Shown: piece by piece, positions 1 through 46,769 of the stretch
Layout of the letters: each line of letters starts with the position of its first letter
Numbering within the stretch: position 1 is the stretch's first letter
IMG/VR virus record: IMGVR_UViG_3300024257_000018
Coordinates: 1 to 46,769 of that record
Length of the DNA: 46,769 bases
Source of the DNA: a virus
Reading direction: 5' to 3' (one strand)
Notes under the pieces: generated by a model
What the model was told of the DNA's origin: nothing
What the model saw: only the letters and a program-made list of their open reading frames with translations
Database searches by the model: none
Position numbers and translations under genes: made by a program

Positions 1-64
1 GCAGCACGACACCGGTCCCGTACTTGACGCTCGTGTTGCCTTCGTCGTTGACGATGATGCTCAT
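1..64 (-). CDS. Start of an unidentified leftward gene (truncated by window edge)
   Basis: An ATG at 64 opens a leftward frame that runs off the window after 21 codons (begins MSIIVNDEGNTSV). The start codon shares one base with the TAA stop of the gene to its right (TAATG), so it is translationally coupled to that operon. Too little is visible to suggest a function. Confidence 0.6.
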   Translation of the reverse strand, partial: MSIIVNDEGNTSVKYGTGVVL

Positions 65-579
65 TATCCCCTCCTCGTCCCTTTGCGCTCGGCGCGCTTC
101 TGGGCTTCGGCGGCCCAGGCGCGGAGCGTGGTCAAGTCGCTGATCAGTGCGGTGACCGTTCTTGGCGTCATCGCAACGATCGCTGCCATCTCCTTGCTCT
201 CGCATACCGCCACGACCCGCCCGTCCTCACAGAGCACGTTGTCGTCCACTGCGTGCCACACGAGCGCGCTGAACTCGCCCATCTGCCGAGCAGCAAACAG
301 TAGGCTCTCGTCCGACACGGTCTGTTCCGGCATGTCCGGCAACCGCTGGCGCTTCAACGGGATCCCGACGCGGGTACCGCCGGAGACGAGCCCCTCGCTT
401 TCGGCGAGCCAGAGCGGCATTGTGACGTCGCCGTTGTCTTGGATCGTGATCCGACCCTCATCGATCATGCTGGTCGGGAGGTATACGCCATCGTGTCCAT
501 GATTGAACATGCGTTTCGACGCAGTTGTCCAGTCTTCGACCTCGTAGCCTTCGATCGTGATCGTTTCTTCGTCAGTCAT
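64..579 (-). CDS. Hypothetical phage protein, 171 aa
   Basis: This frame encodes 171 residues from the ATG at 579. The start overlaps the stop of the upstream gene by 8 bases (ATGACTGA), typical of coupled phage genes; longer frames into the upstream gene are unlikely. The N-terminus is acidic (MTDEETITIEGYEVEDW) and the C-terminus is a basic helix rich in R and K. No domain was recognised. It belongs to the leftward operon driven by the promoter at about 1010. Confidence 0.7.
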   Translation of the reverse strand: MTDEETITIEGYEVEDWTTASKRMFNHGHDGVYLPTSMIDEGRITIQDNGDVTMPLWLAESEGLVSGGTRVGIPLKRQRLPDMPEQTVSDESLLFAARQMGEFSALVWHAVDDNVLCEDGRVVAVCESKEMAAIVAMTPRTVTALISDLTTLRAWAAEAQKRAERKGTRRG

Positions 580-979
580 TCCCCATAACCTCGTCCTTGC
601 CGATCTTCGCCATGAACGCACGAACCGGCACGCCGTCAGGCACGTCGACTTCGACGGCGACCGAGTATTGGTGCTGTTCGACGACACGTACCGGCCACAT
701 CAACGGTGTCTCCTCTTCGAGTTGCTCGACCGACAGGGCCCAGACACCTGGATTGAACGGGAGGCATACCGTGTACATCGCACGGATGCGGCAGCCGCCG
801 GTCTCTTTCGTCCCGACCTCGACGACGCCCATCACGTCGTCTTCGGCACACGTGCCGAGTTCTTCACTGCCCTTGCCCTTGCCCGTCGTCCCGGTCAGGA
901 CAGGTTCGTCCGGGAAACCGTCAAGGTCAGCGCCTTCGATCTCGATCAGGTCGTCACTGGCTCCGTAAACCTTCAACAT
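572..979 (-). CDS. Hypothetical phage protein, 135 aa
   Basis: The ATG at 979 is preceded by a strong AGGAGG ribosome binding site and lies just downstream of an operator-bearing promoter. This makes it the first gene of an operon that leaves the window on the left. The protein is acidic and soluble, with four cysteines and no signal peptide or membrane segment. No family was recognised. Confidence 0.72.
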   Translation of the reverse strand: MLKVYGASDDLIEIEGADLDGFPDEPVLTGTTGKGKGSEELGTCAEDDVMGVVEVGTKETGGCRIRAMYTVCLPFNPGVWALSVEQLEEETPLMWPVRVVEQHQYSVAVEVDVPDGVPVRAFMAKIGKDEVMGND

Positions 980-998
980 GAGTCCTCCTGGTTGGCGT

Positions 999-1026
999 AG
1001 TATACGCGGCGCGCGTAGAATTGCAA
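999..1026 (-). promoter_or_regulatory. Leftward promoter with TACGC-N5-GCGTA operator (site A)
   Basis: On the minus strand, -35 TTGCAA (1026-1021) is followed after 16 bp by -10 TATACT (1004-999). The spacer holds a perfect inverted repeat: TACGC at 1003-1007, five bases, GCGTA at 1013-1017. The same arrangement precedes several other leftward units in this window, so a common repressor probably binds here. It drives the genes at 979 to below 64. Confidence 0.75.
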
Positions 1027-1071
1027 GTGGGAAAGCCGGGCCCACGTTGCCTAGGGCCCAGCGGCCAGCAC

Positions 1072-1680
1072 CTATGTTGACGTGGCTGACTCGGCGGAGC
1101 TACCGCCACACACGTCCGCCCCCGCTGGCGATGGGGGCGCGTTCTGTTTGTTGTATCGGCGGGCCTCGAACTCTTCTTGGTCGAGTAGTGTGACAAACAC
1201 TCTGTGCTGACCGACCGCGTCCCACCTGACCGGATGCTTCAGGAACGGCAGTCGGAACCGCGAATGCCATCCGGTGTCCTCGGTCCCAGACGAGACCTTG
1301 ATCTCGTAGGCGTCCGGCCAGCGCTCCTTGACAGCCTCTTCTCCGTCAATGACCCGCCGTTTGCGGGCGATGCGACGATCCTGTTCTCCGGCATGTTCTG
1401 CCACGGTGACCGGGAACCGGCCGCGGCCTGGCTCGCAGTACAGCGAGAGCTCGCGCCAGCCATCGTTTCGTGTGAGCGTCCCCATTGCCGACCACCGGGC
1501 CCACCGACGCCGAGGTGGGTCTGTCTCGGGCGGGTCTTCCCCGTACGTCTCATCCCAGAACACCCGTACCGCTTCGGCGTGCTCGTCCGGCGTGACGTGG
1601 CCGCGCACGATGTACTCCGAGTCGTAGCTGTCGCCGTGCTCGGTCTCGAGGTCCATGTACTCGCCGTGTTCGTAGGTCAT
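1072..1680 (-). CDS. Hypothetical phage protein, 202 aa
   Basis: The ATG at 1680 overlaps the stop of the upstream gene (ATGA). The N-terminal 50 residues are acidic and rich in Y, E and D; the middle is rich in W and R (RRRWARWSAMGTLTRNDGW). The C-terminus is low complexity (P, A, G, S). It is the last gene of the operon starting near 4752, and promoter A begins just beyond its stop. No family recognised. Confidence 0.7.
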   Translation of the reverse strand: MTYEHGEYMDLETEHGDSYDSEYIVRGHVTPDEHAEAVRVFWDETYGEDPPETDPPRRRWARWSAMGTLTRNDGWRELSLYCEPGRGRFPVTVAEHAGEQDRRIARKRRVIDGEEAVKERWPDAYEIKVSSGTEDTGWHSRFRLPFLKHPVRWDAVGQHRVFVTLLDQEEFEARRYNKQNAPPSPAGADVCGGSSAESATST

Positions 1681-2351
1681 GGCTGTTCCAGAAGCGTTTC
1701 CAACCGTTGTGCAATGACATCGTCGTCGAGGTTGGATTTCAGTCCCAGTGTCATTCCGATCCAGTTTCCAGACGCCATGATGATCCGCGGCCCGACCCAG
1801 TCCTTGCCGCCACGCGCGATAGTGATGGTATCTCCTTGGAAAATTGCCAGGGCGGTGTTGACGACGGAAGGCGAAAAGACGCAGCGATCCCACGCGATGT
1901 ACCTACGACTGGCGTCGTGAATCTCGCACGGGTCCATGTGCATCACCCCGCGCCCGTCACAGTGATCACATGTGTTTTCTGAGGCGCAGTATTCACATTC
2001 AACAACCCCGCCACCGCCGCAGTCTTTGCATTCGACGCAGGTACAGACGGCGCTGGTGTTGGCCCACGTGTAGAGAGTCTCACGGCTGACGGTGACTGAC
2101 GTCGGCTTCGCAAGGTGGGCCTCGCAATCCACGAGGACGCGGCCGATCGTATCGTGTTGCGGCTCAGGAGGCTCGTCCGGCACTTCGTTGAAGTGGCGCT
2201 TGACCGCGATCACCGATCGGCCATTGGTGGCATAGGTCCATTCAGACCGCCGCCATGGGTGTGACAGGTGAGGCACGTCGTCGAGGCAAAGCCGTTGAAG
2301 GCGTTCGATGTCGGTCATAGCGGTATCATCACCTTGCGGAAGTGGGTTCAT
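1677..2351 (-). CDS. Zinc-finger protein with DnaJ-like Cys repeats, 224 aa
   Basis: The centre holds a cluster of CxxC pairs interleaved with glycines (CTCVECKDCGGGG, CEYC, CDHCDGRGVM), like the zinc-binding repeats of DnaJ. There is no J domain, so it is not a full chaperone. The ATG at 2351 is chosen because GGAG lies 8 bases upstream and it starts directly after the preceding stop; the ATG at 2318 is an alternative. Function unknown; nucleic-acid or protein binding is an inference. Confidence 0.7.
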   Translation of the reverse strand: MNPLPQGDDTAMTDIERLQRLCLDDVPHLSHPWRRSEWTYATNGRSVIAVKRHFNEVPDEPPEPQHDTIGRVLVDCEAHLAKPTSVTVSRETLYTWANTSAVCTCVECKDCGGGGVVECEYCASENTCDHCDGRGVMHMDPCEIHDASRRYIAWDRCVFSPSVVNTALAIFQGDTITIARGGKDWVGPRIIMASGNWIGMTLGLKSNLDDDVIAQRLETLLEQP

Positions 2352-2352
2352 G

Positions 2353-2601
2353 TCACTTCTCCAGATACGCTTCGGCCGATGGGATGCACCAGATCGACGC
2401 ACGCTTGGCGCCTTTGTCTGCGATCCACCCCCAGCTGTACCCGGGCACCGGTTCGAGACCGAGTTTTGTCCCTTCACGCTTCAGCACTTCCAGCGCGTCG
2501 GCCTCGTTGTCGGCGACTGCGACGGGTTCATCTTCGGTGCCGTGGTACATGTTGGTAACGACGACGTAGCGCGCCGATGGGTTTGGTTCAGCCATGTTCA
2601 T
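2353..2601 (-). CDS. Small hypothetical protein, 82 aa
   Basis: It starts at the ATG at 2601 (MNMAEPN), which overlaps the upstream stop as ATGA; the ATG at 2595 is an alternative. The protein reads like a compact alpha/beta domain: a beta-strand (ARYVVVTNMY), an acidic helix (DNEADALEVLKREG) and an aromatic turn (GYSWGWIADKG). No family recognised. It lies in the SbcC-like operon. Confidence 0.66.
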   Translation of the reverse strand: MNMAEPNPSARYVVVTNMYHGTEDEPVAVADNEADALEVLKREGTKLGLEPVPGYSWGWIADKGAKRASIWCIPSAEAYLEK

Positions 2602-2798
2602 CCCTCGTATGCCATCTGGAGGTACCCACCACACGGCTTGTCTGCGCACACCGTGAACGTGGTATGCGCCAGGGTGTTGCGGTCGTACTTGTGGATGACC
2701 ACCTTGGTGGTCATTTTGCCCGTCTTGCCGCAGTAGTTGCACACGGGCAGTTCGGACTTGCTACGCCTGTCCCGATGGATGGTTTTGACCCTACCCAT
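2598..2798 (-). CDS. Small zinc-ribbon protein, 66 aa
   Basis: It contains a CNYCGK pair near residue 20 and Cys51/Cys56 near the C-terminus, which could bind one zinc ion. The start overlaps the end of the SbcC-like gene by 8 bases, so it is coupled to it. Such zinc ribbons are common accessory proteins in phages. The specific role is unknown. Confidence 0.66.
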   Translation of the reverse strand: MGRVKTIHRDRRSKSELPVCNYCGKTGKMTTKVVIHKYDRNTLAHTTFTVCADKPCGGYLQMAYEG

Positions 2799-4752
2799 TG
2801 GTAGCCCTCACCGTCAACGTTGGCGTGTCTGTCGTGTGGAGGAGCACCACCGGACTATCAATGGCCGGGAGCGGCTGGCCCTTCACGTCCTGGGTGCGGT
2901 CGATGAAGATCGGGAGCCATGGCGCCGACCATCCATTTTTGGCCCCGAAGGCGCGCCGGATGCCTGCTCTGAACCACGCATCGCCAACGACCTGTTTCCC
3001 GGTGGAAAGCACGTCCCATGGGAACCCGCCCACGCTGATCGCCACCGCCGGCTTGTCTCGGAACTCGACACAGACCGGGCCCATGTCGCCCATGACCGCG
3101 AGCTGCTTCGAAGCCGCACGTCCGGGCGCGATACGAACCGCGTCGACCAACGCGTCGCGGCGCTTCCATTCCGCTTCGGCATCGGCGAGCCATTGTGTCG
3201 CGTCAAGCACGCTCTTTTCGAGGTCGGTGAGATCCTTTGTGCGGTGCGCGGCCTTGGAAACTGCGGCGGTGTACGCGTCCCTGTCGGCCCTTAGCGCGAG
3301 GAGCTTCTCGGCCTGTGGCCGGTCGAACGATGGGCGAACCGGAGCAACGGCGCTCATGTCCACCGGTGTGGGCTCGTTGCCGATCCTAACGCGCCGGTCT
3401 TTCCAGTTGGCGTGCGCGGTCAGCATCCCGTCGAGCCTGTTCAACTCGATCGCCGCGGCGTCATGCGCCTTGACTGCATCTTCCTTGGCCATCCGTGCGC
3501 CGGATTTCTCAGTCTTGGCCTCGTCGATGGCGCGATTGATACTGGACGTGGCGGAACGTCGTGCATTGATGAGCGCCTTCGCGGCGAGTTCCTTGCCGTC
3601 CACAATGACGTCACGTTGCGCTATGAGATCCGTGACGGTGTCTGCCGCTGCCTCCCACCCATCGCGGCCACATGTCGGGCACGTGTCACCGGCGGCGCGT
3701 GCATCGGTCAGTTTGACCTCGATCTTTTCCAGATCGGATGTCGCACCGTCCAGCGCCATGCGGGCGGTGACGACCAGCGGATCACCCTCACGAGTCATGT
3801 TCGCCTTCGCGATCACGTCCGCTTCGGCAGCGTCAAGCCGCTGCCTGGCGATACGGAGCGCCGTCGTGGTGCCGTTGTAGGCGTCACGTCCGGCTGCTGC
3901 GTCATTGGCGTCAGGAACGGGCGGCTCGTCACCAAGCTCGTCGATGTCCGCTCGCCAGTTGTGCATCGAGATCTTGTAGTCGGCCTCGTGCGATTCGGCG
4001 TTCTCCCATGCCCGGTATGCCTCATCGTAGGCGCGCCATGCCTCAGCGGCTTCGGTGTACGCCTCAGCTGCTGAGGCGTCGTAAGATGGCAACGGCGCGT
4101 CGGCGTCGGCGGTGAGTTTGGCGAGCAGCTCACGCATGCCTTGGAGCCGCCCCTTGAGTTGTTCGACGCTGACGAACTGGTCGTGCCGTTTCACCTTGGC
4201 CGTGGACTCGTCGAGCGGGTCGGACTCGTTCAGTTCATGCCCGCTTTCGGCCATCACCTCACCGATCTCGTCACGGATGTCGACGGGTGGCAGGATGCGA
4301 AGCAGCTTGTCCCGAAGCGGGCGGCCCCCACCCTCGCCCTGGATGTCCTCCATCCACGACATCGGAAACATGACCAGATGGAGCAGGTCGATCTCGACGC
4401 CGAGCACTGCGAGACGTTCCGCGAACTTCTTGTCGGTCGGGTAGCCGACCGGGCCGCTGGCATCGGTGACCATCCTCGTATGCTTCCGCTTCACGTTCAT
4501 CTTGCGGGTGAACACAGTACCGCTCGTGGTGGTCAATGCGACCTCGCAGAACTTACATCCTTTACGGATGCGCTCGACCGAGAACGGGTTGTGGTTCTCG
4601 TCCTTGCCCCACAGCGCGAACGCCACCGCCGCCATGGTCAGCGACTTGCCGCATTCGGACGGGCCGGAGATCGTGGTGAATCCGCCGGCTGGGAAGTTCA
4701 GTACCCTGTCCTCGTGCGGGCCCATGTTTGTGATTCTGAGTTGCTTAATCAT
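2791..4752 (-). CDS. Rad50/SbcC-like ATPase (recombination endonuclease subunit), 653 aa
   Basis: This is an SMC-type ATPase resembling SbcC/Rad50 or phage T4 gp46. The N-terminus reads MIKQLRITNMGPHEDRVLNF, followed by Walker A GPSECGKS (30-37). Long alanine- and charge-rich helical arms flank a zinc-hook-like CPTCG near residue 358. Near the C-terminus, LSTGK could be a degenerate signature motif and WLPIFIDRTQD a Walker B-like strand. The ATG at 4752 has AGGAGG upstream; the longer frame lacks one. No SbcD/Mre11 nuclease partner is visible in the window, which is unusual. Confidence 0.85.
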   Translation of the reverse strand: MIKQLRITNMGPHEDRVLNFPAGGFTTISGPSECGKSLTMAAVAFALWGKDENHNPFSVERIRKGCKFCEVALTTTSGTVFTRKMNVKRKHTRMVTDASGPVGYPTDKKFAERLAVLGVEIDLLHLVMFPMSWMEDIQGEGGGRPLRDKLLRILPPVDIRDEIGEVMAESGHELNESDPLDESTAKVKRHDQFVSVEQLKGRLQGMRELLAKLTADADAPLPSYDASAAEAYTEAAEAWRAYDEAYRAWENAESHEADYKISMHNWRADIDELGDEPPVPDANDAAAGRDAYNGTTTALRIARQRLDAAEADVIAKANMTREGDPLVVTARMALDGATSDLEKIEVKLTDARAAGDTCPTCGRDGWEAAADTVTDLIAQRDVIVDGKELAAKALINARRSATSSINRAIDEAKTEKSGARMAKEDAVKAHDAAAIELNRLDGMLTAHANWKDRRVRIGNEPTPVDMSAVAPVRPSFDRPQAEKLLALRADRDAYTAAVSKAAHRTKDLTDLEKSVLDATQWLADAEAEWKRRDALVDAVRIAPGRAASKQLAVMGDMGPVCVEFRDKPAVAISVGGFPWDVLSTGKQVVGDAWFRAGIRRAFGAKNGWSAPWLPIFIDRTQDVKGQPLPAIDSPVVLLHTTDTPTLTVRATNG

Positions 4753-4848
4753 TGGATCCTCCTGGTGTGTTGGTAGCAGAACGAACCGGCGGTTTCGTTG
4801 ACCGGGTCGGGCCCGGCGCACCGGTTCGTCACCTACTCGCGAACCTTC

Positions 4849-5199
4849 CTAAGGTTGGCTCGCTTTCGCCGCCACATGCTGCGCAGGGACCCCCGCGTCG
4901 ATCAGCCGGGCGTCGATGTCATCGGGGCAGCACGTAATTCGGTTGAATGCGTTTGCGCGAGCGTCGGCGACCGCGTTCCAGACCTCAGTGCTGGAGTTAT
5001 GGTTCGGCACGACTGCGTCGAGAAGCAACGCGACATTGATCGGGTTGAGCGATACGAAGGCGCACTCGTTGTATAGGTCGACATCACAGCGGTGACTGAT
5101 CGCGTAGTCGATCGCTTCCTGCCCCCGGAGTAGGCAGGCGCTCCATGCGGTCGTTCCGTGGTAGTATTTTGCCTCATGTCGTTTGTCGTTGCCGTTCAT
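4849..5199 (-). CDS. Hypothetical accessory-cassette protein, 116 aa
   Basis: The ATG at 5199 has GGAG 7-8 bases upstream and sits just after operator promoter B. Longer readings run through the promoter and are rejected. The N-terminus (AKYYHGTTAWSACLLRGQEAIDYAISHRCD) resembles a single ankyrin-like or ADP-ribosyltransferase-like opening, but nothing decisive. It appears to be a stand-alone cassette (one promoter, one gene). Confidence 0.65.
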   Translation of the reverse strand: MNGNDKRHEAKYYHGTTAWSACLLRGQEAIDYAISHRCDVDLYNECAFVSLNPINVALLLDAVVPNHNSSTEVWNAVADARANAFNRITCCPDDIDARLIDAGVPAQHVAAKASQP

Positions 5200-5302
5200 C
5201 TTGCTTGCTCCGTGGTGGTTTGTCCTGCTCACGGGTATAGTTATACGCACACCGCGTAAGCATTGCAAGCAGAAAATGCACGGGGAGTGTATTTTCTTTT
5301 CA
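5197..5302. repeat. 106-bp promoter/leader repeat, copy 1
   Basis: From the start codon of the 116-aa gene through its leader, promoter, operator and upstream palindrome, this stretch matches 25071-25176 with only six differences counted by eye. The two genes it precedes are unrelated. The repeat is therefore a portable regulatory cassette. Confidence 0.85.
5240..5296 (-). promoter_or_regulatory. Leftward promoter with operator and upstream palindrome (site B)
   Basis: Minus strand: -35 TTGCAA (5268-5263), 17 bp, -10 TATAAC (5245-5240). The operator TACGC-N5-GCGTA covers 5244-5258. Nine bp beyond the -35 lies a second palindrome, GCAC-N5-GTGT (5278-5290), inside a longer A/T-flanked inverted repeat at 5272-5296. 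It is almost identical to site E near 25140. Confidence 0.78.
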
Positions 5303-5330
5303 ACAACCATGATCGCAGGCCACCAGCGCG

Positions 5331-6422
5331 CTACGGTACCGGCGAACCGGTGTTGAGCGCGAAGTCTTCGACCGCCACCTCGCCCGCCGGTTCCTCGATG
5401 ACCTCACCGGTTTCCGGGTCGAGCACGGACTCGACCGTCTCGTCACCGCTATCGTCTACCGTTTCGGCCGGCGTGTGGCTGAGCGCTGCGAGGCCCTCGG
5501 CGGGTTGGGCCGGCTTCTTCTTCGCTTTCTTGGCCTTGGTCGTCTTGCCCTTGGTCGCCCTGGTGGTGACGGTCTCGGTGTCGAAGACGCCGTCCACGGT
5601 CTCAGTACCGGCGCGCAACCGCTCGGCCAGGCCACGCAGGTTCAGGAGGTCGCTCACGGTCCACTTGGAATGATCCGCACCGATGTAGTCTTCGATCTGC
5701 TCGATCGTCACCTTGATCTTGCTGGTGTAGTACTGGATCGCGTCGTCGGCGGCTTCGGTCAGGGTGACGGTGTACCGGTTGCCGTTATCATCCGTACGGA
5801 TCAGGATCTCGGCCGAAGCCACAGCCTTGGCGGCGTCGAATGCCGCACTGACGTACCACTCCGGCAGCACGTGTTGGAGCGCGGTACGCTTCGCCTTGCT
5901 GATGCCGGACTGCATCTGCATCGTCCGCCAGCGCTGTGCTTGATCTTGCTTCTTCGCGAACTTGGCCGGCGGCGGCGCCACGGTGAAAACGAACGGGCGG
6001 CGATCGAACGTCATGGTGACCAAGTCCGCGACGGCGATCGAGAGTTCGACATCGTTGCCAGCAAAGCCCTTCACGTCGATTCGCGTGGACAGGCAGCCCC
6101 ACTCCCCTGCGAGCGCTTCGATCAGGTTGACGGTGGGGCCTTCGATGCGTGACCCACCCTGACCCCATGCGTAGAACGCCTTGGAGTCGCCCTTTGAGTT
6201 GAACTTCGACCCGATCTGTTGCCCGATCTGTTTCGCCCGTTCGGTCAACCGGCCATGCTCCCGGTCCCGCCCCATGGACTGGGCGATGCGGACCATGGTC
6301 TCCAACTCGGAGAGCTGGGCGTCGGTCTCGTCCGGGTCAGCAACCTTGAAGTTGACGGCGTCGGGCTCCGTTGCTGCCGGCTTCGGGTCTTGGTTCCAGT
6401 CTTCCTGATACGGTGTGCTCAT
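5331..6422 (-). CDS. Phage replication/recombination-associated protein, 363 aa
   Basis: It resembles a family of conserved phage and mobile-element proteins that carry the signature GGSRIEGPTVNLIEAL followed by WGC (here about residues 90-110). Such genes usually sit in recombination modules next to exonucleases or annealing proteins, and a role in single-strand annealing or DNA binding is inferred, not shown. Lys/Ala-rich (about 295-310) and acidic C-terminal segments look disordered. The start at 6422 has AAGGA upstream and is preceded by operator promoter H. Confidence 0.65.
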   Translation of the reverse strand: MSTPYQEDWNQDPKPAATEPDAVNFKVADPDETDAQLSELETMVRIAQSMGRDREHGRLTERAKQIGQQIGSKFNSKGDSKAFYAWGQGGSRIEGPTVNLIEALAGEWGCLSTRIDVKGFAGNDVELSIAVADLVTMTFDRRPFVFTVAPPPAKFAKKQDQAQRWRTMQMQSGISKAKRTALQHVLPEWYVSAAFDAAKAVASAEILIRTDDNGNRYTVTLTEAADDAIQYYTSKIKVTIEQIEDYIGADHSKWTVSDLLNLRGLAERLRAGTETVDGVFDTETVTTRATKGKTTKAKKAKKKPAQPAEGLAALSHTPAETVDDSGDETVESVLDPETGEVIEEPAGEVAVEDFALNTGSPVP

Positions 6423-6452
6423 GGTGTTCCTTGGTGTTTGGTTCGTGGTTGA

Positions 6453-6481
6453 ACGTTAGCATGGTGCGTATGGTGATGCAA
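6453..6481 (-). promoter_or_regulatory. Leftward promoter with degenerate operator (site H)
   Basis: Minus strand: -35 TTGCAT (6481-6476), 17 bp, -10 TAACGT (6458-6453). The spacer carries one good half-site (GCGTA, 6466-6470) and a degenerate partner TTAGC (6456-6460) at the standard 5-bp separation. It drives the 363-aa gene. Confidence 0.55.
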
Positions 6482-6484
6482 CGG

Positions 6485-6679
6485 TTATTTCCGGTTTGGT
6501 TCGGTCTTGTCGAAGATGTCCATCTGGTTCAGTTTCAGTCGCCGGACCCGTTCTGCCACCATCGCTTCCGCGATGTCGTAGATGCTGCCAGCAAAGTCGC
6601 TGACTTCGAATGCGCCATTGGGCATGTTCGCCAACAGCCCAGTCAACGCGGCGGCGGCGAAGTGGTCAAGATCGGTCAT
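6485..6679 (-). CDS. Small hypothetical protein, 64 aa
   Basis: The ATG at 6679 overlaps the upstream stop (ATGA) and has GGAAG nearby. The protein is a short helical domain (HFAAAALTGLLANMP ... IYDIAEAMVAERVRRLK). No family was recognised. It ends the operon that begins at promoter C. Confidence 0.65.
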   Translation of the reverse strand: MTDLDHFAAAALTGLLANMPNGAFEVSDFAGSIYDIAEAMVAERVRRLKLNQMDIFDKTEPNRK

Positions 6680-7026
6680 GGCTTCCTGTCCTTGACGAAG
6701 GCATAGACGGACTCGAAGACCGGGATCCCGAGACGACCCGCCTCGGCCATCTCGCCTACGCTCCCGTCCGATCCCATGAAGTCGCCAACCATCACCACGG
6801 CATCACACCGCCGCATCAGTTCCATCGTCGCGTCCAACCAGAACGTGTCTGTCAACGTCCCGTTGAAATACCGATACATCGTGTGGACGCTCAGCGGGAC
6901 GAAGCCGTTGGTGGCGAGCAGAAAAGCCGTCTCCTCAACAAGCCTGATGTTCTGTTCGACCTCCCATGCGTCTTTGCCTCGGTACGGTCCTGCGATGTAG
7001 ACCACGGTCATGTCTTGGTTCGGCAT
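6676..7026 (-). CDS. DUF4406/nucleoside 2-deoxyribosyltransferase-like protein, 116 aa
   Basis: The N-terminal strand and loop VVYIAGPYRG, an aspartate in CDAVVMVGDF (about 74-84) and the SVGEMAEAGRLGIPVF helix match the DUF4406 / nucleoside deoxyribosyltransferase-like fold. Related enzymes cleave or transfer nucleotide sugars; phage members may act in nucleotide salvage or modification (inference). GGAG precedes the ATG at 7026. The neighbouring methyltransferase fusion gives a DNA-metabolism context. Confidence 0.75.
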   Translation of the reverse strand: MPNQDMTVVYIAGPYRGKDAWEVEQNIRLVEETAFLLATNGFVPLSVHTMYRYFNGTLTDTFWLDATMELMRRCDAVVMVGDFMGSDGSVGEMAEAGRLGIPVFESVYAFVKDRKP

Positions 7027-7058
7027 TGTTACTCCAGGTCAAGGGTTTCTTGTCGGAC

Positions 7059-10000
7059 TCAAAGCAGCGCTTGCTGCTTGTGGTTGCGCTCGATGCTCAT
7101 GTCTGCGTTGATGGCCGCTTGGCGGAAGTATTCGGCCTTCAACTCGACACCGAGGCCGAACCGGCCCTGTTCGATCGCAACGTAGATTTCCGACCCGATG
7201 CCAGCGAACGGCGTGAACACCGTCTCACCTGGATTGGTCCAGAGCCGCACACACCGTCGAATCACCTCCAACTGGAGCGGACAGATGTGCTTTTCGTCGG
7301 CTTCGGCGCGGCCACCCTGCCATCCTTGGATCACGTCGGTTTCTCGGATGTCGCCCCATACTCCAGACGCCCACTCGATCCATTCCTCGTTGGAGACGTC
7401 GTTGTGGACCCGTACCGCCTGTTTGCCGGGTTTGCGGAACTCCAACACGTAGTCATTGAGCGCGGGGCTCGATTCCAACGAGTCCCGCTTGAACTGCGAG
7501 AACTGGAGCCTCTCGCTTTTGGTGCGGATGGCGGCGGCCTGTGGGTTCTTGGGCACCACGAACTCGCCGTAGTAGTGGAATCCGGCATCGCTCATGCGGT
7601 TGACGACGAGCCCGCGGAAGTCACGGAGGCCCTTCCTGCCGTGCTTGTTACGAAACGCTACGAGCTGCGCCAGATGCAGGCAAACCACCCGCCCCGGCCG
7701 CATGACCCGAAGTAATGCATCGCAGAAGTGAGCGAAGTGAATCGAGAACTCGGCGTCTGACCCTTCCGTACAATTGCCCATGTCTTCGGGCTCGCTCGAG
7801 TACGTGAACAGCGACGAGAACGGCGGCGAAAACACGGCCAGGTCTACCGAGTCCGGTTCCATCGTGTCGCGCATGATCGCGATACTGTCCCCGTGCATGA
7901 TGCGGTAGTGGTCTGGATTCTCCACGTCCGCCAACCGCTCCGATGTCGTGGTCACGATGTCAGGCATTGTCTCTCCCTTCTGGTAGCATTCGAGTTCGGT
8001 TTGGAGCGCGCCGGCGAAGATGCGCTCGTGTTCGCTGGCGACGCGGTCCCATTCATCGCCTTTCGCAGCCAGTACGTCGATGATGCGCTGTTCGTCCGGT
8101 GAAACCATCATGTGGACGTCCAGACACCCTACGCGTCCCTGTCGGTGGGCACGCCGTACCGCCTGGTGATAGGCCTCGTAGCTCTCATCGTAGGCGGCAA
8201 AGACCATCCGTTCGGCACGTTGGAGGTTGACACCGTGCCCGATGACCTTCGGTTTCGCCACGATGCAGTCAATGCCCCCCGCCTGGAACGCCGCCACGAT
8301 GGCCACCCGTTCGACGTCCGGCGTCCGGCCCGCAATCTGGGCAACGCTGATACCGGCATCACGGATGGCACGCTCGCACGCGTCGGCATGGGCATTGTAG
8401 TTCGCCCATACGATGCAGTGCCCCTTGCGAGCAACATCCACAACCCGAGACATGCGCTCAGTGCTGGAGTAGACGTCGCGTCGGACTGCTGCCCGGTTGC
8501 TCATGGTCATCCCGGCGAGAGGGGCACCAAACAAGTCGCGGTCTACGTCGACGGATGACTGCTGTTCGATGTCCTCGATGGACACCCGGTAGTCATTGGG
8601 AGGCAACGCGTCGCACGGCATACCGTAGACTGACGGGTCTCGCATCCAGAGCGCGAACCGCGACAACCACTGCGGGAGTTCGTGGACGGCATGTTTCTTG
8701 ACCCGCCAGTCTTTGCCGTCGCGGACGAAGAACCGAGACCGAAACTCGGCGTCAGACCGAACGTACCCGAGCCATGTGGCATGAGTGGCGTACTCGGTCG
8801 GGTCGTTGGGGGCCGGGGTAGCTGACAGTGCCAGCCGGTTGTCGACGGTCTGCACGGCGCTGGCAAGGTGCCGCGCGATGGCCCCGTCGCCGCTCTTGAG
8901 GATGCTGGAGTTGTGGACGAGTAGGCCGTTTACGCTGAAAGACGGATGCCGTGTCGCCTCAATGTCGTGGAAATGGAGCTTTCCGTCGGGCGTCCTGAAT
9001 CGTTCCAAGTCAGGATGTCCCAGTTCCAGAATCTCAACACCGTCCACCCGAGCCCAGTCAGCGCCAGATCCTTCTTCTCGTCCAGCGTTTTCCTGCTCCT
9101 GTGCGAGTGCCCGTCTACTTCGATACCTACCATTTTCCCGACGTGTGCTAGGTCCAGTTTGTAGTGGGTCGGATACCCGGCACGCCTCCGACCGAGAGAA
9201 ACCGGGTGTTCCGACTCCCACTCGTTCCCGAGCGCTTCCAATAGGATGCGTTGCGGTTCGGTCATCCCGCGTCCGTTCCCGCCCTGCACTGGTGGTCTGT
9301 GCCCCTTTGCGAGTAGCGTTCGCGAGATCTTCTTTCTTACGGCCGGATCCTTCGTCGGGTTGAGCTTTCGAATCCGCTCCAACTCCATCTCGGCCTTCGG
9401 ATTCCCAGAACGCAACCATGCGCGCCTTTTCTGCCCACGCTTCGCAGCCACTGCCGGTGAATGCACCCGAACCAGATTTTCCGGCTGATGCATCCTCCAT
9501 TTCGCGGAGCAGGACTTCCCGCAGAATCGTGTAGGGGCGTCGGATGGGTGCCAAGCCTTCGGGGCGAAAACCTTCTTGCACCAGCCGCATTCCCTCGGCT
9601 GTTGCCATGACACAATCGCCGGATTGTAGGTTGCGTGCCCGGACCCATCCCCGTTTGGTGAAATACGGATGATTCGCGCTACTGAAAATCCGCTGTCCAT
9701 CGACTTTGATTCGGATGACACGGTTGACCTCTCGGCTGTGTGTGGCGCGGACGGTGTCAACGCCGGTGACGTTCAAGACCTGGTCCCCAGGTCTCACGTC
9801 TTCAATATGCACCCTTCGCACGTGACCGTCAACCATGCAGTCCACAGGCGTCCCTGGAGCGAAACACTCATCTAGAACGAACGCCGACAACCCAGTCAAG
9901 TCGCGCTGCCTGACAAAGGCGTGGTGCGACACGAGCGCGATTCCGTTCGGGTCGTCGAGCCACGCGGACACGTCCCCGGTGCGCACGTGCTGGACGGTCA

Positions 10001-10358
10001 TCATCGGGAAGAACTTCGCGACCTCGTTCTCGAACTCGTGGATGGCCACGAGCGGGGCGCAGACCATGGCGGGTCCGCCGTCGCGCATGTGTTCGGCCCA
10101 TGCCAGGCTGATCGACGTCTTGCCAAGCCCACATTCCAAGAACAGCGCGGCCCGGCGTCTGGCCACGGCGAAGACAACGGAGAACCGCTGATAGTCGTGG
10201 AGATGCGGTGCGAGTTCGTCTATCTGTTTGGCCGCGACATCGGTGGCGGGTTGCCAGTCTGGCACAATAGCAAAGTCGCCGTCGTATGTCACTCCGGGAG
10301 TGTTCTTGATGCGCAGGAACGCGGCGTAGTCTTGCCGCACGTTGATACGGGTTGGCAT
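7059..10358 (-). CDS. SNF2-type helicase-DNA methyltransferase fusion containing an intein, 1099 aa precursor
   Basis: The N-terminal helicase has motif I ECGLGKTS (75-82) and motif II VLDE (161-164), which is split by the intein. After the intein come SATPAP (motif III) and QAVRRAHRQGR (motif VI). A DNA methyltransferase domain follows from about residue 798: motif IV SPPF (844-847), then a C-terminal motif I-like FAGIGSE, the order typical of N4/N6-amino methyltransferases. Removing the 319-residue intein leaves about 780 aa. The ATG at 10358 has AGGT upstream; a longer GTG-initiated frame runs through the 58-aa gene and is rejected. Confidence 0.88.
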   Translation of the reverse strand: MPTRINVRQDYAAFLRIKNTPGVTYDGDFAIVPDWQPATDVAAKQIDELAPHLHDYQRFSVVFAVARRRAALFLECGLGKTSISLAWAEHMRDGGPAMVCAPLVAIHEFENEVAKFFPMMTVQHVRTGDVSAWLDDPNGIALVSHHAFVRQRDLTGLSAFVLDECFAPGTPVDCMVDGHVRRVHIEDVRPGDQVLNVTGVDTVRATHSREVNRVIRIKVDGQRIFSSANHPYFTKRGWVRARNLQSGDCVMATAEGMRLVQEGFRPEGLAPIRRPYTILREVLLREMEDASAGKSGSGAFTGSGCEAWAEKARMVAFWESEGRDGVGADSKAQPDEGSGRKKEDLANATRKGAQTTSAGRERTRDDRTATHPIGSARERVGVGTPGFSRSEACRVSDPLQTGPSTRRENGRYRSRRALAQEQENAGREEGSGADWARVDGVEILELGHPDLERFRTPDGKLHFHDIEATRHPSFSVNGLLVHNSSILKSGDGAIARHLASAVQTVDNRLALSATPAPNDPTEYATHATWLGYVRSDAEFRSRFFVRDGKDWRVKKHAVHELPQWLSRFALWMRDPSVYGMPCDALPPNDYRVSIEDIEQQSSVDVDRDLFGAPLAGMTMSNRAAVRRDVYSSTERMSRVVDVARKGHCIVWANYNAHADACERAIRDAGISVAQIAGRTPDVERVAIVAAFQAGGIDCIVAKPKVIGHGVNLQRAERMVFAAYDESYEAYHQAVRRAHRQGRVGCLDVHMMVSPDEQRIIDVLAAKGDEWDRVASEHERIFAGALQTELECYQKGETMPDIVTTTSERLADVENPDHYRIMHGDSIAIMRDTMEPDSVDLAVFSPPFSSLFTYSSEPEDMGNCTEGSDAEFSIHFAHFCDALLRVMRPGRVVCLHLAQLVAFRNKHGRKGLRDFRGLVVNRMSDAGFHYYGEFVVPKNPQAAAIRTKSERLQFSQFKRDSLESSPALNDYVLEFRKPGKQAVRVHNDVSNEEWIEWASGVWGDIRETDVIQGWQGGRAEADEKHICPLQLEVIRRCVRLWTNPGETVFTPFAGIGSEIYVAIEQGRFGLGVELKAEYFRQAAINADMSIERNHKQQALL
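7965..7977 (-). promoter_or_regulatory. Internal ribosome binding site for a free methyltransferase
   Basis: In frame within the fusion gene, GGGAGAG (7977-7971) lies 3 bases before an ATG (7967-7965) exactly at the helicase/methyltransferase boundary. Initiation here would yield a separate 302-aa methyltransferase (7059-7967) in addition to the fusion. Whether it is used is not known. Confidence 0.5.
8910..9866 (-). other. Intein (319 aa) in the helicase DE box
   Basis: The inserted protein begins with Cys in CFAPGTPV (block A), directly after the DE of helicase motif II. It has block B SSANHPYF (intein residues 62-69) and ends LLVHN with Ser as the +1 residue. Removing it restores DE-SS-ILKSGDG, a normal motif II context. 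The roughly 200 residues between the splicing blocks are charged, Arg/Gly/Glu-rich and structureless-looking, because this DNA is also read in another frame for an endonuclease. Confidence 0.88.
8930..9700 (-). CDS. Vsr-like (EDxHD) homing endonuclease nested out of frame inside the intein, 256 aa
   Basis: The frame is +1 relative to the host gene. The N-terminal zinc finger has C38, C41, C60 and C64 in the ECGWCKKVF ... FCGKSCSAKWR pattern common in homing endonucleases. The C-terminal nuclease core has YKLDLAH (D183), IEVDGHSH (E194, D196, H200), a DEKKDLAL helix and GWTVLRFWN, matching the Vsr/EDxHD fold. The start is uncertain: the ATG at 9700 is the first ATG but lacks a clear ribosome binding site, and an upstream TTG (9760) is possible. 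Confidence 0.82.
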   Translation of the reverse strand: MDSGFSVARIIRISPNGDGSGHATYNPAIVSWQQPRECGWCKKVFAPKAWHPSDAPTRFCGKSCSAKWRMHQPENLVRVHSPAVAAKRGQKRRAWLRSGNPKAEMELERIRKLNPTKDPAVRKKISRTLLAKGHRPPVQGGNGRGMTEPQRILLEALGNEWESEHPVSLGRRRAGYPTHYKLDLAHVGKMVGIEVDGHSHRSRKTLDEKKDLALTGLGWTVLRFWNWDILTWNDSGRPTESSISTTLRRHGIRLSA

Positions 10359-10362
10359 ATCG

Positions 10363-10539
10363 CTACCTGATGCGTGTGAATGTGGCAAACGGCTGAGCGC
10401 CACCGCCGAAGTCGAACGACTCTCCGACACCGAGCGAACGGACCAACTCACAGAACTCGTCGTCGCATTCGTTTGCATCGGTCCATTCTGCAACTGAACC
10501 GTCACATGTCTCGCCGTCTTCGTATTCTCGTCGAATCAT
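10363..10539 (-). CDS. Small acidic protein, 58 aa
   Basis: The ATG at 10539 has GGAGG seven bases upstream and is the first gene after promoter C. The product is acidic and Cys-containing (MIRREYEDGETCDG ... NECDDEFCELV), with a GGGAQPF turn. It ends four bases before the helicase fusion starts, so the two are co-translated. No family recognised. Confidence 0.68.
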   Translation of the reverse strand: MIRREYEDGETCDGSVAEWTDANECDDEFCELVRSLGVGESFDFGGGAQPFATFTRIR

Positions 10540-10562
10540 GATTCCTCCGTGGTGGTGCCTGT

Positions 10563-10590
10563 ATTATACGCGTTGCGCGTATGATGGCAA
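10563..10590 (-). promoter_or_regulatory. Leftward promoter with perfect operator (site C)
   Basis: Minus strand: -35 TTGCCA (10590-10585), 16 bp, consensus -10 TATAAT (10568-10563). A perfect operator TACGC-N5-GCGTA occupies 10567-10581. It drives the 58-aa gene, the helicase-methyltransferase-intein gene and the two genes after it. Confidence 0.78.
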
Positions 10591-10598
10591 GCGTGTTT

Positions 10599-11030
10599 TT
10601 ACCCAGGATCCGGCAGACCAAACAACGCGCGATCCTCCGGCGACAACCGACGCAGCACCGCGTCCCGTCGTTGCTGTACCAGCATCGCCACGCCCTCGGC
10701 GCAGTCGAGACCCTGGATGTGTTCGGCCGGCGGTTCGGGACGGTCGACCTTCAACTTCCACTCCCAGACCAACTTGCCGTCGCGGAACAACGCGCGCCAG
10801 ACATCGGCCGACTCCTCGCCCTCGCCATCGATCATCACGGCGTACGGCTGCCCCTTGGTGACCTTGCACATGTCGTCCTCGCAGTCGTACCACTTCATGC
10901 CCTCGCCCTCCTCCGCGAGACGTTCACGCACAAATTCACCATCACGGACGGTCGACTCAAGCCGGTCGAGGAACAGTTCCATGGCGTTGCTCGGAAACAC
11001 CGTTGCTTCGAAACGTGTCCTGTATCCCAT
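10599..11030 (-). CDS. Hypothetical phage protein, 143 aa
   Basis: AAGGAG precedes the ATG at 11030, one base past the previous stop. Features: a basic aromatic N-terminus (MGYRTRFEATVFPSNAMELF), a beta-rich centre (YAVMIDGEGEESADVWRALF), and a helical C-terminus ending in LFGLPDPG. It is the last gene of the operon that starts at promoter G. No family was recognised. Confidence 0.7.
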   Translation of the reverse strand: MGYRTRFEATVFPSNAMELFLDRLESTVRDGEFVRERLAEEGEGMKWYDCEDDMCKVTKGQPYAVMIDGEGEESADVWRALFRDGKLVWEWKLKVDRPEPPAEHIQGLDCAEGVAMLVQQRRDAVLRRLSPEDRALFGLPDPG

Positions 11031-11031
11031 C

Positions 11032-11406
11032 TCACTCTCCTTGTGCGCGTTTGAACAGGTCCACTTCTTCTGAGTAGTAGCCGCTGCTGGTGCCGAACCA
11101 GCGTACGACTACCGACCCCATGATCGTGTCGAAACGGTAGAACGTCCACGTCCACGATTCGTCGGCAAACTTGCCTTCTGGTGGCTGGTTGTGATTCGTG
11201 GAACATTCCGCGTGCAGTAAAGGCGTCCCGACCAAGTCATCCAGATCGCCGCAGATGTTGTGAATCTCCACGAGTTCACAGCAATCGGGAACGTGGCTGA
11301 AAACGTATTCATCGCCGCCGCTGGTGAACACCAACTCGTCGTAGCCGTGCAACTTCTCTCGCTTGACTGAAGAGAAGGTCATGCCTGTCAGTTTCTCGGT
11401 TTTCAC
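11032..11406 (-). CDS. DUF7448-like phage protein, 124 aa
   Basis: It starts with GTG at 11406, six bases after AGGAGG, immediately after the preceding stop. The sequence contains SHVPDCCELVEIHNICGDLDD, a WTFYRFDT strand and RWFGTSSGYYSEEVDLF, which matches my recollection of the widespread phage family DUF7448. Its biochemical role is unknown. Confidence in the family is moderate. Confidence 0.72.
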   Translation of the reverse strand: MKTEKLTGMTFSSVKREKLHGYDELVFTSGGDEYVFSHVPDCCELVEIHNICGDLDDLVGTPLLHAECSTNHNQPPEGKFADESWTWTFYRFDTIMGSVVVRWFGTSSGYYSEEVDLFKRAQGE

Positions 11407-12363
11407 CTACCCCTCCTGCAAATACACACGAATGGTCGCCCCACCGTGTGCGGTTCGTTGTCGTTGCGCCTTGTTCTTTCGTCCCGGTTTCATGCTAGGC
11501 CAAGTCACGCAGTCAGCATCACCCATCGCGTTGGACAACATGTTCCGTGCGATCGGCAGATCCTCGCGCTTGAGCCTACCGATGCGTTCTATGGTCGTGG
11601 CAAGTTCGATCTCGTCGTCCGTAGCCTCCCGGACCACCTTGTCATCATGGACCGGCCAGAGCCTCGCCAGCGCATCCCAGCACGCATCAGACGCGTCGAT
11701 GCTTGGCACCTCATCCCCCACTACGAAGCGTTCGAACCAGTCCCGAGACCGCTTCAGAATCTCGCCTTGGATGACCGGATCGGCCATCAGCACGTACCAT
11801 CTCAGATCGTCCATGCTCAGCCGGACGATCAAGACGCCCCATGACAGCCCGGTAGCTGCGAGTTGGGTGTACAGCTGGCAGGCGTAGTCCTCGCGGACGA
11901 TCTCAGCGGCTTCGGCCGTCCACTGCTCAATGACGACGCCGCTACCGCCCCATGCCCATGGATCACGATCGGTCTTGACTTCTCCAACACCCCATCCAAG
12001 TTGCCTGGCATGCACGAACGAGTCGGGCGTCACGCATAGTGGAGCTGGTCCCTCGATCATGACGCGGCCGAGCGGTCCGACGACGCGGTTGCCGGTCTCC
12101 TCGCAGTAGTCTTCGAGGATGCGCGGTTCCTCACGGTGACCGCGCCGGAACAACTTGAGCAACGCTGTGGAGATCTTGCGCTCGATGCCGCGCTTGCTGC
12201 AATAGGTGTCCCATGTGCTGCCCTTTGGTGACAGGCCTAAGATGCGTGCGGTGTCCGACGACGTGATGTGCTGTCTCCGCTTGCGGTGCCATGCTTTGTC
12301 CGTGAGGTACCGGGTGGCGCTGGTTGCGTCGGGGAGTACTAGGTTTGAGCCGAGGTCAATCAT
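11407..12363 (-). CDS. YqaJ-like viral recombinase/exonuclease, 318 aa
   Basis: An N-terminal HITSSDTARILGLSPKGSTW block, a substrate-binding segment with VTPDSF (about 113-118) and GVGEVKTDRDPW carry the D and E-x-K metal ligands of the lambda-exonuclease/YqaJ fold. Such enzymes resect double-strand ends for phage recombination. The ATG at 12363 overlaps the preceding stop by 8 bases. The 363-aa recombination-type protein encoded at 5331 could be its partner (inference). Confidence 0.82.
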   Translation of the reverse strand: MIDLGSNLVLPDATSATRYLTDKAWHRKRRQHITSSDTARILGLSPKGSTWDTYCSKRGIERKISTALLKLFRRGHREEPRILEDYCEETGNRVVGPLGRVMIEGPAPLCVTPDSFVHARQLGWGVGEVKTDRDPWAWGGSGVVIEQWTAEAAEIVREDYACQLYTQLAATGLSWGVLIVRLSMDDLRWYVLMADPVIQGEILKRSRDWFERFVVGDEVPSIDASDACWDALARLWPVHDDKVVREATDDEIELATTIERIGRLKREDLPIARNMLSNAMGDADCVTWPSMKPGRKNKAQRQRTAHGGATIRVYLQEG

Positions 12364-12625
12364 CGTGCCGCCCACACAGAAGTTCGACGAGATTGGCATC
12401 CTGTATCGAGAGCAGTTCCGCCGAAATCAGATCCACCGCCTGCTTCAGTTGTTTGATGGCCAGACGTGCCGCCACGCCAGCTAAAGCCGGCTCGTCGTCA
12501 AATCGTTCAAAGGCCGTGACCGCGTTCTTCGCGCCGTGTTCGAGCAGTTTATTGGTCAGTTCTCTGTCGGTCATACCGTTCCCATGCTTCACCGCGCCTG
12601 AGTCGGTGTCGGGGTAGCCACTCAT
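12356..12625 (-). CDS. Small hypothetical protein, 89 aa
   Basis: The ATG at 12625 overlaps the upstream stop as ATGA. The product is helical: MTDRELTNKLLEHGAKNAV, then ALAGVAARLAIKQLKQAVDLI. It is encoded directly before the exonuclease gene and overlaps it, so a helper role is possible but not demonstrated. Confidence 0.65.
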   Translation of the reverse strand: MSGYPDTDSGAVKHGNGMTDRELTNKLLEHGAKNAVTAFERFDDEPALAGVAARLAIKQLKQAVDLISAELLSIQDANLVELLCGRHDD

Positions 12626-12813
12626 TCGGCAGTCTTGTACGAGCCGGTGTGCTCGTCGACGACCGATACGACCTCAACGCTTACGAACGGCGGAAACAGC
12701 AACGCCATCGATTCAGCAACGGCGCGTGCCGGCCCGATCTGTCCGTGGTGGTTGAGTACCATCGTGCGCCCATCGCGCTGGTCAACGATCAGGATCTTGA
12801 TCTTGTCACCCAT
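12622..12813 (-). CDS. Small hypothetical protein, 63 aa
   Basis: It begins at the ATG at 12813, overlapping the previous stop by 8 bases. It looks like a small alpha/beta domain: strands KIKILIVDQRDGRTMVL and FVSVEVVSVVDE around a helix ARAVAESMALLF. No family recognised. Confidence 0.62.
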   Translation of the reverse strand: MGDKIKILIVDQRDGRTMVLNHHGQIGPARAVAESMALLFPPFVSVEVVSVVDEHTGSYKTAE

Positions 12814-12967
12814 CCTGCTTCTCCTCGCCGTCCTTGCTGCCGCCATCGTCAACGAAAGCCACACAGGCGAGTACGACGTCCGCCCTCCTCAGGGCGCAGA
12901 CGTCCGGTGCCTCGTGCTCCTGGCTACCACCTTGCCCGTATGCGCACATAGTGCATTTGTCGGTCAT
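12806..12967 (-). CDS. Small Cys-containing protein, 53 aa
   Basis: ATG at 12967 with GGTGGAA upstream. The product starts MTDKCTMCAYGQGG, has two further cysteines (24 and 35) and an acidic C-terminus, so a small zinc-binding fold is possible. Its stop overlaps the next start by 8 bases, in line with the tight coupling of this operon. Confidence 0.6.
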   Translation of the reverse strand: MTDKCTMCAYGQGGSQEHEAPDVCALRRADVVLACVAFVDDGGSKDGEEKQDG

Positions 12968-13010
12968 GTGTTCCACCTGGTTGTCTTGAATCCGGGTTGA
13001 TCGGTAGCGC

Positions 13011-13232
13011 TCAGTCCCCTTCTGGGATGCCCTCGGAAGTCTTGGAGCACAGCCGCGCCATCAACCACCTGTCCAACTCTGCCCGCGCGTACACGACCGT
13101 GCGTCCTGCCTTGGCAAAGACCGGTCCGGTGCCGTAGACGCGCATCTTCGCCAGGGTGGAAGCGCTGAGTCCCGTATGCTTGGCTGCCGCACTGGTTCGC
13201 AGCCAGCCGCCGCTTTCTATTTGTGTTCCCAT
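13011..13232 (-). CDS. Excisionase/MerR-type HTH protein, 73 aa
   Basis: The sequence GWLRTSAAAKHTGLSASTLAKMRVYGTGPVFAKAGR TVVYARAELDRWL, split here for readability, matches the HTH_17 domain of excisionases and DNA-binding helix-wing proteins. AGGAGG precedes the ATG at 13232. It is the first gene of the leftward early operon and diverges from the leaderless regulator at 13381. It could act in excision or as an early regulator; no integrase is visible in the window. Confidence 0.78.
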   Translation of the reverse strand: MGTQIESGGWLRTSAAAKHTGLSASTLAKMRVYGTGPVFAKAGRTVVYARAELDRWLMARLCSKTSEGIPEGD

Positions 13233-13282
13233 CTTGTCCTCCTGGTTGTGAAAACATGCGGCCTCAACCGCGTTGTGGACCC

Positions 13283-13312
13283 ACCATACAATACGCATAT
13301 CGGGTCTTGCAA
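13283..13312 (-). promoter_or_regulatory. Leftward early promoter with one operator half-site (site G)
   Basis: Minus strand: -35 TTGCAA (13312-13307), 18 bp, -10 TATGGT (13288-13283). Only the half-site TACGC (13292-13296) of the common operator is present. It drives the long operon from the HTH gene (13232) to 10599. Confidence 0.55.
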
Positions 13313-13343
13313 TAGGTAAATTTAACTTTCTTAAACCTTTGTG

Positions 13344-13373
13344 TTGCATCTCCGTCAAGAGGTGTTGTACCGT
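13344..13373 (+). promoter_or_regulatory. Rightward promoter for a leaderless regulator gene
   Basis: -35 TTGCAT (13344-13349), 18 bp, -10 TACCGT (13368-13373), then 7 bases to the ATG at 13381. There is no ribosome binding site, so transcription probably starts at or next to the initiator A. Confidence 0.62.
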
Positions 13374-13380
13374 TGCGGCC

Positions 13381-13671
13381 ATGAAGAAACCCAAAGGCCC
13401 ACGAGGGCGAACGATAGCGGAGTCCGTGGATCTGTTCGGTTCAACCAGGGTGTCCGAAGACCTTGATTGCACCATCTCGGCAGCATCACGGATGGGCAAG
13501 CACACCTTGGAACCAAGCCGCAAGATGATGGCGGCGGCGCGTGAAGCATGGGGGCTTCACTTCGATCTGGACCGTGAGATCGCCTGCGAGTGTTTCTGTT
13601 CGACCTGCCAGAAACGACAGGCGGCTGAACGGGACGACGACGATCAACAAGCGACCGGGACGGAGGGTTGA
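13381..13671 (+). CDS. Leaderless HTH regulator-like protein, 96 aa
   Basis: The segment from GRTIAESVDLFGS through VSEDLDCTISAASRMGKHTL to PSRKMMAAAREAWG resembles a Cro/C1-type HTH domain. Three cysteines lie near residues 70-77 (CECFCSTC), a possible zinc site, and the tail is acidic. It has no ribosome binding site and a -10 seven bases before the ATG. Its position, divergent from the early leftward promoter and upstream of the replication genes, is that of a genetic switch. Role inferred. Confidence 0.62.
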   Translation: MKKPKGPRGRTIAESVDLFGSTRVSEDLDCTISAASRMGKHTLEPSRKMMAAAREAWGLHFDLDREIACECFCSTCQKRQAAERDDDDQQATGTEG

Positions 13672-13674
13672 GCG

Positions 13675-13839
13675 ATGCGGATAATCCTACACAACGACGA
13701 CATCGAGGATCTGCTCAACGAGTGGTTGCGCAACAAGTCCAATGCCGCGTGGGTCTTGGATCAAGGAGAAAAGGAGCCCTTCTACTTCGAAGACGACTGC
13801 ATCAAGATGTACGTAAGCCCGGCGCCGGAGGACAAGTAG
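13675..13839 (+). CDS. Small acidic protein, 54 aa
   Basis: GGAGGG lies upstream of the ATG at 13675. The product (MRIILHNDDIEDLLNEW ... EPFYFEDDCIKMYVSPAPEDK) is short, acidic and probably mostly beta/alpha. Its stop overlaps the GTG start of the next gene. No family recognised. Confidence 0.66.
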   Translation: MRIILHNDDIEDLLNEWLRNKSNAAWVLDQGEKEPFYFEDDCIKMYVSPAPEDK

Positions 13840-14684
13840 TGCCCGGGCCAAGCCCCTTCTTCGCCACCATCCCGTACGGGCTACGTGAAGACGACGCATT
13901 CCTTGACCTCGACGATGATGCCGCCCTCATGTTGCTCATGATGTACCTCGTGCTCTGGCCGTGGGGACGGTGCTACTTCACCGAACGCGGCCTCGTCCGA
14001 CGCAGTATCATCCGAACACCCGAATGGCGCCGAGCGTTCGCCAAACTGGTGTCAGAAGGCCGTGTCATCCTCTACCGAACTGGTGCCAGTACTAACGACG
14101 AACTGACGCCAGATGTAGGTATCCATGCAGCCATGACGTTGGTCGGATATGAGGACTTCATCACGTCACGCATGAAGGAACGGCGCAAGACGCCGCCTTG
14201 CCCGCCCATGGAAGATGGTAGAATCATTGCCGTATCGCCCGATGGCGCCGAACTGGAACAAGATGACTCACAGACCGGAAGTCTAACCGGCGTCGAACTG
14301 GCGCCAGTACTGGCAAACAACTGGCAACGATCTGGCGAGCAACTGGCGAGCAACCCATCGCGTGCCTGCGCGCATAAAGAGTCAGAGTCAGAACGCCCTC
14401 TTACAGAGGGCTTAAACGCGCATGCGCCTGCGCGCACGTACGCGCAAGAACGCCTAGCCGCAACGGATGAGACCCCTTTCACGTGGGGACAGCCAGTTCC
14501 AGAGCCGGAGTACGAGCCAACGAAGGAGGAAGTCGCAGAGACCGAGCGCAAACGAGCCGCAGTGCGCGCTCGACTTTTGAGTTTGGCGAAAGGTGAGGAA
14601 GATCCGGGACCACTTGAAGAACCCAAGAACGAGTGGGACGAGGCCAAGGATGAGGGGTTGTTCGATGTTGGAGGCAACAAATGA
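13839..14684 (+). CDS. Replication initiator / replisome-organizer-like protein, 281 aa
   Basis: The first about 110 residues read like a winged-helix domain (FFATIPYGLREDDAFL, YLVLWPWGRCYFTERGLVRRS, AFAKLVSEGRVILYR), as in phage replisome organizers. The remainder is charged and low complexity. It starts with GTG at 13839, overlapping the previous stop, with GGAGG eight bases upstream. It directly precedes the DnaB gene and overlaps it as ATGA, so it probably helps load the helicase (inference from gene order). Confidence 0.65.
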   Translation: MPGPSPFFATIPYGLREDDAFLDLDDDAALMLLMMYLVLWPWGRCYFTERGLVRRSIIRTPEWRRAFAKLVSEGRVILYRTGASTNDELTPDVGIHAAMTLVGYEDFITSRMKERRKTPPCPPMEDGRIIAVSPDGAELEQDDSQTGSLTGVELAPVLANNWQRSGEQLASNPSRACAHKESESERPLTEGLNAHAPARTYAQERLAATDETPFTWGQPVPEPEYEPTKEEVAETERKRAAVRARLLSLAKGEEDPGPLEEPKNEWDEAKDEGLFDVGGNK

Positions 14685-16072
14685 ACCAACTCGACCACCC
14701 CAACGCACCAGGTAACCTCAAGATCGTACCAGATGACACGGTGGGCTTGCCGGCATCAGAAGTAGCTGAGGCCGAGGTCCTGTCCGCCATGTTCATGAAC
14801 GCTGACATCGTGCCGACCATTGTTGACATGCTCAGCCCCGGCGACTTTTGGACTGGCCAGCACTCGATTGTTATGGATGCCATCATCCACGGCTACCGGT
14901 GTACTGGCGTCGCTGATACCGTGACCGTTCACCAGTCATTGATCGACCGGCACCACATGAGCAGGGACCAGGCGTGCAACGTCCTTAGCCGGCTGCTCGA
15001 TCGTGGCGGCATGGTGTCGCACGTCGAACACTACGTCGAGATCATCAGGAAGAAGGCGGTCCATCGCAACCTGATCCTGGCTGCCCGTGACATCGAGGCC
15101 GACCTACTCAAGGCACAGGACATCACGGCGGACAAGGCGACTGACATCGCCACCAAGGCCATTGCCGGTGCGGCAGGGACGACCGGCCAGAGCATGGATC
15201 ACCTCGCGGTTGGGCTGTATGAGCAGCTCGCACACGTCGAGAAGTGTCAGAACATGAAGCCGGGCGAAGTGGTCGGGCTGCGGACTGGTGTTTCGATGCT
15301 CGACAGCGTGACGTCTGGACTGGACCGTGGATGGCTTGTGGTGATTCTCGGCAAGCCAGGTATGGGCAAGACAGCGCTTGCCACTGGGATCGCGTATACG
15401 GCTGGCACCAACGGTCATGGTGTCGCGTTCTTCTCGGCGGAGATGCCACGTCGCCAGATGGCTGGTCGTTTCATCGCTGCCCATGCCCACGTTCCGCCGA
15501 ACGTGCAGAAAGGCAGGATGAACGACAACGACAAGGCGGCGGTCTATGCAGCACGTCCGGCTCTTGAATCGATGCCGATCTACATGGACGACTTCCGCAC
15601 CACACCGAAGACGATGTCAGCCATCGCTACCCGGTGCCGAGGGCTTGCGCGCAAGTGCGAATTGAGGTTGGTGGTCATCGACTACCTGCAGCTCATGGTG
15701 GGGGCAGACCGTCGCCACAACACCACTGAGCAACTCGACAACATCACGCGGGCGAGCAAATCGCTTGCCATGGAACTGAACTGCGTTGTTTTGATGCTTG
15801 CACAGCCGACACTCGAAGACCGGAGGAACAAGCAACACCTCGACGGTGGCAGCGGCAAAGGATCGGGCGGAATCGAGGCGGATGCTGATCTCATGCTGTC
15901 GCCGTACCGGCCGGACCCGAAGGGGCGAACAAAGGAAGCGAGGCAGCAAGCCGGGATCGATGTGCTCAAGTTCCGAGACGGTGAGCCGAGGGACGTCAAG
16001 GTCGGCATGTGTCGGTTCAATGGGGCGCGATGCTGCTTCGAGGACATGCCTGCGGGCTATGTGGGGATGTGA
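14681..16072 (+). CDS. dnaB: Replicative DNA helicase (DnaB-like), 463 aa
   Basis: The N-terminal DnaB domain (about 20-130) includes EAEVLSAMF and SPGDFW. The RecA-like core has Walker A GKPGMGKT (224-231), FFSAEMPRRQM, and the Walker B region VVIDYLQLM (331-339). A Gln in MLAQPT and a glycine-rich GGSGKGSGGIEADADLML loop follow. The length is typical. It unwinds the phage replication fork. No primase domain or separate primase gene was recognised nearby. Confidence 0.93.
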   Translation: MNQLDHPNAPGNLKIVPDDTVGLPASEVAEAEVLSAMFMNADIVPTIVDMLSPGDFWTGQHSIVMDAIIHGYRCTGVADTVTVHQSLIDRHHMSRDQACNVLSRLLDRGGMVSHVEHYVEIIRKKAVHRNLILAARDIEADLLKAQDITADKATDIATKAIAGAAGTTGQSMDHLAVGLYEQLAHVEKCQNMKPGEVVGLRTGVSMLDSVTSGLDRGWLVVILGKPGMGKTALATGIAYTAGTNGHGVAFFSAEMPRRQMAGRFIAAHAHVPPNVQKGRMNDNDKAAVYAARPALESMPIYMDDFRTTPKTMSAIATRCRGLARKCELRLVVIDYLQLMVGADRRHNTTEQLDNITRASKSLAMELNCVVLMLAQPTLEDRRNKQHLDGGSGKGSGGIEADADLMLSPYRPDPKGRTKEARQQAGIDVLKFRDGEPRDVKVGMCRFNGARCCFEDMPAGYVGM

Positions 16073-16090
16073 TCTAACCAGGAGGAAGAG

Positions 16091-16333
16091 ATGCCAGAAC
16101 CAACCACAATGGACGAGTACAACGCGATCGTCGAGGCGTACAGCCACGACCACAAGGCGCATGGCTGGGACCACGACTTCGATCGTGGTTGCCCAAGATG
16201 CGACCAGTGCCACGACTACGTCGAGATGATGGCGGACCAGCCGGAGCAGCACGCAATCACGGAGTTGGTGTGCCCGAGATGCGGGTTCAAGATCGGGGTC
16301 AGCCAGTCGGCCACATTCACGGAGGGGTCATGA
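16091..16333 (+). CDS. Small zinc-finger protein, 80 aa
   Basis: AGGAGG lies 6 bases before the ATG. Two CxxC pairs (CPRCDQC near 34-40 and CPRCGFKIG near 61-69) and His-rich flanks suggest a zinc ribbon. It follows the helicase gene in the same operon. Function unknown. Confidence 0.7.
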   Translation: MPEPTTMDEYNAIVEAYSHDHKAHGWDHDFDRGCPRCDQCHDYVEMMADQPEQHAITELVCPRCGFKIGVSQSATFTEGS

Positions 16334-16833
16334 GCAAGGAGCGGATGTACTGGTGTCGTGAGGCAGTTGGGGATCGGTTCTATGTCGGCTGCGCCAAGCG
16401 TCCAGCCGAAGCAGCGGCTGCGTTTCGGGAGCAGTTCGCCACCACCGGCAAGGTCGAGGTGTCCGACAAGGGCAACCGTCTGCTGGGCGTGTTGGGGGCC
16501 GATGGCGGCTGGACCAACCTGTCGGTCGAGAACAGCACCGACGATGCGAGTGAGGAACGGGCGAGTGCGGAGCAAGGGGAAGGTAACTGGCTGTACCGAT
16601 GCCGGTTTTCGTCAAAGACCGACCCATCCCAAGAACAAGCACAACCAAACACCTGGGTCATCTCGCATGGCGTCCGCTTGGTCAGCATCAACAGTCACGA
16701 GGTTGAACTTCACGTCTGGCACTACGAGGACCGATGGGACGTCGTCAGGCTGGAGAGGGACGACGTCGACAAAATGATCGGCGCGCTGAATCAGATACGG
16801 CCCACGATGACAACCGAACCAGTGCCGTTCTAG
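16330..16833 (+). CDS. Hypothetical phage protein, 167 aa
   Basis: The ATG at 16330 overlaps the stop of the zinc-finger gene. The first half (YWCREAVGDRFYVGCAKRPAEAAAAFREQF) and the last (VSINSHEVELHVWHYEDRWDVVRLERDDVDKMIGAL, ordered beta then helix) suggest a globular alpha/beta protein. No family recognised. Confidence 0.66.
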   Translation: MSKERMYWCREAVGDRFYVGCAKRPAEAAAAFREQFATTGKVEVSDKGNRLLGVLGADGGWTNLSVENSTDDASEERASAEQGEGNWLYRCRFSSKTDPSQEQAQPNTWVISHGVRLVSINSHEVELHVWHYEDRWDVVRLERDDVDKMIGALNQIRPTMTTEPVPF

Positions 16834-16841
16834 GAGGATCC

Positions 16842-17009
16842 ATGAAGTGGGTGAGCAGCATCATCAGGACGTGCCAATCCGCGATCAAGACCTGCGACTT
16901 CTGCGGGCACCACATCCTGCCGGCGCAGCGGTACTACGACGCCGGTAGCAAGCACGCCCACATGTCGTGCGTCCGCAAGGCGGCGGCGGATCATGAGCGG
17001 CGGAAGTAG
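16842..17009 (+). CDS. Small zinc-finger protein, 55 aa
   Basis: AGGAGG precedes the ATG at 16842. CDFCGHHI with H40 and C43 in HAHMSC can form a C2HC-type zinc site, followed by a basic helix. PARP-type and HNH-adjacent zinc modules look similar, but no catalytic residues are visible. Confidence 0.68.
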   Translation: MKWVSSIIRTCQSAIKTCDFCGHHILPAQRYYDAGSKHAHMSCVRKAAADHERRK

Positions 17010-17048
17010 CGGCACGGAAAAGTCAACTGTAACCATGGAGGATGAACA

Positions 17049-17315
17049 GTGGATATCAAGCATTCTGACAGGTTTTGGGCTGGGTTTGAGGTCATGCTCG
17101 ATGTACTGATGGTGCTCATGTTCTGGCCCGTCTACCTGCTCGGTTGGATGGTCGAGCGCATCAAAGACGGCCGCAACTACCATCAACGAAAGCACGACCA
17201 GGAAGTCGAGTTCCTGGACGAACTCTTCGAACAGGAAGGCACGGCCGGCACTGCGAAGGCCGTCGGTAACAGTGGGATGGATGATTACAACGACGGGAGG
17301 AACAAGGATGTCTGA
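17049..17315 (+). CDS. Small membrane protein, 88 aa
   Basis: It starts with GTG at 17049 after GGAGG. Residues about 14-34 (VMLDVLMVLMFWPVYLLGWMV) form one hydrophobic membrane segment, followed by a charged cytoplasmic-type tail. Its place among replication genes makes a holin unlikely. Possible roles are membrane anchoring or superinfection exclusion (inference). Confidence 0.7.
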   Translation: MDIKHSDRFWAGFEVMLDVLMVLMFWPVYLLGWMVERIKDGRNYHQRKHDQEVEFLDELFEQEGTAGTAKAVGNSGMDDYNDGRNKDV

Positions 17316-18111
17316 CGACAACGGCATGGCCGAGAACGAATGGACGTGGACCGGCGAAGTTCCGGGACTCGACGTGACACACCTGCGCCCGTCATGGCCA
17401 GTCGCACAACCGTCCCGGTGTCCGGTGTGCGGCGGGGTAGGTCTGGTCTCTGCTGGGTTCTACGAGGGCTGGCCTATCGGTTCAATCAGCGTCGACACGC
17501 CCAAGGAACCCTGCCGCTCCTGCGACGGCGAAGGGATCGTGTGGTGGCAGGACGGGCGGGATGATGACTGCGACGACGGCAATACCGACGATGAACCCGC
17601 CGAGCCACCCCCGATCGACGAGGGTCGTCCGGTCGCCTGCTACTACATGTGCCAGCCAGTGGGGCCGTACGAAGAGGGTGTGACGCCCTCTGGCAGTACA
17701 AGTACTACGTGGACCACGGTCGACGATGACTGCGACGACGGCAATGACGACGCGACAGGGCCTGTGACGATAAGCGGCGACGACGCTGTAACGCTGCCTC
17801 CGAAAACTAGCATCACCGACGCCGAAGCGCTGGCGATGGTGGAGCGGGACGAGGAAGGGGCGCCGGAGGGGTGGCGCCTCTTCAACAGTGCGCAGTCCGA
17901 GCAGGTGTGCTGGGAGAAGGACGAGCCTGGTTTCACCGTCAAGGTCCGACTGATGGAGGATCACGTGCGTTGGTGGTGGAACGTCAAGTGTGGCGTCGAT
18001 CCTGGTCGTCCCGGCCACGCTGGCACCGAGCGGCGGATCAAGGACGCAGTCGCCGAGGTTGAGGACTCGCTTGCGTACCTCAAACGGATGGCAGTAGAGA
18101 CCGCCAAATGA
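17308..18111 (+). CDS. Acidic zinc-finger protein with duplicated DDDCDDGN motif, 267 aa
   Basis: Two CxxCxGxG motifs (CPVCGGVG and CRSCDGEG) give a DnaJ-like zinc site in the first 80 residues. The octapeptide DDDCDDGN occurs twice in acidic, probably disordered stretches. The C-terminal 90 residues look folded (helices plus WWWNVKCG). It starts at the ATG at 17308 with AAGG upstream and overlaps the previous gene. The resemblance to the zinc-finger protein at 1677-2351 is limited to the Cys motif. Confidence 0.7.
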   Translation: MSDDNGMAENEWTWTGEVPGLDVTHLRPSWPVAQPSRCPVCGGVGLVSAGFYEGWPIGSISVDTPKEPCRSCDGEGIVWWQDGRDDDCDDGNTDDEPAEPPPIDEGRPVACYYMCQPVGPYEEGVTPSGSTSTTWTTVDDDCDDGNDDATGPVTISGDDAVTLPPKTSITDAEALAMVERDEEGAPEGWRLFNSAQSEQVCWEKDEPGFTVKVRLMEDHVRWWWNVKCGVDPGRPGHAGTERRIKDAVAEVEDSLAYLKRMAVETAK

Positions 18112-18638
18112 AGGAGTTCAAGCACCAGATCACCTGCGCCGACTGGCTGCGTAACCGGCGCGTCCAGTTCATCCACGTACCCAACGAGGGGAAACGTACG
18201 GTCATCGCCGGGCGCCTGCTCAAACTCATGGGCATGGTACCGGGCGCCGCCGACTTCATCGTGTTCGGAAGGCCGGACCAGTCGTGGTTCCCTGGCATCT
18301 GCGCCGAGTTGAAGAAGCCGGTACCGCTCCCGGAGCGTGGGCGGCCGTTGAAACTGTGGGATGCGTTACACGCCAGGGGTCACCAAGCGTGGTGTGACCT
18401 GCTTGGGCGCCCTGCCTACATGGAGATCGTGGCCACGACGGAGCGCGGGCTGTTCCCACTCCCGCCCGAACCGCTCAACAAGAGGACCGGCAAGCCGATG
18501 CCGTTGGCAGGCTGGCCAAGCAACGCGCAGACGTTGTGGCTCGAACAGCAGGCACGGTTGGGATGGCGGTGTCTCGTGGGATGGGGGTCGACCGGCATGA
18601 TCAACGGGATGGAGGTTGCGATGGGGGAGCGGAGATGA
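18108..18638 (+). CDS. VRR-NUC domain nuclease, 176 aa
   Basis: Conserved VRR-NUC features are present: CADWLRNR (10-17), FIHVPNEGKR (21-30), PGAADFIVF with D49, and CAELKKP with E67/K69, followed by a GHQAWC helix. This is a PD-(D/E)XK-type fold found in phage structure-specific or single-strand nucleases such as Holliday junction resolvases. The C-terminal 60 residues are extra. It overlaps the neighbours on both sides (ATGA). Confidence 0.85.
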   Translation: MKEFKHQITCADWLRNRRVQFIHVPNEGKRTVIAGRLLKLMGMVPGAADFIVFGRPDQSWFPGICAELKKPVPLPERGRPLKLWDALHARGHQAWCDLLGRPAYMEIVATTERGLFPLPPEPLNKRTGKPMPLAGWPSNAQTLWLEQQARLGWRCLVGWGSTGMINGMEVAMGERR

Positions 18639-19051
18639 AGCCAGCGAAACCAGACGCCGAGAGCCGTGTCATCACCGAAGAGATGTTGAGTCAGATCCGA
18701 TTCGGCGGAAACATCCTCAACGGAGCCACAGTCAACGGTGGCGACTTGATATGGAGTCACCTTGCGCATGCTCGCCAGATCCTGCCAGACCGACACAAGG
18801 AACGGTTGATCGGGATGGAGTGGTGGATGTCTACCATCAAGTCGGTGGAGTTCATCAGAGGGGTCTGGACTGCCGCCACACGTACCGGCGACCGGATTAT
18901 CACCAGGGGTGATGACGGCAGATACAGGTTCTACGGCCGCCCCGTCAACATCGTAGATGCACTCGGAGCGATCGTGTTGCTCGCCGAGCCAGAGAACCTG
19001 TTCGGGGCCATGGACGTCACGGCCATCGTTGAGATCTACGGGCTCAACTAG
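18635..19051 (+). CDS. Truncated paralogue of the major capsid protein, 138 aa
   Basis: Residues 24-122 align without gaps to residues 171-269 of this phage's own capsid protein (gene at 37592), with about 59 of 99 positions identical by eye. Shared blocks include RHK, MEWW, FYGRPVNI and LLAEP.NL. The last 16 residues match the capsid C-terminus, while about 27-35 capsid residues in between are missing. The capsid N-terminal half is absent. It is translationally coupled to the VRR-NUC gene, far from the head module. It may interfere with capsid assembly (inference). Confidence 0.85.
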   Translation: MKPAKPDAESRVITEEMLSQIRFGGNILNGATVNGGDLIWSHLAHARQILPDRHKERLIGMEWWMSTIKSVEFIRGVWTAATRTGDRIITRGDDGRYRFYGRPVNIVDALGAIVLLAEPENLFGAMDVTAIVEIYGLN

Positions 19052-19078
19052 GATGGATGAAACAACCAGGAGCGAAAG

Positions 19079-19252
19079 ATGAGTTTGAAAGACCTTGTGG
19101 GTATGGTGCGCGCAATGAAGGGCGCGATAGATGGCGAGCGGAGCCCGGTGGAGTCCAACTGGAGCGAGGGGTGGCGCAAGAAGCTCTTGGCCGAACGTGC
19201 GACGTGGCATGAGACGCACAAGACCGGTTTGAAGCACGGGGCGAGCGGTTGA
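19079..19252 (+). CDS. Small basic protein, 57 aa
   Basis: AGGAG lies 7 bases before the ATG at 19079. The product is helical and basic (MSLKDLVGMVRAMKGAIDGE ... EGWRKKLLAERATWHETHK). No family recognised. Confidence 0.6.
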   Translation: MSLKDLVGMVRAMKGAIDGERSPVESNWSEGWRKKLLAERATWHETHKTGLKHGASG

Positions 19253-19274
19253 CACCACCCGTTACGAGTACTGG

Positions 19275-19303
19275 TTGCATTCGGCACGACCGTTGCATAT
19301 GGT
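19275..19303 (+). promoter_or_regulatory. Rightward promoter upstream of the 98-aa gene
   Basis: -35 TTGCAT (19275-19280), 17 bp, -10 TATGGT (19298-19303), followed by AGGAGG and an ATG at 19321. It lacks the TACGC operator and may boost the downstream genes 19321-20795 independently. Confidence 0.5.
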
Positions 19304-19320
19304 GTGGGAAGGAGGACGAG

Positions 19321-19617
19321 ATGGGCAAGCAATTGATACGACAACCCAACGGCAAGTTTGGGGTCTGGTCGACCGTGTCTGACGGCGTCATCATGCACAG
19401 CGCGACCAAGGACCAACTGATCAACGAGATGGCGCGCAAGGCTGCCGAAGAAGCGGCTGAGCGTGTTCGAAGGGACTGGACGCAAGCGATTGATGACCCG
19501 ACCAAATTGGATCGCGAGTGCGAGTGGACGGCGGAAGAAGCGATCGATTGGATGCGTGACTGTTACGGTGATGAGGCGGTCGACAGGCTGAGGGTGGAAA
19601 TGGGCGTCGAACCATGA
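19321..19617 (+). CDS. Small hypothetical protein, 98 aa
   Basis: AGGAGG precedes the ATG at 19321. An N-terminal beta-hairpin (KQLIRQPNGKFGVWSTVSDGV) is followed by amphipathic helices rich in E, R and A. It resembles small phage proteins of unknown function that begin with a PNGKF.V.S...D motif. Function unknown. Confidence 0.68.
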   Translation: MGKQLIRQPNGKFGVWSTVSDGVIMHSATKDQLINEMARKAAEEAAERVRRDWTQAIDDPTKLDRECEWTAEEAIDWMRDCYGDEAVDRLRVEMGVEP

Positions 19618-19648
19618 ACTGTCTACGAATCAAGAGAGGACTGCGACG

Positions 19649-19804
19649 ATGACCACCAGACACCGCCTCGCAACCATCATCGGAGGCGCCGGCATCGGGC
19701 TGCTCGCCATATCCGGGTTCCTCGGGCTCGTTGAGTGGGCGCTGCCGGGTGCGGTGGCGTTGTGCGTTGGGATGCGGCTGGACAGGCAAGGAGACGAGCT
19801 GTGA
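19649..19804 (+). CDS. Small membrane protein, 51 aa
   Basis: The ATG at 19649 has AGAGGA upstream. Residues 8-40 form one or two hydrophobic segments rich in G, A, L and I, ending in a charged tail (MRLDRQGDEL). The stop overlaps the GTG start of the next gene (GTGA). It could be a holin-like or toxin-like peptide, but no endolysin is nearby, so the role is open. Confidence 0.6.
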   Translation: MTTRHRLATIIGGAGIGLLAISGFLGLVEWALPGAVALCVGMRLDRQGDEL

Positions 19805-20541
19805 GCGAAGAAGAACTGTGCTCGTGGTTCGGCGAACTCGCCACCAAGGACGGCTGGACCGTCTACCCAGAGACGGCAGGATGGGACCTGTTGCTCGTCA
19901 AGGACCATGTGCAGATCGGCGTCGAGGCGAAACTGCGCGCCAACGTCGATGTTCTTGCTCAAGCGCTCCGCCCTGGCATCGAAAACGACGGGCCGCGCTT
20001 CCACGCCGTCCTGGTCCCGAAGGCGGGTCGTGCTTTCCTGGAGGTCGCACGGACGCTGCGGGTCGTCACGTTCGATCGTCGCGCTCTGGAGTCAGACGCT
20101 CACCTTTACTGGTATCGTCAAGATGGCCACGCACTCATCAGGCCGCCGTTTGAATGGTTCGCATGGAACCATCCAGATCCGGCCGAACTGCCGCCGATCG
20201 TTCCCGACGTCCCGGCGGGCGTCCCATCACCACGCACGCTGACGAAGTGGAAGATTGGAGCGATTCGCATCTGTCTGCGCATCAGAGCAAGGGGCTGGGT
20301 CGCGAAGCGGGACTTCACCGAGCTCGGGGTGTCTCCGTCCCACTGGTATCGGAAATGGCTGAAGGCTGGGGAGCGCGACGGGCGAGGCTATCGGTGGGTG
20401 CCGTGCCCGCTGCCGTGTGGTGGGTACGAGGATCATGCAGCTGCGCACCGCGGGGTTGTGGATCAGCTGGTCGCAGCCGGTGAGCTTACGGACGAAGAGG
20501 TGAGGGGGGCGGAGATGTTGGTTGAGGATGTGAAAGCATGA
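19801..20541 (+). CDS. PD-(D/E)XK nuclease-like protein, 246 aa
   Basis: The N-terminal 110 residues resemble a restriction-endonuclease fold: helix, GWDLLLV with D29, a turn, and VQIGVEAKLR with E42 and K44, then a helix (VLAQALRP) and strands RFHAVLVPKAG and LRVVTFDR. The C-terminal part looks like a DNA-binding helical domain. GTG at 19801 with AAGGAG upstream. The substrate is unknown. Confidence 0.65.
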   Translation: MSEEELCSWFGELATKDGWTVYPETAGWDLLLVKDHVQIGVEAKLRANVDVLAQALRPGIENDGPRFHAVLVPKAGRAFLEVARTLRVVTFDRRALESDAHLYWYRQDGHALIRPPFEWFAWNHPDPAELPPIVPDVPAGVPSPRTLTKWKIGAIRICLRIRARGWVAKRDFTELGVSPSHWYRKWLKAGERDGRGYRWVPCPLPCGGYEDHAAAHRGVVDQLVAAGELTDEEVRGAEMLVEDVKA

Positions 20542-20795
20542 GCGCGAATCGGTTCGGTATCGTTGCCGGTCCTGACCTGCCGGTTGAGGTTCAGGAATCC
20601 ATTGACTGGATCGATCCACCGGAAGATCGCTGGTTCCTCGTCGATACGTCGGTCACACCGTGGGCCGTTGTTGGATTCGACGGAGGCGAGCCTGAGGACC
20701 AGACGTTTACACGTGACTGGTCCTGGGTTGTTGACGCGCTGGAATCCCTGGCGGCAGGTAAGCCATGCTGGCTCAAAGAGGACGAGACCGGATGA
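20538..20795 (+). CDS. Small acidic protein, 85 aa
   Basis: The ATG at 20538 overlaps the previous stop. The acidic, Trp-rich product (WIDPPEDRWFLVDTSVTPWAVVGF) looks globular. It is the last gene of the rightward replication operon and faces the next, leftward gene tail to tail with a 6-bp gap. No terminator hairpin was seen between them. Confidence 0.62.
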   Translation: MSANRFGIVAGPDLPVEVQESIDWIDPPEDRWFLVDTSVTPWAVVGFDGGEPEDQTFTRDWSWVVDALESLAAGKPCWLKEDETG

Positions 20796-20801
20796 GCAAC
20801 A

Positions 20802-21701
20802 CTAGCCCTCCTCGTCCTCCAACCAGTCCGCATCGTCTACGAGGCAACGGGACTCGACCAGCACGCGATCATCACCCTCGTACCAGTGGTACAGCCCGCC
20901 CTCGATGGTCCGGCGAAGTTCGGGGCGCGGGTCGTCCGGGAAGCACTCGGCCATCGCGTCGCAAAATGCGTCGTCGTCCTCGTAGTACGGGTTCGCGCCG
21001 CAGCCGTCACCGTACAGGTCGCCGACGTACTCGACGCACTCCACGGTGTCGTCGAGGAGCTGCTGCAGCATGGCGAGGACCGGGCCCCATGTGGGGTTGT
21101 CGCCGTAGCTCATTTCGATGCGTACGGCATCCTCGATGGCCGCCATGGCGCAGTCGAAATCAGGGTGGTCACTGAGGGCGTCGATCGCCTTTTGCCCCTT
21201 GTCACGGGCGGATTCTGCGTCGGCGTCGACTACGTTCTTGCAGTCGTCTGCACGCTCGACGGCGACGGTCAGTCTGTATTCCTCGGCTTCGTTCAAGCCC
21301 CCGAGCCCCATCTGATACCGCGCATCGTTTACGAGCTTGATCTCGCCTGCGATACCGGCGTTGCTGTTGGCGCTGATGACGTGCTGATTGTCGTATTTGT
21401 CGATCCAGTCGAAGCCTTCGTCCCAGTTGAGGCCGGTCCAGGCGTCGCGGGCGTTCTCGATCGTAGCCTTGACGGCATCAATGCGTGCCGCCAGCGGCAC
21501 GATCACGGCCAGCACGATCGCTTCGATCTCCTCGCAGACCTCGTCGGTACTGGGCCGGGGCCCGTAGACGCTGACGTCCCACATCATCATGTCGATCCCG
21601 TCTCGGTGTTCGTCGGCTGAGCCAGTCTCGCGAATCGCGTCTTGCTCGCTGGGGCCCATCTGCTCGACGATCTCGCGAGCCCATTCGGTTGCTGCGTTCA
21701 T
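20802..21701 (-). CDS. Hypothetical accessory-cassette protein, 299 aa
   Basis: It starts at the ATG at 21701 after operator promoter D; longer readings run through that promoter. The protein is strongly acidic, with helices in the N-terminal half and a C-terminal region rich in D, E and Y (YYEDDDAFCDAMAECFPDDP). It could be a DNA-mimic or inhibitor type protein given its charge, but this is speculation. No family recognised. Confidence 0.66.
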   Translation of the reverse strand: MNAATEWAREIVEQMGPSEQDAIRETGSADEHRDGIDMMMWDVSVYGPRPSTDEVCEEIEAIVLAVIVPLAARIDAVKATIENARDAWTGLNWDEGFDWIDKYDNQHVISANSNAGIAGEIKLVNDARYQMGLGGLNEAEEYRLTVAVERADDCKNVVDADAESARDKGQKAIDALSDHPDFDCAMAAIEDAVRIEMSYGDNPTWGPVLAMLQQLLDDTVECVEYVGDLYGDGCGANPYYEDDDAFCDAMAECFPDDPRPELRRTIEGGLYHWYEGDDRVLVESRCLVDDADWLEDEEG

Positions 21702-21747
21702 TGTGTGTCTCCGTGGTGGCGTGTGGTTCGTCCTGCTTACAAATACA

Positions 21748-21800
21748 ACTATACGCACACTGCGTAACCATTGCAAGGGAAAAGTACACAAAAAGTGCAG
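21748..21800 (-). promoter_or_regulatory. Leftward promoter with operator and upstream palindrome (site D)
   Basis: Minus strand: -35 TTGCAA (21776-21771), 17 bp, -10 TATAGT (21753-21748). A perfect operator lies at 21752-21766. The upstream element ACAC-N5-GTGC (21786-21798) sits 9 bp from the -35, exactly as at sites B, E and F. Confidence 0.75.
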
Positions 21801-21839
21801 AAAAGAACAAGCCAGTAAGACCCGTTTGAAAACGCGTGG

Positions 21840-21868
21840 TTGCAACGGTCGACGCTACCGTGTACCGT
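21840..21868 (+). promoter_or_regulatory. Rightward promoter for a leaderless HTH gene
   Basis: -35 TTGCAA (21840-21845), 17 bp, -10 TACCGT (21863-21868), then 6 bases to the ATG at 21875. No ribosome binding site is present. The same -10 hexamer precedes the gene at 13381. Confidence 0.65.
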
Positions 21869-21874
21869 ACGGGC

Positions 21875-22126
21875 ATGAATCGCAAAGACCGGGAACGGAT
21901 CGAATCACGGAAAAAGCAGGTCGAGTACGCCAAGAGGATGGGCTTCGACGTCTCGATCTCCGAAGCCGCCCGCCAGTGCGGCGTCAACAAGTCCACCGTG
22001 TGGCGGTGGATCAAGGGTGCTTTGCTTTCGAGCCACAAGATCGACGGCGGCGGCGGTGGGACCATGCCTGGGATCTACGTGTCGTTGAGGGACGCGAAGT
22101 TGATCGCCAAGGCCCGACGAGACTGA
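21875..22126 (+). CDS. Leaderless HTH DNA-binding protein, 83 aa
   Basis: A basic N-terminal helix (MNRKDRERIESRKKQ) is followed by a resolvase-like HTH (ISEAARQCGVNKSTVWRWIKG, split as ISEAARQCGV and NKSTVWRWIKG, residues 28-48). A glycine linker and a short tail follow. It diverges from operator promoter D and lies 6 bases after its own -10, so it probably encodes a regulator. It overlaps the downstream gene (TGATG). Confidence 0.75.
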   Translation: MNRKDRERIESRKKQVEYAKRMGFDVSISEAARQCGVNKSTVWRWIKGALLSSHKIDGGGGGTMPGIYVSLRDAKLIAKARRD

Positions 22127-23028
22127 TGCCGGTTCGATGCGCCATCGGAATCCTGCCCGCCCGGCTCGCGGCCGATCCCGCATTCCTGCGTGCCCATCCC
22201 GTCGACCGCTTCGTCCTGCTCGGTCTCTACCTCATCGCGGACGAACATGGCCGGTTCTGTGCCGAGGATCCTGTCCTGCGCCGTGACTTGGGCCTGTACG
22301 CCGACGCTCGCCAATGCGTCGACACGCTGGCCCGGGTCGGATGGGTGCACCTCTACAGGTCTCGTGCCATCGTCTACGGCGTGCTCGACCAGTTCGACCA
22401 AGACTCAGGCCTGACCAAGTGCCGGCATCGTCCAGCAGCGACGTATCCCACACCACCGCCCGAAGTCTTCGAGGCGGCTGGATGTATGGGGCACTACCGG
22501 TGGAAGGGGCGCGAGAAGCGCACCGAGGAACCTGACCCGAACGCCGAGGAAGTAGCGCCCGGTCCTGGGTGTGCTCATGCCACGTTAGCGCTTGCCGACC
22601 ACGGTGGTGGCATCGTGCTCTCTAACGGCGGCCCAAGCACGCCTGGCGCCTACGTTGTCGATGATGGCGAGGAGCCGTTCTGTATCGAATCGATCCTGGA
22701 CATCATGTCAGGACTGGACGGGCCCACCATCACGGTCGCTGCGACATGGCTCAGCGAATACGACAGACGGATGCGCGGTGTTGGTGCGTCGTCATGGCCG
22801 GCGCCTCCGATGCAGGACGCGACGACACGATCGTATCGAGCCTCGGAGTTGGTCCGGGTAGCCAACATGCTGGCGCGGGTCGTTGGTGTCCACGGCAACC
22901 AGGACACACGTGCGGCGCTCTGGACCATGCTGATGCCGTCGTGGGTGTGGGACAGGTCCGATCCGATCCTTCAGGTCATGGCGATCATCACGACCGTTCG
23001 GGCGCGAGTAGACATTGAGGCAGGCTGA
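22126..23028 (+). CDS. Winged-helix replication initiator-like protein, 300 aa
   Basis: The N-terminal 110 residues resemble the winged helix of phage replication initiators (PVDRFVLLGLYLIADEHGRF, VDTLARVGWVHLYR, YGVLDQFDQ). The rest shows no clear domain. It is the second protein of this type in the window (compare 13839-14684), without obvious close sequence identity between them. It could initiate replication or be a plasmid/phage-like regulator. Confidence 0.55.
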   Translation: MPVRCAIGILPARLAADPAFLRAHPVDRFVLLGLYLIADEHGRFCAEDPVLRRDLGLYADARQCVDTLARVGWVHLYRSRAIVYGVLDQFDQDSGLTKCRHRPAATYPTPPPEVFEAAGCMGHYRWKGREKRTEEPDPNAEEVAPGPGCAHATLALADHGGGIVLSNGGPSTPGAYVVDDGEEPFCIESILDIMSGLDGPTITVAATWLSEYDRRMRGVGASSWPAPPMQDATTRSYRASELVRVANMLARVVGVHGNQDTRAALWTMLMPSWVWDRSDPILQVMAIITTVRARVDIEAG

Positions 23029-23031
23029 CGC

Positions 23032-23850
23032 TCACAAAAGCGTGACGGACTCGCCATTGACCTCCGGCCTCTGAGTCCACGTCCGCCCATCCAGCACCGC
23101 CAGTTCACCGCCGCGCTTGGCTTTCTCGGTCACGCCGCGGCCACCGTGCTGCTTGAAGAAGAACGGGACGCCGGCACGAAGGCACGCATCGCGCAGCTCG
23201 CGGAACCAGTCGACTTGAGCCGGCCGTGCTTTGAATCCCGACTCACCACCCGTGACCAGATGAGAAATCCCCTTTCCGTTGAGGTGTTGGGCGAACTCGT
23301 CGACGGCTTGGTGACGCGGGACATGCGGATTGAGGAGCGACCCGAGCAGCGGCTCGGCGCTGACCATGCGGGTTGTGCTGTCGTCACCGACGCAACCGAG
23401 GAGGTTGAGCCGGTATCGGTATCGGATGGACTCGACGGTCACGCCAGGAATCACGTTCTGTGGCCACCGCCCAAAGCGCTTCACGACCATTTCGGAGATC
23501 TCGGGCCATCGCTCCGCACGCTTCGTCAGCACTTGGTACTCGTGCCATGGCGCACGAACCGCCATGGTATCGAAGACGTCCATGATGAAGTCGTCTGGTG
23601 CGTCCTTGTGGAGCAGATCGCTCATGCTGTTGACGAAGATACGCGCCGGCTTCTTGTTGCTGACCGGGCCGCGAATCTTGTCGGCGTGGATCGTGAACTT
23701 GAAGCCGTTCGTGTAGCGCTTGCTGCCCATGGCGTGGAGGCGCTTGGAGAGCGCTTTCGAGTAACAATTGGCGCATCCGTTGCTGATCGGGTCACAACCA
23801 GTAGAAGGATTCCACGTGCGGTCGGTCCAGGCGATGCTTGTCTTGTTCAT
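23032..23850 (-). CDS. DUF5131 / phage Gp37-Gp68 family protein, 272 aa
   Basis: The start MNKTSIAWTDRTWNPSTGC and the cysteines C19, C26 and C29 (GCxNCY) are characteristic of the phage Gp37/Gp68 (DUF5131) family, which resembles radical SAM proteins. Further blocks RIFVNSMSDL, WHEYQVLTKR, PGVTVE and VTGGESG support this. The usual genomic partner TcmP is not adjacent. AAGGA precedes the ATG at 23850. Biochemical function not established. Confidence 0.82.
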   Translation of the reverse strand: MNKTSIAWTDRTWNPSTGCDPISNGCANCYSKALSKRLHAMGSKRYTNGFKFTIHADKIRGPVSNKKPARIFVNSMSDLLHKDAPDDFIMDVFDTMAVRAPWHEYQVLTKRAERWPEISEMVVKRFGRWPQNVIPGVTVESIRYRYRLNLLGCVGDDSTTRMVSAEPLLGSLLNPHVPRHQAVDEFAQHLNGKGISHLVTGGESGFKARPAQVDWFRELRDACLRAGVPFFFKQHGGRGVTEKAKRGGELAVLDGRTWTQRPEVNGESVTLL

Positions 23851-24464
23851 GGGGTGTCCTTTTTGGTCAAGATGTAGTCCAGCACCACCTCCTCGCCAGT
23901 AAGAACGTCGTAGACGGGGAGGGTGCCGAACATCGAGTGCTGTCGTGCTTGGTAGCGCTCGACGGACTTCGGGTCACACCTGCACGCTTCTAAGGGGTTG
24001 GTGTAGCCGGGAAGCACTGTCCCCTCGTACCCGAGGCGACCACAGGGACACGGCGCCAGCGCGACGACCAAGGTGAAGTCGTGCGGCAGCCCGTTCACCA
24101 ACGTGCCTTCGTCGCCTGCCAGACGAACGACCTGCTCGATGACCGTGCGTTTGAACTCCGCACCCTCGTCCATGAACAGGACGCCGCCGTGTGCGAGCGA
24201 GACCTCACCGGGCTGTGCGTACCACTCACGTTCCAGCCGTCCGGTGATGGCGACCAGCGAGCAGGTGTGATGCGGGGCGCGGAAAGGTGGGCTCTGCACG
24301 TCCAACTGCTCCAGCCGTGCGAGATGGAGAATCTTGTCGTGGTCATCGTACGCTTCCTTGTCCCGCCACGTCTTCGCGACTTCGCGAGCCCAGAGGGTCT
24401 TGCCCGAACAGTGCGGGCCGATGACGCAGTGGTGGATGTGGCCGGGTGTCTTGGGGGTGGTCAT
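23847..24464 (-). CDS. Minimal ComM/Mg-chelatase-like AAA+ ATPase, 205 aa
   Basis: The protein contains Walker A GPHCSGKT (16-23), PFRAPHHTCS (60-69), PGEVSLAHGGVLFMDE (85-100, Walker B) and a CPCG zinc pair (139-142), all hallmarks of YifB/ComM. Chromosomal ComM is about 500 aa with an N-terminal Lon-like domain; only the AAA+ part is present here. ComM remodels DNA branches during recombination; a similar role in phage recombination is inferred. It overlaps the DUF5131 gene as ATGA. Confidence 0.78.
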   Translation of the reverse strand: MTTPKTPGHIHHCVIGPHCSGKTLWAREVAKTWRDKEAYDDHDKILHLARLEQLDVQSPPFRAPHHTCSLVAITGRLEREWYAQPGEVSLAHGGVLFMDEGAEFKRTVIEQVVRLAGDEGTLVNGLPHDFTLVVALAPCPCGRLGYEGTVLPGYTNPLEACRCDPKSVERYQARQHSMFGTLPVYDVLTGEEVVLDYILTKKDTP

Positions 24465-24769
24465 GGTCTGTCCTGATGGTTGATGCGCTTATTCGCCTCT
24501 ACCGAGAGAGCTTCGTGCGCTTCTTTGACTTCGGGTGCGGTGCGCGGGTCCCGGAGGAGAACACGGGCGCATCCGATTGCTTGGAGGCCTCGCGGTCGCG
24601 GGCTCGGCATTCCTGTTTTGAGCGAAAACCGCTGCTCAGACATCTCGTTACACCGGATGCAGACTTTCGTCTTCGTCAGGCGCGCCTTGCGGAGCGTTGG
24701 CTCGTAGTAGGGTGCCCGTTGATACATGACATCAAACGGGTAGTCTCGTTTCGTGGTGTCGATCATCAT
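24461..24769 (-). CDS. Small hypothetical protein with a CxxC pair, 102 aa
   Basis: Contains VCIRCNEM (a CxxC pair) in a basic context and an acidic C-terminal helix. The ATG at 24769 is preferred because AGAGG lies 9 bases upstream; the ATG at 24778 abuts that site. It heads the operon with the ComM-like and DUF5131 genes and overlaps the ComM-like start. Confidence 0.6.
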   Translation of the reverse strand: MMIDTTKRDYPFDVMYQRAPYYEPTLRKARLTKTKVCIRCNEMSEQRFSLKTGMPSPRPRGLQAIGCARVLLRDPRTAPEVKEAHEALSVEANKRINHQDRP

Positions 24770-24797
24770 GCCGTTCATCCTCTTTGGTGTGCGTAGC

Positions 24798-24823
24798 AGC
24801 CCCGGAGCAAAAGCTCCGGGGCT
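24798..24823. terminator. Strong hairpin between cassettes (probable terminator)
   Basis: An 11-bp perfect inverted repeat (AGCCCCGGAGC, loop AAAA, GCTCCGGGGCT) lies between the end of the 79-aa gene and the next leftward gene. No U-run follows in either direction. It is either a non-canonical terminator or an RNA-processing hairpin. Confidence 0.6.
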
Positions 24824-24833
24824 GGGTGGTGGC

Positions 24834-25073
24834 CTAGTAGTCGTCGCGTCCGAGGCTGCGGAGTGCGATGCGGAGCGCCTCGATCTCTTCCTCTGCCTGC
24901 CGGAGCATCCTGCGCTCGTAGCCGAGGTCGGTCTTGAACTGGGCCACGCTCGCGTCGCCCTTCGTCATCTCGGTGTGGTGGCGGTAGTTGGCGCGCGTCT
25001 TCATCCTGGCGTCGAACCACTCGTTCGCGCAGTCCATCATGTCGGTGGTGGTGTCTTTTTTGAGGTTCTGCAT
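24834..25073 (-). CDS. Small helical accessory-cassette protein, 79 aa
   Basis: The ATG at 25073 follows promoter E and a leader nearly identical to that of the gene at 5199. The product is almost entirely helical and charged (EMTKGDASVAQFKTDLGYER, AEEEIEALRIALRSLG), perhaps a coiled coil. It is a single-gene cassette closed by the hairpin at 24798-24823. Confidence 0.66.
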   Translation of the reverse strand: MQNLKKDTTTDMMDCANEWFDARMKTRANYRHHTEMTKGDASVAQFKTDLGYERRMLRQAEEEIEALRIALRSLGRDDY

Positions 25074-25176
25074 CTTGCTCGCTCCTTGGTGGTTTGTCCT
25101 GCTCACGGGTATAGTTATACGCACACCGCGTAAGCATTGCAAGCAGAAAATGCACGAAAAGTGCATTTTCTTTTCA
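25071..25176. repeat. 106-bp promoter/leader repeat, copy 2
   Basis: This matches 5197-5302 with six differences, covering start codon, leader, promoter, operator and upstream palindrome. The conservation stops at the coding region. Confidence 0.85.
25114..25170 (-). promoter_or_regulatory. Leftward promoter with operator and perfect upstream palindrome (site E)
   Basis: Minus strand: -35 TTGCAA (25142-25137), 17 bp, -10 TATAAC (25119-25114); operator TACGC-N5-GCGTA at 25118-25132. The upstream element is a perfect 10-bp inverted repeat with 5-bp loop (GAAAATGCAC / GTGCATTTTC, 25146-25170), 9 bp from -35 to its GCAC core. Confidence 0.8.
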
Positions 25177-25183
25177 CCACGGT

Positions 25184-26119
25184 TTAGGCAGCCAGCGCGT
25201 CCACGTCGCTGCCGGCCGCATCGGTCAGGTACTCGGCTGCGAGCCTGGCCTTGCTTGCGGCGGTGAAGATCGCCTTCGGCTGCTCACGGAGATGGCCAGC
25301 CCAGTGGACGAGATACGCCTCGTTCTCGGGGTGGAGTTCGTTGCGGATGCCCAAGTCGCAGCACAGGAACGAGCTGGTCAACTCGGCGACAAGCTCCTCC
25401 ATCGCCCGGTCGAGGTCGCGGTCACAGCGTTCGGGCTTCTTCGTCCAGTGCCCCAGTTCATGCAGGCATGCGGACCAGTACGAGTCGGGCGTATGGAACC
25501 GGGTCGCTGGCGGGAGCTGGATCCGATCCTCGCCGGGGATGTACCAGGCGCCGGCTGCATCATGCGTGATCTCGGCACCGGTAGCATCCACGAAGTCCTG
25601 CGCGTTGTTGTAGGTTTCGCGCGGGTCCTCGGCCAGCACTTCGAGGTCGGCAAGCGGTCGTTCCTTGCCCGGTGCCCAGTTGATCTGCTCGTGGTTGAAC
25701 ACCGTGTAGACCTTCAGCATCATGAACGACTTCAGGGTCTCGGTGCCGTCGTCGTCGCGGTCGCGTTTGGTCATCTTCTTCCAGAACGTGATCTTGGTGC
25801 CCTTCTGACCCTTGCGGACGCCGAGGCCGCTCGGTGCGTCACCATTGCCGGCCCACTTCCATCCACGCCCGGCCTTCTCGAAGCCGTTGATCTTCTGAAC
25901 CTGCCCGAACGTGTACCAGCGCGGGTCGGCGTAGCTTGCAATCCAGGTCAGCCACACGTTCATGCCGCGGTACTCGTGGCCGCTGGAGCCGTTGTGTGGG
26001 GTGCCGACCGCGTTCCACGGACGGACCCACGGCGGCGCCTCGCGCTTGCCGGTAAGGACCTCGTCGATGGCGGTAGCGACCCGGTTGGCGATCTCAGTGT
26101 AGTGGTCTTGCTTCTTCAT
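25184..26119 (-). CDS. ArdC-like antirestriction protein (ssDNA-binding plus metalloprotease-type domain), 311 aa
   Basis: The N-terminal domain (1-150) matches the ArdC/DUF1738 type (PPWVRPW, YRGMNVWLTW, GQVQKINGF, GVRKGQKG). The C-terminal domain is a zincin with HELGH (220-224) and a downstream EELVAEL helix supplying a third ligand (E246). ArdC proteins from conjugative plasmids and phages protect incoming DNA from host restriction. It follows the 67-aa gene by 4 bases under promoter F. Confidence 0.88.
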   Translation of the reverse strand: MKKQDHYTEIANRVATAIDEVLTGKREAPPWVRPWNAVGTPHNGSSGHEYRGMNVWLTWIASYADPRWYTFGQVQKINGFEKAGRGWKWAGNGDAPSGLGVRKGQKGTKITFWKKMTKRDRDDDGTETLKSFMMLKVYTVFNHEQINWAPGKERPLADLEVLAEDPRETYNNAQDFVDATGAEITHDAAGAWYIPGEDRIQLPPATRFHTPDSYWSACLHELGHWTKKPERCDRDLDRAMEELVAELTSSFLCCDLGIRNELHPENEAYLVHWAGHLREQPKAIFTAASKARLAAEYLTDAAGSDVDALAA

Positions 26120-26123
26120 TGGT

Positions 26124-26327
26124 CTACAGATCCAGCATGTCGGAGATTGCGTCGAGGACATCCTCGGTGTCAGGCATCGCGCAGCGGTTCTCCTGCCCGA
26201 AGATGCTGACGAACATCTGGATGGTGTGGCGCAGGTTGCAGACGTTGCCGAGTTGTCTTGCCGCCGCGATTTCGTCGTTGCTCATCTGGCCGATGACTTC
26301 GCTTGCGAGTTCGTAGGTGGTTTCCAT
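26124..26327 (-). CDS. Small helical protein, 67 aa
   Basis: GGAGG precedes the ATG at 26327, just downstream of promoter F. The product consists of short acidic helices (YELASEVIGQMSNDEIAAARQL ending in VLDAISDMLDL). It is co-transcribed with the ArdC-like gene, so it may assist antirestriction (inference). Confidence 0.66.
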   Translation of the reverse strand: METTYELASEVIGQMSNDEIAAARQLGNVCNLRHTIQMFVSIFGQENRCAMPDTEDVLDAISDMLDL

Positions 26328-26350
26328 TGGTCCTCCGTGGTGGTAAGCAG

Positions 26351-26408
26351 ACTATACGCACAGTGCGCATGGAATGCAAGAGGAAAATGCACACCGTGTG
26401 TATTTTTC
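26351..26408 (-). promoter_or_regulatory. Leftward promoter with operator and upstream palindrome (site F)
   Basis: Minus strand: -35 TTGCAT (26379-26374), 17 bp, -10 TATAGT (26356-26351). The operator at 26355-26369 is TACGC-N5-GCGCA, one mismatch. The upstream element GCAC-N5-GTGT (26389-26401), 9 bp from -35, is flanked by A- and T-runs to 26408. Confidence 0.74.
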
Positions 26409-26411
26409 ATA

Positions 26412-26440
26412 TTGCGCCCGAACGACCCAACGTCTATCGT
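26412..26440 (+). promoter_or_regulatory. Rightward promoter for a leaderless HTH gene
   Basis: -35 TTGCGC (26412-26417), 17 bp, -10 TATCGT (26435-26440), then 6 bases to the ATG at 26447. It lies back to back with promoter F; their upstream elements abut. Confidence 0.6.
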
Positions 26441-26446
26441 CTGGTC

Positions 26447-26659
26447 ATGGAAGAACAACAGCGCCTCCCAAAGCCCGCCGAAGTCAACCGCCGCTGCCCG
26501 TTCTTGAGCGCGAGGAACGTCACGCTCTGGTTCAACGGGTACAGACGCCCGACCCCGAACAACATGGACCGCATCCTCGTTGCGTTCCCTGAGATGGATG
26601 CCAGGTGGTTCGTCCATGAGTTGGCAACGAAGTGGGATCGCCGTCAGTCCGGGGCCTGA
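26447..26659 (+). CDS. Leaderless small HTH-like protein, 70 aa
   Basis: The core CPFLSARNVTLWFNGYRRPT with PNNMDRILVAFPEMDARWFV resembles an HTH followed by a packing helix, as in small Cro-like proteins. There is no ribosome binding site, and the -10 is 6 bases upstream. It diverges from promoter F. Its 3' end overlaps the terminase gene by 16 bp on the opposite strand. Confidence 0.62.
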   Translation: MEEQQRLPKPAEVNRRCPFLSARNVTLWFNGYRRPTPNNMDRILVAFPEMDARWFVHELATKWDRRQSGA

Positions 26660-28485
26660 TCTGGTTCAGGTGTCTTCTTGTCGCGTGCGGCCTTGTACTC
26701 CATCTCTTGTTTGAGTTGGTCCCATGCACGCATCAGCGCGACCTCGGCGATCCAGATCGCCATCACGAGGTCGTCATGGGCGTTGACCCCGAGACCATGG
26801 AACTCCTCCGTCATCGTGTCGACCATCGAGCGCGTCTCAGCGTTGCCGTAGGGGAACACGACTTTGCCCTGCTCCAACAGGCTCGACAGCCTTGGAACCC
26901 CAACATAGACGTCGCGCTTCTCGCGTCCAGTCTGGTGGGCCATCAACGGCATGTCTGGGATCGCTTCGCCTACGTCGATGATGTGCCATTGGCCCGCGCT
27001 GTTGCGCTCGATGGAGACAATGGCTACCCATCGGTTTTCGACGTGGTCCGTGAACGATTGATCTGCCGTCCCGTACCCTGGCGACCAGCGCTTGAACATG
27101 CGGACGACGTTCCATTTCTTTGTGGTCCTCGAATCACCACGCTCGCGATGCGCGTCAAACAGGTAGCGATCCATCGTATCCAGGTCGAGGCCCCATCCAA
27201 CAAAGGCGGCATAGTCCCGGTCGCCGGTCTCTGCCTTCTTTTTGTCGAGCGTGAACGCCGGATCGCCACCAATCACCATCAGCATCCGTTCAGGCCATGG
27301 TCCGCCGGTTGGTCTGTCCTGGCATGGTAGCGTCAGGTTCTCACCACGCGCACATGCCGCGTTCAACCAATCGCGTTTGAATTCGGCGCTCTCATCGTCA
27401 ATGACTTCGTGCTGATACTCGCGAGCGAAGCCCGTATATCCAAGCGTGTTCGATTCGCGGGCGGTCAACAACCATTCGATCGGCCGTTCCTCAGGCCACA
27501 ACACCTTGTGCTCGCCTTCGATGTCCCATCCCACGACCACCGGGAAGCCGAGGTCGTCTTTCTCGTAGATCGCCTCATGCTTGTCCGGCCAGACCTTGAT
27601 CGCTCTATCAAGTTCGCCGTCGTCGTCAGTGAGGGTCTGAAACGTCGTGTTGTGGATCAGGTGGTGATAGATGTCGTCGTGGTGTTTCCGTGTCCCGATG
27701 ACCAGCAGTAGCCCGCCTGGTTCCAGCATCGACTCCAGCGTCTCACCGAACCATGCTCGATGACGCGCCCGTTTCAGCGGGCTCATAACGGTGTCGTTGC
27801 TTTCGGGGTCGTCGAGGATGATGACGTCGTAGTGACCACCGACCATCGCGGTGCCGGTGCCGACCGCCATCACCGTCGAGTCTACGTGGTCGACGTCGCG
27901 GAGTACTCTGATCTCCGTCTCGTCCCACTTCGTCGGGTCTTCGCGGGATCGCGTCTTGTTGAGGAACGGCCCGAATCCTTCATCTGGGGCCGTACACCAG
28001 TCGGCCTGGATGCGCTCGGTGAGCAGCTGGCGCTTGATCTTGCCGAGGCGCTTCTTCGCCATCCCCTCGCTTTCGCAGACCAGGAGGATGCGGATGTTGC
28101 GGTTCCAGCAGATCAGCAACGATGCGATGGTGATCGCAAGTTCGGTCTTGCCGTGTTTGCGTGGCCCGAGCAGGAGCAGTTTCCGACGTGTGTCGCGAGC
28201 CGTGACCATTCCGGGATCAGCCGCCGGCTCGAACTGCTTCTCTTCGTCATCCTTTCGTAGATACGCGCGCTCGACGGCTTCGGCCTGGGCAGCCTGTGCC
28301 TCGACGAACTGCCCCATCACGTCGTTGAGCCAGCGCTCGCGGTGCTCAGCCCACCGCATCCCGCAGTAATGGGTGTCGAACCATGTCGGGCTGGCCAGTG
28401 CTAGATTGCGGCGTGCGGCTGGATCAACGGCCAGCAGATCCTGATGGTCGAGCCATTCCTGAGGCACCGCTTCGGCATCACTCAT
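26644..28485 (-). CDS. Terminase large subunit, 613 aa
   Basis: It has Walker A GPRKHGKT (107-114) and Walker B DVIILDDPE (220-228). An ATPase coupling region (LLLVIGTRKHHDD) and a C-terminal RNase H-like nuclease domain starting MLMVIGGDPAF (first Asp) follow. A late acidic motif lies near the C-terminus (VNAHDDLVMAIWIAE). It powers DNA packaging and cuts concatemers. It is oriented against the head genes, with its start overlapping the end of the small-subunit candidate. Confidence 0.9.
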   Translation of the reverse strand: MSDAEAVPQEWLDHQDLLAVDPAARRNLALASPTWFDTHYCGMRWAEHRERWLNDVMGQFVEAQAAQAEAVERAYLRKDDEEKQFEPAADPGMVTARDTRRKLLLLGPRKHGKTELAITIASLLICWNRNIRILLVCESEGMAKKRLGKIKRQLLTERIQADWCTAPDEGFGPFLNKTRSREDPTKWDETEIRVLRDVDHVDSTVMAVGTGTAMVGGHYDVIILDDPESNDTVMSPLKRARHRAWFGETLESMLEPGGLLLVIGTRKHHDDIYHHLIHNTTFQTLTDDDGELDRAIKVWPDKHEAIYEKDDLGFPVVVGWDIEGEHKVLWPEERPIEWLLTARESNTLGYTGFAREYQHEVIDDESAEFKRDWLNAACARGENLTLPCQDRPTGGPWPERMLMVIGGDPAFTLDKKKAETGDRDYAAFVGWGLDLDTMDRYLFDAHRERGDSRTTKKWNVVRMFKRWSPGYGTADQSFTDHVENRWVAIVSIERNSAGQWHIIDVGEAIPDMPLMAHQTGREKRDVYVGVPRLSSLLEQGKVVFPYGNAETRSMVDTMTEEFHGLGVNAHDDLVMAIWIAEVALMRAWDQLKQEMEYKAARDKKTPEPDQAPD

Positions 28486-29179
28486 CGTTCTTCTTTGGGC
28501 GTTTCCTGGACTTCACCACCACCGCTTCTCGCGTCTCCTTCTGCGCCATGTACCGTGCGAATTCAGGCAGGTCGGTAGCCTTGGACTGGTCGAAGAGGCG
28601 GTCACGCGGGATGATGCTCACACCGTGCTGTGCGAGTAGGTCGATTGTTGACTCTGGCAGTAGCGCGATGATCGATGGTGGGAGGATCATCCCGTTGCCT
28701 TGACCTTTTGCGGCGGTCGCCATCACGACCTTGAGGGCCAGGTTCTCCAACTCCTTTTTTTCCACGTCTGCGGTCAACAACCGGCGGCGCAGTTCGGACG
28801 TTTCGGCCCGGTCTGTTGACCGCTCGCGGTACTTCAACAGAGCTTCTGCCGCACGCCAGTCTCCGACGATGTGCTTGGTGACGGTTCTGTGGTTCCCGTC
28901 ACGGTCGGTCGTTTCGTAGGAGACCTCCCGATCTTCCGCCGCACGCCGGATGCGATGGGTCAGGCCGATGGATGCGTCTTCGACGGCTCGCTTGACCGTG
29001 TCGCGGAACTTGATCGACCAGTCATCCCGACAGTCCTCGCCGTGCCTCATCGCTGACTTGTAGGCGTCGATGGTAATGTCAGCGTATGCGCATGAGTCTG
29101 CGATGGTTGTTCCGAGCTGGATCGCGCTGATCAGTCGACGGAACGCAACCTCGTTGACCAACGGCTTGCGCCTTGCCAT
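28478..29179 (-). CDS. Terminase small subunit-like protein, 233 aa
   Basis: It immediately precedes and overlaps the large terminase gene. The N-terminal FRRLISAIQLGTTIADSCAYADIT segment is HTH-like, followed by a helical central region and a charged C-terminus ending KKNDE. This is the layout of small terminases that recognise packaging sites. The ATG at 29179 overlaps the upstream stop (TGATG). Family assignment rests mainly on position. Confidence 0.68.
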   Translation of the reverse strand: MARRKPLVNEVAFRRLISAIQLGTTIADSCAYADITIDAYKSAMRHGEDCRDDWSIKFRDTVKRAVEDASIGLTHRIRRAAEDREVSYETTDRDGNHRTVTKHIVGDWRAAEALLKYRERSTDRAETSELRRRLLTADVEKKELENLALKVVMATAAKGQGNGMILPPSIIALLPESTIDLLAQHGVSIIPRDRLFDQSKATDLPEFARYMAQKETREAVVVKSRKRPKKNDE

Positions 29180-29394
29180 CAGGCGCCACCGTTCATGCGA
29201 GCGGCACGCCTCTGCTCCAACTCCCACGCCCATTGGAGGAAGGTCTCGGGGCCGAGGTCGTAGGCTCGTGCGAGTTTGACCAACTCGTGGACTGGGAAGT
29301 CCTGCCGGCCGGACAGGAGCCGCTGTGCGCGCCTGACTCCGGTCCCTGTACGCCTTGCCGCCTCCGTCCCTGTCGGCAAGTCTCGTCCGTGCAT
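29179..29394 (-). CDS. Small XRE-type HTH protein, 71 aa
   Basis: GTEAARRTGTGVRRAQRLLSGRQDF followed by PVHELVKLARAYDLGPETFL, given here in two pieces, is a Cro/C1-type HTH. GAGGTG precedes the ATG at 29394. It is the first gene of the terminase operon, so it may autoregulate it (inference). Confidence 0.7.
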   Translation of the reverse strand: MHGRDLPTGTEAARRTGTGVRRAQRLLSGRQDFPVHELVKLARAYDLGPETFLQWAWELEQRRAARMNGGA

Positions 29395-29411
29395 AGCGCC
29401 ACCTCGACGTC

Positions 29412-29441
29412 ATCGTATGCGACGGGTGGTGTCGTAGTCAA
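29412..29441 (-). promoter_or_regulatory. Promoter of the terminase operon
   Basis: Minus strand: -35 TTGACT (29441-29436), 18 bp, -10 TACGAT (29417-29412), 17 bp before the HTH gene start. The common TACGC operator is absent, suggesting separate (late) control. Confidence 0.55.
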
Positions 29442-29494
29442 CCAGGTGTGCGTCCTACGTTGTCGTTGCAGAGTAAGGAAAAGGACGGCGCATC

Positions 29495-29523
29495 TTGCAA
29501 CGGTTGAAGCGTTCGTGTAAGGT
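29495..29523 (+). promoter_or_regulatory. Rightward promoter upstream of the DUF7873-like gene
   Basis: -35 TTGCAA (29495-29500), 17 bp, -10 TAAGGT (29518-29523), followed by a 36-base leader with AGGAGG before the ATG at 29560. It is divergent from the terminase promoter and may start the late rightward transcript. Confidence 0.58.
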
Positions 29524-29559
29524 CAACACACATGACGGGATGAATGTCAGGAGGATGTC

Positions 29560-30300
29560 ATGAGGCTATCGCAGGTTGTGGCGTTGGAAGCTGACGCCAA
29601 GAAGCGAACACACGGTGAGGTCACCGCCATTCACAAGGCCATGCAGAAGGGCGAGTTGTACGCCGGAAGCGTGGAAGTGTACGAGCCAGCCTCGGACACA
29701 GATGAAGCCCTGCCGGCCAAGAGGGTAAGGGTTCGGATGGTGGCCGGTGACGCCCTTCAGGACATTACCGATGCGTGGGCTAAGTTGGGTGGCCTCACCT
29801 TGTCCAAGGAACTGGGCAACTGCAATGAGGCCGCCATGGCCCCGGTCACGGTGTCAGACACCATGACCACCATGCCGCTGCCGGTTCCGGCGTTGCTGTT
29901 CCTGGAAAAGCAGTTCACCGACATGAGGCGCGCCATCGACGTGGTGCCAACCCTGGACGAGGCGGACGAGTGGGCCTGGGATGAGGATCTCGGTTACCAC
30001 CGTACGGCGCATCAGGTAACGACCCGCAAGACCGCCAAAAGGACGCGCGCAATCGTGCTTCACAAGCCGACCAAGGAGCACCCGGCGCAAACCCAGCTCA
30101 TCAGCGAAGATGTGACCGTCGGGTGGTGGCGTGGCACCAAGTTCAGCGGCGCCATGACCCGCAAGGACAAGAAGGCCATGCTGGCCCGCTGCGACGAAAT
30201 GATCGCTGCGATCAAGAAGGCCCGAGACGACGCCAACCGCGCTCGCGTGGATGAGGTGGACGTTGTTGGACCGCTATTCGATTACGTGCTCGGCAAGTAG
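29560..30300 (+). CDS. DUF7873-like conserved phage protein, 246 aa
   Basis: AGGAGG precedes the ATG at 29560. The opening MRLSQVVALEADAKKRTHGEVTAIHKAMQK, shown in pieces as MRLSQVVALE and AIHKAMQKGELY, plus LLFLEKQFTDMRRAID, a PTLDEADEW segment, KEHPAQTQLI and GWWRGTKFSGAM match a family I recall as DUF7873, common in actinophages and plasmids. Function unknown. It sits between the terminase and tRNA regions. Confidence 0.76.
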   Translation: MRLSQVVALEADAKKRTHGEVTAIHKAMQKGELYAGSVEVYEPASDTDEALPAKRVRVRMVAGDALQDITDAWAKLGGLTLSKELGNCNEAAMAPVTVSDTMTTMPLPVPALLFLEKQFTDMRRAIDVVPTLDEADEWAWDEDLGYHRTAHQVTTRKTAKRTRAIVLHKPTKEHPAQTQLISEDVTVGWWRGTKFSGAMTRKDKKAMLARCDEMIAAIKKARDDANRARVDEVDVVGPLFDYVLGK

Positions 30301-30380
30301 CCGGGAACGGATCTCCAACTGAGGTAGACTGAGATTCAGGCTTAGGATCAAACTGACCTATGGGAACACGGTACGCTATT

Positions 30381-30442
30381 GCAGGTTCGAATCCTGCCCG
30401 CTCCAAGAGTGGAGCGGTGGCGGAACGGTATACGCACGACGC
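30381..30442 (+). tRNA. Circularly permuted tRNA candidate 1 (Leu-like, class II)
   Basis: The 3' half comes first: T arm GCAGG-TTCGAAT-CCTGC (30381-30397), acceptor CCGCTCC (30398-30404), A73, then AGAGT. The 5' half follows: acceptor GGAGCGG (30411-30417, perfect 7-bp match), TG, and a Leu-type D arm GCGGAACGGTATACGC (30420-30435). The next bases (30438-30454) can form an anticodon arm with one A.C mismatch and loop CTTGACA. The joining point, the variable arm and thus the anticodon could not be settled. One model joins GCGTA (30461-30465) with TACGC (30372-30376) as variable stem. No CCA is encoded. Confidence 0.5.
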
Positions 30443-30471
30443 CTTGACAGCATCGGTTCCGCGTATCGTCC

Positions 30472-30514
30472 CCTTAGCTTTTACCCTCAGATGCTCAGTA
30501 TTAAAAAGGCTAGG
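30472..30514 (+). other. Hairpin between the two tRNA candidates
   Basis: CCTTAGCTTTT (30472-30482) pairs with AAAAGGCTAGG (30504-30514) with one bulge and one G.U pair, around a 21-base loop. It may separate or help process the two tRNA units. Confidence 0.4.
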
Positions 30515-30538
30515 TTGTCTCTGCATGAAAGCACCTTA

Positions 30539-30619
30539 CGGCTGCGTCGTGGGTTCAAATCCCACCCCTCACCCCACATATGTGAGGGTAGCTCAGTGGA
30601 CAGAGCGGGCCGTTTCAAC
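30539..30619 (+). tRNA. Circularly permuted tRNA candidate 2 (class I, split in the anticodon loop)
   Basis: 3' half: anticodon-stem strand CGGCT (30539-30543), variable loop GCGTC, T arm GTGGG-TTCAAAT-CCCAC (30549-30565), acceptor CCCTCAC (30566-30572), C73 and encoded CCA (30574-30576). After CATAT comes the 5' half: acceptor GTGAGGG (30582-30588, perfect match), TA, D arm GCTC..GAGC (30591-30606), G26, anticodon strand GGCCG (30608-30612, pairs with CGGCT). The standard T8, A14, G18, G19, A21, C48, T54, T55, C56 and A58 are all present. Joining TTTCAA to A would give a UCA anticodon, but the junction is not known. Confidence 0.62.
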
Positions 30620-30655
30620 CGGATGCGAGTAAGCGTGTGTCAGTCAAGCCTTTAC

Positions 30656-30699
30656 AAGGGCGGGGAGCCCATCAATGGAACCGATGTTTCCCCGCCCTT
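30656..30699 (+). terminator. Strong hairpin downstream of the tRNA locus
   Basis: AAGGGCGGGGA (30656-30666) and TCCCCGCCCTT (30689-30699) form an 11-bp perfect stem with a 22-base loop. There is no U-run. It may end the tRNA transcript or protect its 3' side. Confidence 0.5.
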
Positions 30700-30734
30700 C
30701 CAAACATTCCACGTCGTCCGAAACGGTGGGTACG

Positions 30735-31130
30735 ATGAAACTCAGCCGAACAACCCGCGCCCACCAGACGGCGGACCGCCTCCGTAACATGTGTCGCTCC
30801 GGGCAACTGGACCTTGAAGTCAACCCGGACGATGTATCAGTCGTCGGCTCCGACCACTGGATCTACGCCAACTGCCGTGAGATGGACGACGTCAAGAAGC
30901 TCCGTCCGGTCCGTCCCGGCGTCGCCTTCGCGGAGCCAACGGCATGGCTGGGCGTGTGGCTGGTCGTTAGGTGGCAGTCAACGCTTGCATCGATCGACGC
31001 CGTCAACTGTCTGGTCGTCACCGTCCGAAGGATGTACGTCGACCGTCGCGACTTCGAGCGCTCCAACGGCACCAAGGCAAGGAAGGCGTGGGGTGCCCCG
31101 TCGATGGACTGGGTGCCGGCCGGCGCATGA
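30735..31130 (+). CDS. Hypothetical protein, 131 aa
   Basis: The ATG at 30735 has only GGTGGG upstream; an in-frame ATG at 30675 lies inside the hairpin loop and is less likely. The product is basic with a hydrophobic Trp-rich stretch (AWLGVWLVVRWQSTLASI). A cytoplasmic alpha/beta domain is more likely than a membrane protein. No family recognised. Confidence 0.6.
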   Translation: MKLSRTTRAHQTADRLRNMCRSGQLDLEVNPDDVSVVGSDHWIYANCREMDDVKKLRPVRPGVAFAEPTAWLGVWLVVRWQSTLASIDAVNCLVVTVRRMYVDRRDFERSNGTKARKAWGAPSMDWVPAGA

Positions 31131-31468
31131 GCGCAGAGGACCAAAAGGTGCTCGTCCAGTTCCAGGGATTCCTCTTAGAAGGACCGCACACGGATGAGCT
31201 TGGGCATCATGTCGTCACGGCCCGGCTGACCGACATGACAACACCTGAAAAGCCAGATGAAGTCGCTGATATCTACCTTTCATCCTTCGACCCGTCCGAC
31301 TGGGATCTCTTGGTTGAGGGCGCCTACATGGTCTGGGACGTGGGAGATGGGTGGTCAAAGCTCAAGATCAATCGTGAGTGTTGGACCGAAGACGAACTGG
31401 CCGACGCCGCACGGGAAGCTGAACGCCTCAGGGTGGCCTTGAACTGGGGGCTCGGTAATGAGCCATGA
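31127..31468 (+). CDS. Hypothetical protein, 113 aa
   Basis: The ATG at 31127 overlaps the previous stop. It is an acidic globular protein with beta-strands (VLVQFQGFLLEGPH, HVVTARLTDM) and a C-terminal helix (DELADAAREAERLRVAL). No family recognised. The -35 of the next gene's leaderless promoter begins just after its stop. Confidence 0.64.
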   Translation: MSAEDQKVLVQFQGFLLEGPHTDELGHHVVTARLTDMTTPEKPDEVADIYLSSFDPSDWDLLVEGAYMVWDVGDGWSKLKINRECWTEDELADAAREAERLRVALNWGLGNEP

Positions 31469-31489
31469 CATGGGCGAGCGGTCTGGGCG

Positions 31490-31518
31490 TTGCTGTCTAT
31501 GCTGGCGGCCTGTACAAT
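31490..31518 (+). promoter_or_regulatory. Rightward promoter for a leaderless HTH gene
   Basis: -35 TTGCTG (31490-31495), 17 bp, -10 TACAAT (31513-31518), then 6 bases to the ATG at 31525. No ribosome binding site. Confidence 0.62.
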
Positions 31519-31524
31519 GGCTGC

Positions 31525-32196
31525 ATGACGAGACGGGGCGGCAAGCGCTGGACGAGGGATGAGGTCGACAGGCTTCCATGGGACTGGGGGTCGGAACCCG
31601 TCACCGTGACGGCAGAACGATTCGGGCGAACACCGCAGGCATGTCGTCGCAAAGTTCAACGCCTTGGTATGAGCGCGTCCGTCCTTCGTGGTGTCCACAC
31701 TGTGGAGGGCTTGGCACGTGAGACCGGGTACCACCGGAAGCAGATCGAGCGTGGTGTCCAACTATCACGCAAGCGCTTGATCAGGACACGAGACACCCCA
31801 CGTGCTCCCAGGATCATCACCGAGGAACAGGCCGAGGACATCGTCCAGGAACTGGTCGATGAAGAGCAGCCGACAACAATCGCATCAGTCGCAGAAGCGC
31901 ACGACGCGTTGAAGAAAGCGGCCTACTACCTCGCTCAGACGCTTGGCATCAGGTCGGGCGAGTTGTCAGATGGCGCGTGTGCCGATCTTGTGGCTGCGAT
32001 CGTGGAGAAGAAGCGACGGCCTCACAACTGCGGCACCATTTCCAGGGAGATCGACCGCTCAAGGTTCACGATCTACGCCGTATCAAGGCGCCTCGTTTTC
32101 TGTAGCCCGTTCACGGATGACGAAGCGGAAAGCATCAGGCGCGTGATGGCGCACGTACCGACCCGCAAGCCGAGGCGTAGCGCAACCGTCGATTAG
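31525..32196 (+). CDS. Leaderless multi-HTH DNA-binding protein, 223 aa
   Basis: The N-terminus (KRWTRDEVDRLPWDWG, TVTAERFGRTPQACRRKVQRLG) looks like a Myb/SANT or sigma-4-like HTH. A second HTH follows (HTVEGLARETGYHRKQIERGV), and a third helical unit lies near the C-terminus (TISREIDRSRFTIYAVSRRL). It lies directly upstream of the portal gene and has a leaderless start, so a late-gene activator or regulator is plausible (inference). Confidence 0.7.
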   Translation: MTRRGGKRWTRDEVDRLPWDWGSEPVTVTAERFGRTPQACRRKVQRLGMSASVLRGVHTVEGLARETGYHRKQIERGVQLSRKRLIRTRDTPRAPRIITEEQAEDIVQELVDEEQPTTIASVAEAHDALKKAAYYLAQTLGIRSGELSDGACADLVAAIVEKKRRPHNCGTISREIDRSRFTIYAVSRRLVFCSPFTDDEAESIRRVMAHVPTRKPRRSATVD

Positions 32197-32240
32197 CCCC
32201 GTTCAGATCTGCGGGCTACACTCCCGCCGTGAGGTGAGCC

Positions 32241-33914
32241 GTGAAACTCGAAGAAGTGCAGCCGCAGGTCGACGCCGAGCCGACGCAGGACGCTCCATCC
32301 GAGGTCGACGTCAGCGTGTCCTTGATCCGTAAAGCCGCGCCGGACCAAGGGACGCCGGCTGGCCCGTCGTCGCAGATCCGAAACGAGAACATCCAGGCCA
32401 TGGCCGGTGCGGGAACGATCGAGTCGCCACCGTACGACCTCGACGATCTGGCGTCATGGCCCGAGAACTCGACCATCCTACCTCAGTGCATCACGGCTCT
32501 GGCGCGCAACATCGAGGGGCATGGTTGGCATTTCGTCTCGCATGGATGGGCGCGAGAGAACGTGGATGAGGCGTTTCTCAAACGAGTTGACGAGGAACGG
32601 CTTCGTGGCGAGCGCTTTTTCAACGGCGCGTTCCTTGACTTCCCGTTCACCCACGGCATGGAGCGGGTCCGCCGCGACATCGAGTCTGTCGGGCACAGCG
32701 GCCTTGAATACCTGCGGTCAATGGACGGCAGGCTCGCAGGTCTCGCGCATGTCCGCGGCAAGACGATCTACATGGCGCCCAGGTCTGACACTCCGGTCGA
32801 GATCCGGCGTCGCAGCCTCTCGGCGGACGGGAGTGAGTGGATCGAGGAGATCGCATGGGACTACCCACGGCTGTACGTCCAAGCGTGGGGCAACGATAAA
32901 GTGTGGTTCAAGCAGCCGGGTGACATGCGTCGGGTGAGGGCGAGCGACGGGTTTGTCCTTGACGGACTGATGAGCCGCGATGACTGGTCGGATCCAGAGC
33001 TTGCCCATGAAATGCTGTGGATGTTCGGCCAGTACAACCCGAACAACATCTACTCGATCCCGAGATGGGTCGGGGCTTCACCGGAGATCACGGGATCGCG
33101 CGTGTCGTCCGAGACCAACGTGACATACTTCGACGACAAGGCCGTCCCACCGATGGCGGTATGTGTGTCCGGTGGCAAGTTCACGCCGGACTCGAAGGAG
33201 CGAATCGGGCAGCTTTGGGAGACGTTGAAGGGTCGTGACAACTTCCACAAGATCCTGTTGATGGAGGCGGTCGTTGCTGGCGGCGGTGCTGTCAAAGACT
33301 TGCTCCAGACGTCTGGATCGAACGCCGCGCCTCGGATCCAGTTCGAGAAGTTCGCGGACTTGCAACGCGGCGATGCTCATTTTCAGGCCTACGACGCCAA
33401 CAACCGCAACAAGGTCCGGTCCACGTGTGGTGTCCCGCCCATCGTGATTGGCGAAACAACGGACTACAACCGAGCCACAGCGCAGGTATCCGCCGAGGTG
33501 TTCGATGCGAACATCACCGGCCCAGATCGCGGCATGGCGTCTGACCGGATCAACCGGTTTATCATGCCGGAACTGGAGGTCCTGTTCTGGAAGTTCGCAT
33601 TCAAGTCGCAGTCGCTGACGTCGGTCGAGGACATCACGAAGGTCATCGAGGCGGGCGCCAAGGTCGGCGTCGGCTCGCCAGCGTTCTGGAGCGAGGTGCT
33701 GGAGCGTGTGCTTGGTGTCTCCATCCCGGCGACATCCGGGGCATGGGCGCAGGTGCCGATCGCTCTGACGACTCTTGGGGTGCAGACTGGGGCGCTGGTT
33801 GTCGAGCTTGACGGTGACGGCGACGGTGCGGAGATCGTGGTGCGCGGTGGTACGGCCGAGGGTATCGAGCGGCTGGCGGCGAAGTTGGAGGACATGGCGA
33901 GGGGGGTGAGGTGA
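32241..33914 (+). CDS. Portal protein (PBSX-type), 557 aa
   Basis: It starts with GTG at 32241 after GAGGTG. Portal hallmarks include PPYDLDDLASWPENSTILPQ, shown as PPYDLDDL and NSTILPQCI, the central VTYFDDKAVPPMAVCVSGG region, and GVPPIVIGETTDYNRATAQ, which is typical of PBSX/HK97-type portals. It forms the dodecameric DNA gate at the capsid vertex. An atypical Asp/Gly-rich stretch lies near the C-terminus. Confidence 0.88.
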   Translation: MKLEEVQPQVDAEPTQDAPSEVDVSVSLIRKAAPDQGTPAGPSSQIRNENIQAMAGAGTIESPPYDLDDLASWPENSTILPQCITALARNIEGHGWHFVSHGWARENVDEAFLKRVDEERLRGERFFNGAFLDFPFTHGMERVRRDIESVGHSGLEYLRSMDGRLAGLAHVRGKTIYMAPRSDTPVEIRRRSLSADGSEWIEEIAWDYPRLYVQAWGNDKVWFKQPGDMRRVRASDGFVLDGLMSRDDWSDPELAHEMLWMFGQYNPNNIYSIPRWVGASPEITGSRVSSETNVTYFDDKAVPPMAVCVSGGKFTPDSKERIGQLWETLKGRDNFHKILLMEAVVAGGGAVKDLLQTSGSNAAPRIQFEKFADLQRGDAHFQAYDANNRNKVRSTCGVPPIVIGETTDYNRATAQVSAEVFDANITGPDRGMASDRINRFIMPELEVLFWKFAFKSQSLTSVEDITKVIEAGAKVGVGSPAFWSEVLERVLGVSIPATSGAWAQVPIALTTLGVQTGALVVELDGDGDGAEIVVRGGTAEGIERLAAKLEDMARGVR

Positions 33915-34117
33915 TTGAAACGCGCCAGATGAGTACCGCACAGGATGCCAAGGCATGGCTCGCGCTCGCCCGTGAGGCGTACCCGGATGCGGATACGTTC
34001 ACGATCCCAAGACGGTTCATCCTCTTTGAGGAACGCCTACCGCTGGTGTCAACCTGGACCAAGGACGACGACGCGGTCCATGCTGCGCTTGAAAAGCTCC
34101 AACTGGATGGTGGGTGA
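33911..34117 (+). CDS. Small hypothetical protein, 68 aa
   Basis: GTG start at 33911 overlapping the portal stop, with GGGGGGTGAG upstream. A short alpha/beta protein (DAKAWLALAREAYPDADTFT, RRFILFEERLPLV). No family recognised. It lies inside the head operon. Confidence 0.6.
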   Translation: MIETRQMSTAQDAKAWLALAREAYPDADTFTIPRRFILFEERLPLVSTWTKDDDAVHAALEKLQLDGG

Positions 34118-34118
34118 G

Positions 34119-34397
34119 ATGACCAGGGCTGAGCGAAGGGCAAGGGCCGAGACCGTCAAGAACCGGCGGGTGCGGCTTGCTCGTGCGGTTTCTCCAGGGT
34201 GGGAGATCACGGACGCGATGAAGGGTGCTTGGCGGAAGCGGAGCCCGTTTAGTTGCGGCTGTTCAAAGCGGCAGCACGGGCGACCAAGAACGGACGACGG
34301 GATGTGCTGCGGCGGCGAACGTCGTCGGATCTACCGGTGGCGGAATGAGGGCAGGGAGTTGTGTCTTGATGCAACTCGAAGGCATGAGGTGGGGTGA
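34119..34397 (+). CDS. Small basic Cys-rich protein, 92 aa
   Basis: ATG at 34119 with GGTGGG upstream. Strongly basic, with four cysteines (FSCGCSKRQHG and MCCGGERR) that may bind zinc. The start overlaps neither neighbour, but the stop meets the next gene. Function unknown. Confidence 0.6.
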   Translation: MTRAERRARAETVKNRRVRLARAVSPGWEITDAMKGAWRKRSPFSCGCSKRQHGRPRTDDGMCCGGERRRIYRWRNEGRELCLDATRRHEVG

Positions 34398-34648
34398 TGA
34401 CGAGGCTTGTTAGCCGTGGGCGCCCAACAATCAAGAGAACACCATCAGGCCGAACGTATCTCGTTGGATATGCCGGTGTCCTTGAACTGACCAACGAGGT
34501 CAAAAAGGACCCCGACGATGATGGGTCCGGTGACTGGGTATTCACGTGTGATTCAGAAGGCGGAAGGTGGCGGGTCAACGTTGTGACCGGTGAAGGTGAG
34601 GAACTGCGGTTTTTGCCGACACCGATATTCGAGACGGTCACGAGATGA
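34397..34648 (+). CDS. Small hypothetical protein, 83 aa
   Basis: ATG at 34397 overlapping the previous stop; a GTG one codon upstream is an alternative. Beta-rich and acidic in the middle (KKDPDDDGSGDWVFTCDSEG). No family recognised. Lies between the portal and minor head genes. Confidence 0.58.
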   Translation: MTRLVSRGRPTIKRTPSGRTYLVGYAGVLELTNEVKKDPDDDGSGDWVFTCDSEGGRWRVNVVTGEGEELRFLPTPIFETVTR

Positions 34649-35601
34649 CGGCGCAAGCCCCAACCTGGATTCACCTCGAACGCGCATTGACGCTCGCACT
34701 GATGCACCGGTTGGAAGTACCGGGCGACATCGTCCGCACCTTCCCCAACGGCAAGCTAGCCAAGTTCATCCGAGACCACGTCGCCATCATCATGGCCAAC
34801 TGGAAGCGTCGTTGGCCGGGCGCCGAGGCAGCCATCATCGCGACGGCATTGGCAACAAACAACGCCGCGAAGTCGTTCGCCGCCGGCAAGAGCAAGTTCG
34901 CGGGCTGGATCTCTCCGAAGGTTTCCAAGGCGTTGCAGTCGTTGGTCGCAGGGGCATACGGGCTGAGCCAGGGCAACGTCCTCAAGTCCTTCGGGGTGGA
35001 CACTGAAACGAAGAAGCAACCGAAGGGCCTCATCGATGCGGCGACACCCGGCCCGTACAAGGTCATCGACCGCAAGGCAGAGAAGTGGTTGAAGAAGGAC
35101 AACAAGTTCTGGGTCCGTGACGTGTGGGATGAAGGACTCGGTGACCGGATCGCGTCGAAGACCAACTCAGCTTTGCAGGAAGGGTTGGGACGAAAGGAGT
35201 TGGCCAAGCGGCTCAAGGCTGACCTTGCCCAGTTCGCCGAGCCGACATCCTACTGGGAGACGGTGTCCAGCGCGTCGATGACGCGGGCTCGTGCGTTTGG
35301 GGCGGTGAGCGGGTTCGTGGAGGCGGACGCGAAGAGCTTCAAGTTCGTCTCGGTGATTGATGAAAGACGAACCGAAATTTGCAAACACCTCCATGGTCGG
35401 ACGTGGACCATCGACGTGGCGGTCAAACAGGCAACGTCCGTTATGGACGCCAAGACCCCTGACGAGATGAAGGCGGCGAGTCCGTGGTTGCCTGAGGCCG
35501 AGGTACTGGCGATGGACGACGCCGAACTTGCCGCCGCTGGCGTCACGTCACCTCCGCTGCACGGCCGTTGCAGATCTACCCTGGTCGCAGTCTTCGACTG
35601 A
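34645..35601 (+). CDS. Minor head / head morphogenesis protein (SPP1 gp7 / Mu F type), 318 aa
   Basis: The C-terminal half carries the family signature: WETVSSASMTRARAFGAV, a VSVIDERRTEICKHLHGRTW block and a final SPPLHGRCRSTL. The N-terminal half is helical and basic. Members sit inside the capsid and help portal incorporation or DNA ejection. The ATG at 34645 overlaps the previous stop. Confidence 0.87.
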   Translation: MTAQAPTWIHLERALTLALMHRLEVPGDIVRTFPNGKLAKFIRDHVAIIMANWKRRWPGAEAAIIATALATNNAAKSFAAGKSKFAGWISPKVSKALQSLVAGAYGLSQGNVLKSFGVDTETKKQPKGLIDAATPGPYKVIDRKAEKWLKKDNKFWVRDVWDEGLGDRIASKTNSALQEGLGRKELAKRLKADLAQFAEPTSYWETVSSASMTRARAFGAVSGFVEADAKSFKFVSVIDERRTEICKHLHGRTWTIDVAVKQATSVMDAKTPDEMKAASPWLPEAEVLAMDDAELAAAGVTSPPLHGRCRSTLVAVFD

Positions 35602-35714
35602 CCTTCCTGCGCAAGGCAGGGGTGAAGGCCAGGACCAGATGGGCGGCACCCTGACCTCCACCCCACACCAGGAGGAGCACGAATCGTAGCATGGTGGCTT
35701 GCACGGTGCAACGT
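35602..35714. other. Intergenic segment with hairpin and palindrome
   Basis: A hairpin CCTGC-gcaag-GCAGG with outer CCTTC/GAAGG pairing lies just after the minor head gene (about 35602-35627). A perfect palindrome TTGCAC-G-GTGCAA lies at 35699-35711, just upstream of the next promoter. An AGGAGG at 35670 has no convincing start codon behind it. Confidence 0.45.
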
Positions 35715-35744
35715 TTGTGTCTCGCGTCACCGGGCTGCTACAAC
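35715..35744 (+). promoter_or_regulatory. Rightward promoter for leaderless protease/scaffold gene
   Basis: -35 TTGTGT (35715-35720), 18 bp, -10 TACAAC (35739-35744), then 7 bases to GTG at 35752. No ribosome binding site. It would allow separate expression of the protease/capsid block. Confidence 0.55.
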
Positions 35745-35751
35745 CCGGGAC

Positions 35752-37590
35752 GTGGAACAAGAAGTTCTCAGACGAGTCGAGATCCAACGCCAAGACGACG
35801 CGCAGCGTATCGTCTACGGCGAGGTCATGGTTCCGGGACCCGACATTGAGCCCGGTCAGACCATTCCGCAATCCGAGCTTGCCGGCGTACACCACGACGG
35901 CCTGTTCCTCGACGCTGAGGCGGTTGAGCAACTCGCGCACCGGGTCCTTGCCAAACGCGTCAGCATCGACGTCAGGCACGACAACGAGCCGATCGGCGCC
36001 GAGATCGTTGAGTCGTTCGTGGCACGCGACGCCGGTTGGGGCCCGTGGCAGCCTGGCGCGTTCGTCTGCGGCGTGAAGATCTACGACGACAACGTGTGGA
36101 AGGAAGTCGAAGACGGCAAACTGACGGCCTACTCGATTCAGTTCACCTTGCGCGTCCGCGAGGTGATGGTTGTTGTCACCGACGATGCTGGCGAAAACCC
36201 GATCGAGACGAGACTGCTCCAAGGCGCCGAACCGAACCCGAGCTATCTATCGCTCGTAGCCATCCCGAGCATCGGGGAACACTTCCAGGTCAAGCGCGCC
36301 GCGTTGCCGTACCAGAAGCTCCCGATGGTGAAGCCTGCCACGGCATGGAACGCGGCGATGGCCAAGGCGCGCGTCCGCAAATGGGCGACAAACGACGACG
36401 AGACGGTCGACTTGAAGAAGTACGGTCGAGCGTTCGTATGGGTTGATTCGGACCGTACCGACCTGATCGGCTCGTACAAGCTTCCGATCGCTGATGTCGT
36501 CGGTGACCGTTTGACTGCGGTCCCTCGTGCGGTGTTGGCTGCCGGTGCTGCTCTCATGGGGGCGCGCGGCGGTGTCAAACTGCCGGACGGTGACGTGCCG
36601 GGGGTCAAAGCCCACTTGGCGCGGTACTACAAGGTGATGAGAAAGACCCCACCGTGGGAAACCGAGGAGAAGGACGTGGACGACAAAGAGAAGACCAAGA
36701 CGGCCGACGACCTCGACGCGACCATCGACGACAAGGACGGGGTCATGAAACGGCTGGTGAACTGGTTCCGCAGCGCCGAGCCTAATCTGTCCGATGGCAG
36801 CCATGTCGAAGCGGACGAGACCCGCGACGATGAGACGGGCGGCGCTGGCGACGATGACGGCGCAGAGTCCGACACCAAGCGCGCCGAGTTCGACGAAGCC
36901 CTTGCCGATGAAGCCGCCGAGCAGGCCGCTTGGGAACTGGGCCGTGGCTGGCGCGCGTACCATCGCGGGCTGTTCAAGGTCCTGCAGTCGGACGACATCG
37001 AAGACAAGGCCGCCGCAGTGAAGGCGGAGACCGAGGCGTTTGTCGCCTGGCTCGTCCCGCGCGCCGCGGCGATCTTCGAAGACGTCGAGACCTCCGAGTC
37101 GGCCCTGTCCGCCGAGATCGATCGCATGACGGTCGAGACGGAGCGTGCGGGCCGTAAGATGTCTGCCAGCCGGATGAAGAAGTTGTCAGAGCTCGTCGAT
37201 GGACTCAAGTCATTGCTTGCTGACCTCAGCGACGCAGCCGAGGACGAAGACGACAAGGATCGAGAGGCCGAGGTCGAAGCGCTCAAGCGCGAGGTCGAGG
37301 AAGCGCTCGCATCCGTGAACGAAACGGCCACGAAGACCGAGGAGGCGTCCGAGCTTCTCCGGGCCGCGACCGACGAGGCCACAGACCTCAAGACGAAGCT
37401 CGACGCCGCCAACGCGGAGATCGAGAAGTACCGAAACGCGCCCGCTGCCCGGCAATCCGTCGAGCCGCAAACCCCTGAGAACCAGGACGTTGCCCCGACG
37501 CGTCTTTGCGACCTCGAAAACTCCGAGGACATCGCGCGCGAACTGGGATCGAACCTGGCCCCCACTCCCAAGAAGATCGAAGGAGAGTAG
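35752..37590 (+). CDS. XkdF-like prohead protease fused to a scaffold, 612 aa
   Basis: The first about 150 residues match the XkdF serine-protease family: RIVYGEVMVPG, SIDVRHDN with candidate catalytic H76, AFVCGVKIYDD and LTAYSIQ with candidate S128. A second conserved domain (about 190-305) includes AVPRAVLAAGAALMGARGG. From about 310 the protein is acidic, Ala/Glu-rich and coiled-coil-like, as expected for scaffold. The GTG start at 35752 lacks a ribosome binding site. Confidence 0.83.
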   Translation: MEQEVLRRVEIQRQDDAQRIVYGEVMVPGPDIEPGQTIPQSELAGVHHDGLFLDAEAVEQLAHRVLAKRVSIDVRHDNEPIGAEIVESFVARDAGWGPWQPGAFVCGVKIYDDNVWKEVEDGKLTAYSIQFTLRVREVMVVVTDDAGENPIETRLLQGAEPNPSYLSLVAIPSIGEHFQVKRAALPYQKLPMVKPATAWNAAMAKARVRKWATNDDETVDLKKYGRAFVWVDSDRTDLIGSYKLPIADVVGDRLTAVPRAVLAAGAALMGARGGVKLPDGDVPGVKAHLARYYKVMRKTPPWETEEKDVDDKEKTKTADDLDATIDDKDGVMKRLVNWFRSAEPNLSDGSHVEADETRDDETGGAGDDDGAESDTKRAEFDEALADEAAEQAAWELGRGWRAYHRGLFKVLQSDDIEDKAAAVKAETEAFVAWLVPRAAAIFEDVETSESALSAEIDRMTVETERAGRKMSASRMKKLSELVDGLKSLLADLSDAAEDEDDKDREAEVEALKREVEEALASVNETATKTEEASELLRAATDEATDLKTKLDAANAEIEKYRNAPAARQSVEPQTPENQDVAPTRLCDLENSEDIARELGSNLAPTPKKIEGE

Positions 37591-37591
37591 C

Positions 37592-38551
37592 ATGTCTGGT
37601 ACGACCAACCAGGAACTTCTCCGAGCCCAGACGACTACCGCGCTCATCGGGACGCCGGGTGCCGGGCTCAAAGGTCCTGATCAGTTCCTCGCTCATCTGC
37701 GCCTTGCGCGCGAGTCTGTGGAGTCGCTCGACCGCCTGTTTCGGGCCGGTTCGATCTACGTCACCACGGCGCAGTCTGGCTCGATTCGTCGAATCAGCCT
37801 CGGTACGGGCAACATCCGTGCTGCGGCCGAGGGCACCGATCCGGCGTTCACCGCAAACGCGACCCATAGCGGCGTAGCGTTCGCCACGAACCGGCACCGC
37901 ATCGACCTGGAGATCACCGCCCAGTCTGAGACCTACGCAGCCAATGCGGCTGGCGGCGGCGAGGACTGGTCCACCGCGACCATGAACGAGGCGTCTGAGG
38001 CATGGGGCCTCGACATCCTTCGTCTCGGTATGGTTGGCGATGTCCTGAGCGCTGATCCCAGCCTCAACATCGACGACGGCTGGTTGGTCCAGATCCAGGC
38101 CGGCGGCAACCGGTTCGACGGGTCGACCATCAACGGTGGTAACTTCACGTGGGGCCACCTCGCTGGTGCCCGACAGTTGCTCCCCGAACGGCACAAGAGC
38201 CGCATGAAGTCGATGGAGTGGTGGCTGTCCGGTACCAAGTTCGAGGAGTTCCTCGAAGAGGTCGCGGACCGTGCCACCAGTGGTGGCGACAAGATCATCA
38301 GCGAGGGTGCCGATGGCGTCACCAAGTTCTATGGCAGGCCCGTGAACATCCTCGATGCACTCGGGACCACCGTTCTGCTCGCGGAGCCCAAGAACCTGAT
38401 CTTGGTCGCGAACAAGAACACCTGGAACCTCAAGGCCGAATCGAACGGCGTCTACGCCGTGCGCGAGGTCACCCACCTGTTCGGCACCCTGGAGATGGAC
38501 GCGGTCATCGCCGACGTCACCGGAATCGTCGAGATCCACACGCTCAACTAG
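37592..38551 (+). CDS. Major capsid protein, 319 aa
   Basis: It follows the protease/scaffold gene, with AGGAG before the ATG at 37592. The length and layout fit an HK97-fold capsid protein: an N-terminal helix (GPDQFLAHLRLARESVESLD), a beta-rich middle (SIRRISLGTGNIRAAAEGTD), and a DGWLVQIQAGG to MEWW to FYGRPVNILDALG C-terminal half. A P2/PBSX-type capsid family is likely. Its C-terminal half is duplicated in the early gene at 18635. Confidence 0.85.
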   Translation: MSGTTNQELLRAQTTTALIGTPGAGLKGPDQFLAHLRLARESVESLDRLFRAGSIYVTTAQSGSIRRISLGTGNIRAAAEGTDPAFTANATHSGVAFATNRHRIDLEITAQSETYAANAAGGGEDWSTATMNEASEAWGLDILRLGMVGDVLSADPSLNIDDGWLVQIQAGGNRFDGSTINGGNFTWGHLAGARQLLPERHKSRMKSMEWWLSGTKFEEFLEEVADRATSGGDKIISEGADGVTKFYGRPVNILDALGTTVLLAEPKNLILVANKNTWNLKAESNGVYAVREVTHLFGTLEMDAVIADVTGIVEIHTLN

Positions 38552-38575
38552 GCCGAGACGCCACAGGAGATACAC

Positions 38576-38980
38576 ATGGCCTTTGTATTCCAGGAACTCA
38601 ACTCGGCCCTTCGGGGTATCAGGCAGACGCTCGGCGTTCGCGTGACGTTCGCGGACGAGAACACTGTTGCTCCCCTTGGTACATTCCCGGCTGGCAGCAT
38701 CATCCACGGCAGCACGCGTGTCGTGAGCACGACGTTCGACGACAGTGGTACCGACACCCTCAAGCTCGGCACCCTGGCGAACGACGACGCGTTGTGTGAC
38801 ACCACCGACCAGGATCTGACGGCGGCGGCGACCTATACCGACGTCGTGGCTGGTAGCGTGGCCGTCGTGCTCACGACCGGTGCAGCATATTTCGCGCTGT
38901 ACGAGGGCCAGAACAACGACGCGACTCAGGGCGAGGTCGACGTCTACGTTGAGATCACGCTGATGAACACCGCTGGCTGA
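38576..38980 (+). CDS. Probable head decoration protein, 134 aa
   Basis: AGGAG precedes the ATG at 38576, right after the capsid gene. The product is beta-rich with no cysteine cluster (VVSTTFDDSGTDTLKLGTL, AGSVAVVLTTGAAYFALYEG). Its size and position fit a capsid-stabilising or decoration protein, but the sequence family was not recognised. Confidence 0.58.
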   Translation: MAFVFQELNSALRGIRQTLGVRVTFADENTVAPLGTFPAGSIIHGSTRVVSTTFDDSGTDTLKLGTLANDDALCDTTDQDLTAAATYTDVVAGSVAVVLTTGAAYFALYEGQNNDATQGEVDVYVEITLMNTAG

Positions 38981-38989
38981 TCGTCACCA

Positions 38990-39023
38990 AGTGGACGCGT
39001 ACTCATACGGGTGCGCGTCCACT
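38990..39023 (+). terminator. Hairpin after the capsid block (attenuator or terminator)
   Basis: AGTGGACGCG (38990-38999) and CGCGTCCACT (39014-39023) form a perfect 10-bp stem with a 14-base loop between head genes. No U-run follows. It probably stabilises the capsid mRNA or reduces read-through. Confidence 0.58.
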
Positions 39024-39048
39024 ATCACCTGACAGGAGAAAACGCGCC

Positions 39049-39507
39049 ATGAAGATCGAACTCAAAGGGCTGGCAGGCTACGGGCACGGGAAGAAGAAGT
39101 TCCGGCCCGGGAAGATCTACGATGTCGAAGACGAGTTTGCGCTCAAACTCATCGCTGCCGACAAGCATTTCCATCGCGCCGTTGTCGCGTCCGGGCCGAG
39201 CAGCACTGAGAAGGAAAGAGCCAAGGCCATCCTCAACAGGCTGGCGGCTGATCCTTCCGGGATGGATGCGATCGAGAAGTTCATGGCTGCCGCCGAAACC
39301 ATCGGCGTTGCGACACCGGCCGACGAGCCGGAGAAGGCGGAGACCGCGTCTGATGAGGCGGTTCCTGCGGTCGACCCCGAACCAGAAGTGAAGTCCAAGC
39401 CGGCGAAGAAGAAAGCGGCTGCGAAGAAGAAGACCAAGCCGGCGGCGAAGAAGCCGGCGGCACGGAAGCCCACGACCCCGAAGTCCCTGGCAGATCTCAA
39501 TAAGTAG
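39049..39507 (+). CDS. Head protein with histone-like Lys/Ala/Pro tail, 152 aa
   Basis: ATG at 39049 with AGGAG upstream. The first 50 residues (MKIELKGLAGYG, KKFRPGKIYDVEDEFALKLI) look like a small beta-domain common near phage head genes. After an acidic linker, the last 45 residues are almost only K, A, P and T (KPAKKKAAAKKKTKPAAKK), like histone H1. DNA binding in the head is possible (inference). Confidence 0.66.
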   Translation: MKIELKGLAGYGHGKKKFRPGKIYDVEDEFALKLIAADKHFHRAVVASGPSSTEKERAKAILNRLAADPSGMDAIEKFMAAAETIGVATPADEPEKAETASDEAVPAVDPEPEVKSKPAKKKAAAKKKTKPAAKKPAARKPTTPKSLADLNK

Positions 39508-39525
39508 AGGTCACAAGGAGCCGAC

Positions 39526-41844
39526 ATGCCCATCTCGACTGCACTCGACCCGACGACGCTGTCCCCGACTTTCACCAAGGGTGGAAAGGGCATCAACAGC
39601 GGCACACTGTATGAACTGGCGGTAAACCTCCGTGCGCGAAGCACCGAGGCCGCAGCCGCGATTCTGGCTCTCGAAGGCGGCGCAATCGGCTCCCCAACGG
39701 TCGTGGCCTTCGCGGCGTCCCCGTACACCGTGCTCACGGCGGACGACTTCATCGTCTGCGACACTTCTGGCGGCGCGATCGAGTTGGATCTGCCCGCTTC
39801 GGACACGATCGGTCGGAAGATCGTCATTTGCCGCCAGGGTGCGGGCAACGTCACCATCGATGGCAACGGGGCTGAGACTGTCGGCGCGAACCAGGGCGGT
39901 GGTGCCACCTACGTCCTCGCCTCCGACGGCGAAGCCGTGATGATCCTCGATACGAACGTGGCCACGCTAGAATGGCAGCGCATCGCGGACAACCAGCGGT
40001 TGTCGACTGATGCAGCTGTCAGCTTCGCGGGCGTGACCAATACCGGTGGCGAGAACATGGGCCCGCCCACCGTGGTTGCCTTCGGTGCATCTCCGTACAC
40101 CGTGCTCGCCACCGACAGCGAGATCGTGTGTGATACCTCTGGCGGCGCTGTCACGCTCGACCTGCCAGCCTCTGCGGCTCTCGGGCGCAAGCTCGCGGTC
40201 TACCGACAGGGCGCCAACGACGTCACCATCGAAGGTGATGGGGCCGAGACGGTCGGTGCTAACCAGGGTGGTGGTCTCGCGTACATTCTGGACGAAGACG
40301 GCGCCAGTGTGATGCTCCTCGACACCAACGTGGCTACGTTGGAATGGCAGCTGGAAGGTCCGGCCGTCAGCGCGGTCACGCTCGTTGCTTTCGGCGCATC
40401 TCCCTACACGGTCCTGTCGTCCGATGACTCCATCATCTGCGATACGAGCGGCGGCGCGATCGAACTCGATCTCCCTGCGTCCGCGGCTCTTGGTAGACGG
40501 ATCAACATCTACCGCCAGGGTGGCAACAACGTCACGCTCGACGGTGACGGTGCAGAGACGGTGGGGACAAACCAGGGCGGCGGGGCTACCTATGTGATGG
40601 CCTCGGACGGCGACGCAGTCTCGATCCTCGACACCAACGTCGCGACGCTCGAATGGCAACTCGTATCGCCGAACCAGCGGCTCTCGACAGACGCCGCCGT
40701 GGAGTTCGCGGGCGTCACGAACACCGGCGGAGAGAACAAGGGTGCGGTCACGGTCGTCGCTTTTGGTGCGTCACCGTATACGGTCCTGGCAACGGACAGC
40801 GAGATCGTCTGCGATACGTCGGGCGGTGCGATCGAGTTGGACCTGCCGGCGTCAGGCGCTGTTGGCCGAAAGATCAGCATCTACCGCCAGGGTGCGGGCA
40901 ACGTCACCCTTGACGGCGACGGCGCTGAGACCGTAGGTGCTGACCAGGGTGGCGGCGCGACGTTTGTTATGGCGTCCAACGGCGATGCGGTCACGGTTCT
41001 TGATACCGGCGTGGCGACGCAGGAATGGCAGATCGTCGCCGGCAACCAGCGCACGTCTGTCGACGCGGCTGTGATCTTCGCTGGCATCGGAAACACCGGA
41101 TATGAGCACCTCGGCGCGGTCACGACTGTCGCCTTCGGCGCATCTCCGTACACGGTCCTCGCTGCGGACAGCGTGATCTACTGTGACACATCCGGTGGAC
41201 CGATCGAACTGGACCTTCCGGCATCTGCCGCTCTTGGACGAAGGATCCAGATCACGAACAACGGCGATGATCCTGTCACCATCGACGGTGACGGAGCCGA
41301 GACGGTCGGTGCGAACCAGGGTGGCGGGGCGACATACGAACTCGGTGGTGGCGCAGCGCTCGCGATCATCGACACGAACGTGGCGACCGACGAGTGGGTC
41401 ATCATCGGTGAGCGGAACCTGTACGATGTCCGGTTGATGCAGATCAATGTCGAGCACACCGCGTGGACTGCTGCCGCACAAGCCGAGACTATCGCAGTCT
41501 ACACCGTACCTGACGACATGAACGTTCTCGACGTCTGGTACGAGTTGGAAGTCGAGTTCGATGACCTCGCCGGTCCTCCGATCACCGCTGCTGATTTGAC
41601 GATCGGAACCAGCGGCGGAGCCGCCAACGACTTCGCCCTTACCGCCAATGTCCTTACTGGTGCCGGTGCTGGTTGGAAGTCGTTGACCAACGCGCTCAAG
41701 GGAGCTTTCGTTGACGACGCGTTGACGACGATCCTCGCCGGTGCGGACACCATCACCGCAACGTTGACCGTTGGTGCGGGTGAAGATGTGGCGGACACGG
41801 ACCAAGGCGAAATCACCATCTACGTGCGTTACCAGTTCCTGTAA
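39526..41844 (+). CDS. Tandem-repeat beta-structured head or tail fibre-like protein, 772 aa
   Basis: After about 57 residues come five copies of a 100-125-residue unit with core ASPYTVL, DTSGGAIELDLPAS, a Gly-Arg turn, RQGAGNVTIDGDGAETVG, NQGGGATY and ILDTNVAT, followed by a roughly 145-residue C-terminal domain. The unit resembles repeats seen in phage fibres and surface decorations. The position between capsid and connector genes suggests a head fibre or capsid-attached adhesin. Confidence 0.72.
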   Translation: MPISTALDPTTLSPTFTKGGKGINSGTLYELAVNLRARSTEAAAAILALEGGAIGSPTVVAFAASPYTVLTADDFIVCDTSGGAIELDLPASDTIGRKIVICRQGAGNVTIDGNGAETVGANQGGGATYVLASDGEAVMILDTNVATLEWQRIADNQRLSTDAAVSFAGVTNTGGENMGPPTVVAFGASPYTVLATDSEIVCDTSGGAVTLDLPASAALGRKLAVYRQGANDVTIEGDGAETVGANQGGGLAYILDEDGASVMLLDTNVATLEWQLEGPAVSAVTLVAFGASPYTVLSSDDSIICDTSGGAIELDLPASAALGRRINIYRQGGNNVTLDGDGAETVGTNQGGGATYVMASDGDAVSILDTNVATLEWQLVSPNQRLSTDAAVEFAGVTNTGGENKGAVTVVAFGASPYTVLATDSEIVCDTSGGAIELDLPASGAVGRKISIYRQGAGNVTLDGDGAETVGADQGGGATFVMASNGDAVTVLDTGVATQEWQIVAGNQRTSVDAAVIFAGIGNTGYEHLGAVTTVAFGASPYTVLAADSVIYCDTSGGPIELDLPASAALGRRIQITNNGDDPVTIDGDGAETVGANQGGGATYELGGGAALAIIDTNVATDEWVIIGERNLYDVRLMQINVEHTAWTAAAQAETIAVYTVPDDMNVLDVWYELEVEFDDLAGPPITAADLTIGTSGGAANDFALTANVLTGAGAGWKSLTNALKGAFVDDALTTILAGADTITATLTVGAGEDVADTDQGEITIYVRYQFL
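39697..41430 (+). repeat. Five in-frame tandem repeats
   Basis: Units begin near 39697, 40069, 40378, 40745 and 41117, so their lengths vary from about 310 to 370 bp. Short linkers (NQRLSTDAAV.FAGVTNTGGEN) occur in some but not all units. The repeats are diverged in DNA but conserved in protein, arguing for selection rather than recent duplication. Confidence 0.82.
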
Positions 41845-41856
41845 GCGGGAGCAAAT

Positions 41857-42489
41857 GTGGCCTATGCGACACTACTGCAGGTTCGTGACGAAGGCGTCAG
41901 CGTCGCAATGGCGAGTGATGCTCGAGTCACTGCTTTGTTGGATCAGGCATCAACACGCATAGACAACATCACCGGCAGTTGGTTCGAAAGTCGTGCAGAG
42001 ACGATCACCAAAGAAGGGCCTGGGACCAAGTACCTCCACCTCCACGTCCCGATCATCACCGTCACCCAGATCGACTACGTGGAACGTTTCTCAGGTGTGA
42101 CGACGACGGTGGCGGCGGCCAACTACCTAGTCTACACCGCTGTCAAAAACCCGGTCATCCGCAACCTCGTGGGCGACTGGAACACGGGACCGCAGGCGTA
42201 CGACATAACCGGGACGTTCGGGTGGCTCGAAGACAGCGCGACGCCTGACGACATCACGACGGCGTGCATCATGTTGGTGATCCGTGGAGTCCCACAACTG
42301 GCAGACGAGGACGCTGCCTTGGAACGTCGAACAGGCGATCTAAAACAGGTCGTTGTCCAGGGCCGTTCGGAGTCGTGGGGGACAGGCGCTGGCGGTGTCG
42401 CCTTGTCATTGGGTGGGGACACGGGAGACGCCGAGATCGATCGCCTGCTCGCGCCGTACCACGCCCCAAAAGACCTCTTAGCAATCTAG
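41857..42489 (+). CDS. Head-tail connector protein (gp6-like), 210 aa
   Basis: GTG at 41857. The N-terminal ATLLQVRDEGVSVAMASDARV, shown as ATLLQVRDEG and SDARVTALLDQASTRID, and the strand ITVTQIDYVERF are typical of phage connector proteins that form the ring beneath the portal. Position and size agree. The C-terminal Gly/Ser-rich stretch is less typical. Confidence 0.72.
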   Translation: MAYATLLQVRDEGVSVAMASDARVTALLDQASTRIDNITGSWFESRAETITKEGPGTKYLHLHVPIITVTQIDYVERFSGVTTTVAAANYLVYTAVKNPVIRNLVGDWNTGPQAYDITGTFGWLEDSATPDDITTACIMLVIRGVPQLADEDAALERRTGDLKQVVVQGRSESWGTGAGGVALSLGGDTGDAEIDRLLAPYHAPKDLLAI

Positions 42490-42499
42490 GATGGACGCC

Positions 42500-42769
42500 A
42501 TGCCGAAGAAAAACAAAGACTACCGCATTCGGCGCCTCGGGCGCACCGCCGCTCCCTTCCATGAAGAGTTGCCGAGCGGCGCTGACATTCGTCTACCTGG
42601 GGTCCATGGGGTGTCGGTCTACGAGTTGGCGGAAGAGGACGCTGAATATCTTGCCGGATTCGAAGGGCTCGACGTACGGCCGGCACGATCCGCCGTGCCG
42701 ACCGTTCCGAAACCGAAGAAGGTTCGCAAGACCAGCCCCAAGAAGAAGGGGCCGAAGTCCAGCAAGTAG
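42500..42769 (+). CDS. Small basic-tailed head protein, 89 aa
   Basis: The ATG at 42500 is preferred because AGGA lies 9 bases upstream; the ATG at 42491 abuts it. The N-terminal half (RIRRLGRTAAPFHEELPSGADI, YELAEEDAEYLAGFEGLDV) resembles the N-terminal domain of the protein at 39049. The C-terminus is Lys/Pro-rich. Function unknown. Confidence 0.6.
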   Translation: MPKKNKDYRIRRLGRTAAPFHEELPSGADIRLPGVHGVSVYELAEEDAEYLAGFEGLDVRPARSAVPTVPKPKKVRKTSPKKKGPKSSK

Positions 42770-42775
42770 GCCGTC

Positions 42776-43183
42776 GTGCTTCTGATCCACTGGCAGTACA
42801 TCCGAATCAGCCCGCTCGATCGTACCATGGCTACGGACGAGCGGGCGCGTCGCGCGGTGTCGCGACGGGAGTACGACACCGCGTTCCAGATCAAAGGGCA
42901 GGTCGACTTCAACCGGCGGCTGAACCGCATACCAGGATACGCCGGTGCGAACGAGGAGACCGCGACAGTAGTCACGATCAGGAAGTCCGACGCGCTGCGA
43001 GCAAGCTACACACCGCAAGACGGTGACCGCGTTGACTCCGTGATCGACAGAGACGGAACCGAGGACCCACTCAACCTGTATGTCCGGTCTGCGCATCCCT
43101 CTGGCGCGTGGGCCGCAGGTCGGCATACTGAGTGGGTCCTCGTGCTCCGTGACGACTCGCCGAACCGTCGCGCGGAGAACTAG
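42776..43183 (+). CDS. Probable head-closure protein, 135 aa
   Basis: GTG start at 42776, 6 bases after the previous stop and without a clear ribosome binding site. The protein is basic and beta-rich (DTAFQIKGQVDFNRRLNRIP, ATVVTIRKSDALRASYTPQD). Assignment as head closure rests only on its position between the connector and tail-type genes. Confidence 0.5.
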   Translation: MLLIHWQYIRISPLDRTMATDERARRAVSRREYDTAFQIKGQVDFNRRLNRIPGYAGANEETATVVTIRKSDALRASYTPQDGDRVDSVIDRDGTEDPLNLYVRSAHPSGAWAAGRHTEWVLVLRDDSPNRRAEN

Positions 43184-43187
43184 GACC

Positions 43188-43754
43188 ATGGCCGACCTTC
43201 GAAAGTTCGGCTTCGATCAACTGGCCAAGATGCTCGATTCGGCGAGCTTCAAGCGTCGGTTCAAGGTCGACATGCTCCGGGCACAGAAGAGGGTCGGGTC
43301 CAGGTTTCAGGATGACGTACGCGAGCGTATCAACGACCACAAATACGCGGCGAACAGTCTCGTGACAGTGCTCGGCAAGGGTTCGGATACGCCTCTAGTT
43401 GCTGGTGGAGACCTGTTTGGCTCGGTGACGTGGAATGCGGAACCGTTCAGGATTCAACTTGGTGTGGCGTCCATCCGGTTGAAGTCTGGCAGGCTACTGG
43501 CCGAGGTGCTCCACAACGGCGCGACCATTCCGGTCACGCCACAGATGCGCAAGGCGCTATTCGCCAGGTTGAGCAAGTCGGCACGCAGGCGGCTGGCATC
43601 AGTCGACGGTCCGAAACCGTTCTGGACCATCCCGGCCAGGCCGTATTTGGGCGACGTGTTCAAGTCGCGGTCTTGGCGCAGTTTTGCGCAACGTCAGTAC
43701 GCCGATGCGATCCATCGTACGATACGGTTCCTTGCGAGCAGGGGGTCGAAATGA
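43188..43754 (+). CDS. HK97 gp10-like / tail-completion protein candidate, 188 aa
   Basis: AGGA precedes the ATG at 43188. It is basic and helical at the N-terminus (FGFDQLAKMLDSASFKRRFK), with a central strand region (LFGSVTWNAEPFRIQLGVAS) and a PARPYLGDVF motif near the C-terminus, as seen in gp10-type proteins (ARPFL). Location between closure and tail genes agrees. Confidence 0.62.
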   Translation: MADLRKFGFDQLAKMLDSASFKRRFKVDMLRAQKRVGSRFQDDVRERINDHKYAANSLVTVLGKGSDTPLVAGGDLFGSVTWNAEPFRIQLGVASIRLKSGRLLAEVLHNGATIPVTPQMRKALFARLSKSARRRLASVDGPKPFWTIPARPYLGDVFKSRSWRSFAQRQYADAIHRTIRFLASRGSK

Positions 43755-45091
43755 CGCAGACGGTTGGATATAGCATCAGGTGCGATGAGGAGAGCGAGGC
43801 GTTTTACGGCGGCATCGACAAGGATGCAGGTGTCTCACGGAACCGTCTCCCGTCAGTGGTCCGGCTCCAAAAGGACCGGATCTTTGTGGCGTCGTACACC
43901 ATGGCCCGGCAGACGTCAGGCTACTACGACACCACCACGACAACAGCGACCGTTCGGCAGTCTGTACGCGGTGGGACGCTGTTGCGGACATGGGACGCGA
44001 TTGAGTTGTCCTACGACGAGCCAGACGACACCACGTTGGAAGCCAGGCTCCACGACGGGACCATCGCCTACTACTGGACCGGGGCGGCTTGGGCCGTTGC
44101 CGGCGCGAACTGGAACACGCCTGCTGTTGTCCAGACGAACTTCGCGACGTTCGCGCCAGCGACGGCAACATCACTGACGGTGGAATGGCGCCTACAGACG
44201 ACGACGAAGTTCGTGACCCCAACGGTCTACGGGGCCGACATCGCGGCGTCGTTGTTCTTCGCTGCCCGGACCGGGTCGACCGAAAGCAGGTCTGATGGGT
44301 GGACCGACGACCTCATCCATCGCGAGTTGATTCCCCGGATGATGCTGGTCAGGCCAGAGGTAACCGACGAGGGGATCATCGCCGCAGACACATCGACCCT
44401 CGATTACTCTGCTGGAGTGGGCGAATGGGCAAAGATTCCCCATGAAGTCGAATCGGTGTATAACCTCGATTCTGACCCCACGATGCTCACTCCGTTGGCT
44501 GGTGCGTGGAGTTCGATCACGAAGATCTACACGCTCACCGCGCCGTTGACGGCCGGCACACGGTATGCAGCGCGTCTCACCTACGAGCCAGAGGTTGCCT
44601 ACACCGGCGGCCTCGATCTGTTCACCGCAACGCTGCCCCAGGTGATTATTGAGCGGATCGTCACGGTCAGGTCGCGTGAGCACGTCAATCGGGAGCTTGT
44701 CCGCGACGTCACGAGCGAGACGGCGGTTCAACTCCCGGCGATGACAACCACGATTTCTGACATCTCGATGCTGGTGCAAGGACACGACCACGTATCTGCG
44801 TTCGACGTGTTCGAGTCGCTCCGAAGATCTGGCGTGCTTCGTGGTTCATGGGTGAGCACAGGGACGGGCATGCCCATTGCGGCCTACCAGCAAGGCGAAA
44901 TGCGCCCGTCACGGACTGGAGTCAACGCAGCAGCAGCAGCGCGGTTCGTCCTCCGCGTATGGACCCGTCAGTATCACGGAGACAGCGACAACGTCGCGAT
45001 CGTCGATGCAGACGGCATCACAATCACGGTCGGCGACGATCGGCAGAGAAGGGTCCTCACCGGACCAGAACTCGACTACGCGGGGAGCTAG
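43751..45091 (+). CDS. Unidentified tail/neck-region protein, 446 aa
   Basis: ATG at 43751 overlapping the previous stop. Mostly beta, Thr-rich (TTTTTATVRQSVRGGTLLRT), with a mid-region segment LIHRELIPRMMLVRPEV and a C-terminal domain VFESLRRSGVLRGSWVSTG. It precedes the sheath gene, so a tail terminator or tail-associated protein is plausible. No family recognised. Confidence 0.62.
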   Translation: MTQTVGYSIRCDEESEAFYGGIDKDAGVSRNRLPSVVRLQKDRIFVASYTMARQTSGYYDTTTTTATVRQSVRGGTLLRTWDAIELSYDEPDDTTLEARLHDGTIAYYWTGAAWAVAGANWNTPAVVQTNFATFAPATATSLTVEWRLQTTTKFVTPTVYGADIAASLFFAARTGSTESRSDGWTDDLIHRELIPRMMLVRPEVTDEGIIAADTSTLDYSAGVGEWAKIPHEVESVYNLDSDPTMLTPLAGAWSSITKIYTLTAPLTAGTRYAARLTYEPEVAYTGGLDLFTATLPQVIIERIVTVRSREHVNRELVRDVTSETAVQLPAMTTTISDISMLVQGHDHVSAFDVFESLRRSGVLRGSWVSTGTGMPIAAYQQGEMRPSRTGVNAAAAARFVLRVWTRQYHGDSDNVAIVDADGITITVGDDRQRRVLTGPELDYAGS

Positions 45092-45096
45092 CAGAA

Positions 45097-46769
45097 ATGG
45101 CAACGACACATATCGGAGCGGCACCCGGAGAAGCTGGCGTCGCCGTCGAGTTTTCGGAGCCGACAGCGCCGGGGACCCCGTCTCCGTACGGGTCGAGCCT
45201 CTTCCTTGGTGGATATCAGTGGGGCGCGATTCGGACCGTAGTCGCCCACACCGGTGAGACGCACTTCGGCGCCTATCGTGGTTCTCCGATGACGGAGGAT
45301 CATACGGCGTTGAACTGTTATCACTGGTACGAGCAGGCACGCGGCGCCGGCAAACTGTACACGTACCGCCTGGCTGATGGCGACGAGGCCCAGGCATCGA
45401 TCCCGGTCTACGGTCGTGACCAGGACCGAAACTACACCTACCAGACCGGATACTCGCAGCCCACCAAGGTGGCGGACATCGAGGGGCTGTACGATGGCCG
45501 GCGCGGTGGAAAGATCGCCCACAAGAGCGGGTATCTCGCGGCAATCGCTGCGGCATTCGACGCCGCCGCTGGAACATTCGCGACCGCTGAGACGATGGTG
45601 TCGGACCAGTTCAAGGATGGGCTGCTCTACATCGACGGCGTCTCGCTGACGTACCGAATCACTGGCAATACCACCGGCGGCCTCCTGTCCATCGAAGTTA
45701 GCACCGGTGATGCTGGACCGGCGGCTGGTGGCGGTTACTGGTTCATCGATCTCAACACGACCGACGCCAACGGTGATCGTGACGGGCTCGCAGTCCAGAT
45801 CGACGGCAGCGTACAGCGGCCGACCGAGGAGTTCTCACTCCAGACCTACGACCATCGCGGGTCCGCTGAGGTCAAGCCGAGTTGGGACACGCTCGGCCTT
45901 GATTCCAGCCGCGACAGCTACGCGGAATCGATCATCGTAGCGGACGGCCGCGCTGGTCGGCAGCATCTGCTGAGCTTCGACGCTGAGACACTCCCGAACC
46001 CGAACAGCTCCGAGATGCGCCCGGCGAACCGATCGTATCTGGTCGATCCTGATTCGGCGGTCACCAACGTCCTGACGCTCAAAACCCAGTACTGGGCACG
46101 GTCCGCACCGGTGAGCGTTGGGACCGCAACACCAGATGAAGCCCAGACGGTCTATCCCGCCAACCGGTTCCGCTGCAAGGCAGTCTGCACGTTCACCGCA
46201 CCGATCACAGCAGACGTCGAGTTCAGGTTGTGGGACGATACGGTCATCGGTGACACATGGACCGTGGCCGCTGGTGAGGGTGTCACGCTCGGGACGTTGT
46301 TCGTGCCAGGGACCGCGTTTTTGCCGTCGTTCATGATCTACGCCGGTGCGACGCCGATGGCATCGACCGACACCGTGACGATCTGGTTTGACCCGCTGCC
46401 CGTCAACATTCAGCTCCTCAACGGCAGGCTCTATCCGCATGCCCACACTGCAAGTGGGACCGACATCCGTACATCGCTCCCGATCGTCAGCAATACGGCG
46501 ACCACGGTGACAGTGGCGTCGACCGTGACGCTTGGCTCAACGTACACCGTGACCGCTCCGGTTCAAGTCTTCCATGCCGGTGTCACGGCTGGGACCTTCA
46601 ACCTCGCCGGTGCTGAGACGTTCATCTACACACTGCACGACGATGCTGGACCTATCACACTGACGAACAGCCTTGTTGGTGCGGCCATCACCGCAGCCGC
46701 CCTGGTAGTGGAGTTGAACACTGGTGCCGCGGCCAACAGCGAGACCGGTCAACGCGACGCCATCAATCA
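45097..46769 (+). CDS. Tail sheath-like protein, N-terminal 557 aa (truncated by window end)
   Basis: The frame from the ATG at 45097 is open to the last base. The N-terminus (SPYGSSLFLGGYQWGAIRTV, THFGAYRGSPMTEDHTA, GAGKLYTYRLADGDEA) follows the order of contractile tail sheath proteins: beta-strand, FG, helix, then a G.LY.YR strand. A large beta-rich insertion follows from about residue 320. The conserved C-terminal domain lies beyond the window, so the assignment is provisional. If right, the phage is a myovirus. Confidence 0.7.
   Translation, partial: MATTHIGAAPGEAGVAVEFSEPTAPGTPSPYGSSLFLGGYQWGAIRTVVAHTGETHFGAYRGSPMTEDHTALNCYHWYEQARGAGKLYTYRLADGDEAQASIPVYGRDQDRNYTYQTGYSQPTKVADIEGLYDGRRGGKIAHKSGYLAAIAAAFDAAAGTFATAETMVSDQFKDGLLYIDGVSLTYRITGNTTGGLLSIEVSTGDAGPAAGGGYWFIDLNTTDANGDRDGLAVQIDGSVQRPTEEFSLQTYDHRGSAEVKPSWDTLGLDSSRDSYAESIIVADGRAGRQHLLSFDAETLPNPNSSEMRPANRSYLVDPDSAVTNVLTLKTQYWARSAPVSVGTATPDEAQTVYPANRFRCKAVCTFTAPITADVEFRLWDDTVIGDTWTVAAGEGVTLGTLFVPGTAFLPSFMIYAGATPMASTDTVTIWFDPLPVNIQLLNGRLYPHAHTASGTDIRTSLPIVSNTATTVTVASTVTLGSTYTVTAPVQVFHAGVTAGTFNLAGAETFIYTLHDDAGPITLTNSLVGAAITAAALVVELNTGAAANSETGQRDAIN

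What the first reader, a model, noticed from the sequence alone, without database searches (positions are those of the whole stretch)
8910..9866. Intein whose DNA also encodes a homing endonuclease in another reading frame
In frame 0 the region encodes an intein with block A (CFAPGTPV), block B (SANHPYF) and C-terminal LLVHN, inserted at the helicase DE box. In the +1 frame the same DNA (8930-9700) encodes a 256-aa protein with a Cys4 zinc finger and a Vsr/EDxHD nuclease core (IEVDGHSH, GWTVLRFWN). The nuclease frame overlaps both block B and the segment before the C-terminal splice site, so splicing residues and nuclease residues are dual-coded. Known inteins carry endonucleases in frame between the splicing blocks; I am not aware of one nested fully out of frame.
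Basis: partly seen in the sequence, partly recalled or inferred. Interest (0 to 1): 0.93.

Follow-up and report, generated by a model that had tools for sequence, protein, structure and literature searches.

The report
Intein hiding an overlapping-frame homing nuclease
A phage helicase gene carries a self-splicing protein insert (intein) whose DNA, read one base out of step, also encodes a complete DNA-cutting enzyme; at least 150 distinct relatives in phages and bacteria keep exactly this two-in-one layout, so one stretch of DNA appears to be both a protein splicer and the enzyme that spreads it.

Summary
Observation confirmed. Intein 8910-9866 (-), 319 aa, lies at the Walker B box (DE|C...HN|SS) of a SNF2-type helicase/methyltransferase ORF. 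A 256-276 aa Cys4 + DUF559/EDxHD-like nuclease ORF (8930-9700/9760, -) lies wholly inside it in the +1 frame. Both frames match profiles and give confident, different AlphaFold folds: HINT in frame 0 with a disordered middle, nuclease in +1. It is not a one-off. Of 168 non-redundant relatives, 153 have the nuclease nested in +1 inside an intein and none in +2. Host-frame stops are 0, against about 951 expected from synonymous shuffles. Substitutions peak at host codon position 1 (nuclease position 3) inside the overlap and at position 3 outside it. Free-standing and split relatives lose the stop avoidance. Vibrio phages show empty, mini-intein and nested alleles at one site, with evidence of lateral transfer. 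Eight relatives are split-intein 'fractured genes' with both halves in one frame and the nuclease still +1. Best reading: an intein mobilised by an independently translated homing endonuclease encoded in an overlapping frame. Homing and splicing are inferred, not assayed. [quoted passage not shown] Two possibly relevant papers could not be read.

The parts
7059..10505 (-). Host gene: SNF2/ResIII-type helicase fused to an N6/N4 DNA methyltransferase (1148 aa from GTG 10505; ATG 10358, reading MPTRINV, is a plausible true start)
   Evidence: Helicase_C 1.2e-13, N6_N4_Mtase 1.8e-13, phrog_62 3.4e-56
8910..9866 (-). Intein, 319 aa, inserted between the E and the S of DESS at Walker B; C1, block B His66, penultimate H318, N319 and +1 Ser all present
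   Evidence: C1, H66, V317, H318, N319 invariant in 56 inteins; intein-free homologues read LDESSILK
9597..9866 (-). N-terminal half of the HINT splicing domain (intein residues 1-90)
   Evidence: pLDDT about 97; Foldseek hits to gp41-1, RecA and DnaB inteins
8910..9056 (-). C-terminal half of the HINT splicing domain (residues 271-319); dual-coded with the nuclease C-terminus down to base 8930
9069..9479 (-). Intein residues 130-266 in the host frame: predicted disordered filler, the frame-0 reading of the nuclease gene
   Evidence: mostly pLDDT < 50
8930..9760 (-). Nested nuclease ORF, +1 frame of the host; maximal 276 aa (TTG), 256 aa from ATG 9700
   Evidence: DUF559 1.5e-9; AlphaFold mean pLDDT 88.7; Foldseek 3hrl, 3r3p
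9509..9589 (-). Cys4 zinc-finger-like motif of the nuclease (C38, C41, C60, C64)
   Evidence: C38 and C41 invariant, C60 and C64 at least 90% in 58 relatives
9023..9154 (-). Nuclease catalytic core D183, E194-x-D196-G-x-x-H200, D207, G218-W219, R223, N226
   Evidence: invariant columns; aligned to 3hrl
9719..9731 (-). Candidate ribosome-binding site GAGGT (9727-9731) five bases upstream of GTG 9721, a possible start for the nested ORF
   Evidence: family-wide Shine-Dalgarno enrichment; unproven for this window

Best explanation
The element is a mobile intein whose homing endonuclease is not fused between the splicing blocks but is a separately translated protein encoded in the +1 frame of the same DNA. 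The host frame is translated through helicase, intein and helicase. The HINT halves fold, the nuclease-coding stretch becomes a floppy linker, and the intein excises to restore the DExH/DESS Walker B box. Internal initiation on the same mRNA, often at a Shine-Dalgarno site inside the intein frame, yields a zinc-finger DUF559/EDxHD-type endonuclease. This enzyme is inferred to cut intein-free helicase alleles at Walker B, so that repair copies the whole element. Selection holds both frames open: the nuclease for homing, frame 0 because a stop would kill the helicase. Shown by sequence: both ORFs, folds by prediction, dual constraint, site-specific presence and absence, lateral transfer. Inferred: splicing, nuclease translation, cleavage target, homing.
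For: Both frames match profiles and fold confidently in different parts: HINT ends pLDDT 97 with a disordered middle; nuclease pLDDT 88.7, nearest folds 3hrl DUF559 (probability 0.99) and 3r3p I-Bth0305I (0.96). 153 of 168 non-redundant relatives have the same +1 nesting, 0 are +2, and all 153 have the intein C-terminal HN[CST]. Host-frame stops: 0 observed against 951 expected over 100 loci; 0 of 6623 codons before AA/AG/GA end in T, against 23% elsewhere. The substitution peak switches from host position 3 (0.34) outside to host position 1, i.e. nuclease position 3 (0.13), inside, with host position 3 at 0.037. Stop avoidance disappears where the intein frame is not read through: free-standing 29, 31, 21 and split 23 stops, against about 28 expected. 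Shine-Dalgarno + ATG in the nuclease frame in 39 of 100 loci against 0 (third frame) and 2 (host frame). Empty, mini-intein and nested alleles at one site in closely related Vibrio phages. Third-position divergence 0.475 in extein against 0.048 in the non-overlapping intein part of one pair.
Against: No experiment shows splicing, translation of the nested ORF, DNA cleavage or homing. In the window itself no strong Shine-Dalgarno precedes ATG 9700; the best candidate is GTG 9721 with GAGGT. Distances between nuclease and intein correlate (rho 0.38) no better than between nuclease and extein (0.365), so co-inheritance of the two as a unit independent of the host gene is not shown globally. The 100-locus stop test used loci already selected for an open host frame (mitigated by 153 of 168 relatives being open).
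Confidence: 0.9

Rival explanations
1. Non-spliced insertion, ShiLan-like: an out-of-frame nuclease gene has inserted into the helicase, the host frame merely stays open, and the insert is tolerated as a disordered loop without splicing.
For: The middle of the insert is predicted disordered, as reported for ShiLan (PMC11855218).
Against: The insert ends are a confident HINT domain with all splicing residues, invariant in 56 relatives. It sits exactly at a catalytic Walker B box, where an unspliced insert should inactivate the ATPase. Same-site mini-inteins without a nuclease exist.
Confidence: 0.05
2. Programmed +1 ribosomal frameshifting makes a fusion of the helicase N-part, the intein N-part and the nuclease, rather than a separately initiated nuclease.
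For: The nuclease is in +1, never +2, in all 153 nested loci, which a +1 slip would require.
Against: Strong Shine-Dalgarno + ATG enrichment in the nuclease frame. Free-standing relatives with their own ORFs exist. Common descent explains a constant frame equally well. Slippery sites were not searched for systematically.
Confidence: 0.07
3. The nuclease is a decayed or non-functional passenger; the +1 ORF is open only as a by-product of the intein frame.
For: Given the host protein alone, the +1 frame of this window would stay open in 591 of 20,000 shuffles, so openness by itself is weak evidence.
Against: Catalytic residues and zinc-finger cysteines are invariant or nearly so across 58 diverse relatives. 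Substitutions inside the overlap follow nuclease codon position 3. Confident nuclease fold.
Confidence: 0.03

Closest known systems
ShiLan domain and Pacc40 gp60 insertion (Arsenault, Gosselin and Gogarten 2025, Genes 16:178, PMC11855218)
   Same: Phage gene insertion open in the host frame with a DNA endonuclease in another frame; disjunct distribution suggesting homing; host-frame product disordered
   Different: Authors found no intein or intron splicing domain; the ShiLan nuclease is HNH in the third frame with a GTG start and no RBS; actinophage methylase. Here there is a HINT intein, a DUF559/EDxHD nuclease always in +1, often with a Shine-Dalgarno, in more than 150 loci across phages and bacteria
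'Fractured genes': split inteins with a free-standing EDxHD homing endonuclease gene between the halves (Dassa et al. 2009, NAR 37:2560; not readable here, known from citing papers and memory)
   Same: Intein plus EDxHD/Vsr-type nuclease encoded as its own ORF; eight relatives here have this split layout
   Different: The window and 153 relatives have one unbroken intein frame overlapping the nuclease; both halves of the split relatives are still in one frame, suggesting interconversion
Canonical HEN-containing inteins (LAGLIDADG, HNH), e.g. PI-SceI
   Same: HINT splicing domain plus endonuclease, inserted at a conserved active-site motif
   Different: Endonuclease normally lies in frame between the blocks as part of the intein protein; here it is out of frame and separately translated. 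One in-frame relative was found (L114, UvrD-type helicase)
I-Bth0305I (3r3p, EDxHD group I intron endonuclease) and DUF559 protein 3hrl
   Same: Same nuclease fold and D...ExDGxxH...D core
   Different: Intron-borne or free-standing, not overlapping an intein

Membership tests
Intein (HINT protein-splicing element) | Splicing blocks with N-terminal Cys/Ser, block B His, C-terminal His-Asn and +1 Cys/Ser/Thr | tested here: met
   C1, H66, H318, N319, +1 Ser; invariant in 56 relatives
Intein (HINT protein-splicing element) | HINT fold | tested here: met
   pLDDT 97 at both ends; 2lwy, 6qaz and RecA/DnaB inteins as best matches
Intein (HINT protein-splicing element) | Inserted in frame at a conserved site; intein-free homologues exist | tested here: met
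   DECHH, DEAHH and DESS empty sites
Intein (HINT protein-splicing element) | Self-excision and ligation | not testable with these tools
   no assay
DUF559 / EDxHD (Vsr-like PD-(D/E)xK) endonuclease | Profile match and catalytic core residues | tested here: met
   DUF559 1.5e-9; invariant D183, E194, D196, H200, D207; 3hrl profile hit 3.5e-13, 3r3p 0.056
DUF559 / EDxHD (Vsr-like PD-(D/E)xK) endonuclease | Fold | tested here: met
   3hrl probability 0.99, TMt 0.71; 3r3p probability 0.96, TMt 0.65, although all E-values exceed 0.001
Homing endonuclease gene | Site-specific presence/absence and lateral transfer of the host element | tested here: met
Homing endonuclease gene | Cleavage of the empty target allele | not testable with these tools
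   no assay
Canonical intein with in-frame HEN | Endonuclease in frame between splicing blocks B and F | tested here: not met
   +1 frame in the window and in 153 relatives
Fractured gene (split intein with HEG between halves) | Host ORF broken into two ORFs | tested here: not met
   window host frame open throughout; met in eight relatives
ShiLan-type out-of-frame insertion | No splicing domain and HNH nuclease | tested here: not met
   HINT domain present, DUF559-type nuclease
Group I/II intron with ORF | Intron RNA fold | tested here: not met
   no Rfam intron match at E up to 1

The most novel reading that the evidence does not exclude
A widespread, apparently unannotated class of inteins at Walker B sites of phage and bacterial helicases and other P-loop ATPases encodes its homing endonuclease in an overlapping +1 frame. 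Loss of the read-through requirement turns these into same-frame split inteins with a HEG between the halves, so overlapping-frame inteins are a natural source (or alternative state) of fractured genes and split inteins.
Probability: 0.75. Interest if true: 0.9.

Novelty: new variant of a known kind. Interest (0 to 1): 0.85.

Why it matters
It breaks the textbook rule that an intein and its homing endonuclease are one polypeptide, and shows long-term dual coding of two unrelated folds kept across more than 150 lineages. Because the nuclease is free of the intein, its dose can be set by its own ribosome-binding site. The family spans nested, split, free-standing, in-frame and nuclease-less states, so it can test how split inteins arise. 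In the phage records examined, annotation shows only a helicase or hypothetical protein, so a class of homing nucleases is being missed.

Tried and rejected
Intron: Rfam scan of 7000-11000 found nothing relevant. Chance open frame: rejected. Single-sequence scan of genome contigs with the nuclease found no relatives; the alignment-based scan did. Cophylogeny by distance correlation did not separate nuclease-intein from nuclease-extein linkage. Foldseek with the whole nuclease model gave no match below E 0.001; the DUF559/I-Bth0305I matches rest on probability and TM-score. Actinophage inteins found with the window's intein N-domain (ET08 portal, Barsten minor capsid) carry no nested nuclease of this kind: ET08 has LAGLIDADG-like motifs in frame, and no same-strand alternative-frame ORF of 100 aa or more lies within either intein. 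Literature: one direct precedent for an out-of-frame nuclease (PMC11855218). Two items it cites next to 'overlapping reading frames' could not be read: Gosselin et al. 2025 bioRxiv 10.1101/2025.01.02.630785 and Gorbalenya 1998 NAR 26:1741. Dassa 2009 was not held. A first comparison of CP-T1 with VchM-138 missed the empty site because it reads DEAHH; corrected.

Full report
WHAT IS THERE. The minus-strand ORF 7059-10505 encodes a helicase (Helicase_C 1.2e-13) fused to an N6/N4 methyltransferase (1.8e-13). It is interrupted at Walker B by an intein, 8910-9866, 319 aa, CFAPGTPV...LLVHN|SS. The window is a virus record of IMG/VR. In the +1 frame the same DNA holds an ORF that opens after a stop at 9773-9775 and ends at 8930. 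Starts are TTG 9760, GTG 9721 and ATG 9700. The intein matches PT-HINT (3e-8) and Intein_splicing (2.7e-6); the nested protein matches DUF559 (1.5e-9).

BOTH FRAMES ARE REAL. AlphaFold with family alignments gives two different results for the two frames. In frame 0, intein residues 1-90 and 271-319 reach pLDDT about 97 and match solved inteins (2lwy, gp41-1 6qaz, RecA, DnaB), while residues 130-266, read from nuclease DNA, are mostly below 50. The +1 protein has mean pLDDT 88.7 and resembles DUF559 3hrl (probability 0.99, TMt 0.71) and homing endonuclease I-Bth0305I 3r3p (0.96, TMt 0.65). The profile search agrees (3hrl 3.5e-13; 3r3p 0.056). Four zinc-finger cysteines and the D...ExDGxxH...D core are conserved in 58 relatives. 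C1, H66, V317, H318 and N319 of the intein are invariant in 56.

IT IS A FAMILY. tblastn of the nuclease in 50,697 phage records hit 40 phages (Vibrio, Pseudomonas MR14, Corynebacterium phi673). Every region opened lies inside a helicase gene (annotated as helicase or hypothetical protein), one base out of frame, with the nuclease itself unannotated. Profile scans of IMG/VR and GTDB contigs gave 168 non-redundant relatives: 153 nested in +1, none in +2, all 153 with the intein C-terminal HN[CST]. The rest are 8 split, 3 free-standing, 1 decayed, 1 in-frame and 2 ordinary DUF559 proteins (classified). Among 53 host proteins, 46 match Intein_splicing and 43 Helicase_C; DnaX-like clamp loaders are also hit. 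Borders were called in 88 loci: median intein 316 aa, insertion mostly DE|[CS]. I infer that homing into the codons of the DExH box explains the broad host-gene range.

DUAL CONSTRAINT. In 100 non-redundant nested loci the host frame has 0 stops; shuffling synonymous nuclease codons predicts 951. Codons preceding AA, AG or GA never end in T (0 of 6623), against 23% elsewhere. These loci were selected as open, but 153 of 168 relatives qualify, and the exceptions are informative. Free-standing L075, L106 and L112 and split L119 have 29, 31, 21 and 23 host-frame stops against about 28 expected, so avoidance vanishes once the intein frame need not be read through. In close pairs, substitutions peak at host codon position 3 in exteins (0.339) but at host position 1, which is nuclease position 3, inside the overlap (0.132), with host position 3 falling to 0.037. 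The nuclease is therefore under purifying selection there, while the host frame is held open. For the window alone, the host frame stays open in 1 of 20,000 shuffles.

HOW MUCH IS TRULY DUAL-CODED. Block B overlaps only the unconserved N-terminal tail of the nuclease ORF. At the 3' side two ordered structures share DNA: nuclease residues about 215-256 and intein residues about 271-312. The nuclease stop falls about 8 codons before the splice junction.

EXPRESSION. Before the first zinc finger, a Shine-Dalgarno of 5 or more bases with an ATG occurs in the nuclease frame in 39 of 100 loci, against 0 in the third frame and 2 in the host frame. This supports internal initiation. In the window the candidate is GAGGT five bases before GTG 9721, which is modest.

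MOBILITY. Vibrio phage CP-T1 carries the nested intein (1059 bases); the 96% identical VchM-138 has an exact empty site, DEAHH becoming DE|C...HN|CHH. Among related Vibrio lentus and crassostreae phages the same site is empty (1.024.O, 141O35-1, 1.251.O, PS17B.1), holds a 150-aa mini-intein without nuclease (K389, K459, PS65A.1) or a nested intein of 1068 bases (1.194.O, K391, 1.088.O). Between 1.194.O and 1.088.O, third positions differ by 0.475 in the exteins but 0.048 in the non-overlapping intein part, as expected after lateral transfer. For the window's own host gene, intein-free actinophage homologues read LDESSILK. Distance correlations across the whole family do not by themselves show that intein and nuclease move as a unit.

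LINK TO SPLIT INTEINS. In eight relatives the host frame is full of stops between an N-half with block B and a C-half with HN|C. Their halves lie in one frame and the nuclease is still +1, overlapping the N-half by about 101-116 bases (for L119 the C-half is). This is the fractured-gene layout attributed to Dassa et al. 2009. The nuclease tree, with many weakly supported forks, places free, split, decayed and in-frame members among nested ones, so nested looks like the common state from which the others arose, although direction is not proven. L114 has the nuclease in frame in a UvrD-type helicase intein.

WHAT IS KNOWN. The nearest precedent is the ShiLan domain: an out-of-frame HNH in an actinophage methylase insertion for which its authors found no intein or intron features (PMC11855218). 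Ten text searches found no report of an overlapping-frame endonuclease inside an intein, but the library is partial. Two references cited there beside 'overlapping reading frames' could not be opened, so prior description of single cases cannot be excluded.

VERDICT. Real, strongly supported by comparative evidence, ordinary in its components (HINT intein, DUF559/EDxHD nuclease) and unusual in its architecture. Splicing, nested translation, cleavage and homing are inferred.

Noticed in passing
L075 3355-3996 and 3965-5623; L112 3803-4414 and 4378-5868: Free-standing relatives of the nuclease sit immediately upstream of, and overlap, an intact intein-free helicase gene (DEAH or DESH box uninterrupted), like a HEG next to its target.
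   Followed up: partly
L114 2846-5524: UvrD-type helicase with a Walker B intein whose DUF559-type nuclease is in frame, the only in-frame relative found.
   Followed up: partly
L119, L249, L251, L252, L253, L254, L256, L257: Split-intein 'fractured genes' with the nuclease between the halves; both halves in one frame, nuclease +1.
   Followed up: yes
L162, L163, L164: Same-site 150-aa mini-inteins without a nuclease in Vibrio phages; PS65A.1 (L164) also carries a second, longer intein-like insertion at Walker A of the same helicase.
   Followed up: partly
L028 3911-4750: Nuclease ORF intact while the surrounding intein frame has several stops and no recognisable helicase around it: a decayed or escaped copy.
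   Followed up: partly
L328 1619-4726: Gordonia phage Barsten minor capsid intein of about 270 aa with no LAGLIDADG motif noticed and no same-strand nested ORF; its central region is unexplained.
   Followed up: no
L003 3306-6536: A second intein-like insertion in the neighbouring terminase-like ORF (ACLTEKNLVYVPDG...THN|S).
   Followed up: no
L329 689-1051: Mycobacteriophage CaptainTrips has an annotated free-standing HNH endonuclease gene directly upstream of its intein-free helicase homologue.
   Followed up: no

Follow-up and report, generated by a model that had tools for sequence, protein, structure and literature searches.

The window, a 46,769-nt stretch of viral DNA (positions 1 to 46,769 of IMG/VR record IMGVR_UViG_3300024257_000018), carries the gene of a DUF7873 (PF25283) protein directly upstream of an RNA with two tRNA-like elements, denoted E1 and E2, which lie 168 nt apart in one cassette. 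The stop codon of the DUF7873 gene is 80 nt ahead of the T arm of E1, and E2 occupies 30549-30606. The features of the locus are as follows.

29560-30300, plus strand: DUF7873 (PF25283) protein gene, 246 aa (Pfam 223.6 bits, cut-off 27)
30328-30333, plus strand: helix Pa, 5' strand, ACTGAG, putatively enclosing E1 (position match to the helix of the homologues)
30358-30376, plus strand: E1 closing helix, 5' side, ACGGTACGC (30368-30376) and GGG (30362-30364) (minimum-free-energy fold)
30381-30397, plus strand: E1 T arm, GCAGG-TTCGAAT-CCTGC, 5/5 pairs (sequence, match of model R1)
30398-30404, plus strand: E1 3' acceptor, CCGCTCC, 7/7 with 30411-30417
30405-30410, plus strand: E1 acceptor loop, A at the discriminator position (30405), then AGAGT (30406-30410)
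30411-30417, plus strand: E1 5' acceptor, GGAGCGG, 7/7 Watson-Crick (sequence)
30420-30435, plus strand: E1 Leu-type D arm, GCGG-AACGGTAT-ACGC, loop containing GG (sequence)
30437-30455, plus strand: E1 short hairpin at the anticodon-arm position, CGACGC CTTGACA GCATCG (fold)
30461-30473, plus strand: E1 closing helix, 3' side, at the variable-arm position, GCGTATCGT (30461-30469) (fold)
30494-30499, plus strand: 3' strand of helix Pa, CTCAGT (by-eye alignment with the conserved CTCAGCATT)
30505-30511, plus strand: 5' strand of helix Pb, AAAGGCT, enclosing E2 (fold; 7 bp with AGCCTTT)
30539-30543, plus strand: E2 closing stem, 39-43 equivalent, CGGCT, 5/5 with GGCCG
30549-30565, plus strand: E2 T arm, GTGGG TTCAAAT CCCAC (sequence, model R1)
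30566-30576, plus strand: E2 3' acceptor, CCCTCAC, 7/7 with 30582-30588, then C-CCA
30582-30588, plus strand: E2 5' acceptor, GTGAGGG, 7/7 pairing, preceded by T
30591-30606, plus strand: E2 D arm, GCTC AGTGGACA GAGC (sequence, model R1)
30608-30612, plus strand: E2 closing stem, 27-31 equivalent, GGCCG, pairing with CGGCT
30647-30653, plus strand: 3' strand of helix Pb, AGCCTTT (fold)
30656-30699, plus strand: strong 12-bp hairpin past the RNA, terminator-like, with no clear T run (fold, -26.1 kcal/mol)

Elsewhere the window encodes a helicase/DNA methylase fusion protein with HINT/intein-type domains (PF07591, PF14890; 7059-10505, minus strand), an ArdC-like anti-restriction protein with a zincin-like metallopeptidase domain (25184-26161, minus strand) and a 772-aa ORF (39526-41844, plus strand) in which a repeat of about 100 aa recurs in five diverged copies spaced 309-372 nt. 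A 109-nt repeat is present at 5197-5305 and 25071-25179 (94% identical), with a weaker third copy at 21723-21799 (79%); the copies precede unrelated minus-strand genes and are possibly a shared promoter or leader.

Anatomy of the two elements

E1 reads directly as T arm, 3' acceptor, A73, AGAGT, 5' acceptor and Leu-type D arm (30381-30435), with U8 and G9 between the 5' acceptor and the D arm. A sequence-only reading had claimed this reversed order, with the 3' half ahead of the 5' half, and direct inspection bears it out together with the details given for it (CCGCTCC followed by A73, the AGAGT spacer, the 7/7 match of GGAGCGG and the Leu-type D arm). The G13·A22 mismatch of the D arm is usual in tRNA-Leu. 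The same reading had found no partner in the 3' half for CGACG or GACGC, which is right; CGACGC (30437-30442) pairs instead locally with GCATCG (30450-30455), with one C·A mismatch, and position 37 is C. In the minimum-free-energy fold, the T arm, acceptor hairpin and D arm sit inside a 9-bp helix ACGGTACGC:GCGTATCGT, lengthened by GGG:CCC (30362-30364:30471-30473). E1 is thus larger than 30381-30442, the extent at first assigned to it, all of which lies within the closing helix. This helix and the local CGACGC hairpin together place the exit of the RNA at the variable arm, where the earlier reading had suspected the split: E1 is class II, Leu-like, its closing helix stands at the class II variable-arm position and the RNA leaves the tRNA-like fold there. 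E2 is class I-like, with a 5-nt variable loop and the closing stem GGCCG/CGGCT at the anticodon-stem position.

The outer helices Pa (ACTGAG:CTCAGT) and Pb (AAAGGCT:AGCCTTT) of the window are putative, being assigned by position, with Pb also appearing in the fold. In the divergent copy of the window these helices are weak or cannot be recognised, and neither can the ATCGA and TTAAACG blocks around E2, which are clear in most homologues. A simple terminator scan did not call the hairpin at 30656-30699. The RNA is probably co-transcribed with the DUF7873 gene.

Dinucleotide-preserving shuffles of the whole window (300) contain on average 0.007 such elements, with a maximum of 1, compared with 2 observed, which upholds the earlier contention that two adjacent reversed loci are not a chance arrangement. 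A covariance model, R1, trained on 42 homologous elements from which the window sequences were left out, scores E1 at 51.8 bits (E = 1.2e-13) and E2 at 51.9 bits in the 46.8-kb window; the third-best match there has 10.2 bits, so that just E1 and E2 are detected. ARAGORN identifies no tRNA gene in the window, and Rfam at the gathering score has neither a match for the element nor an ordinary tRNA.

Linkage to DUF7873 and covariation

The AlphaFold model of the DUF7873 protein has a mean pLDDT of 90.5. No homologue of solved structure is found by sequence, and fold searches of the model give no match at E <= 0.001 and no recognised RNA-binding fold, the indirect (VIA) matches being scattered helices only. 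The family alignment (A1) comprises 25 proteins. DUF7873 proteins (pI 4.9-9.1) are near neutral, without strong net positive charge, so that RNA binding is not obvious from charge.

A close search for relatives of this phage with the portal and DUF7873 proteins returned one contig only, which is 100% identical and hence teaches nothing about conservation. Scanning IMG/VR with a pattern of the permuted order gave more than 100 loci among the matches listed; these and the phage loci at hand hold 116 non-redundant permuted elements by our scanner (again among the matches listed). About one-third of the pattern loci have the layout of the window, in which a gene ending in an LFDYVLGK-like motif, identified as DUF7873 (PF25283), is followed by an element of Leu type or TAGCCCA type and often by a second one. 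As these loci had been chosen for the RNA, the test was reversed: contigs were fetched by a DNA pattern of the DUF7873 protein alone, and a permuted element with 7/7 acceptor pairing was sought within 900 nt downstream, viral contigs being counted if they extend at least 600 nt downstream of DUF7873. Among the matches listed, a downstream element is present in 81 of 96 IMG/VR contigs (34 with two) and in 91 of 100 bacterial contigs (68 with two); in the upstream control, also among the matches listed, the counts are 2 of 70 viral and 1 of 100 bacterial loci. The bacterial carriers among these matches are mostly Actinobacteria (Streptomyces, Nocardia, Nonomuraea and others), with Planctomycetes, Bacteroidetes, Chloroflexi and others besides. 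All eight named phages picked only for DUF7873 carry elements: two each in Racecar, GodonK, NiceHouse, Ronaldo, PA-SR01, FBKp24 and Phendrix, and one in Vibrio phage D497. No conservation was found among the genes neighbouring DUF7873 in bacteria. In Nocardia acididurans (locus L265), an RNA ligase gene (PF09414; 1985-2752, minus strand) follows the DUF7873-RNA cassette at a distance of about 1.1 kb; it is not conserved in the other neighbourhoods examined.

The family anatomy was derived from 337 non-redundant elements from the matches listed, in which the T loop is TTCRA by selection and the D loop contains GG in 95%. Among the first elements, 105 of 122 (86%) have A at N73, and among the second elements 107 of 119 (90%) have T or G. 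NCCA follows the 3' acceptor in 134 of the 337, and the commonest base ahead of the 5' acceptor is T; these sequence features would fit processing by RNase P and at the 3' end. The consensus fold of the homologue alignment has 42 pairs, 32 of them with compensatory changes, and includes both outer helices, Pa as a covarying GCTGA:TCAGC (columns 40-43:190-194) and Pb as a covarying helix at columns 209-214:351-356. In the T arm 99.5% of the cells are paired and four of the five pairs show changes on both sides. All five pairs of the E2 closing stem form in 87 of the 119 second elements of the family, compared with 11 when the halves are mispaired as a control; closure of Leu-type E1 by hairpin and variable arm, 19 of 30 against a control of 12.3, is a modest excess. 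Acceptor pairing and covariation are partly circular because the elements were selected by acceptor complementarity; the T arm, the outer helices and the E2 closing stem are evidence more independent of selection.

Several phages have tRNA clusters on the flanks of DUF7873, as might be expected if E1 and E2 were decayed remnants of ordinary tandem tRNA genes, the alternative that the sequence-only reading had named. In the relatives, however, both elements persist, with acceptor pairs of many different sequences, the elements are conserved and covary in hundreds of loci, bacterial chromosomes included, and the chance rate per window given above also speaks against remnants. By this conservation the idea is already refuted and is given next to no probability. 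The cassette of E1 and E2 is very probably a structured RNA downstream of the DUF7873 gene in phages and bacterial chromosomes.

Permuted tRNA genes, Y RNAs and permuted tmRNA

The elements could be true circularly permuted tRNA genes, whose precursor would be joined into a circle at the break and cleaved at the acceptor stem. The 3' half ahead of the 5' half, the 7/7 acceptors, A73 and the CCA behind many 3' strands (134 of 337) would all fit, the hairpin loop CTTGACA of the window E1 has U33 and a UGA triplet, and E2 is readable with UCA. A tRNA-like anticodon arm is missing, however, in 238 of 241 family elements; a complete one, with U33 and R37, is found in one of 122 first and two of 119 second elements, which makes decoding unlikely. 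Several Leu-type relatives have a tetraloop hairpin in its place (GAAA in L103 and L228, GCAA in L093, TACG in L025), and in the window E1 the C at position 37 and the mismatched stem do not make an intact arm. The strict linkage to one protein gene, DUF7873, and the rarity of RtcB in carriers, with none found in this record, also argue against permuted genes. The circularly permuted tRNA genes of algae and Thermofilum share the leading 3' half and the short sequence between the acceptor strands; they yield decoding tRNAs via a circular RNA with a bulge-helix-bulge splice site (PMC3978253), whereas the DUF7873-linked RNA keeps no anticodon. The earlier proposal of a permuted gene yielding a tRNA is thus unsupported: we consider permuted genes unlikely, and as products a decoding tRNA-Leu or tRNA-Ser plus a second tRNA equally so. 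E1 is not a decayed tRNA and probably not a permuted tRNA gene either; tied as it is to the DUF7873 gene, the unit makes most sense as part of a non-coding RNA, in which it forms a tRNA-like domain.

YrlA, a Y RNA, consists of a tRNA-like domain on an Rsr-binding stem, and this domain binds PNPase and is modified by DusA and TruB (PMC8394870). If the cassette were such a classical Y RNA, it would work with the Ro60/Rsr (TROVE) protein. YrlA Y RNAs (RF02553) have a T arm, acceptor and D arm in the same order in a permuted module inside a closing stem, their gene adjoins that of the partner protein, YrlA is the best Rfam match (28.3 and 20.6 bits), and a TROVE gene is found somewhere in 15 of 27 searched DUF7873-carrying genomes or records. 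Yet these scores are far under the gathering score of 69, the 46.8-kb record has no TROVE/Ro60 gene, and within the fetched stretch no TROVE gene accompanies any of the DUF7873 loci (151 viral and 118 bacterial, among the matches listed), whereas a TROVE-like gene adjoins 25 of 90 permuted loci lacking DUF7873 (among the matches listed). The partner of YrlA is TROVE and phage versions of YrlA type occur beside TROVE genes; here it is the DUF7873 gene, usually with two tRNA-like domains of different type, and the tRNA-like anticodon arm is absent, unlike in YrlA-type Y RNAs. A classical Y RNA is accordingly held to be improbable.

The permuted elements without DUF7873, which have a good anticodon arm in 30 of 76 cases, were first taken as true permuted tRNAs; this was abandoned, since with 25 of the 90 loci beside a TROVE-like gene many of them are phage Y RNAs, and the DUF7873-free loci fit known phage and bacterial Y RNAs. 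The anticodon triplets of these elements are varied (U33/R37 in the 30 of 76), and a GGTTAYYTC motif often precedes them. Phage loci with one to four permuted elements adjoin a TROVE/Ro60 gene (phage Y RNAs), examples being L013 2264, L029 4512, L072 4742, L123 3021-3562, L127 277/418/585/737 and others. In Ruegeria phage RpAliso (OR257569.1, L008), two permuted elements (457-513 and 603-666) lie just past a permuted tmRNA, and neither DUF7873 nor TROVE was found in the genome. Streptomyces phage Abafar (PP750865.1, L004) has a permuted element with one acceptor bulge at 1491-1581, inside a tRNA array between tRNA-Pro and tRNA-Gly; it gives a full-length sub-threshold YrlA match, and the genome has no DUF7873 or TROVE.

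A permuted order is also expected of a natural permuted intron-exon (group I) gene or a split tmRNA-type gene giving a circular or two-piece RNA, and cyano_tmRNA and tmRNA_permuted weakly match the T/acceptor part. The permuted two-piece tmRNA (RF04321) shares the permuted T arm and acceptor and an acceptor loop that RNase P might cut, but its score is 14.1 bits against a cut-off of 47, and the DUF7873-linked RNA has no Rfam tmRNA body, has two tRNA-like domains and is linked to DUF7873. The group I idea was dropped: several element-bearing loci gave no Rfam match, although a permuted core could be missed, and the flanks between successive elements, under about 110 nt, are too short for a group I core. 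Both forms are regarded as highly unlikely.

A proposed DUF7873 ribonucleoprotein

The linkage to DUF7873 points to tRNA mimicry as the basis of an RNA-protein partnership not studied so far. The RNA is likely to be a DUF7873-partnered, tRNA-mimicking non-coding RNA with two domains, parallel to the Ro60-Y RNA system. The reversed order follows from the way the RNA enters the tRNA-like fold, through the variable arm in E1 or the anticodon stem in E2, with the acceptor closed by a short loop; YrlA-type bacterial Y RNAs use the same permuted entry (PMC8394870, PMC7790460). DUF7873 would bind and hold the RNA, as in the Rsr-YrlA-PNPase case, and the two tRNA-like elbows would recruit or decoy a tRNA-binding protein, candidates being a nuclease (PNPase in the Y-RNA case), a tRNA-cleaving toxin, a synthetase or a modifying enzyme. 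Such a recruiting or decoy function, itself an analogy, is plausible but short of probable. The acceptor loops may also be cut open by RNase P and 3' processing, in which case base pairing would keep the CCA-ended pieces together. The RNA and DUF7873 might have a role in phage growth; YrlA has been proposed as a competitive inhibitor of an anticodon nuclease (PMC7790460), and phages may use the DUF7873 ribonucleoprotein against tRNA-cleaving defences.

Rfam 15 has no family for the DUF7873-linked RNA, its best matches being the sub-threshold YrlA ones, and neither DUF7873 nor a paper on such an RNA was found in the literature searched, with subscription papers and preprints outside it. The RNA is apparently undescribed so far; a tRNA-mimicking, permuted Y-RNA-like RNA is known already, and what is new is the other protein partner and the two domains. 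Annotators should be aware that a phage tRNA reading back to front is often a tRNA mimic or a Y RNA and not a permuted tRNA gene.

We tentatively propose a second class of Y-RNA-like ribonucleoprotein, independent of Ro60 and made up of DUF7873 and its double tRNA-mimic RNA. With similar reserve, such a class could reside in bacterial chromosomes, most matches among those listed being Actinobacteria, and be carried by phages, and its two differently wired mimics might perhaps bring a tRNA-binding enzyme to its substrates or keep it from them. If this is true, DUF7873, a family without known function, would gain a specific RNA partner, and permuted tRNA mimicry would extend to an RNA-protein system besides Ro60-Y RNA.

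Follow-up and report, generated by a model that had tools for sequence, protein, structure and literature searches.

A tandem pair of permuted tRNA-like elements in a viral genome, probably divergent Y-RNA-like tRNA mimics

Introduction

The RNAs that partner Ro60 proteins are called Y RNAs. In Salmonella, the operon-encoded YrlA has a domain resembling tRNA (PMC7790460), phages have been reported as carriers of YrlA (PMC7765460), and what is said here of Y RNA function is based on these two papers and PMC8058203, together with general knowledge. Other RNAs with a rearranged tRNA-like order are the permuted tmRNAs, which are processed into two co-functioning pieces (PMC10085705), and the products of permuted tRNA genes, including examples from an archaeon that combine an encoded CCA with a very short intervening sequence (PMC3978253). 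The literature that was searched describes permuted tRNA genes for algae and archaea only, and none for bacteria or phages.

Architecture of the two elements

The stretch analyzed here, referred to as the window, is the whole 46,769 nt of the IMG/VR virus record IMGVR_UViG_3300024257_000018. Two tRNA-like elements fill a 374 nt non-coding gap (30301–30674) between the gene for a DUF7873 protein and the next reading frame. In element 2 (30539–30612), a perfect T arm and the 3' strand of the acceptor come shortly ahead of the matching 5' strand of the acceptor and the D arm, and its sister, element 1 (30381–30435), has the same permuted layout, with a T arm that starts 168 bases upstream of that of element 2. 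Their features are as follows, with the basis of each in parentheses.

Element 1
30370–30376, + strand: GGTACGC, 5' strand of a basal or variable-arm-like stem, pairing with GCGTATC at 30461–30467 (MFE fold)
30381–30397, + strand: T arm, GCAGG-TTCGAAT-CCTGC (sequence; scan)
30398–30417, + strand: acceptor-like hairpin, CCGCTCC-AAGAGT-GGAGCGG (sequence; scan)
30420–30435, + strand: D arm, GCG-GAACGGTATA-CGC (sequence)
30437–30455, + strand: anticodon-arm-like hairpin, CGACGC-CUUGACA-GCAUCG (sequence; MFE fold)
30461–30467, + strand: GCGTATC, 3' strand of the basal or variable-arm-like stem (MFE fold)

Element 2
30505–30538, + strand: 5' strand of the basal stem, from AAAGGCT (30505–30511) to CACCTTA (30532–30538) (MFE fold)
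30539–30543, + strand: CGGCT, 3' strand of the anticodon-stem-like helix, pairing with GGCCG at 30608–30612 (read in sequence)
30544–30548, + strand: GCGTC (read in sequence)
30549–30565, + strand: T arm, GTGGG/TTCAAAT/CCCAC (sequence; pattern scan)
30566–30588, + strand: acceptor-like hairpin, CCCTCAC-CCCACATAT-GTGAGGG, 7/7 pairs (sequence; scan)
30566–30572, + strand: CCCTCAC, acceptor 3' strand (sequence)
30573 and 30574–30576, + strand: C73 and CCA, both inside the loop CCCACATAT (sequence)
30577–30581, + strand: CATAT, 5-base spacer (sequence)
30582–30588, + strand: GTGAGGG, acceptor 5' strand, followed by TA (sequence)
30591–30606, + strand: D arm, GCTC/AGTGGACA/GAGC (sequence; scan)
30608–30612, + strand: GGCCG, preceded by G26 (sequence)
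30608–30629, + strand: GGCCG followed by TTTCAACCGGATGCGAG, holding an anticodon-arm-like CCG-UUUCAAC-CGG (sequence)
30630–30653, + strand: 3' strand of the basal stem, from TAAGCGTG (30630–30637) to AGCCTTT (30647–30653) (MFE fold)
30656–30699, + strand: GC-rich hairpin after element 2, AAGGGCGGGGA ... TTTCCCCGCCCTT, a possible terminator without a T run (MFE fold)

The stems of element 2 are complete (acceptor 7/7, D 4/4, T 5/5, and an anticodon stem of 5/5 that includes one G.U). A first-pass annotation of this DNA had described two permuted tRNA genes here, and both the architecture with its pairings and the presence of two such elements were confirmed by direct reading and by a strict pattern (T stem of five Watson-Crick pairs, TTCRANN loop, acceptor of 7/7 Watson-Crick pairs, D arm). 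The module is not random: the pattern matched at only two places in the window, with T arms from 30381 and 30549, and at none in 200 dinucleotide shuffles, both strands being scanned. The strand sequences in that annotation also agree with ours, except for an acceptor strand written as GGAGTG, which should read GTGAGGG. Pairing between positions 27–31 (GGCCG) and 39–43 (CGGCT) is 5/5, for which we estimate a chance of about 0.7% (the fifth power of 6/16, the share of base pairs that is allowed), and this is compatible both with a permuted tRNA and with the helix that closes the tRNA-like module of YrlA; in the Rfam YrlA alignment, CGGCT/GGCCG is the equivalent of the 4 bp helix in that position. 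In element 1, position 73 is A, the D arm is Leu-like, the anticodon-like loop reads UGA (Ser) and CCA is missing; nor do its two halves form an anticodon stem between them. The acceptor loops are short, at 6 nt (element 1) and 9 nt (element 2).

The flanking pairs reported earlier for element 2 are present, i.e., CTTA (30535–30538) with TAAG (30630–30633) and CAC (30532–30534) with GTG (30635–30637), with one bulged C. A basal stem occurs in both MFE folds, its pairing being not or barely beyond that of shuffled sequences, a test that several accepted Y RNAs also fail. As evidence, the wider flanks count for less: 20% of shuffles pair as well as the 60 nt flanks of element 2 and 5% as well as those of element 1, whose pairing beats 95% of shuffles. 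Folding z-scores were -3.3 for 30500–30705, a stretch that covers element 2 and includes the terminator-like hairpin, and -1.95 for the element 1 region. In the MFE folds, the ends of both RNAs exit in the variable region. Homology between the flanks of the two elements was considered and dropped since their likeness stays at chance level (matched by 38% and 50% of shuffles). A search of 2.9 million viral contigs for relatives of the window flanks gave chance matches and one identical contig, and a search through the neighboring proteins returned the identical contig (3300024259_000145) only.

ARAGORN predicted no tRNA genes and no tmRNA in the window, and Rfam gave no matches at gathering score across its whole length. 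A scan for sigma-70 promoters and T-run terminators found none, and an intrinsic-terminator scan gave no match to the hairpin at 30656–30699. The DUF7873 gene occupies 29560–30300 (Pfam PF25283, E 4e-66); relatives of its product are encoded within the tRNA arrays of Gordonia phage GodonK and Arthrobacter phage Mimi, so that it is perhaps a marker of tRNA loci. Elsewhere, the window encodes a 1148 aa helicase/DNA methylase fusion with a HINT/intein-like insert (7059–10505, minus strand; PT-HINT, Intein_splicing), an ArdC-like anti-restriction protein (25184–26161) and a DUF5131 protein (23032–23850), the last two also on the minus strand.

Comparison with Y RNAs

A scan of bacterial genomes with a tight version of the pattern returned Y RNAs, five of them above the Rfam threshold for YrlA (RF02553). 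These above-threshold RNAs (71.6–91.7 bits) carry the same module and come from Neisseria, Pseudomonas and Lysobacter contigs, in two of which they are in tandem. All six of the actinobacterial genomes tested, each with permuted-module RNAs, encode TROVE/Ro60. Two flank motifs are common to elements of Streptomyces or other actinobacteria and to viral ones: GCGCAGGYGACGGATACTTC (L057) and GGTTATC (L016, L025, L185). The Ro60-like protein of L503 has a relative in 353 GenBank phages, and among the matches listed most are annotated as 'Ro-like RNA binding protein' and belong mainly to phages of Mycobacterium, Streptomyces, Gordonia and Microbacterium. Six of the seven phages inspected have 1–3 copies of the permuted module upstream of the Ro gene, within about 3 kb, while in the seventh, Sixama, the module (L521:5899–6009, 79 bits) lies downstream. 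The GenBank stretches inspected (L516–L522) list none of these modules among their features. The first-pass annotation knew of no precedent for the layout in a bacterial virus; these elements beside Ro60-type genes of named actinophages, among them phages of Microbacterium, Gordonia and Mycobacterium, have the same order, which is therefore not new in such viruses.

Since YrlA and the Ro60-linked phage elements share the permuted order, the order alone does not imply circularization. Most Ro60-linked phage elements have an acceptor hairpin loop of 4–9 nt, and one of them (L522, T arm at 2238) carries ACCA in the loop, at the same place as in element 2, so the encoded CCA is not diagnostic. As these elements also have perfect stems and NCCA, neither feature is evidence for a tRNA that needs maturation.

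The first lead to this family came from a lax Rfam search of 1.3 kb around the elements, in which the best match of element 2 was YrlA (28.3 bits, E 0.0012), ahead of tRNA (21.2 bits, sub-threshold, overlapping the element at 30582–30656). Element 1 scored 20.6 bits against YrlA, and neither reaches the gathering score of 69. Like YrlA, the window elements follow the plan T arm, hairpin-closed acceptor-like stem and D arm, with a closing helix that resembles an anticodon stem and flanks that may pair into a basal stem, and like many YrlA RNAs they are in tandem. Unlike YrlA, they have no match to the conserved basal part of the model (positions 1–22 and 86–114; the alignment of element 2 covers positions 23–85 of 114) and no accompanying Ro60 gene. 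A search of the record, which is possibly incomplete, found no Ro60/TROVE, and tblastn with three phage Ro proteins gave a best E of 0.075.

A home-made model, R1, was built from 30 Y-RNA-like elements of Ro60-linked phages and actinobacteria, leaving out one Magritte element (L522) that scores 40 bits. Most Ro60-linked elements score 66–83 bits under R1, and the window gave 43.9 and 25.0 bits at elements 2 and 1, with a next best value of 8.1. Ordinary tandem tRNA junctions in a Micromonospora array (L430) reach up to 42 bits, so the scores of the window reflect the tRNA-like module alone. The elements of the actinophages A3Wally, FuzzBuster, Cashline, Sparky, LinStu, Magritte and Sixama resemble those of the window in occurring in high-GC tailed phages, in the permuted module, in short acceptor loops, in sometimes having NCCA and in being present in 1–3 copies. 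Most of them, however, have UUAYC beside the inner stem and a Ro60-like gene, and the window has neither; UUAUC/UACUUC, conserved at this place in Ro60-linked RNAs, is absent from both window elements, and the alignment of element 2 has a 16 nt gap there. The plan is shared with the Ro60-linked RNAs of bacteria and phages, and the tandem arrangement, the composition (61% GC) and the rank of the two elements as top hits of R1 likewise favor membership. The scores, the motif and Ro60 speak against it, and the pair is accordingly called Y-RNA-like in plan and is not assigned to the family.

Permuted elements in other viruses

IMG/VR was scanned twice by pattern for a T loop with a D arm close behind it, and most of the returns were ordinary tandem tRNAs. 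Among 812 adjacent pairs of a 3' end and a 5' end, 19 have acceptor strands that can pair with each other over the swap, whereas shuffled pairings gave 1.5 ± 1.2, with a maximum of 7 in 1000 shuffles. Permuted elements were found in about 20 viral contigs besides the window, which is therefore not a freak. In three viral records (L016, L025 and L057), a TROVE/Ro60 gene lies close to the permuted element. The idea that all permuted viral elements are permuted tRNA genes was given up, at least for the Ro60-linked ones, after the bacterial scan and the Ro60 search.

Several viral elements from records without TROVE show a recognizable anticodon, and their anticodon stem is closed only by joining the halves, at positions 28/29; those read by hand are Ile GAU (L225), Lys UUU (L015) and Arg UCU (L077), with a base 73 that is often wrong for the identity. 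Two flank families occur among the viral elements. In the first (L077, L086, L118, L225, L008, L063, L178/L355 and L363), a shared stem and then NNCAGCAA precede the permuted element, and downstream come an A-rich stretch together with the complementary strand and G; no TROVE gene was found in the records of this L077-type (CAGCAA) family, and some contain an RNA ligase. The second (L015, L100 and L091) has a stem and TGCTTATTTC upstream and AGC and a stem downstream, and belongs to tRNA-rich phages in which no TROVE was detected. In L118 (2747–2872), a tRNA in ordinary order has an insert in the anticodon region with the same stem and CAGCAA, while L236 (minus strand, 5711 and 9244) has ordinary-order tRNAs with anticodon-region inserts that contain ACAACA, in one case after a closed hairpin; the element at 5711 has an anticodon stem of 5/5 across positions 28/29. 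These inserts may represent an intron in phage tRNAs or, alternatively, a Y RNA arranged in the order of a tRNA.

Competing explanations

We consider it probable that the window elements are a divergent, Y-RNA-like pair of tRNA mimics: two tandem small non-coding RNAs in permuted order, of the YrlA-type plan, which would be used unjoined. This is the best explanation, with a probability of roughly 0.55. Given that the swapped layout is shared with Y RNAs that imitate tRNAs, look-alikes are more likely than tRNA genes that are cut and rejoined.

The first-pass annotation had instead read a tRNA gene whose ends are joined. In such a gene, pairing of the flanks would let the precursor circularize within the anticodon loop, and RNase P together with 3' processing would then open the circle at the acceptor, as happens in red and green algae. 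Element 2 lends itself to this, as all four stems can form, the anticodon stem is 5/5 at the right positions, CCA is encoded and the flanks pair beside the join; the archaeal cases with encoded CCA offer a parallel, and RNA ligases do occur in some phages with permuted elements. Against it stand the details of the product. All joins of element 2 were enumerated by hand, with UUUCAAC on the 5' side and ...CACCUUA on the 3' side. Joining after 31 or 32 gives A33, joining after 33–36 gives U37, and only joins after 37 or 38 produce normal loops (U33, R37), of the form UUUCAA(A/C), with the anticodon UCA, a reader of UGA, and yet TGA is the commonest stop codon in the phage (9 of the 17 genes checked). 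C73 marks tRNA-His, a tRNA that requires G-1 as well. Element 2 has T before G1, and thus no G-1, and it has no GUG anticodon. With anticodon and identity mismatched in both elements, neither is a coherent tRNA. Scoring the rotated sequence as a tRNA, as had been suggested, is useless as a test when done with ARAGORN, which accepts dozens of arbitrary joins in either element, with many anticodons.

The permuted genes of Cyanidioschyzon, other algae and Thermofilum resemble the window elements in their swapped halves, short intervening sequence and pairable flanks, but they use a bulge-helix-bulge and a splicing endonuclease and yield coherent tRNAs (PMC3978253), whereas the window elements are incoherent in anticodon and identity and have no known joining enzyme. 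RtcB, RNA_lig_T4_1 and RNA_ligase families had no match in the record, and element 1 lacks an anticodon stem between its halves. To our knowledge, a tRNA-splicing endonuclease is not to be expected in a bacterial host. Circularization is unsupported, and we regard it as improbable that this bacterial virus carries in element 2, and perhaps also in element 1, a genuine permuted tRNA gene that some activity circularizes; if true, it would be the first case of permuted tRNA maturation in the bacterial world. Some probability is kept for it since, for the viral elements from records without TROVE, a Y RNA with another partner and a phage tRNA splicing system are not separable by sequence, and it is a possibility that Ro60-less phage elements, such as the CAGCAA ones, whose motif is found in unpermuted tRNAs too, there with a stem closed by a loop, represent a tRNA splicing system of their own.

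Decay of a phage tRNA array could leave the same order, if the outer halves of tandem, near-identical tRNAs were lost and a 3' half followed by a 5' half persisted with no present function. The DUF7873 relatives inside the arrays of GodonK and Mimi fit such an origin, as does the His-like acceptor of element 2 (C73, CCA). Element 2 also has a repeated 39–48 segment: where the two cover the same positions of a tRNA, its 5' part CGGATGCGAG is similar to its 3' part CGGCTGCGTC, like the overlap that a tandem duplication would leave. Neutral relics should have lost pairs, though, and the perfect T, D and acceptor stems kept in two independent elements argue against simple decay; the recurrence of the layout in many phages (19 against 1.5 expected) also tells against a relic, which we judge unlikely.

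A further option is a tRNA or tRNA-like RNA in two pieces, conceivable by analogy with permuted tmRNA, in which RNase P and 3' processing would remove the acceptor loop and the basal stem would hold the pieces together with no ligation. The window elements share with permuted tmRNA (RF04321) a permuted acceptor domain with a removable loop, NCCA directly precedes the loop in element 2, and the ends exit in the variable region, a place that could tolerate an extended arm. They differ from it in having no tag reading frame and in scoring 14.1 bits against a gathering score of 47. Moreover, the loops of 6 and 9 nt are short, element 1 lacks CCA, the ribosome would hardly accommodate a long stem next to the anticodon arm, and Ro60-linked RNAs built to this plan are described as tRNA mimics that remain intact, all of which makes a two-piece RNA very unlikely. 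A permuted group I intron was rejected, the flanks being too short and Rfam giving no match.

Proposed function and significance

If the pair are tRNA mimics, the locus would comprise two RNA genes, at 30345–30470 and 30505–30655, each encoding a T arm, a hairpin-closed acceptor stem and a D arm set on a stem formed by its own 5' and 3' flanks. The RNA would be used as transcribed, with no cutting or rejoining, and its T and D loops would dock into a tRNA-like elbow. The basal stem may be held by a partner protein, either Ro60/Rsr or another RNA-binding protein; a Ro60/Rsr of the host is proposed because the phage record has none. During infection, the RNA could then serve to decoy, gate or tether tRNA-acting enzymes.

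Many permuted modules lie in records without a detected Ro60 gene, which raises the question of which protein or process they serve. Permuted tRNA mimics are far commoner in phage genomes than annotation suggests, and the present locus carries a warning for their interpretation: since Y RNAs have the same order, the permuted order of a tRNA-like gene in a phage should not on its own be taken as evidence of a permuted tRNA.
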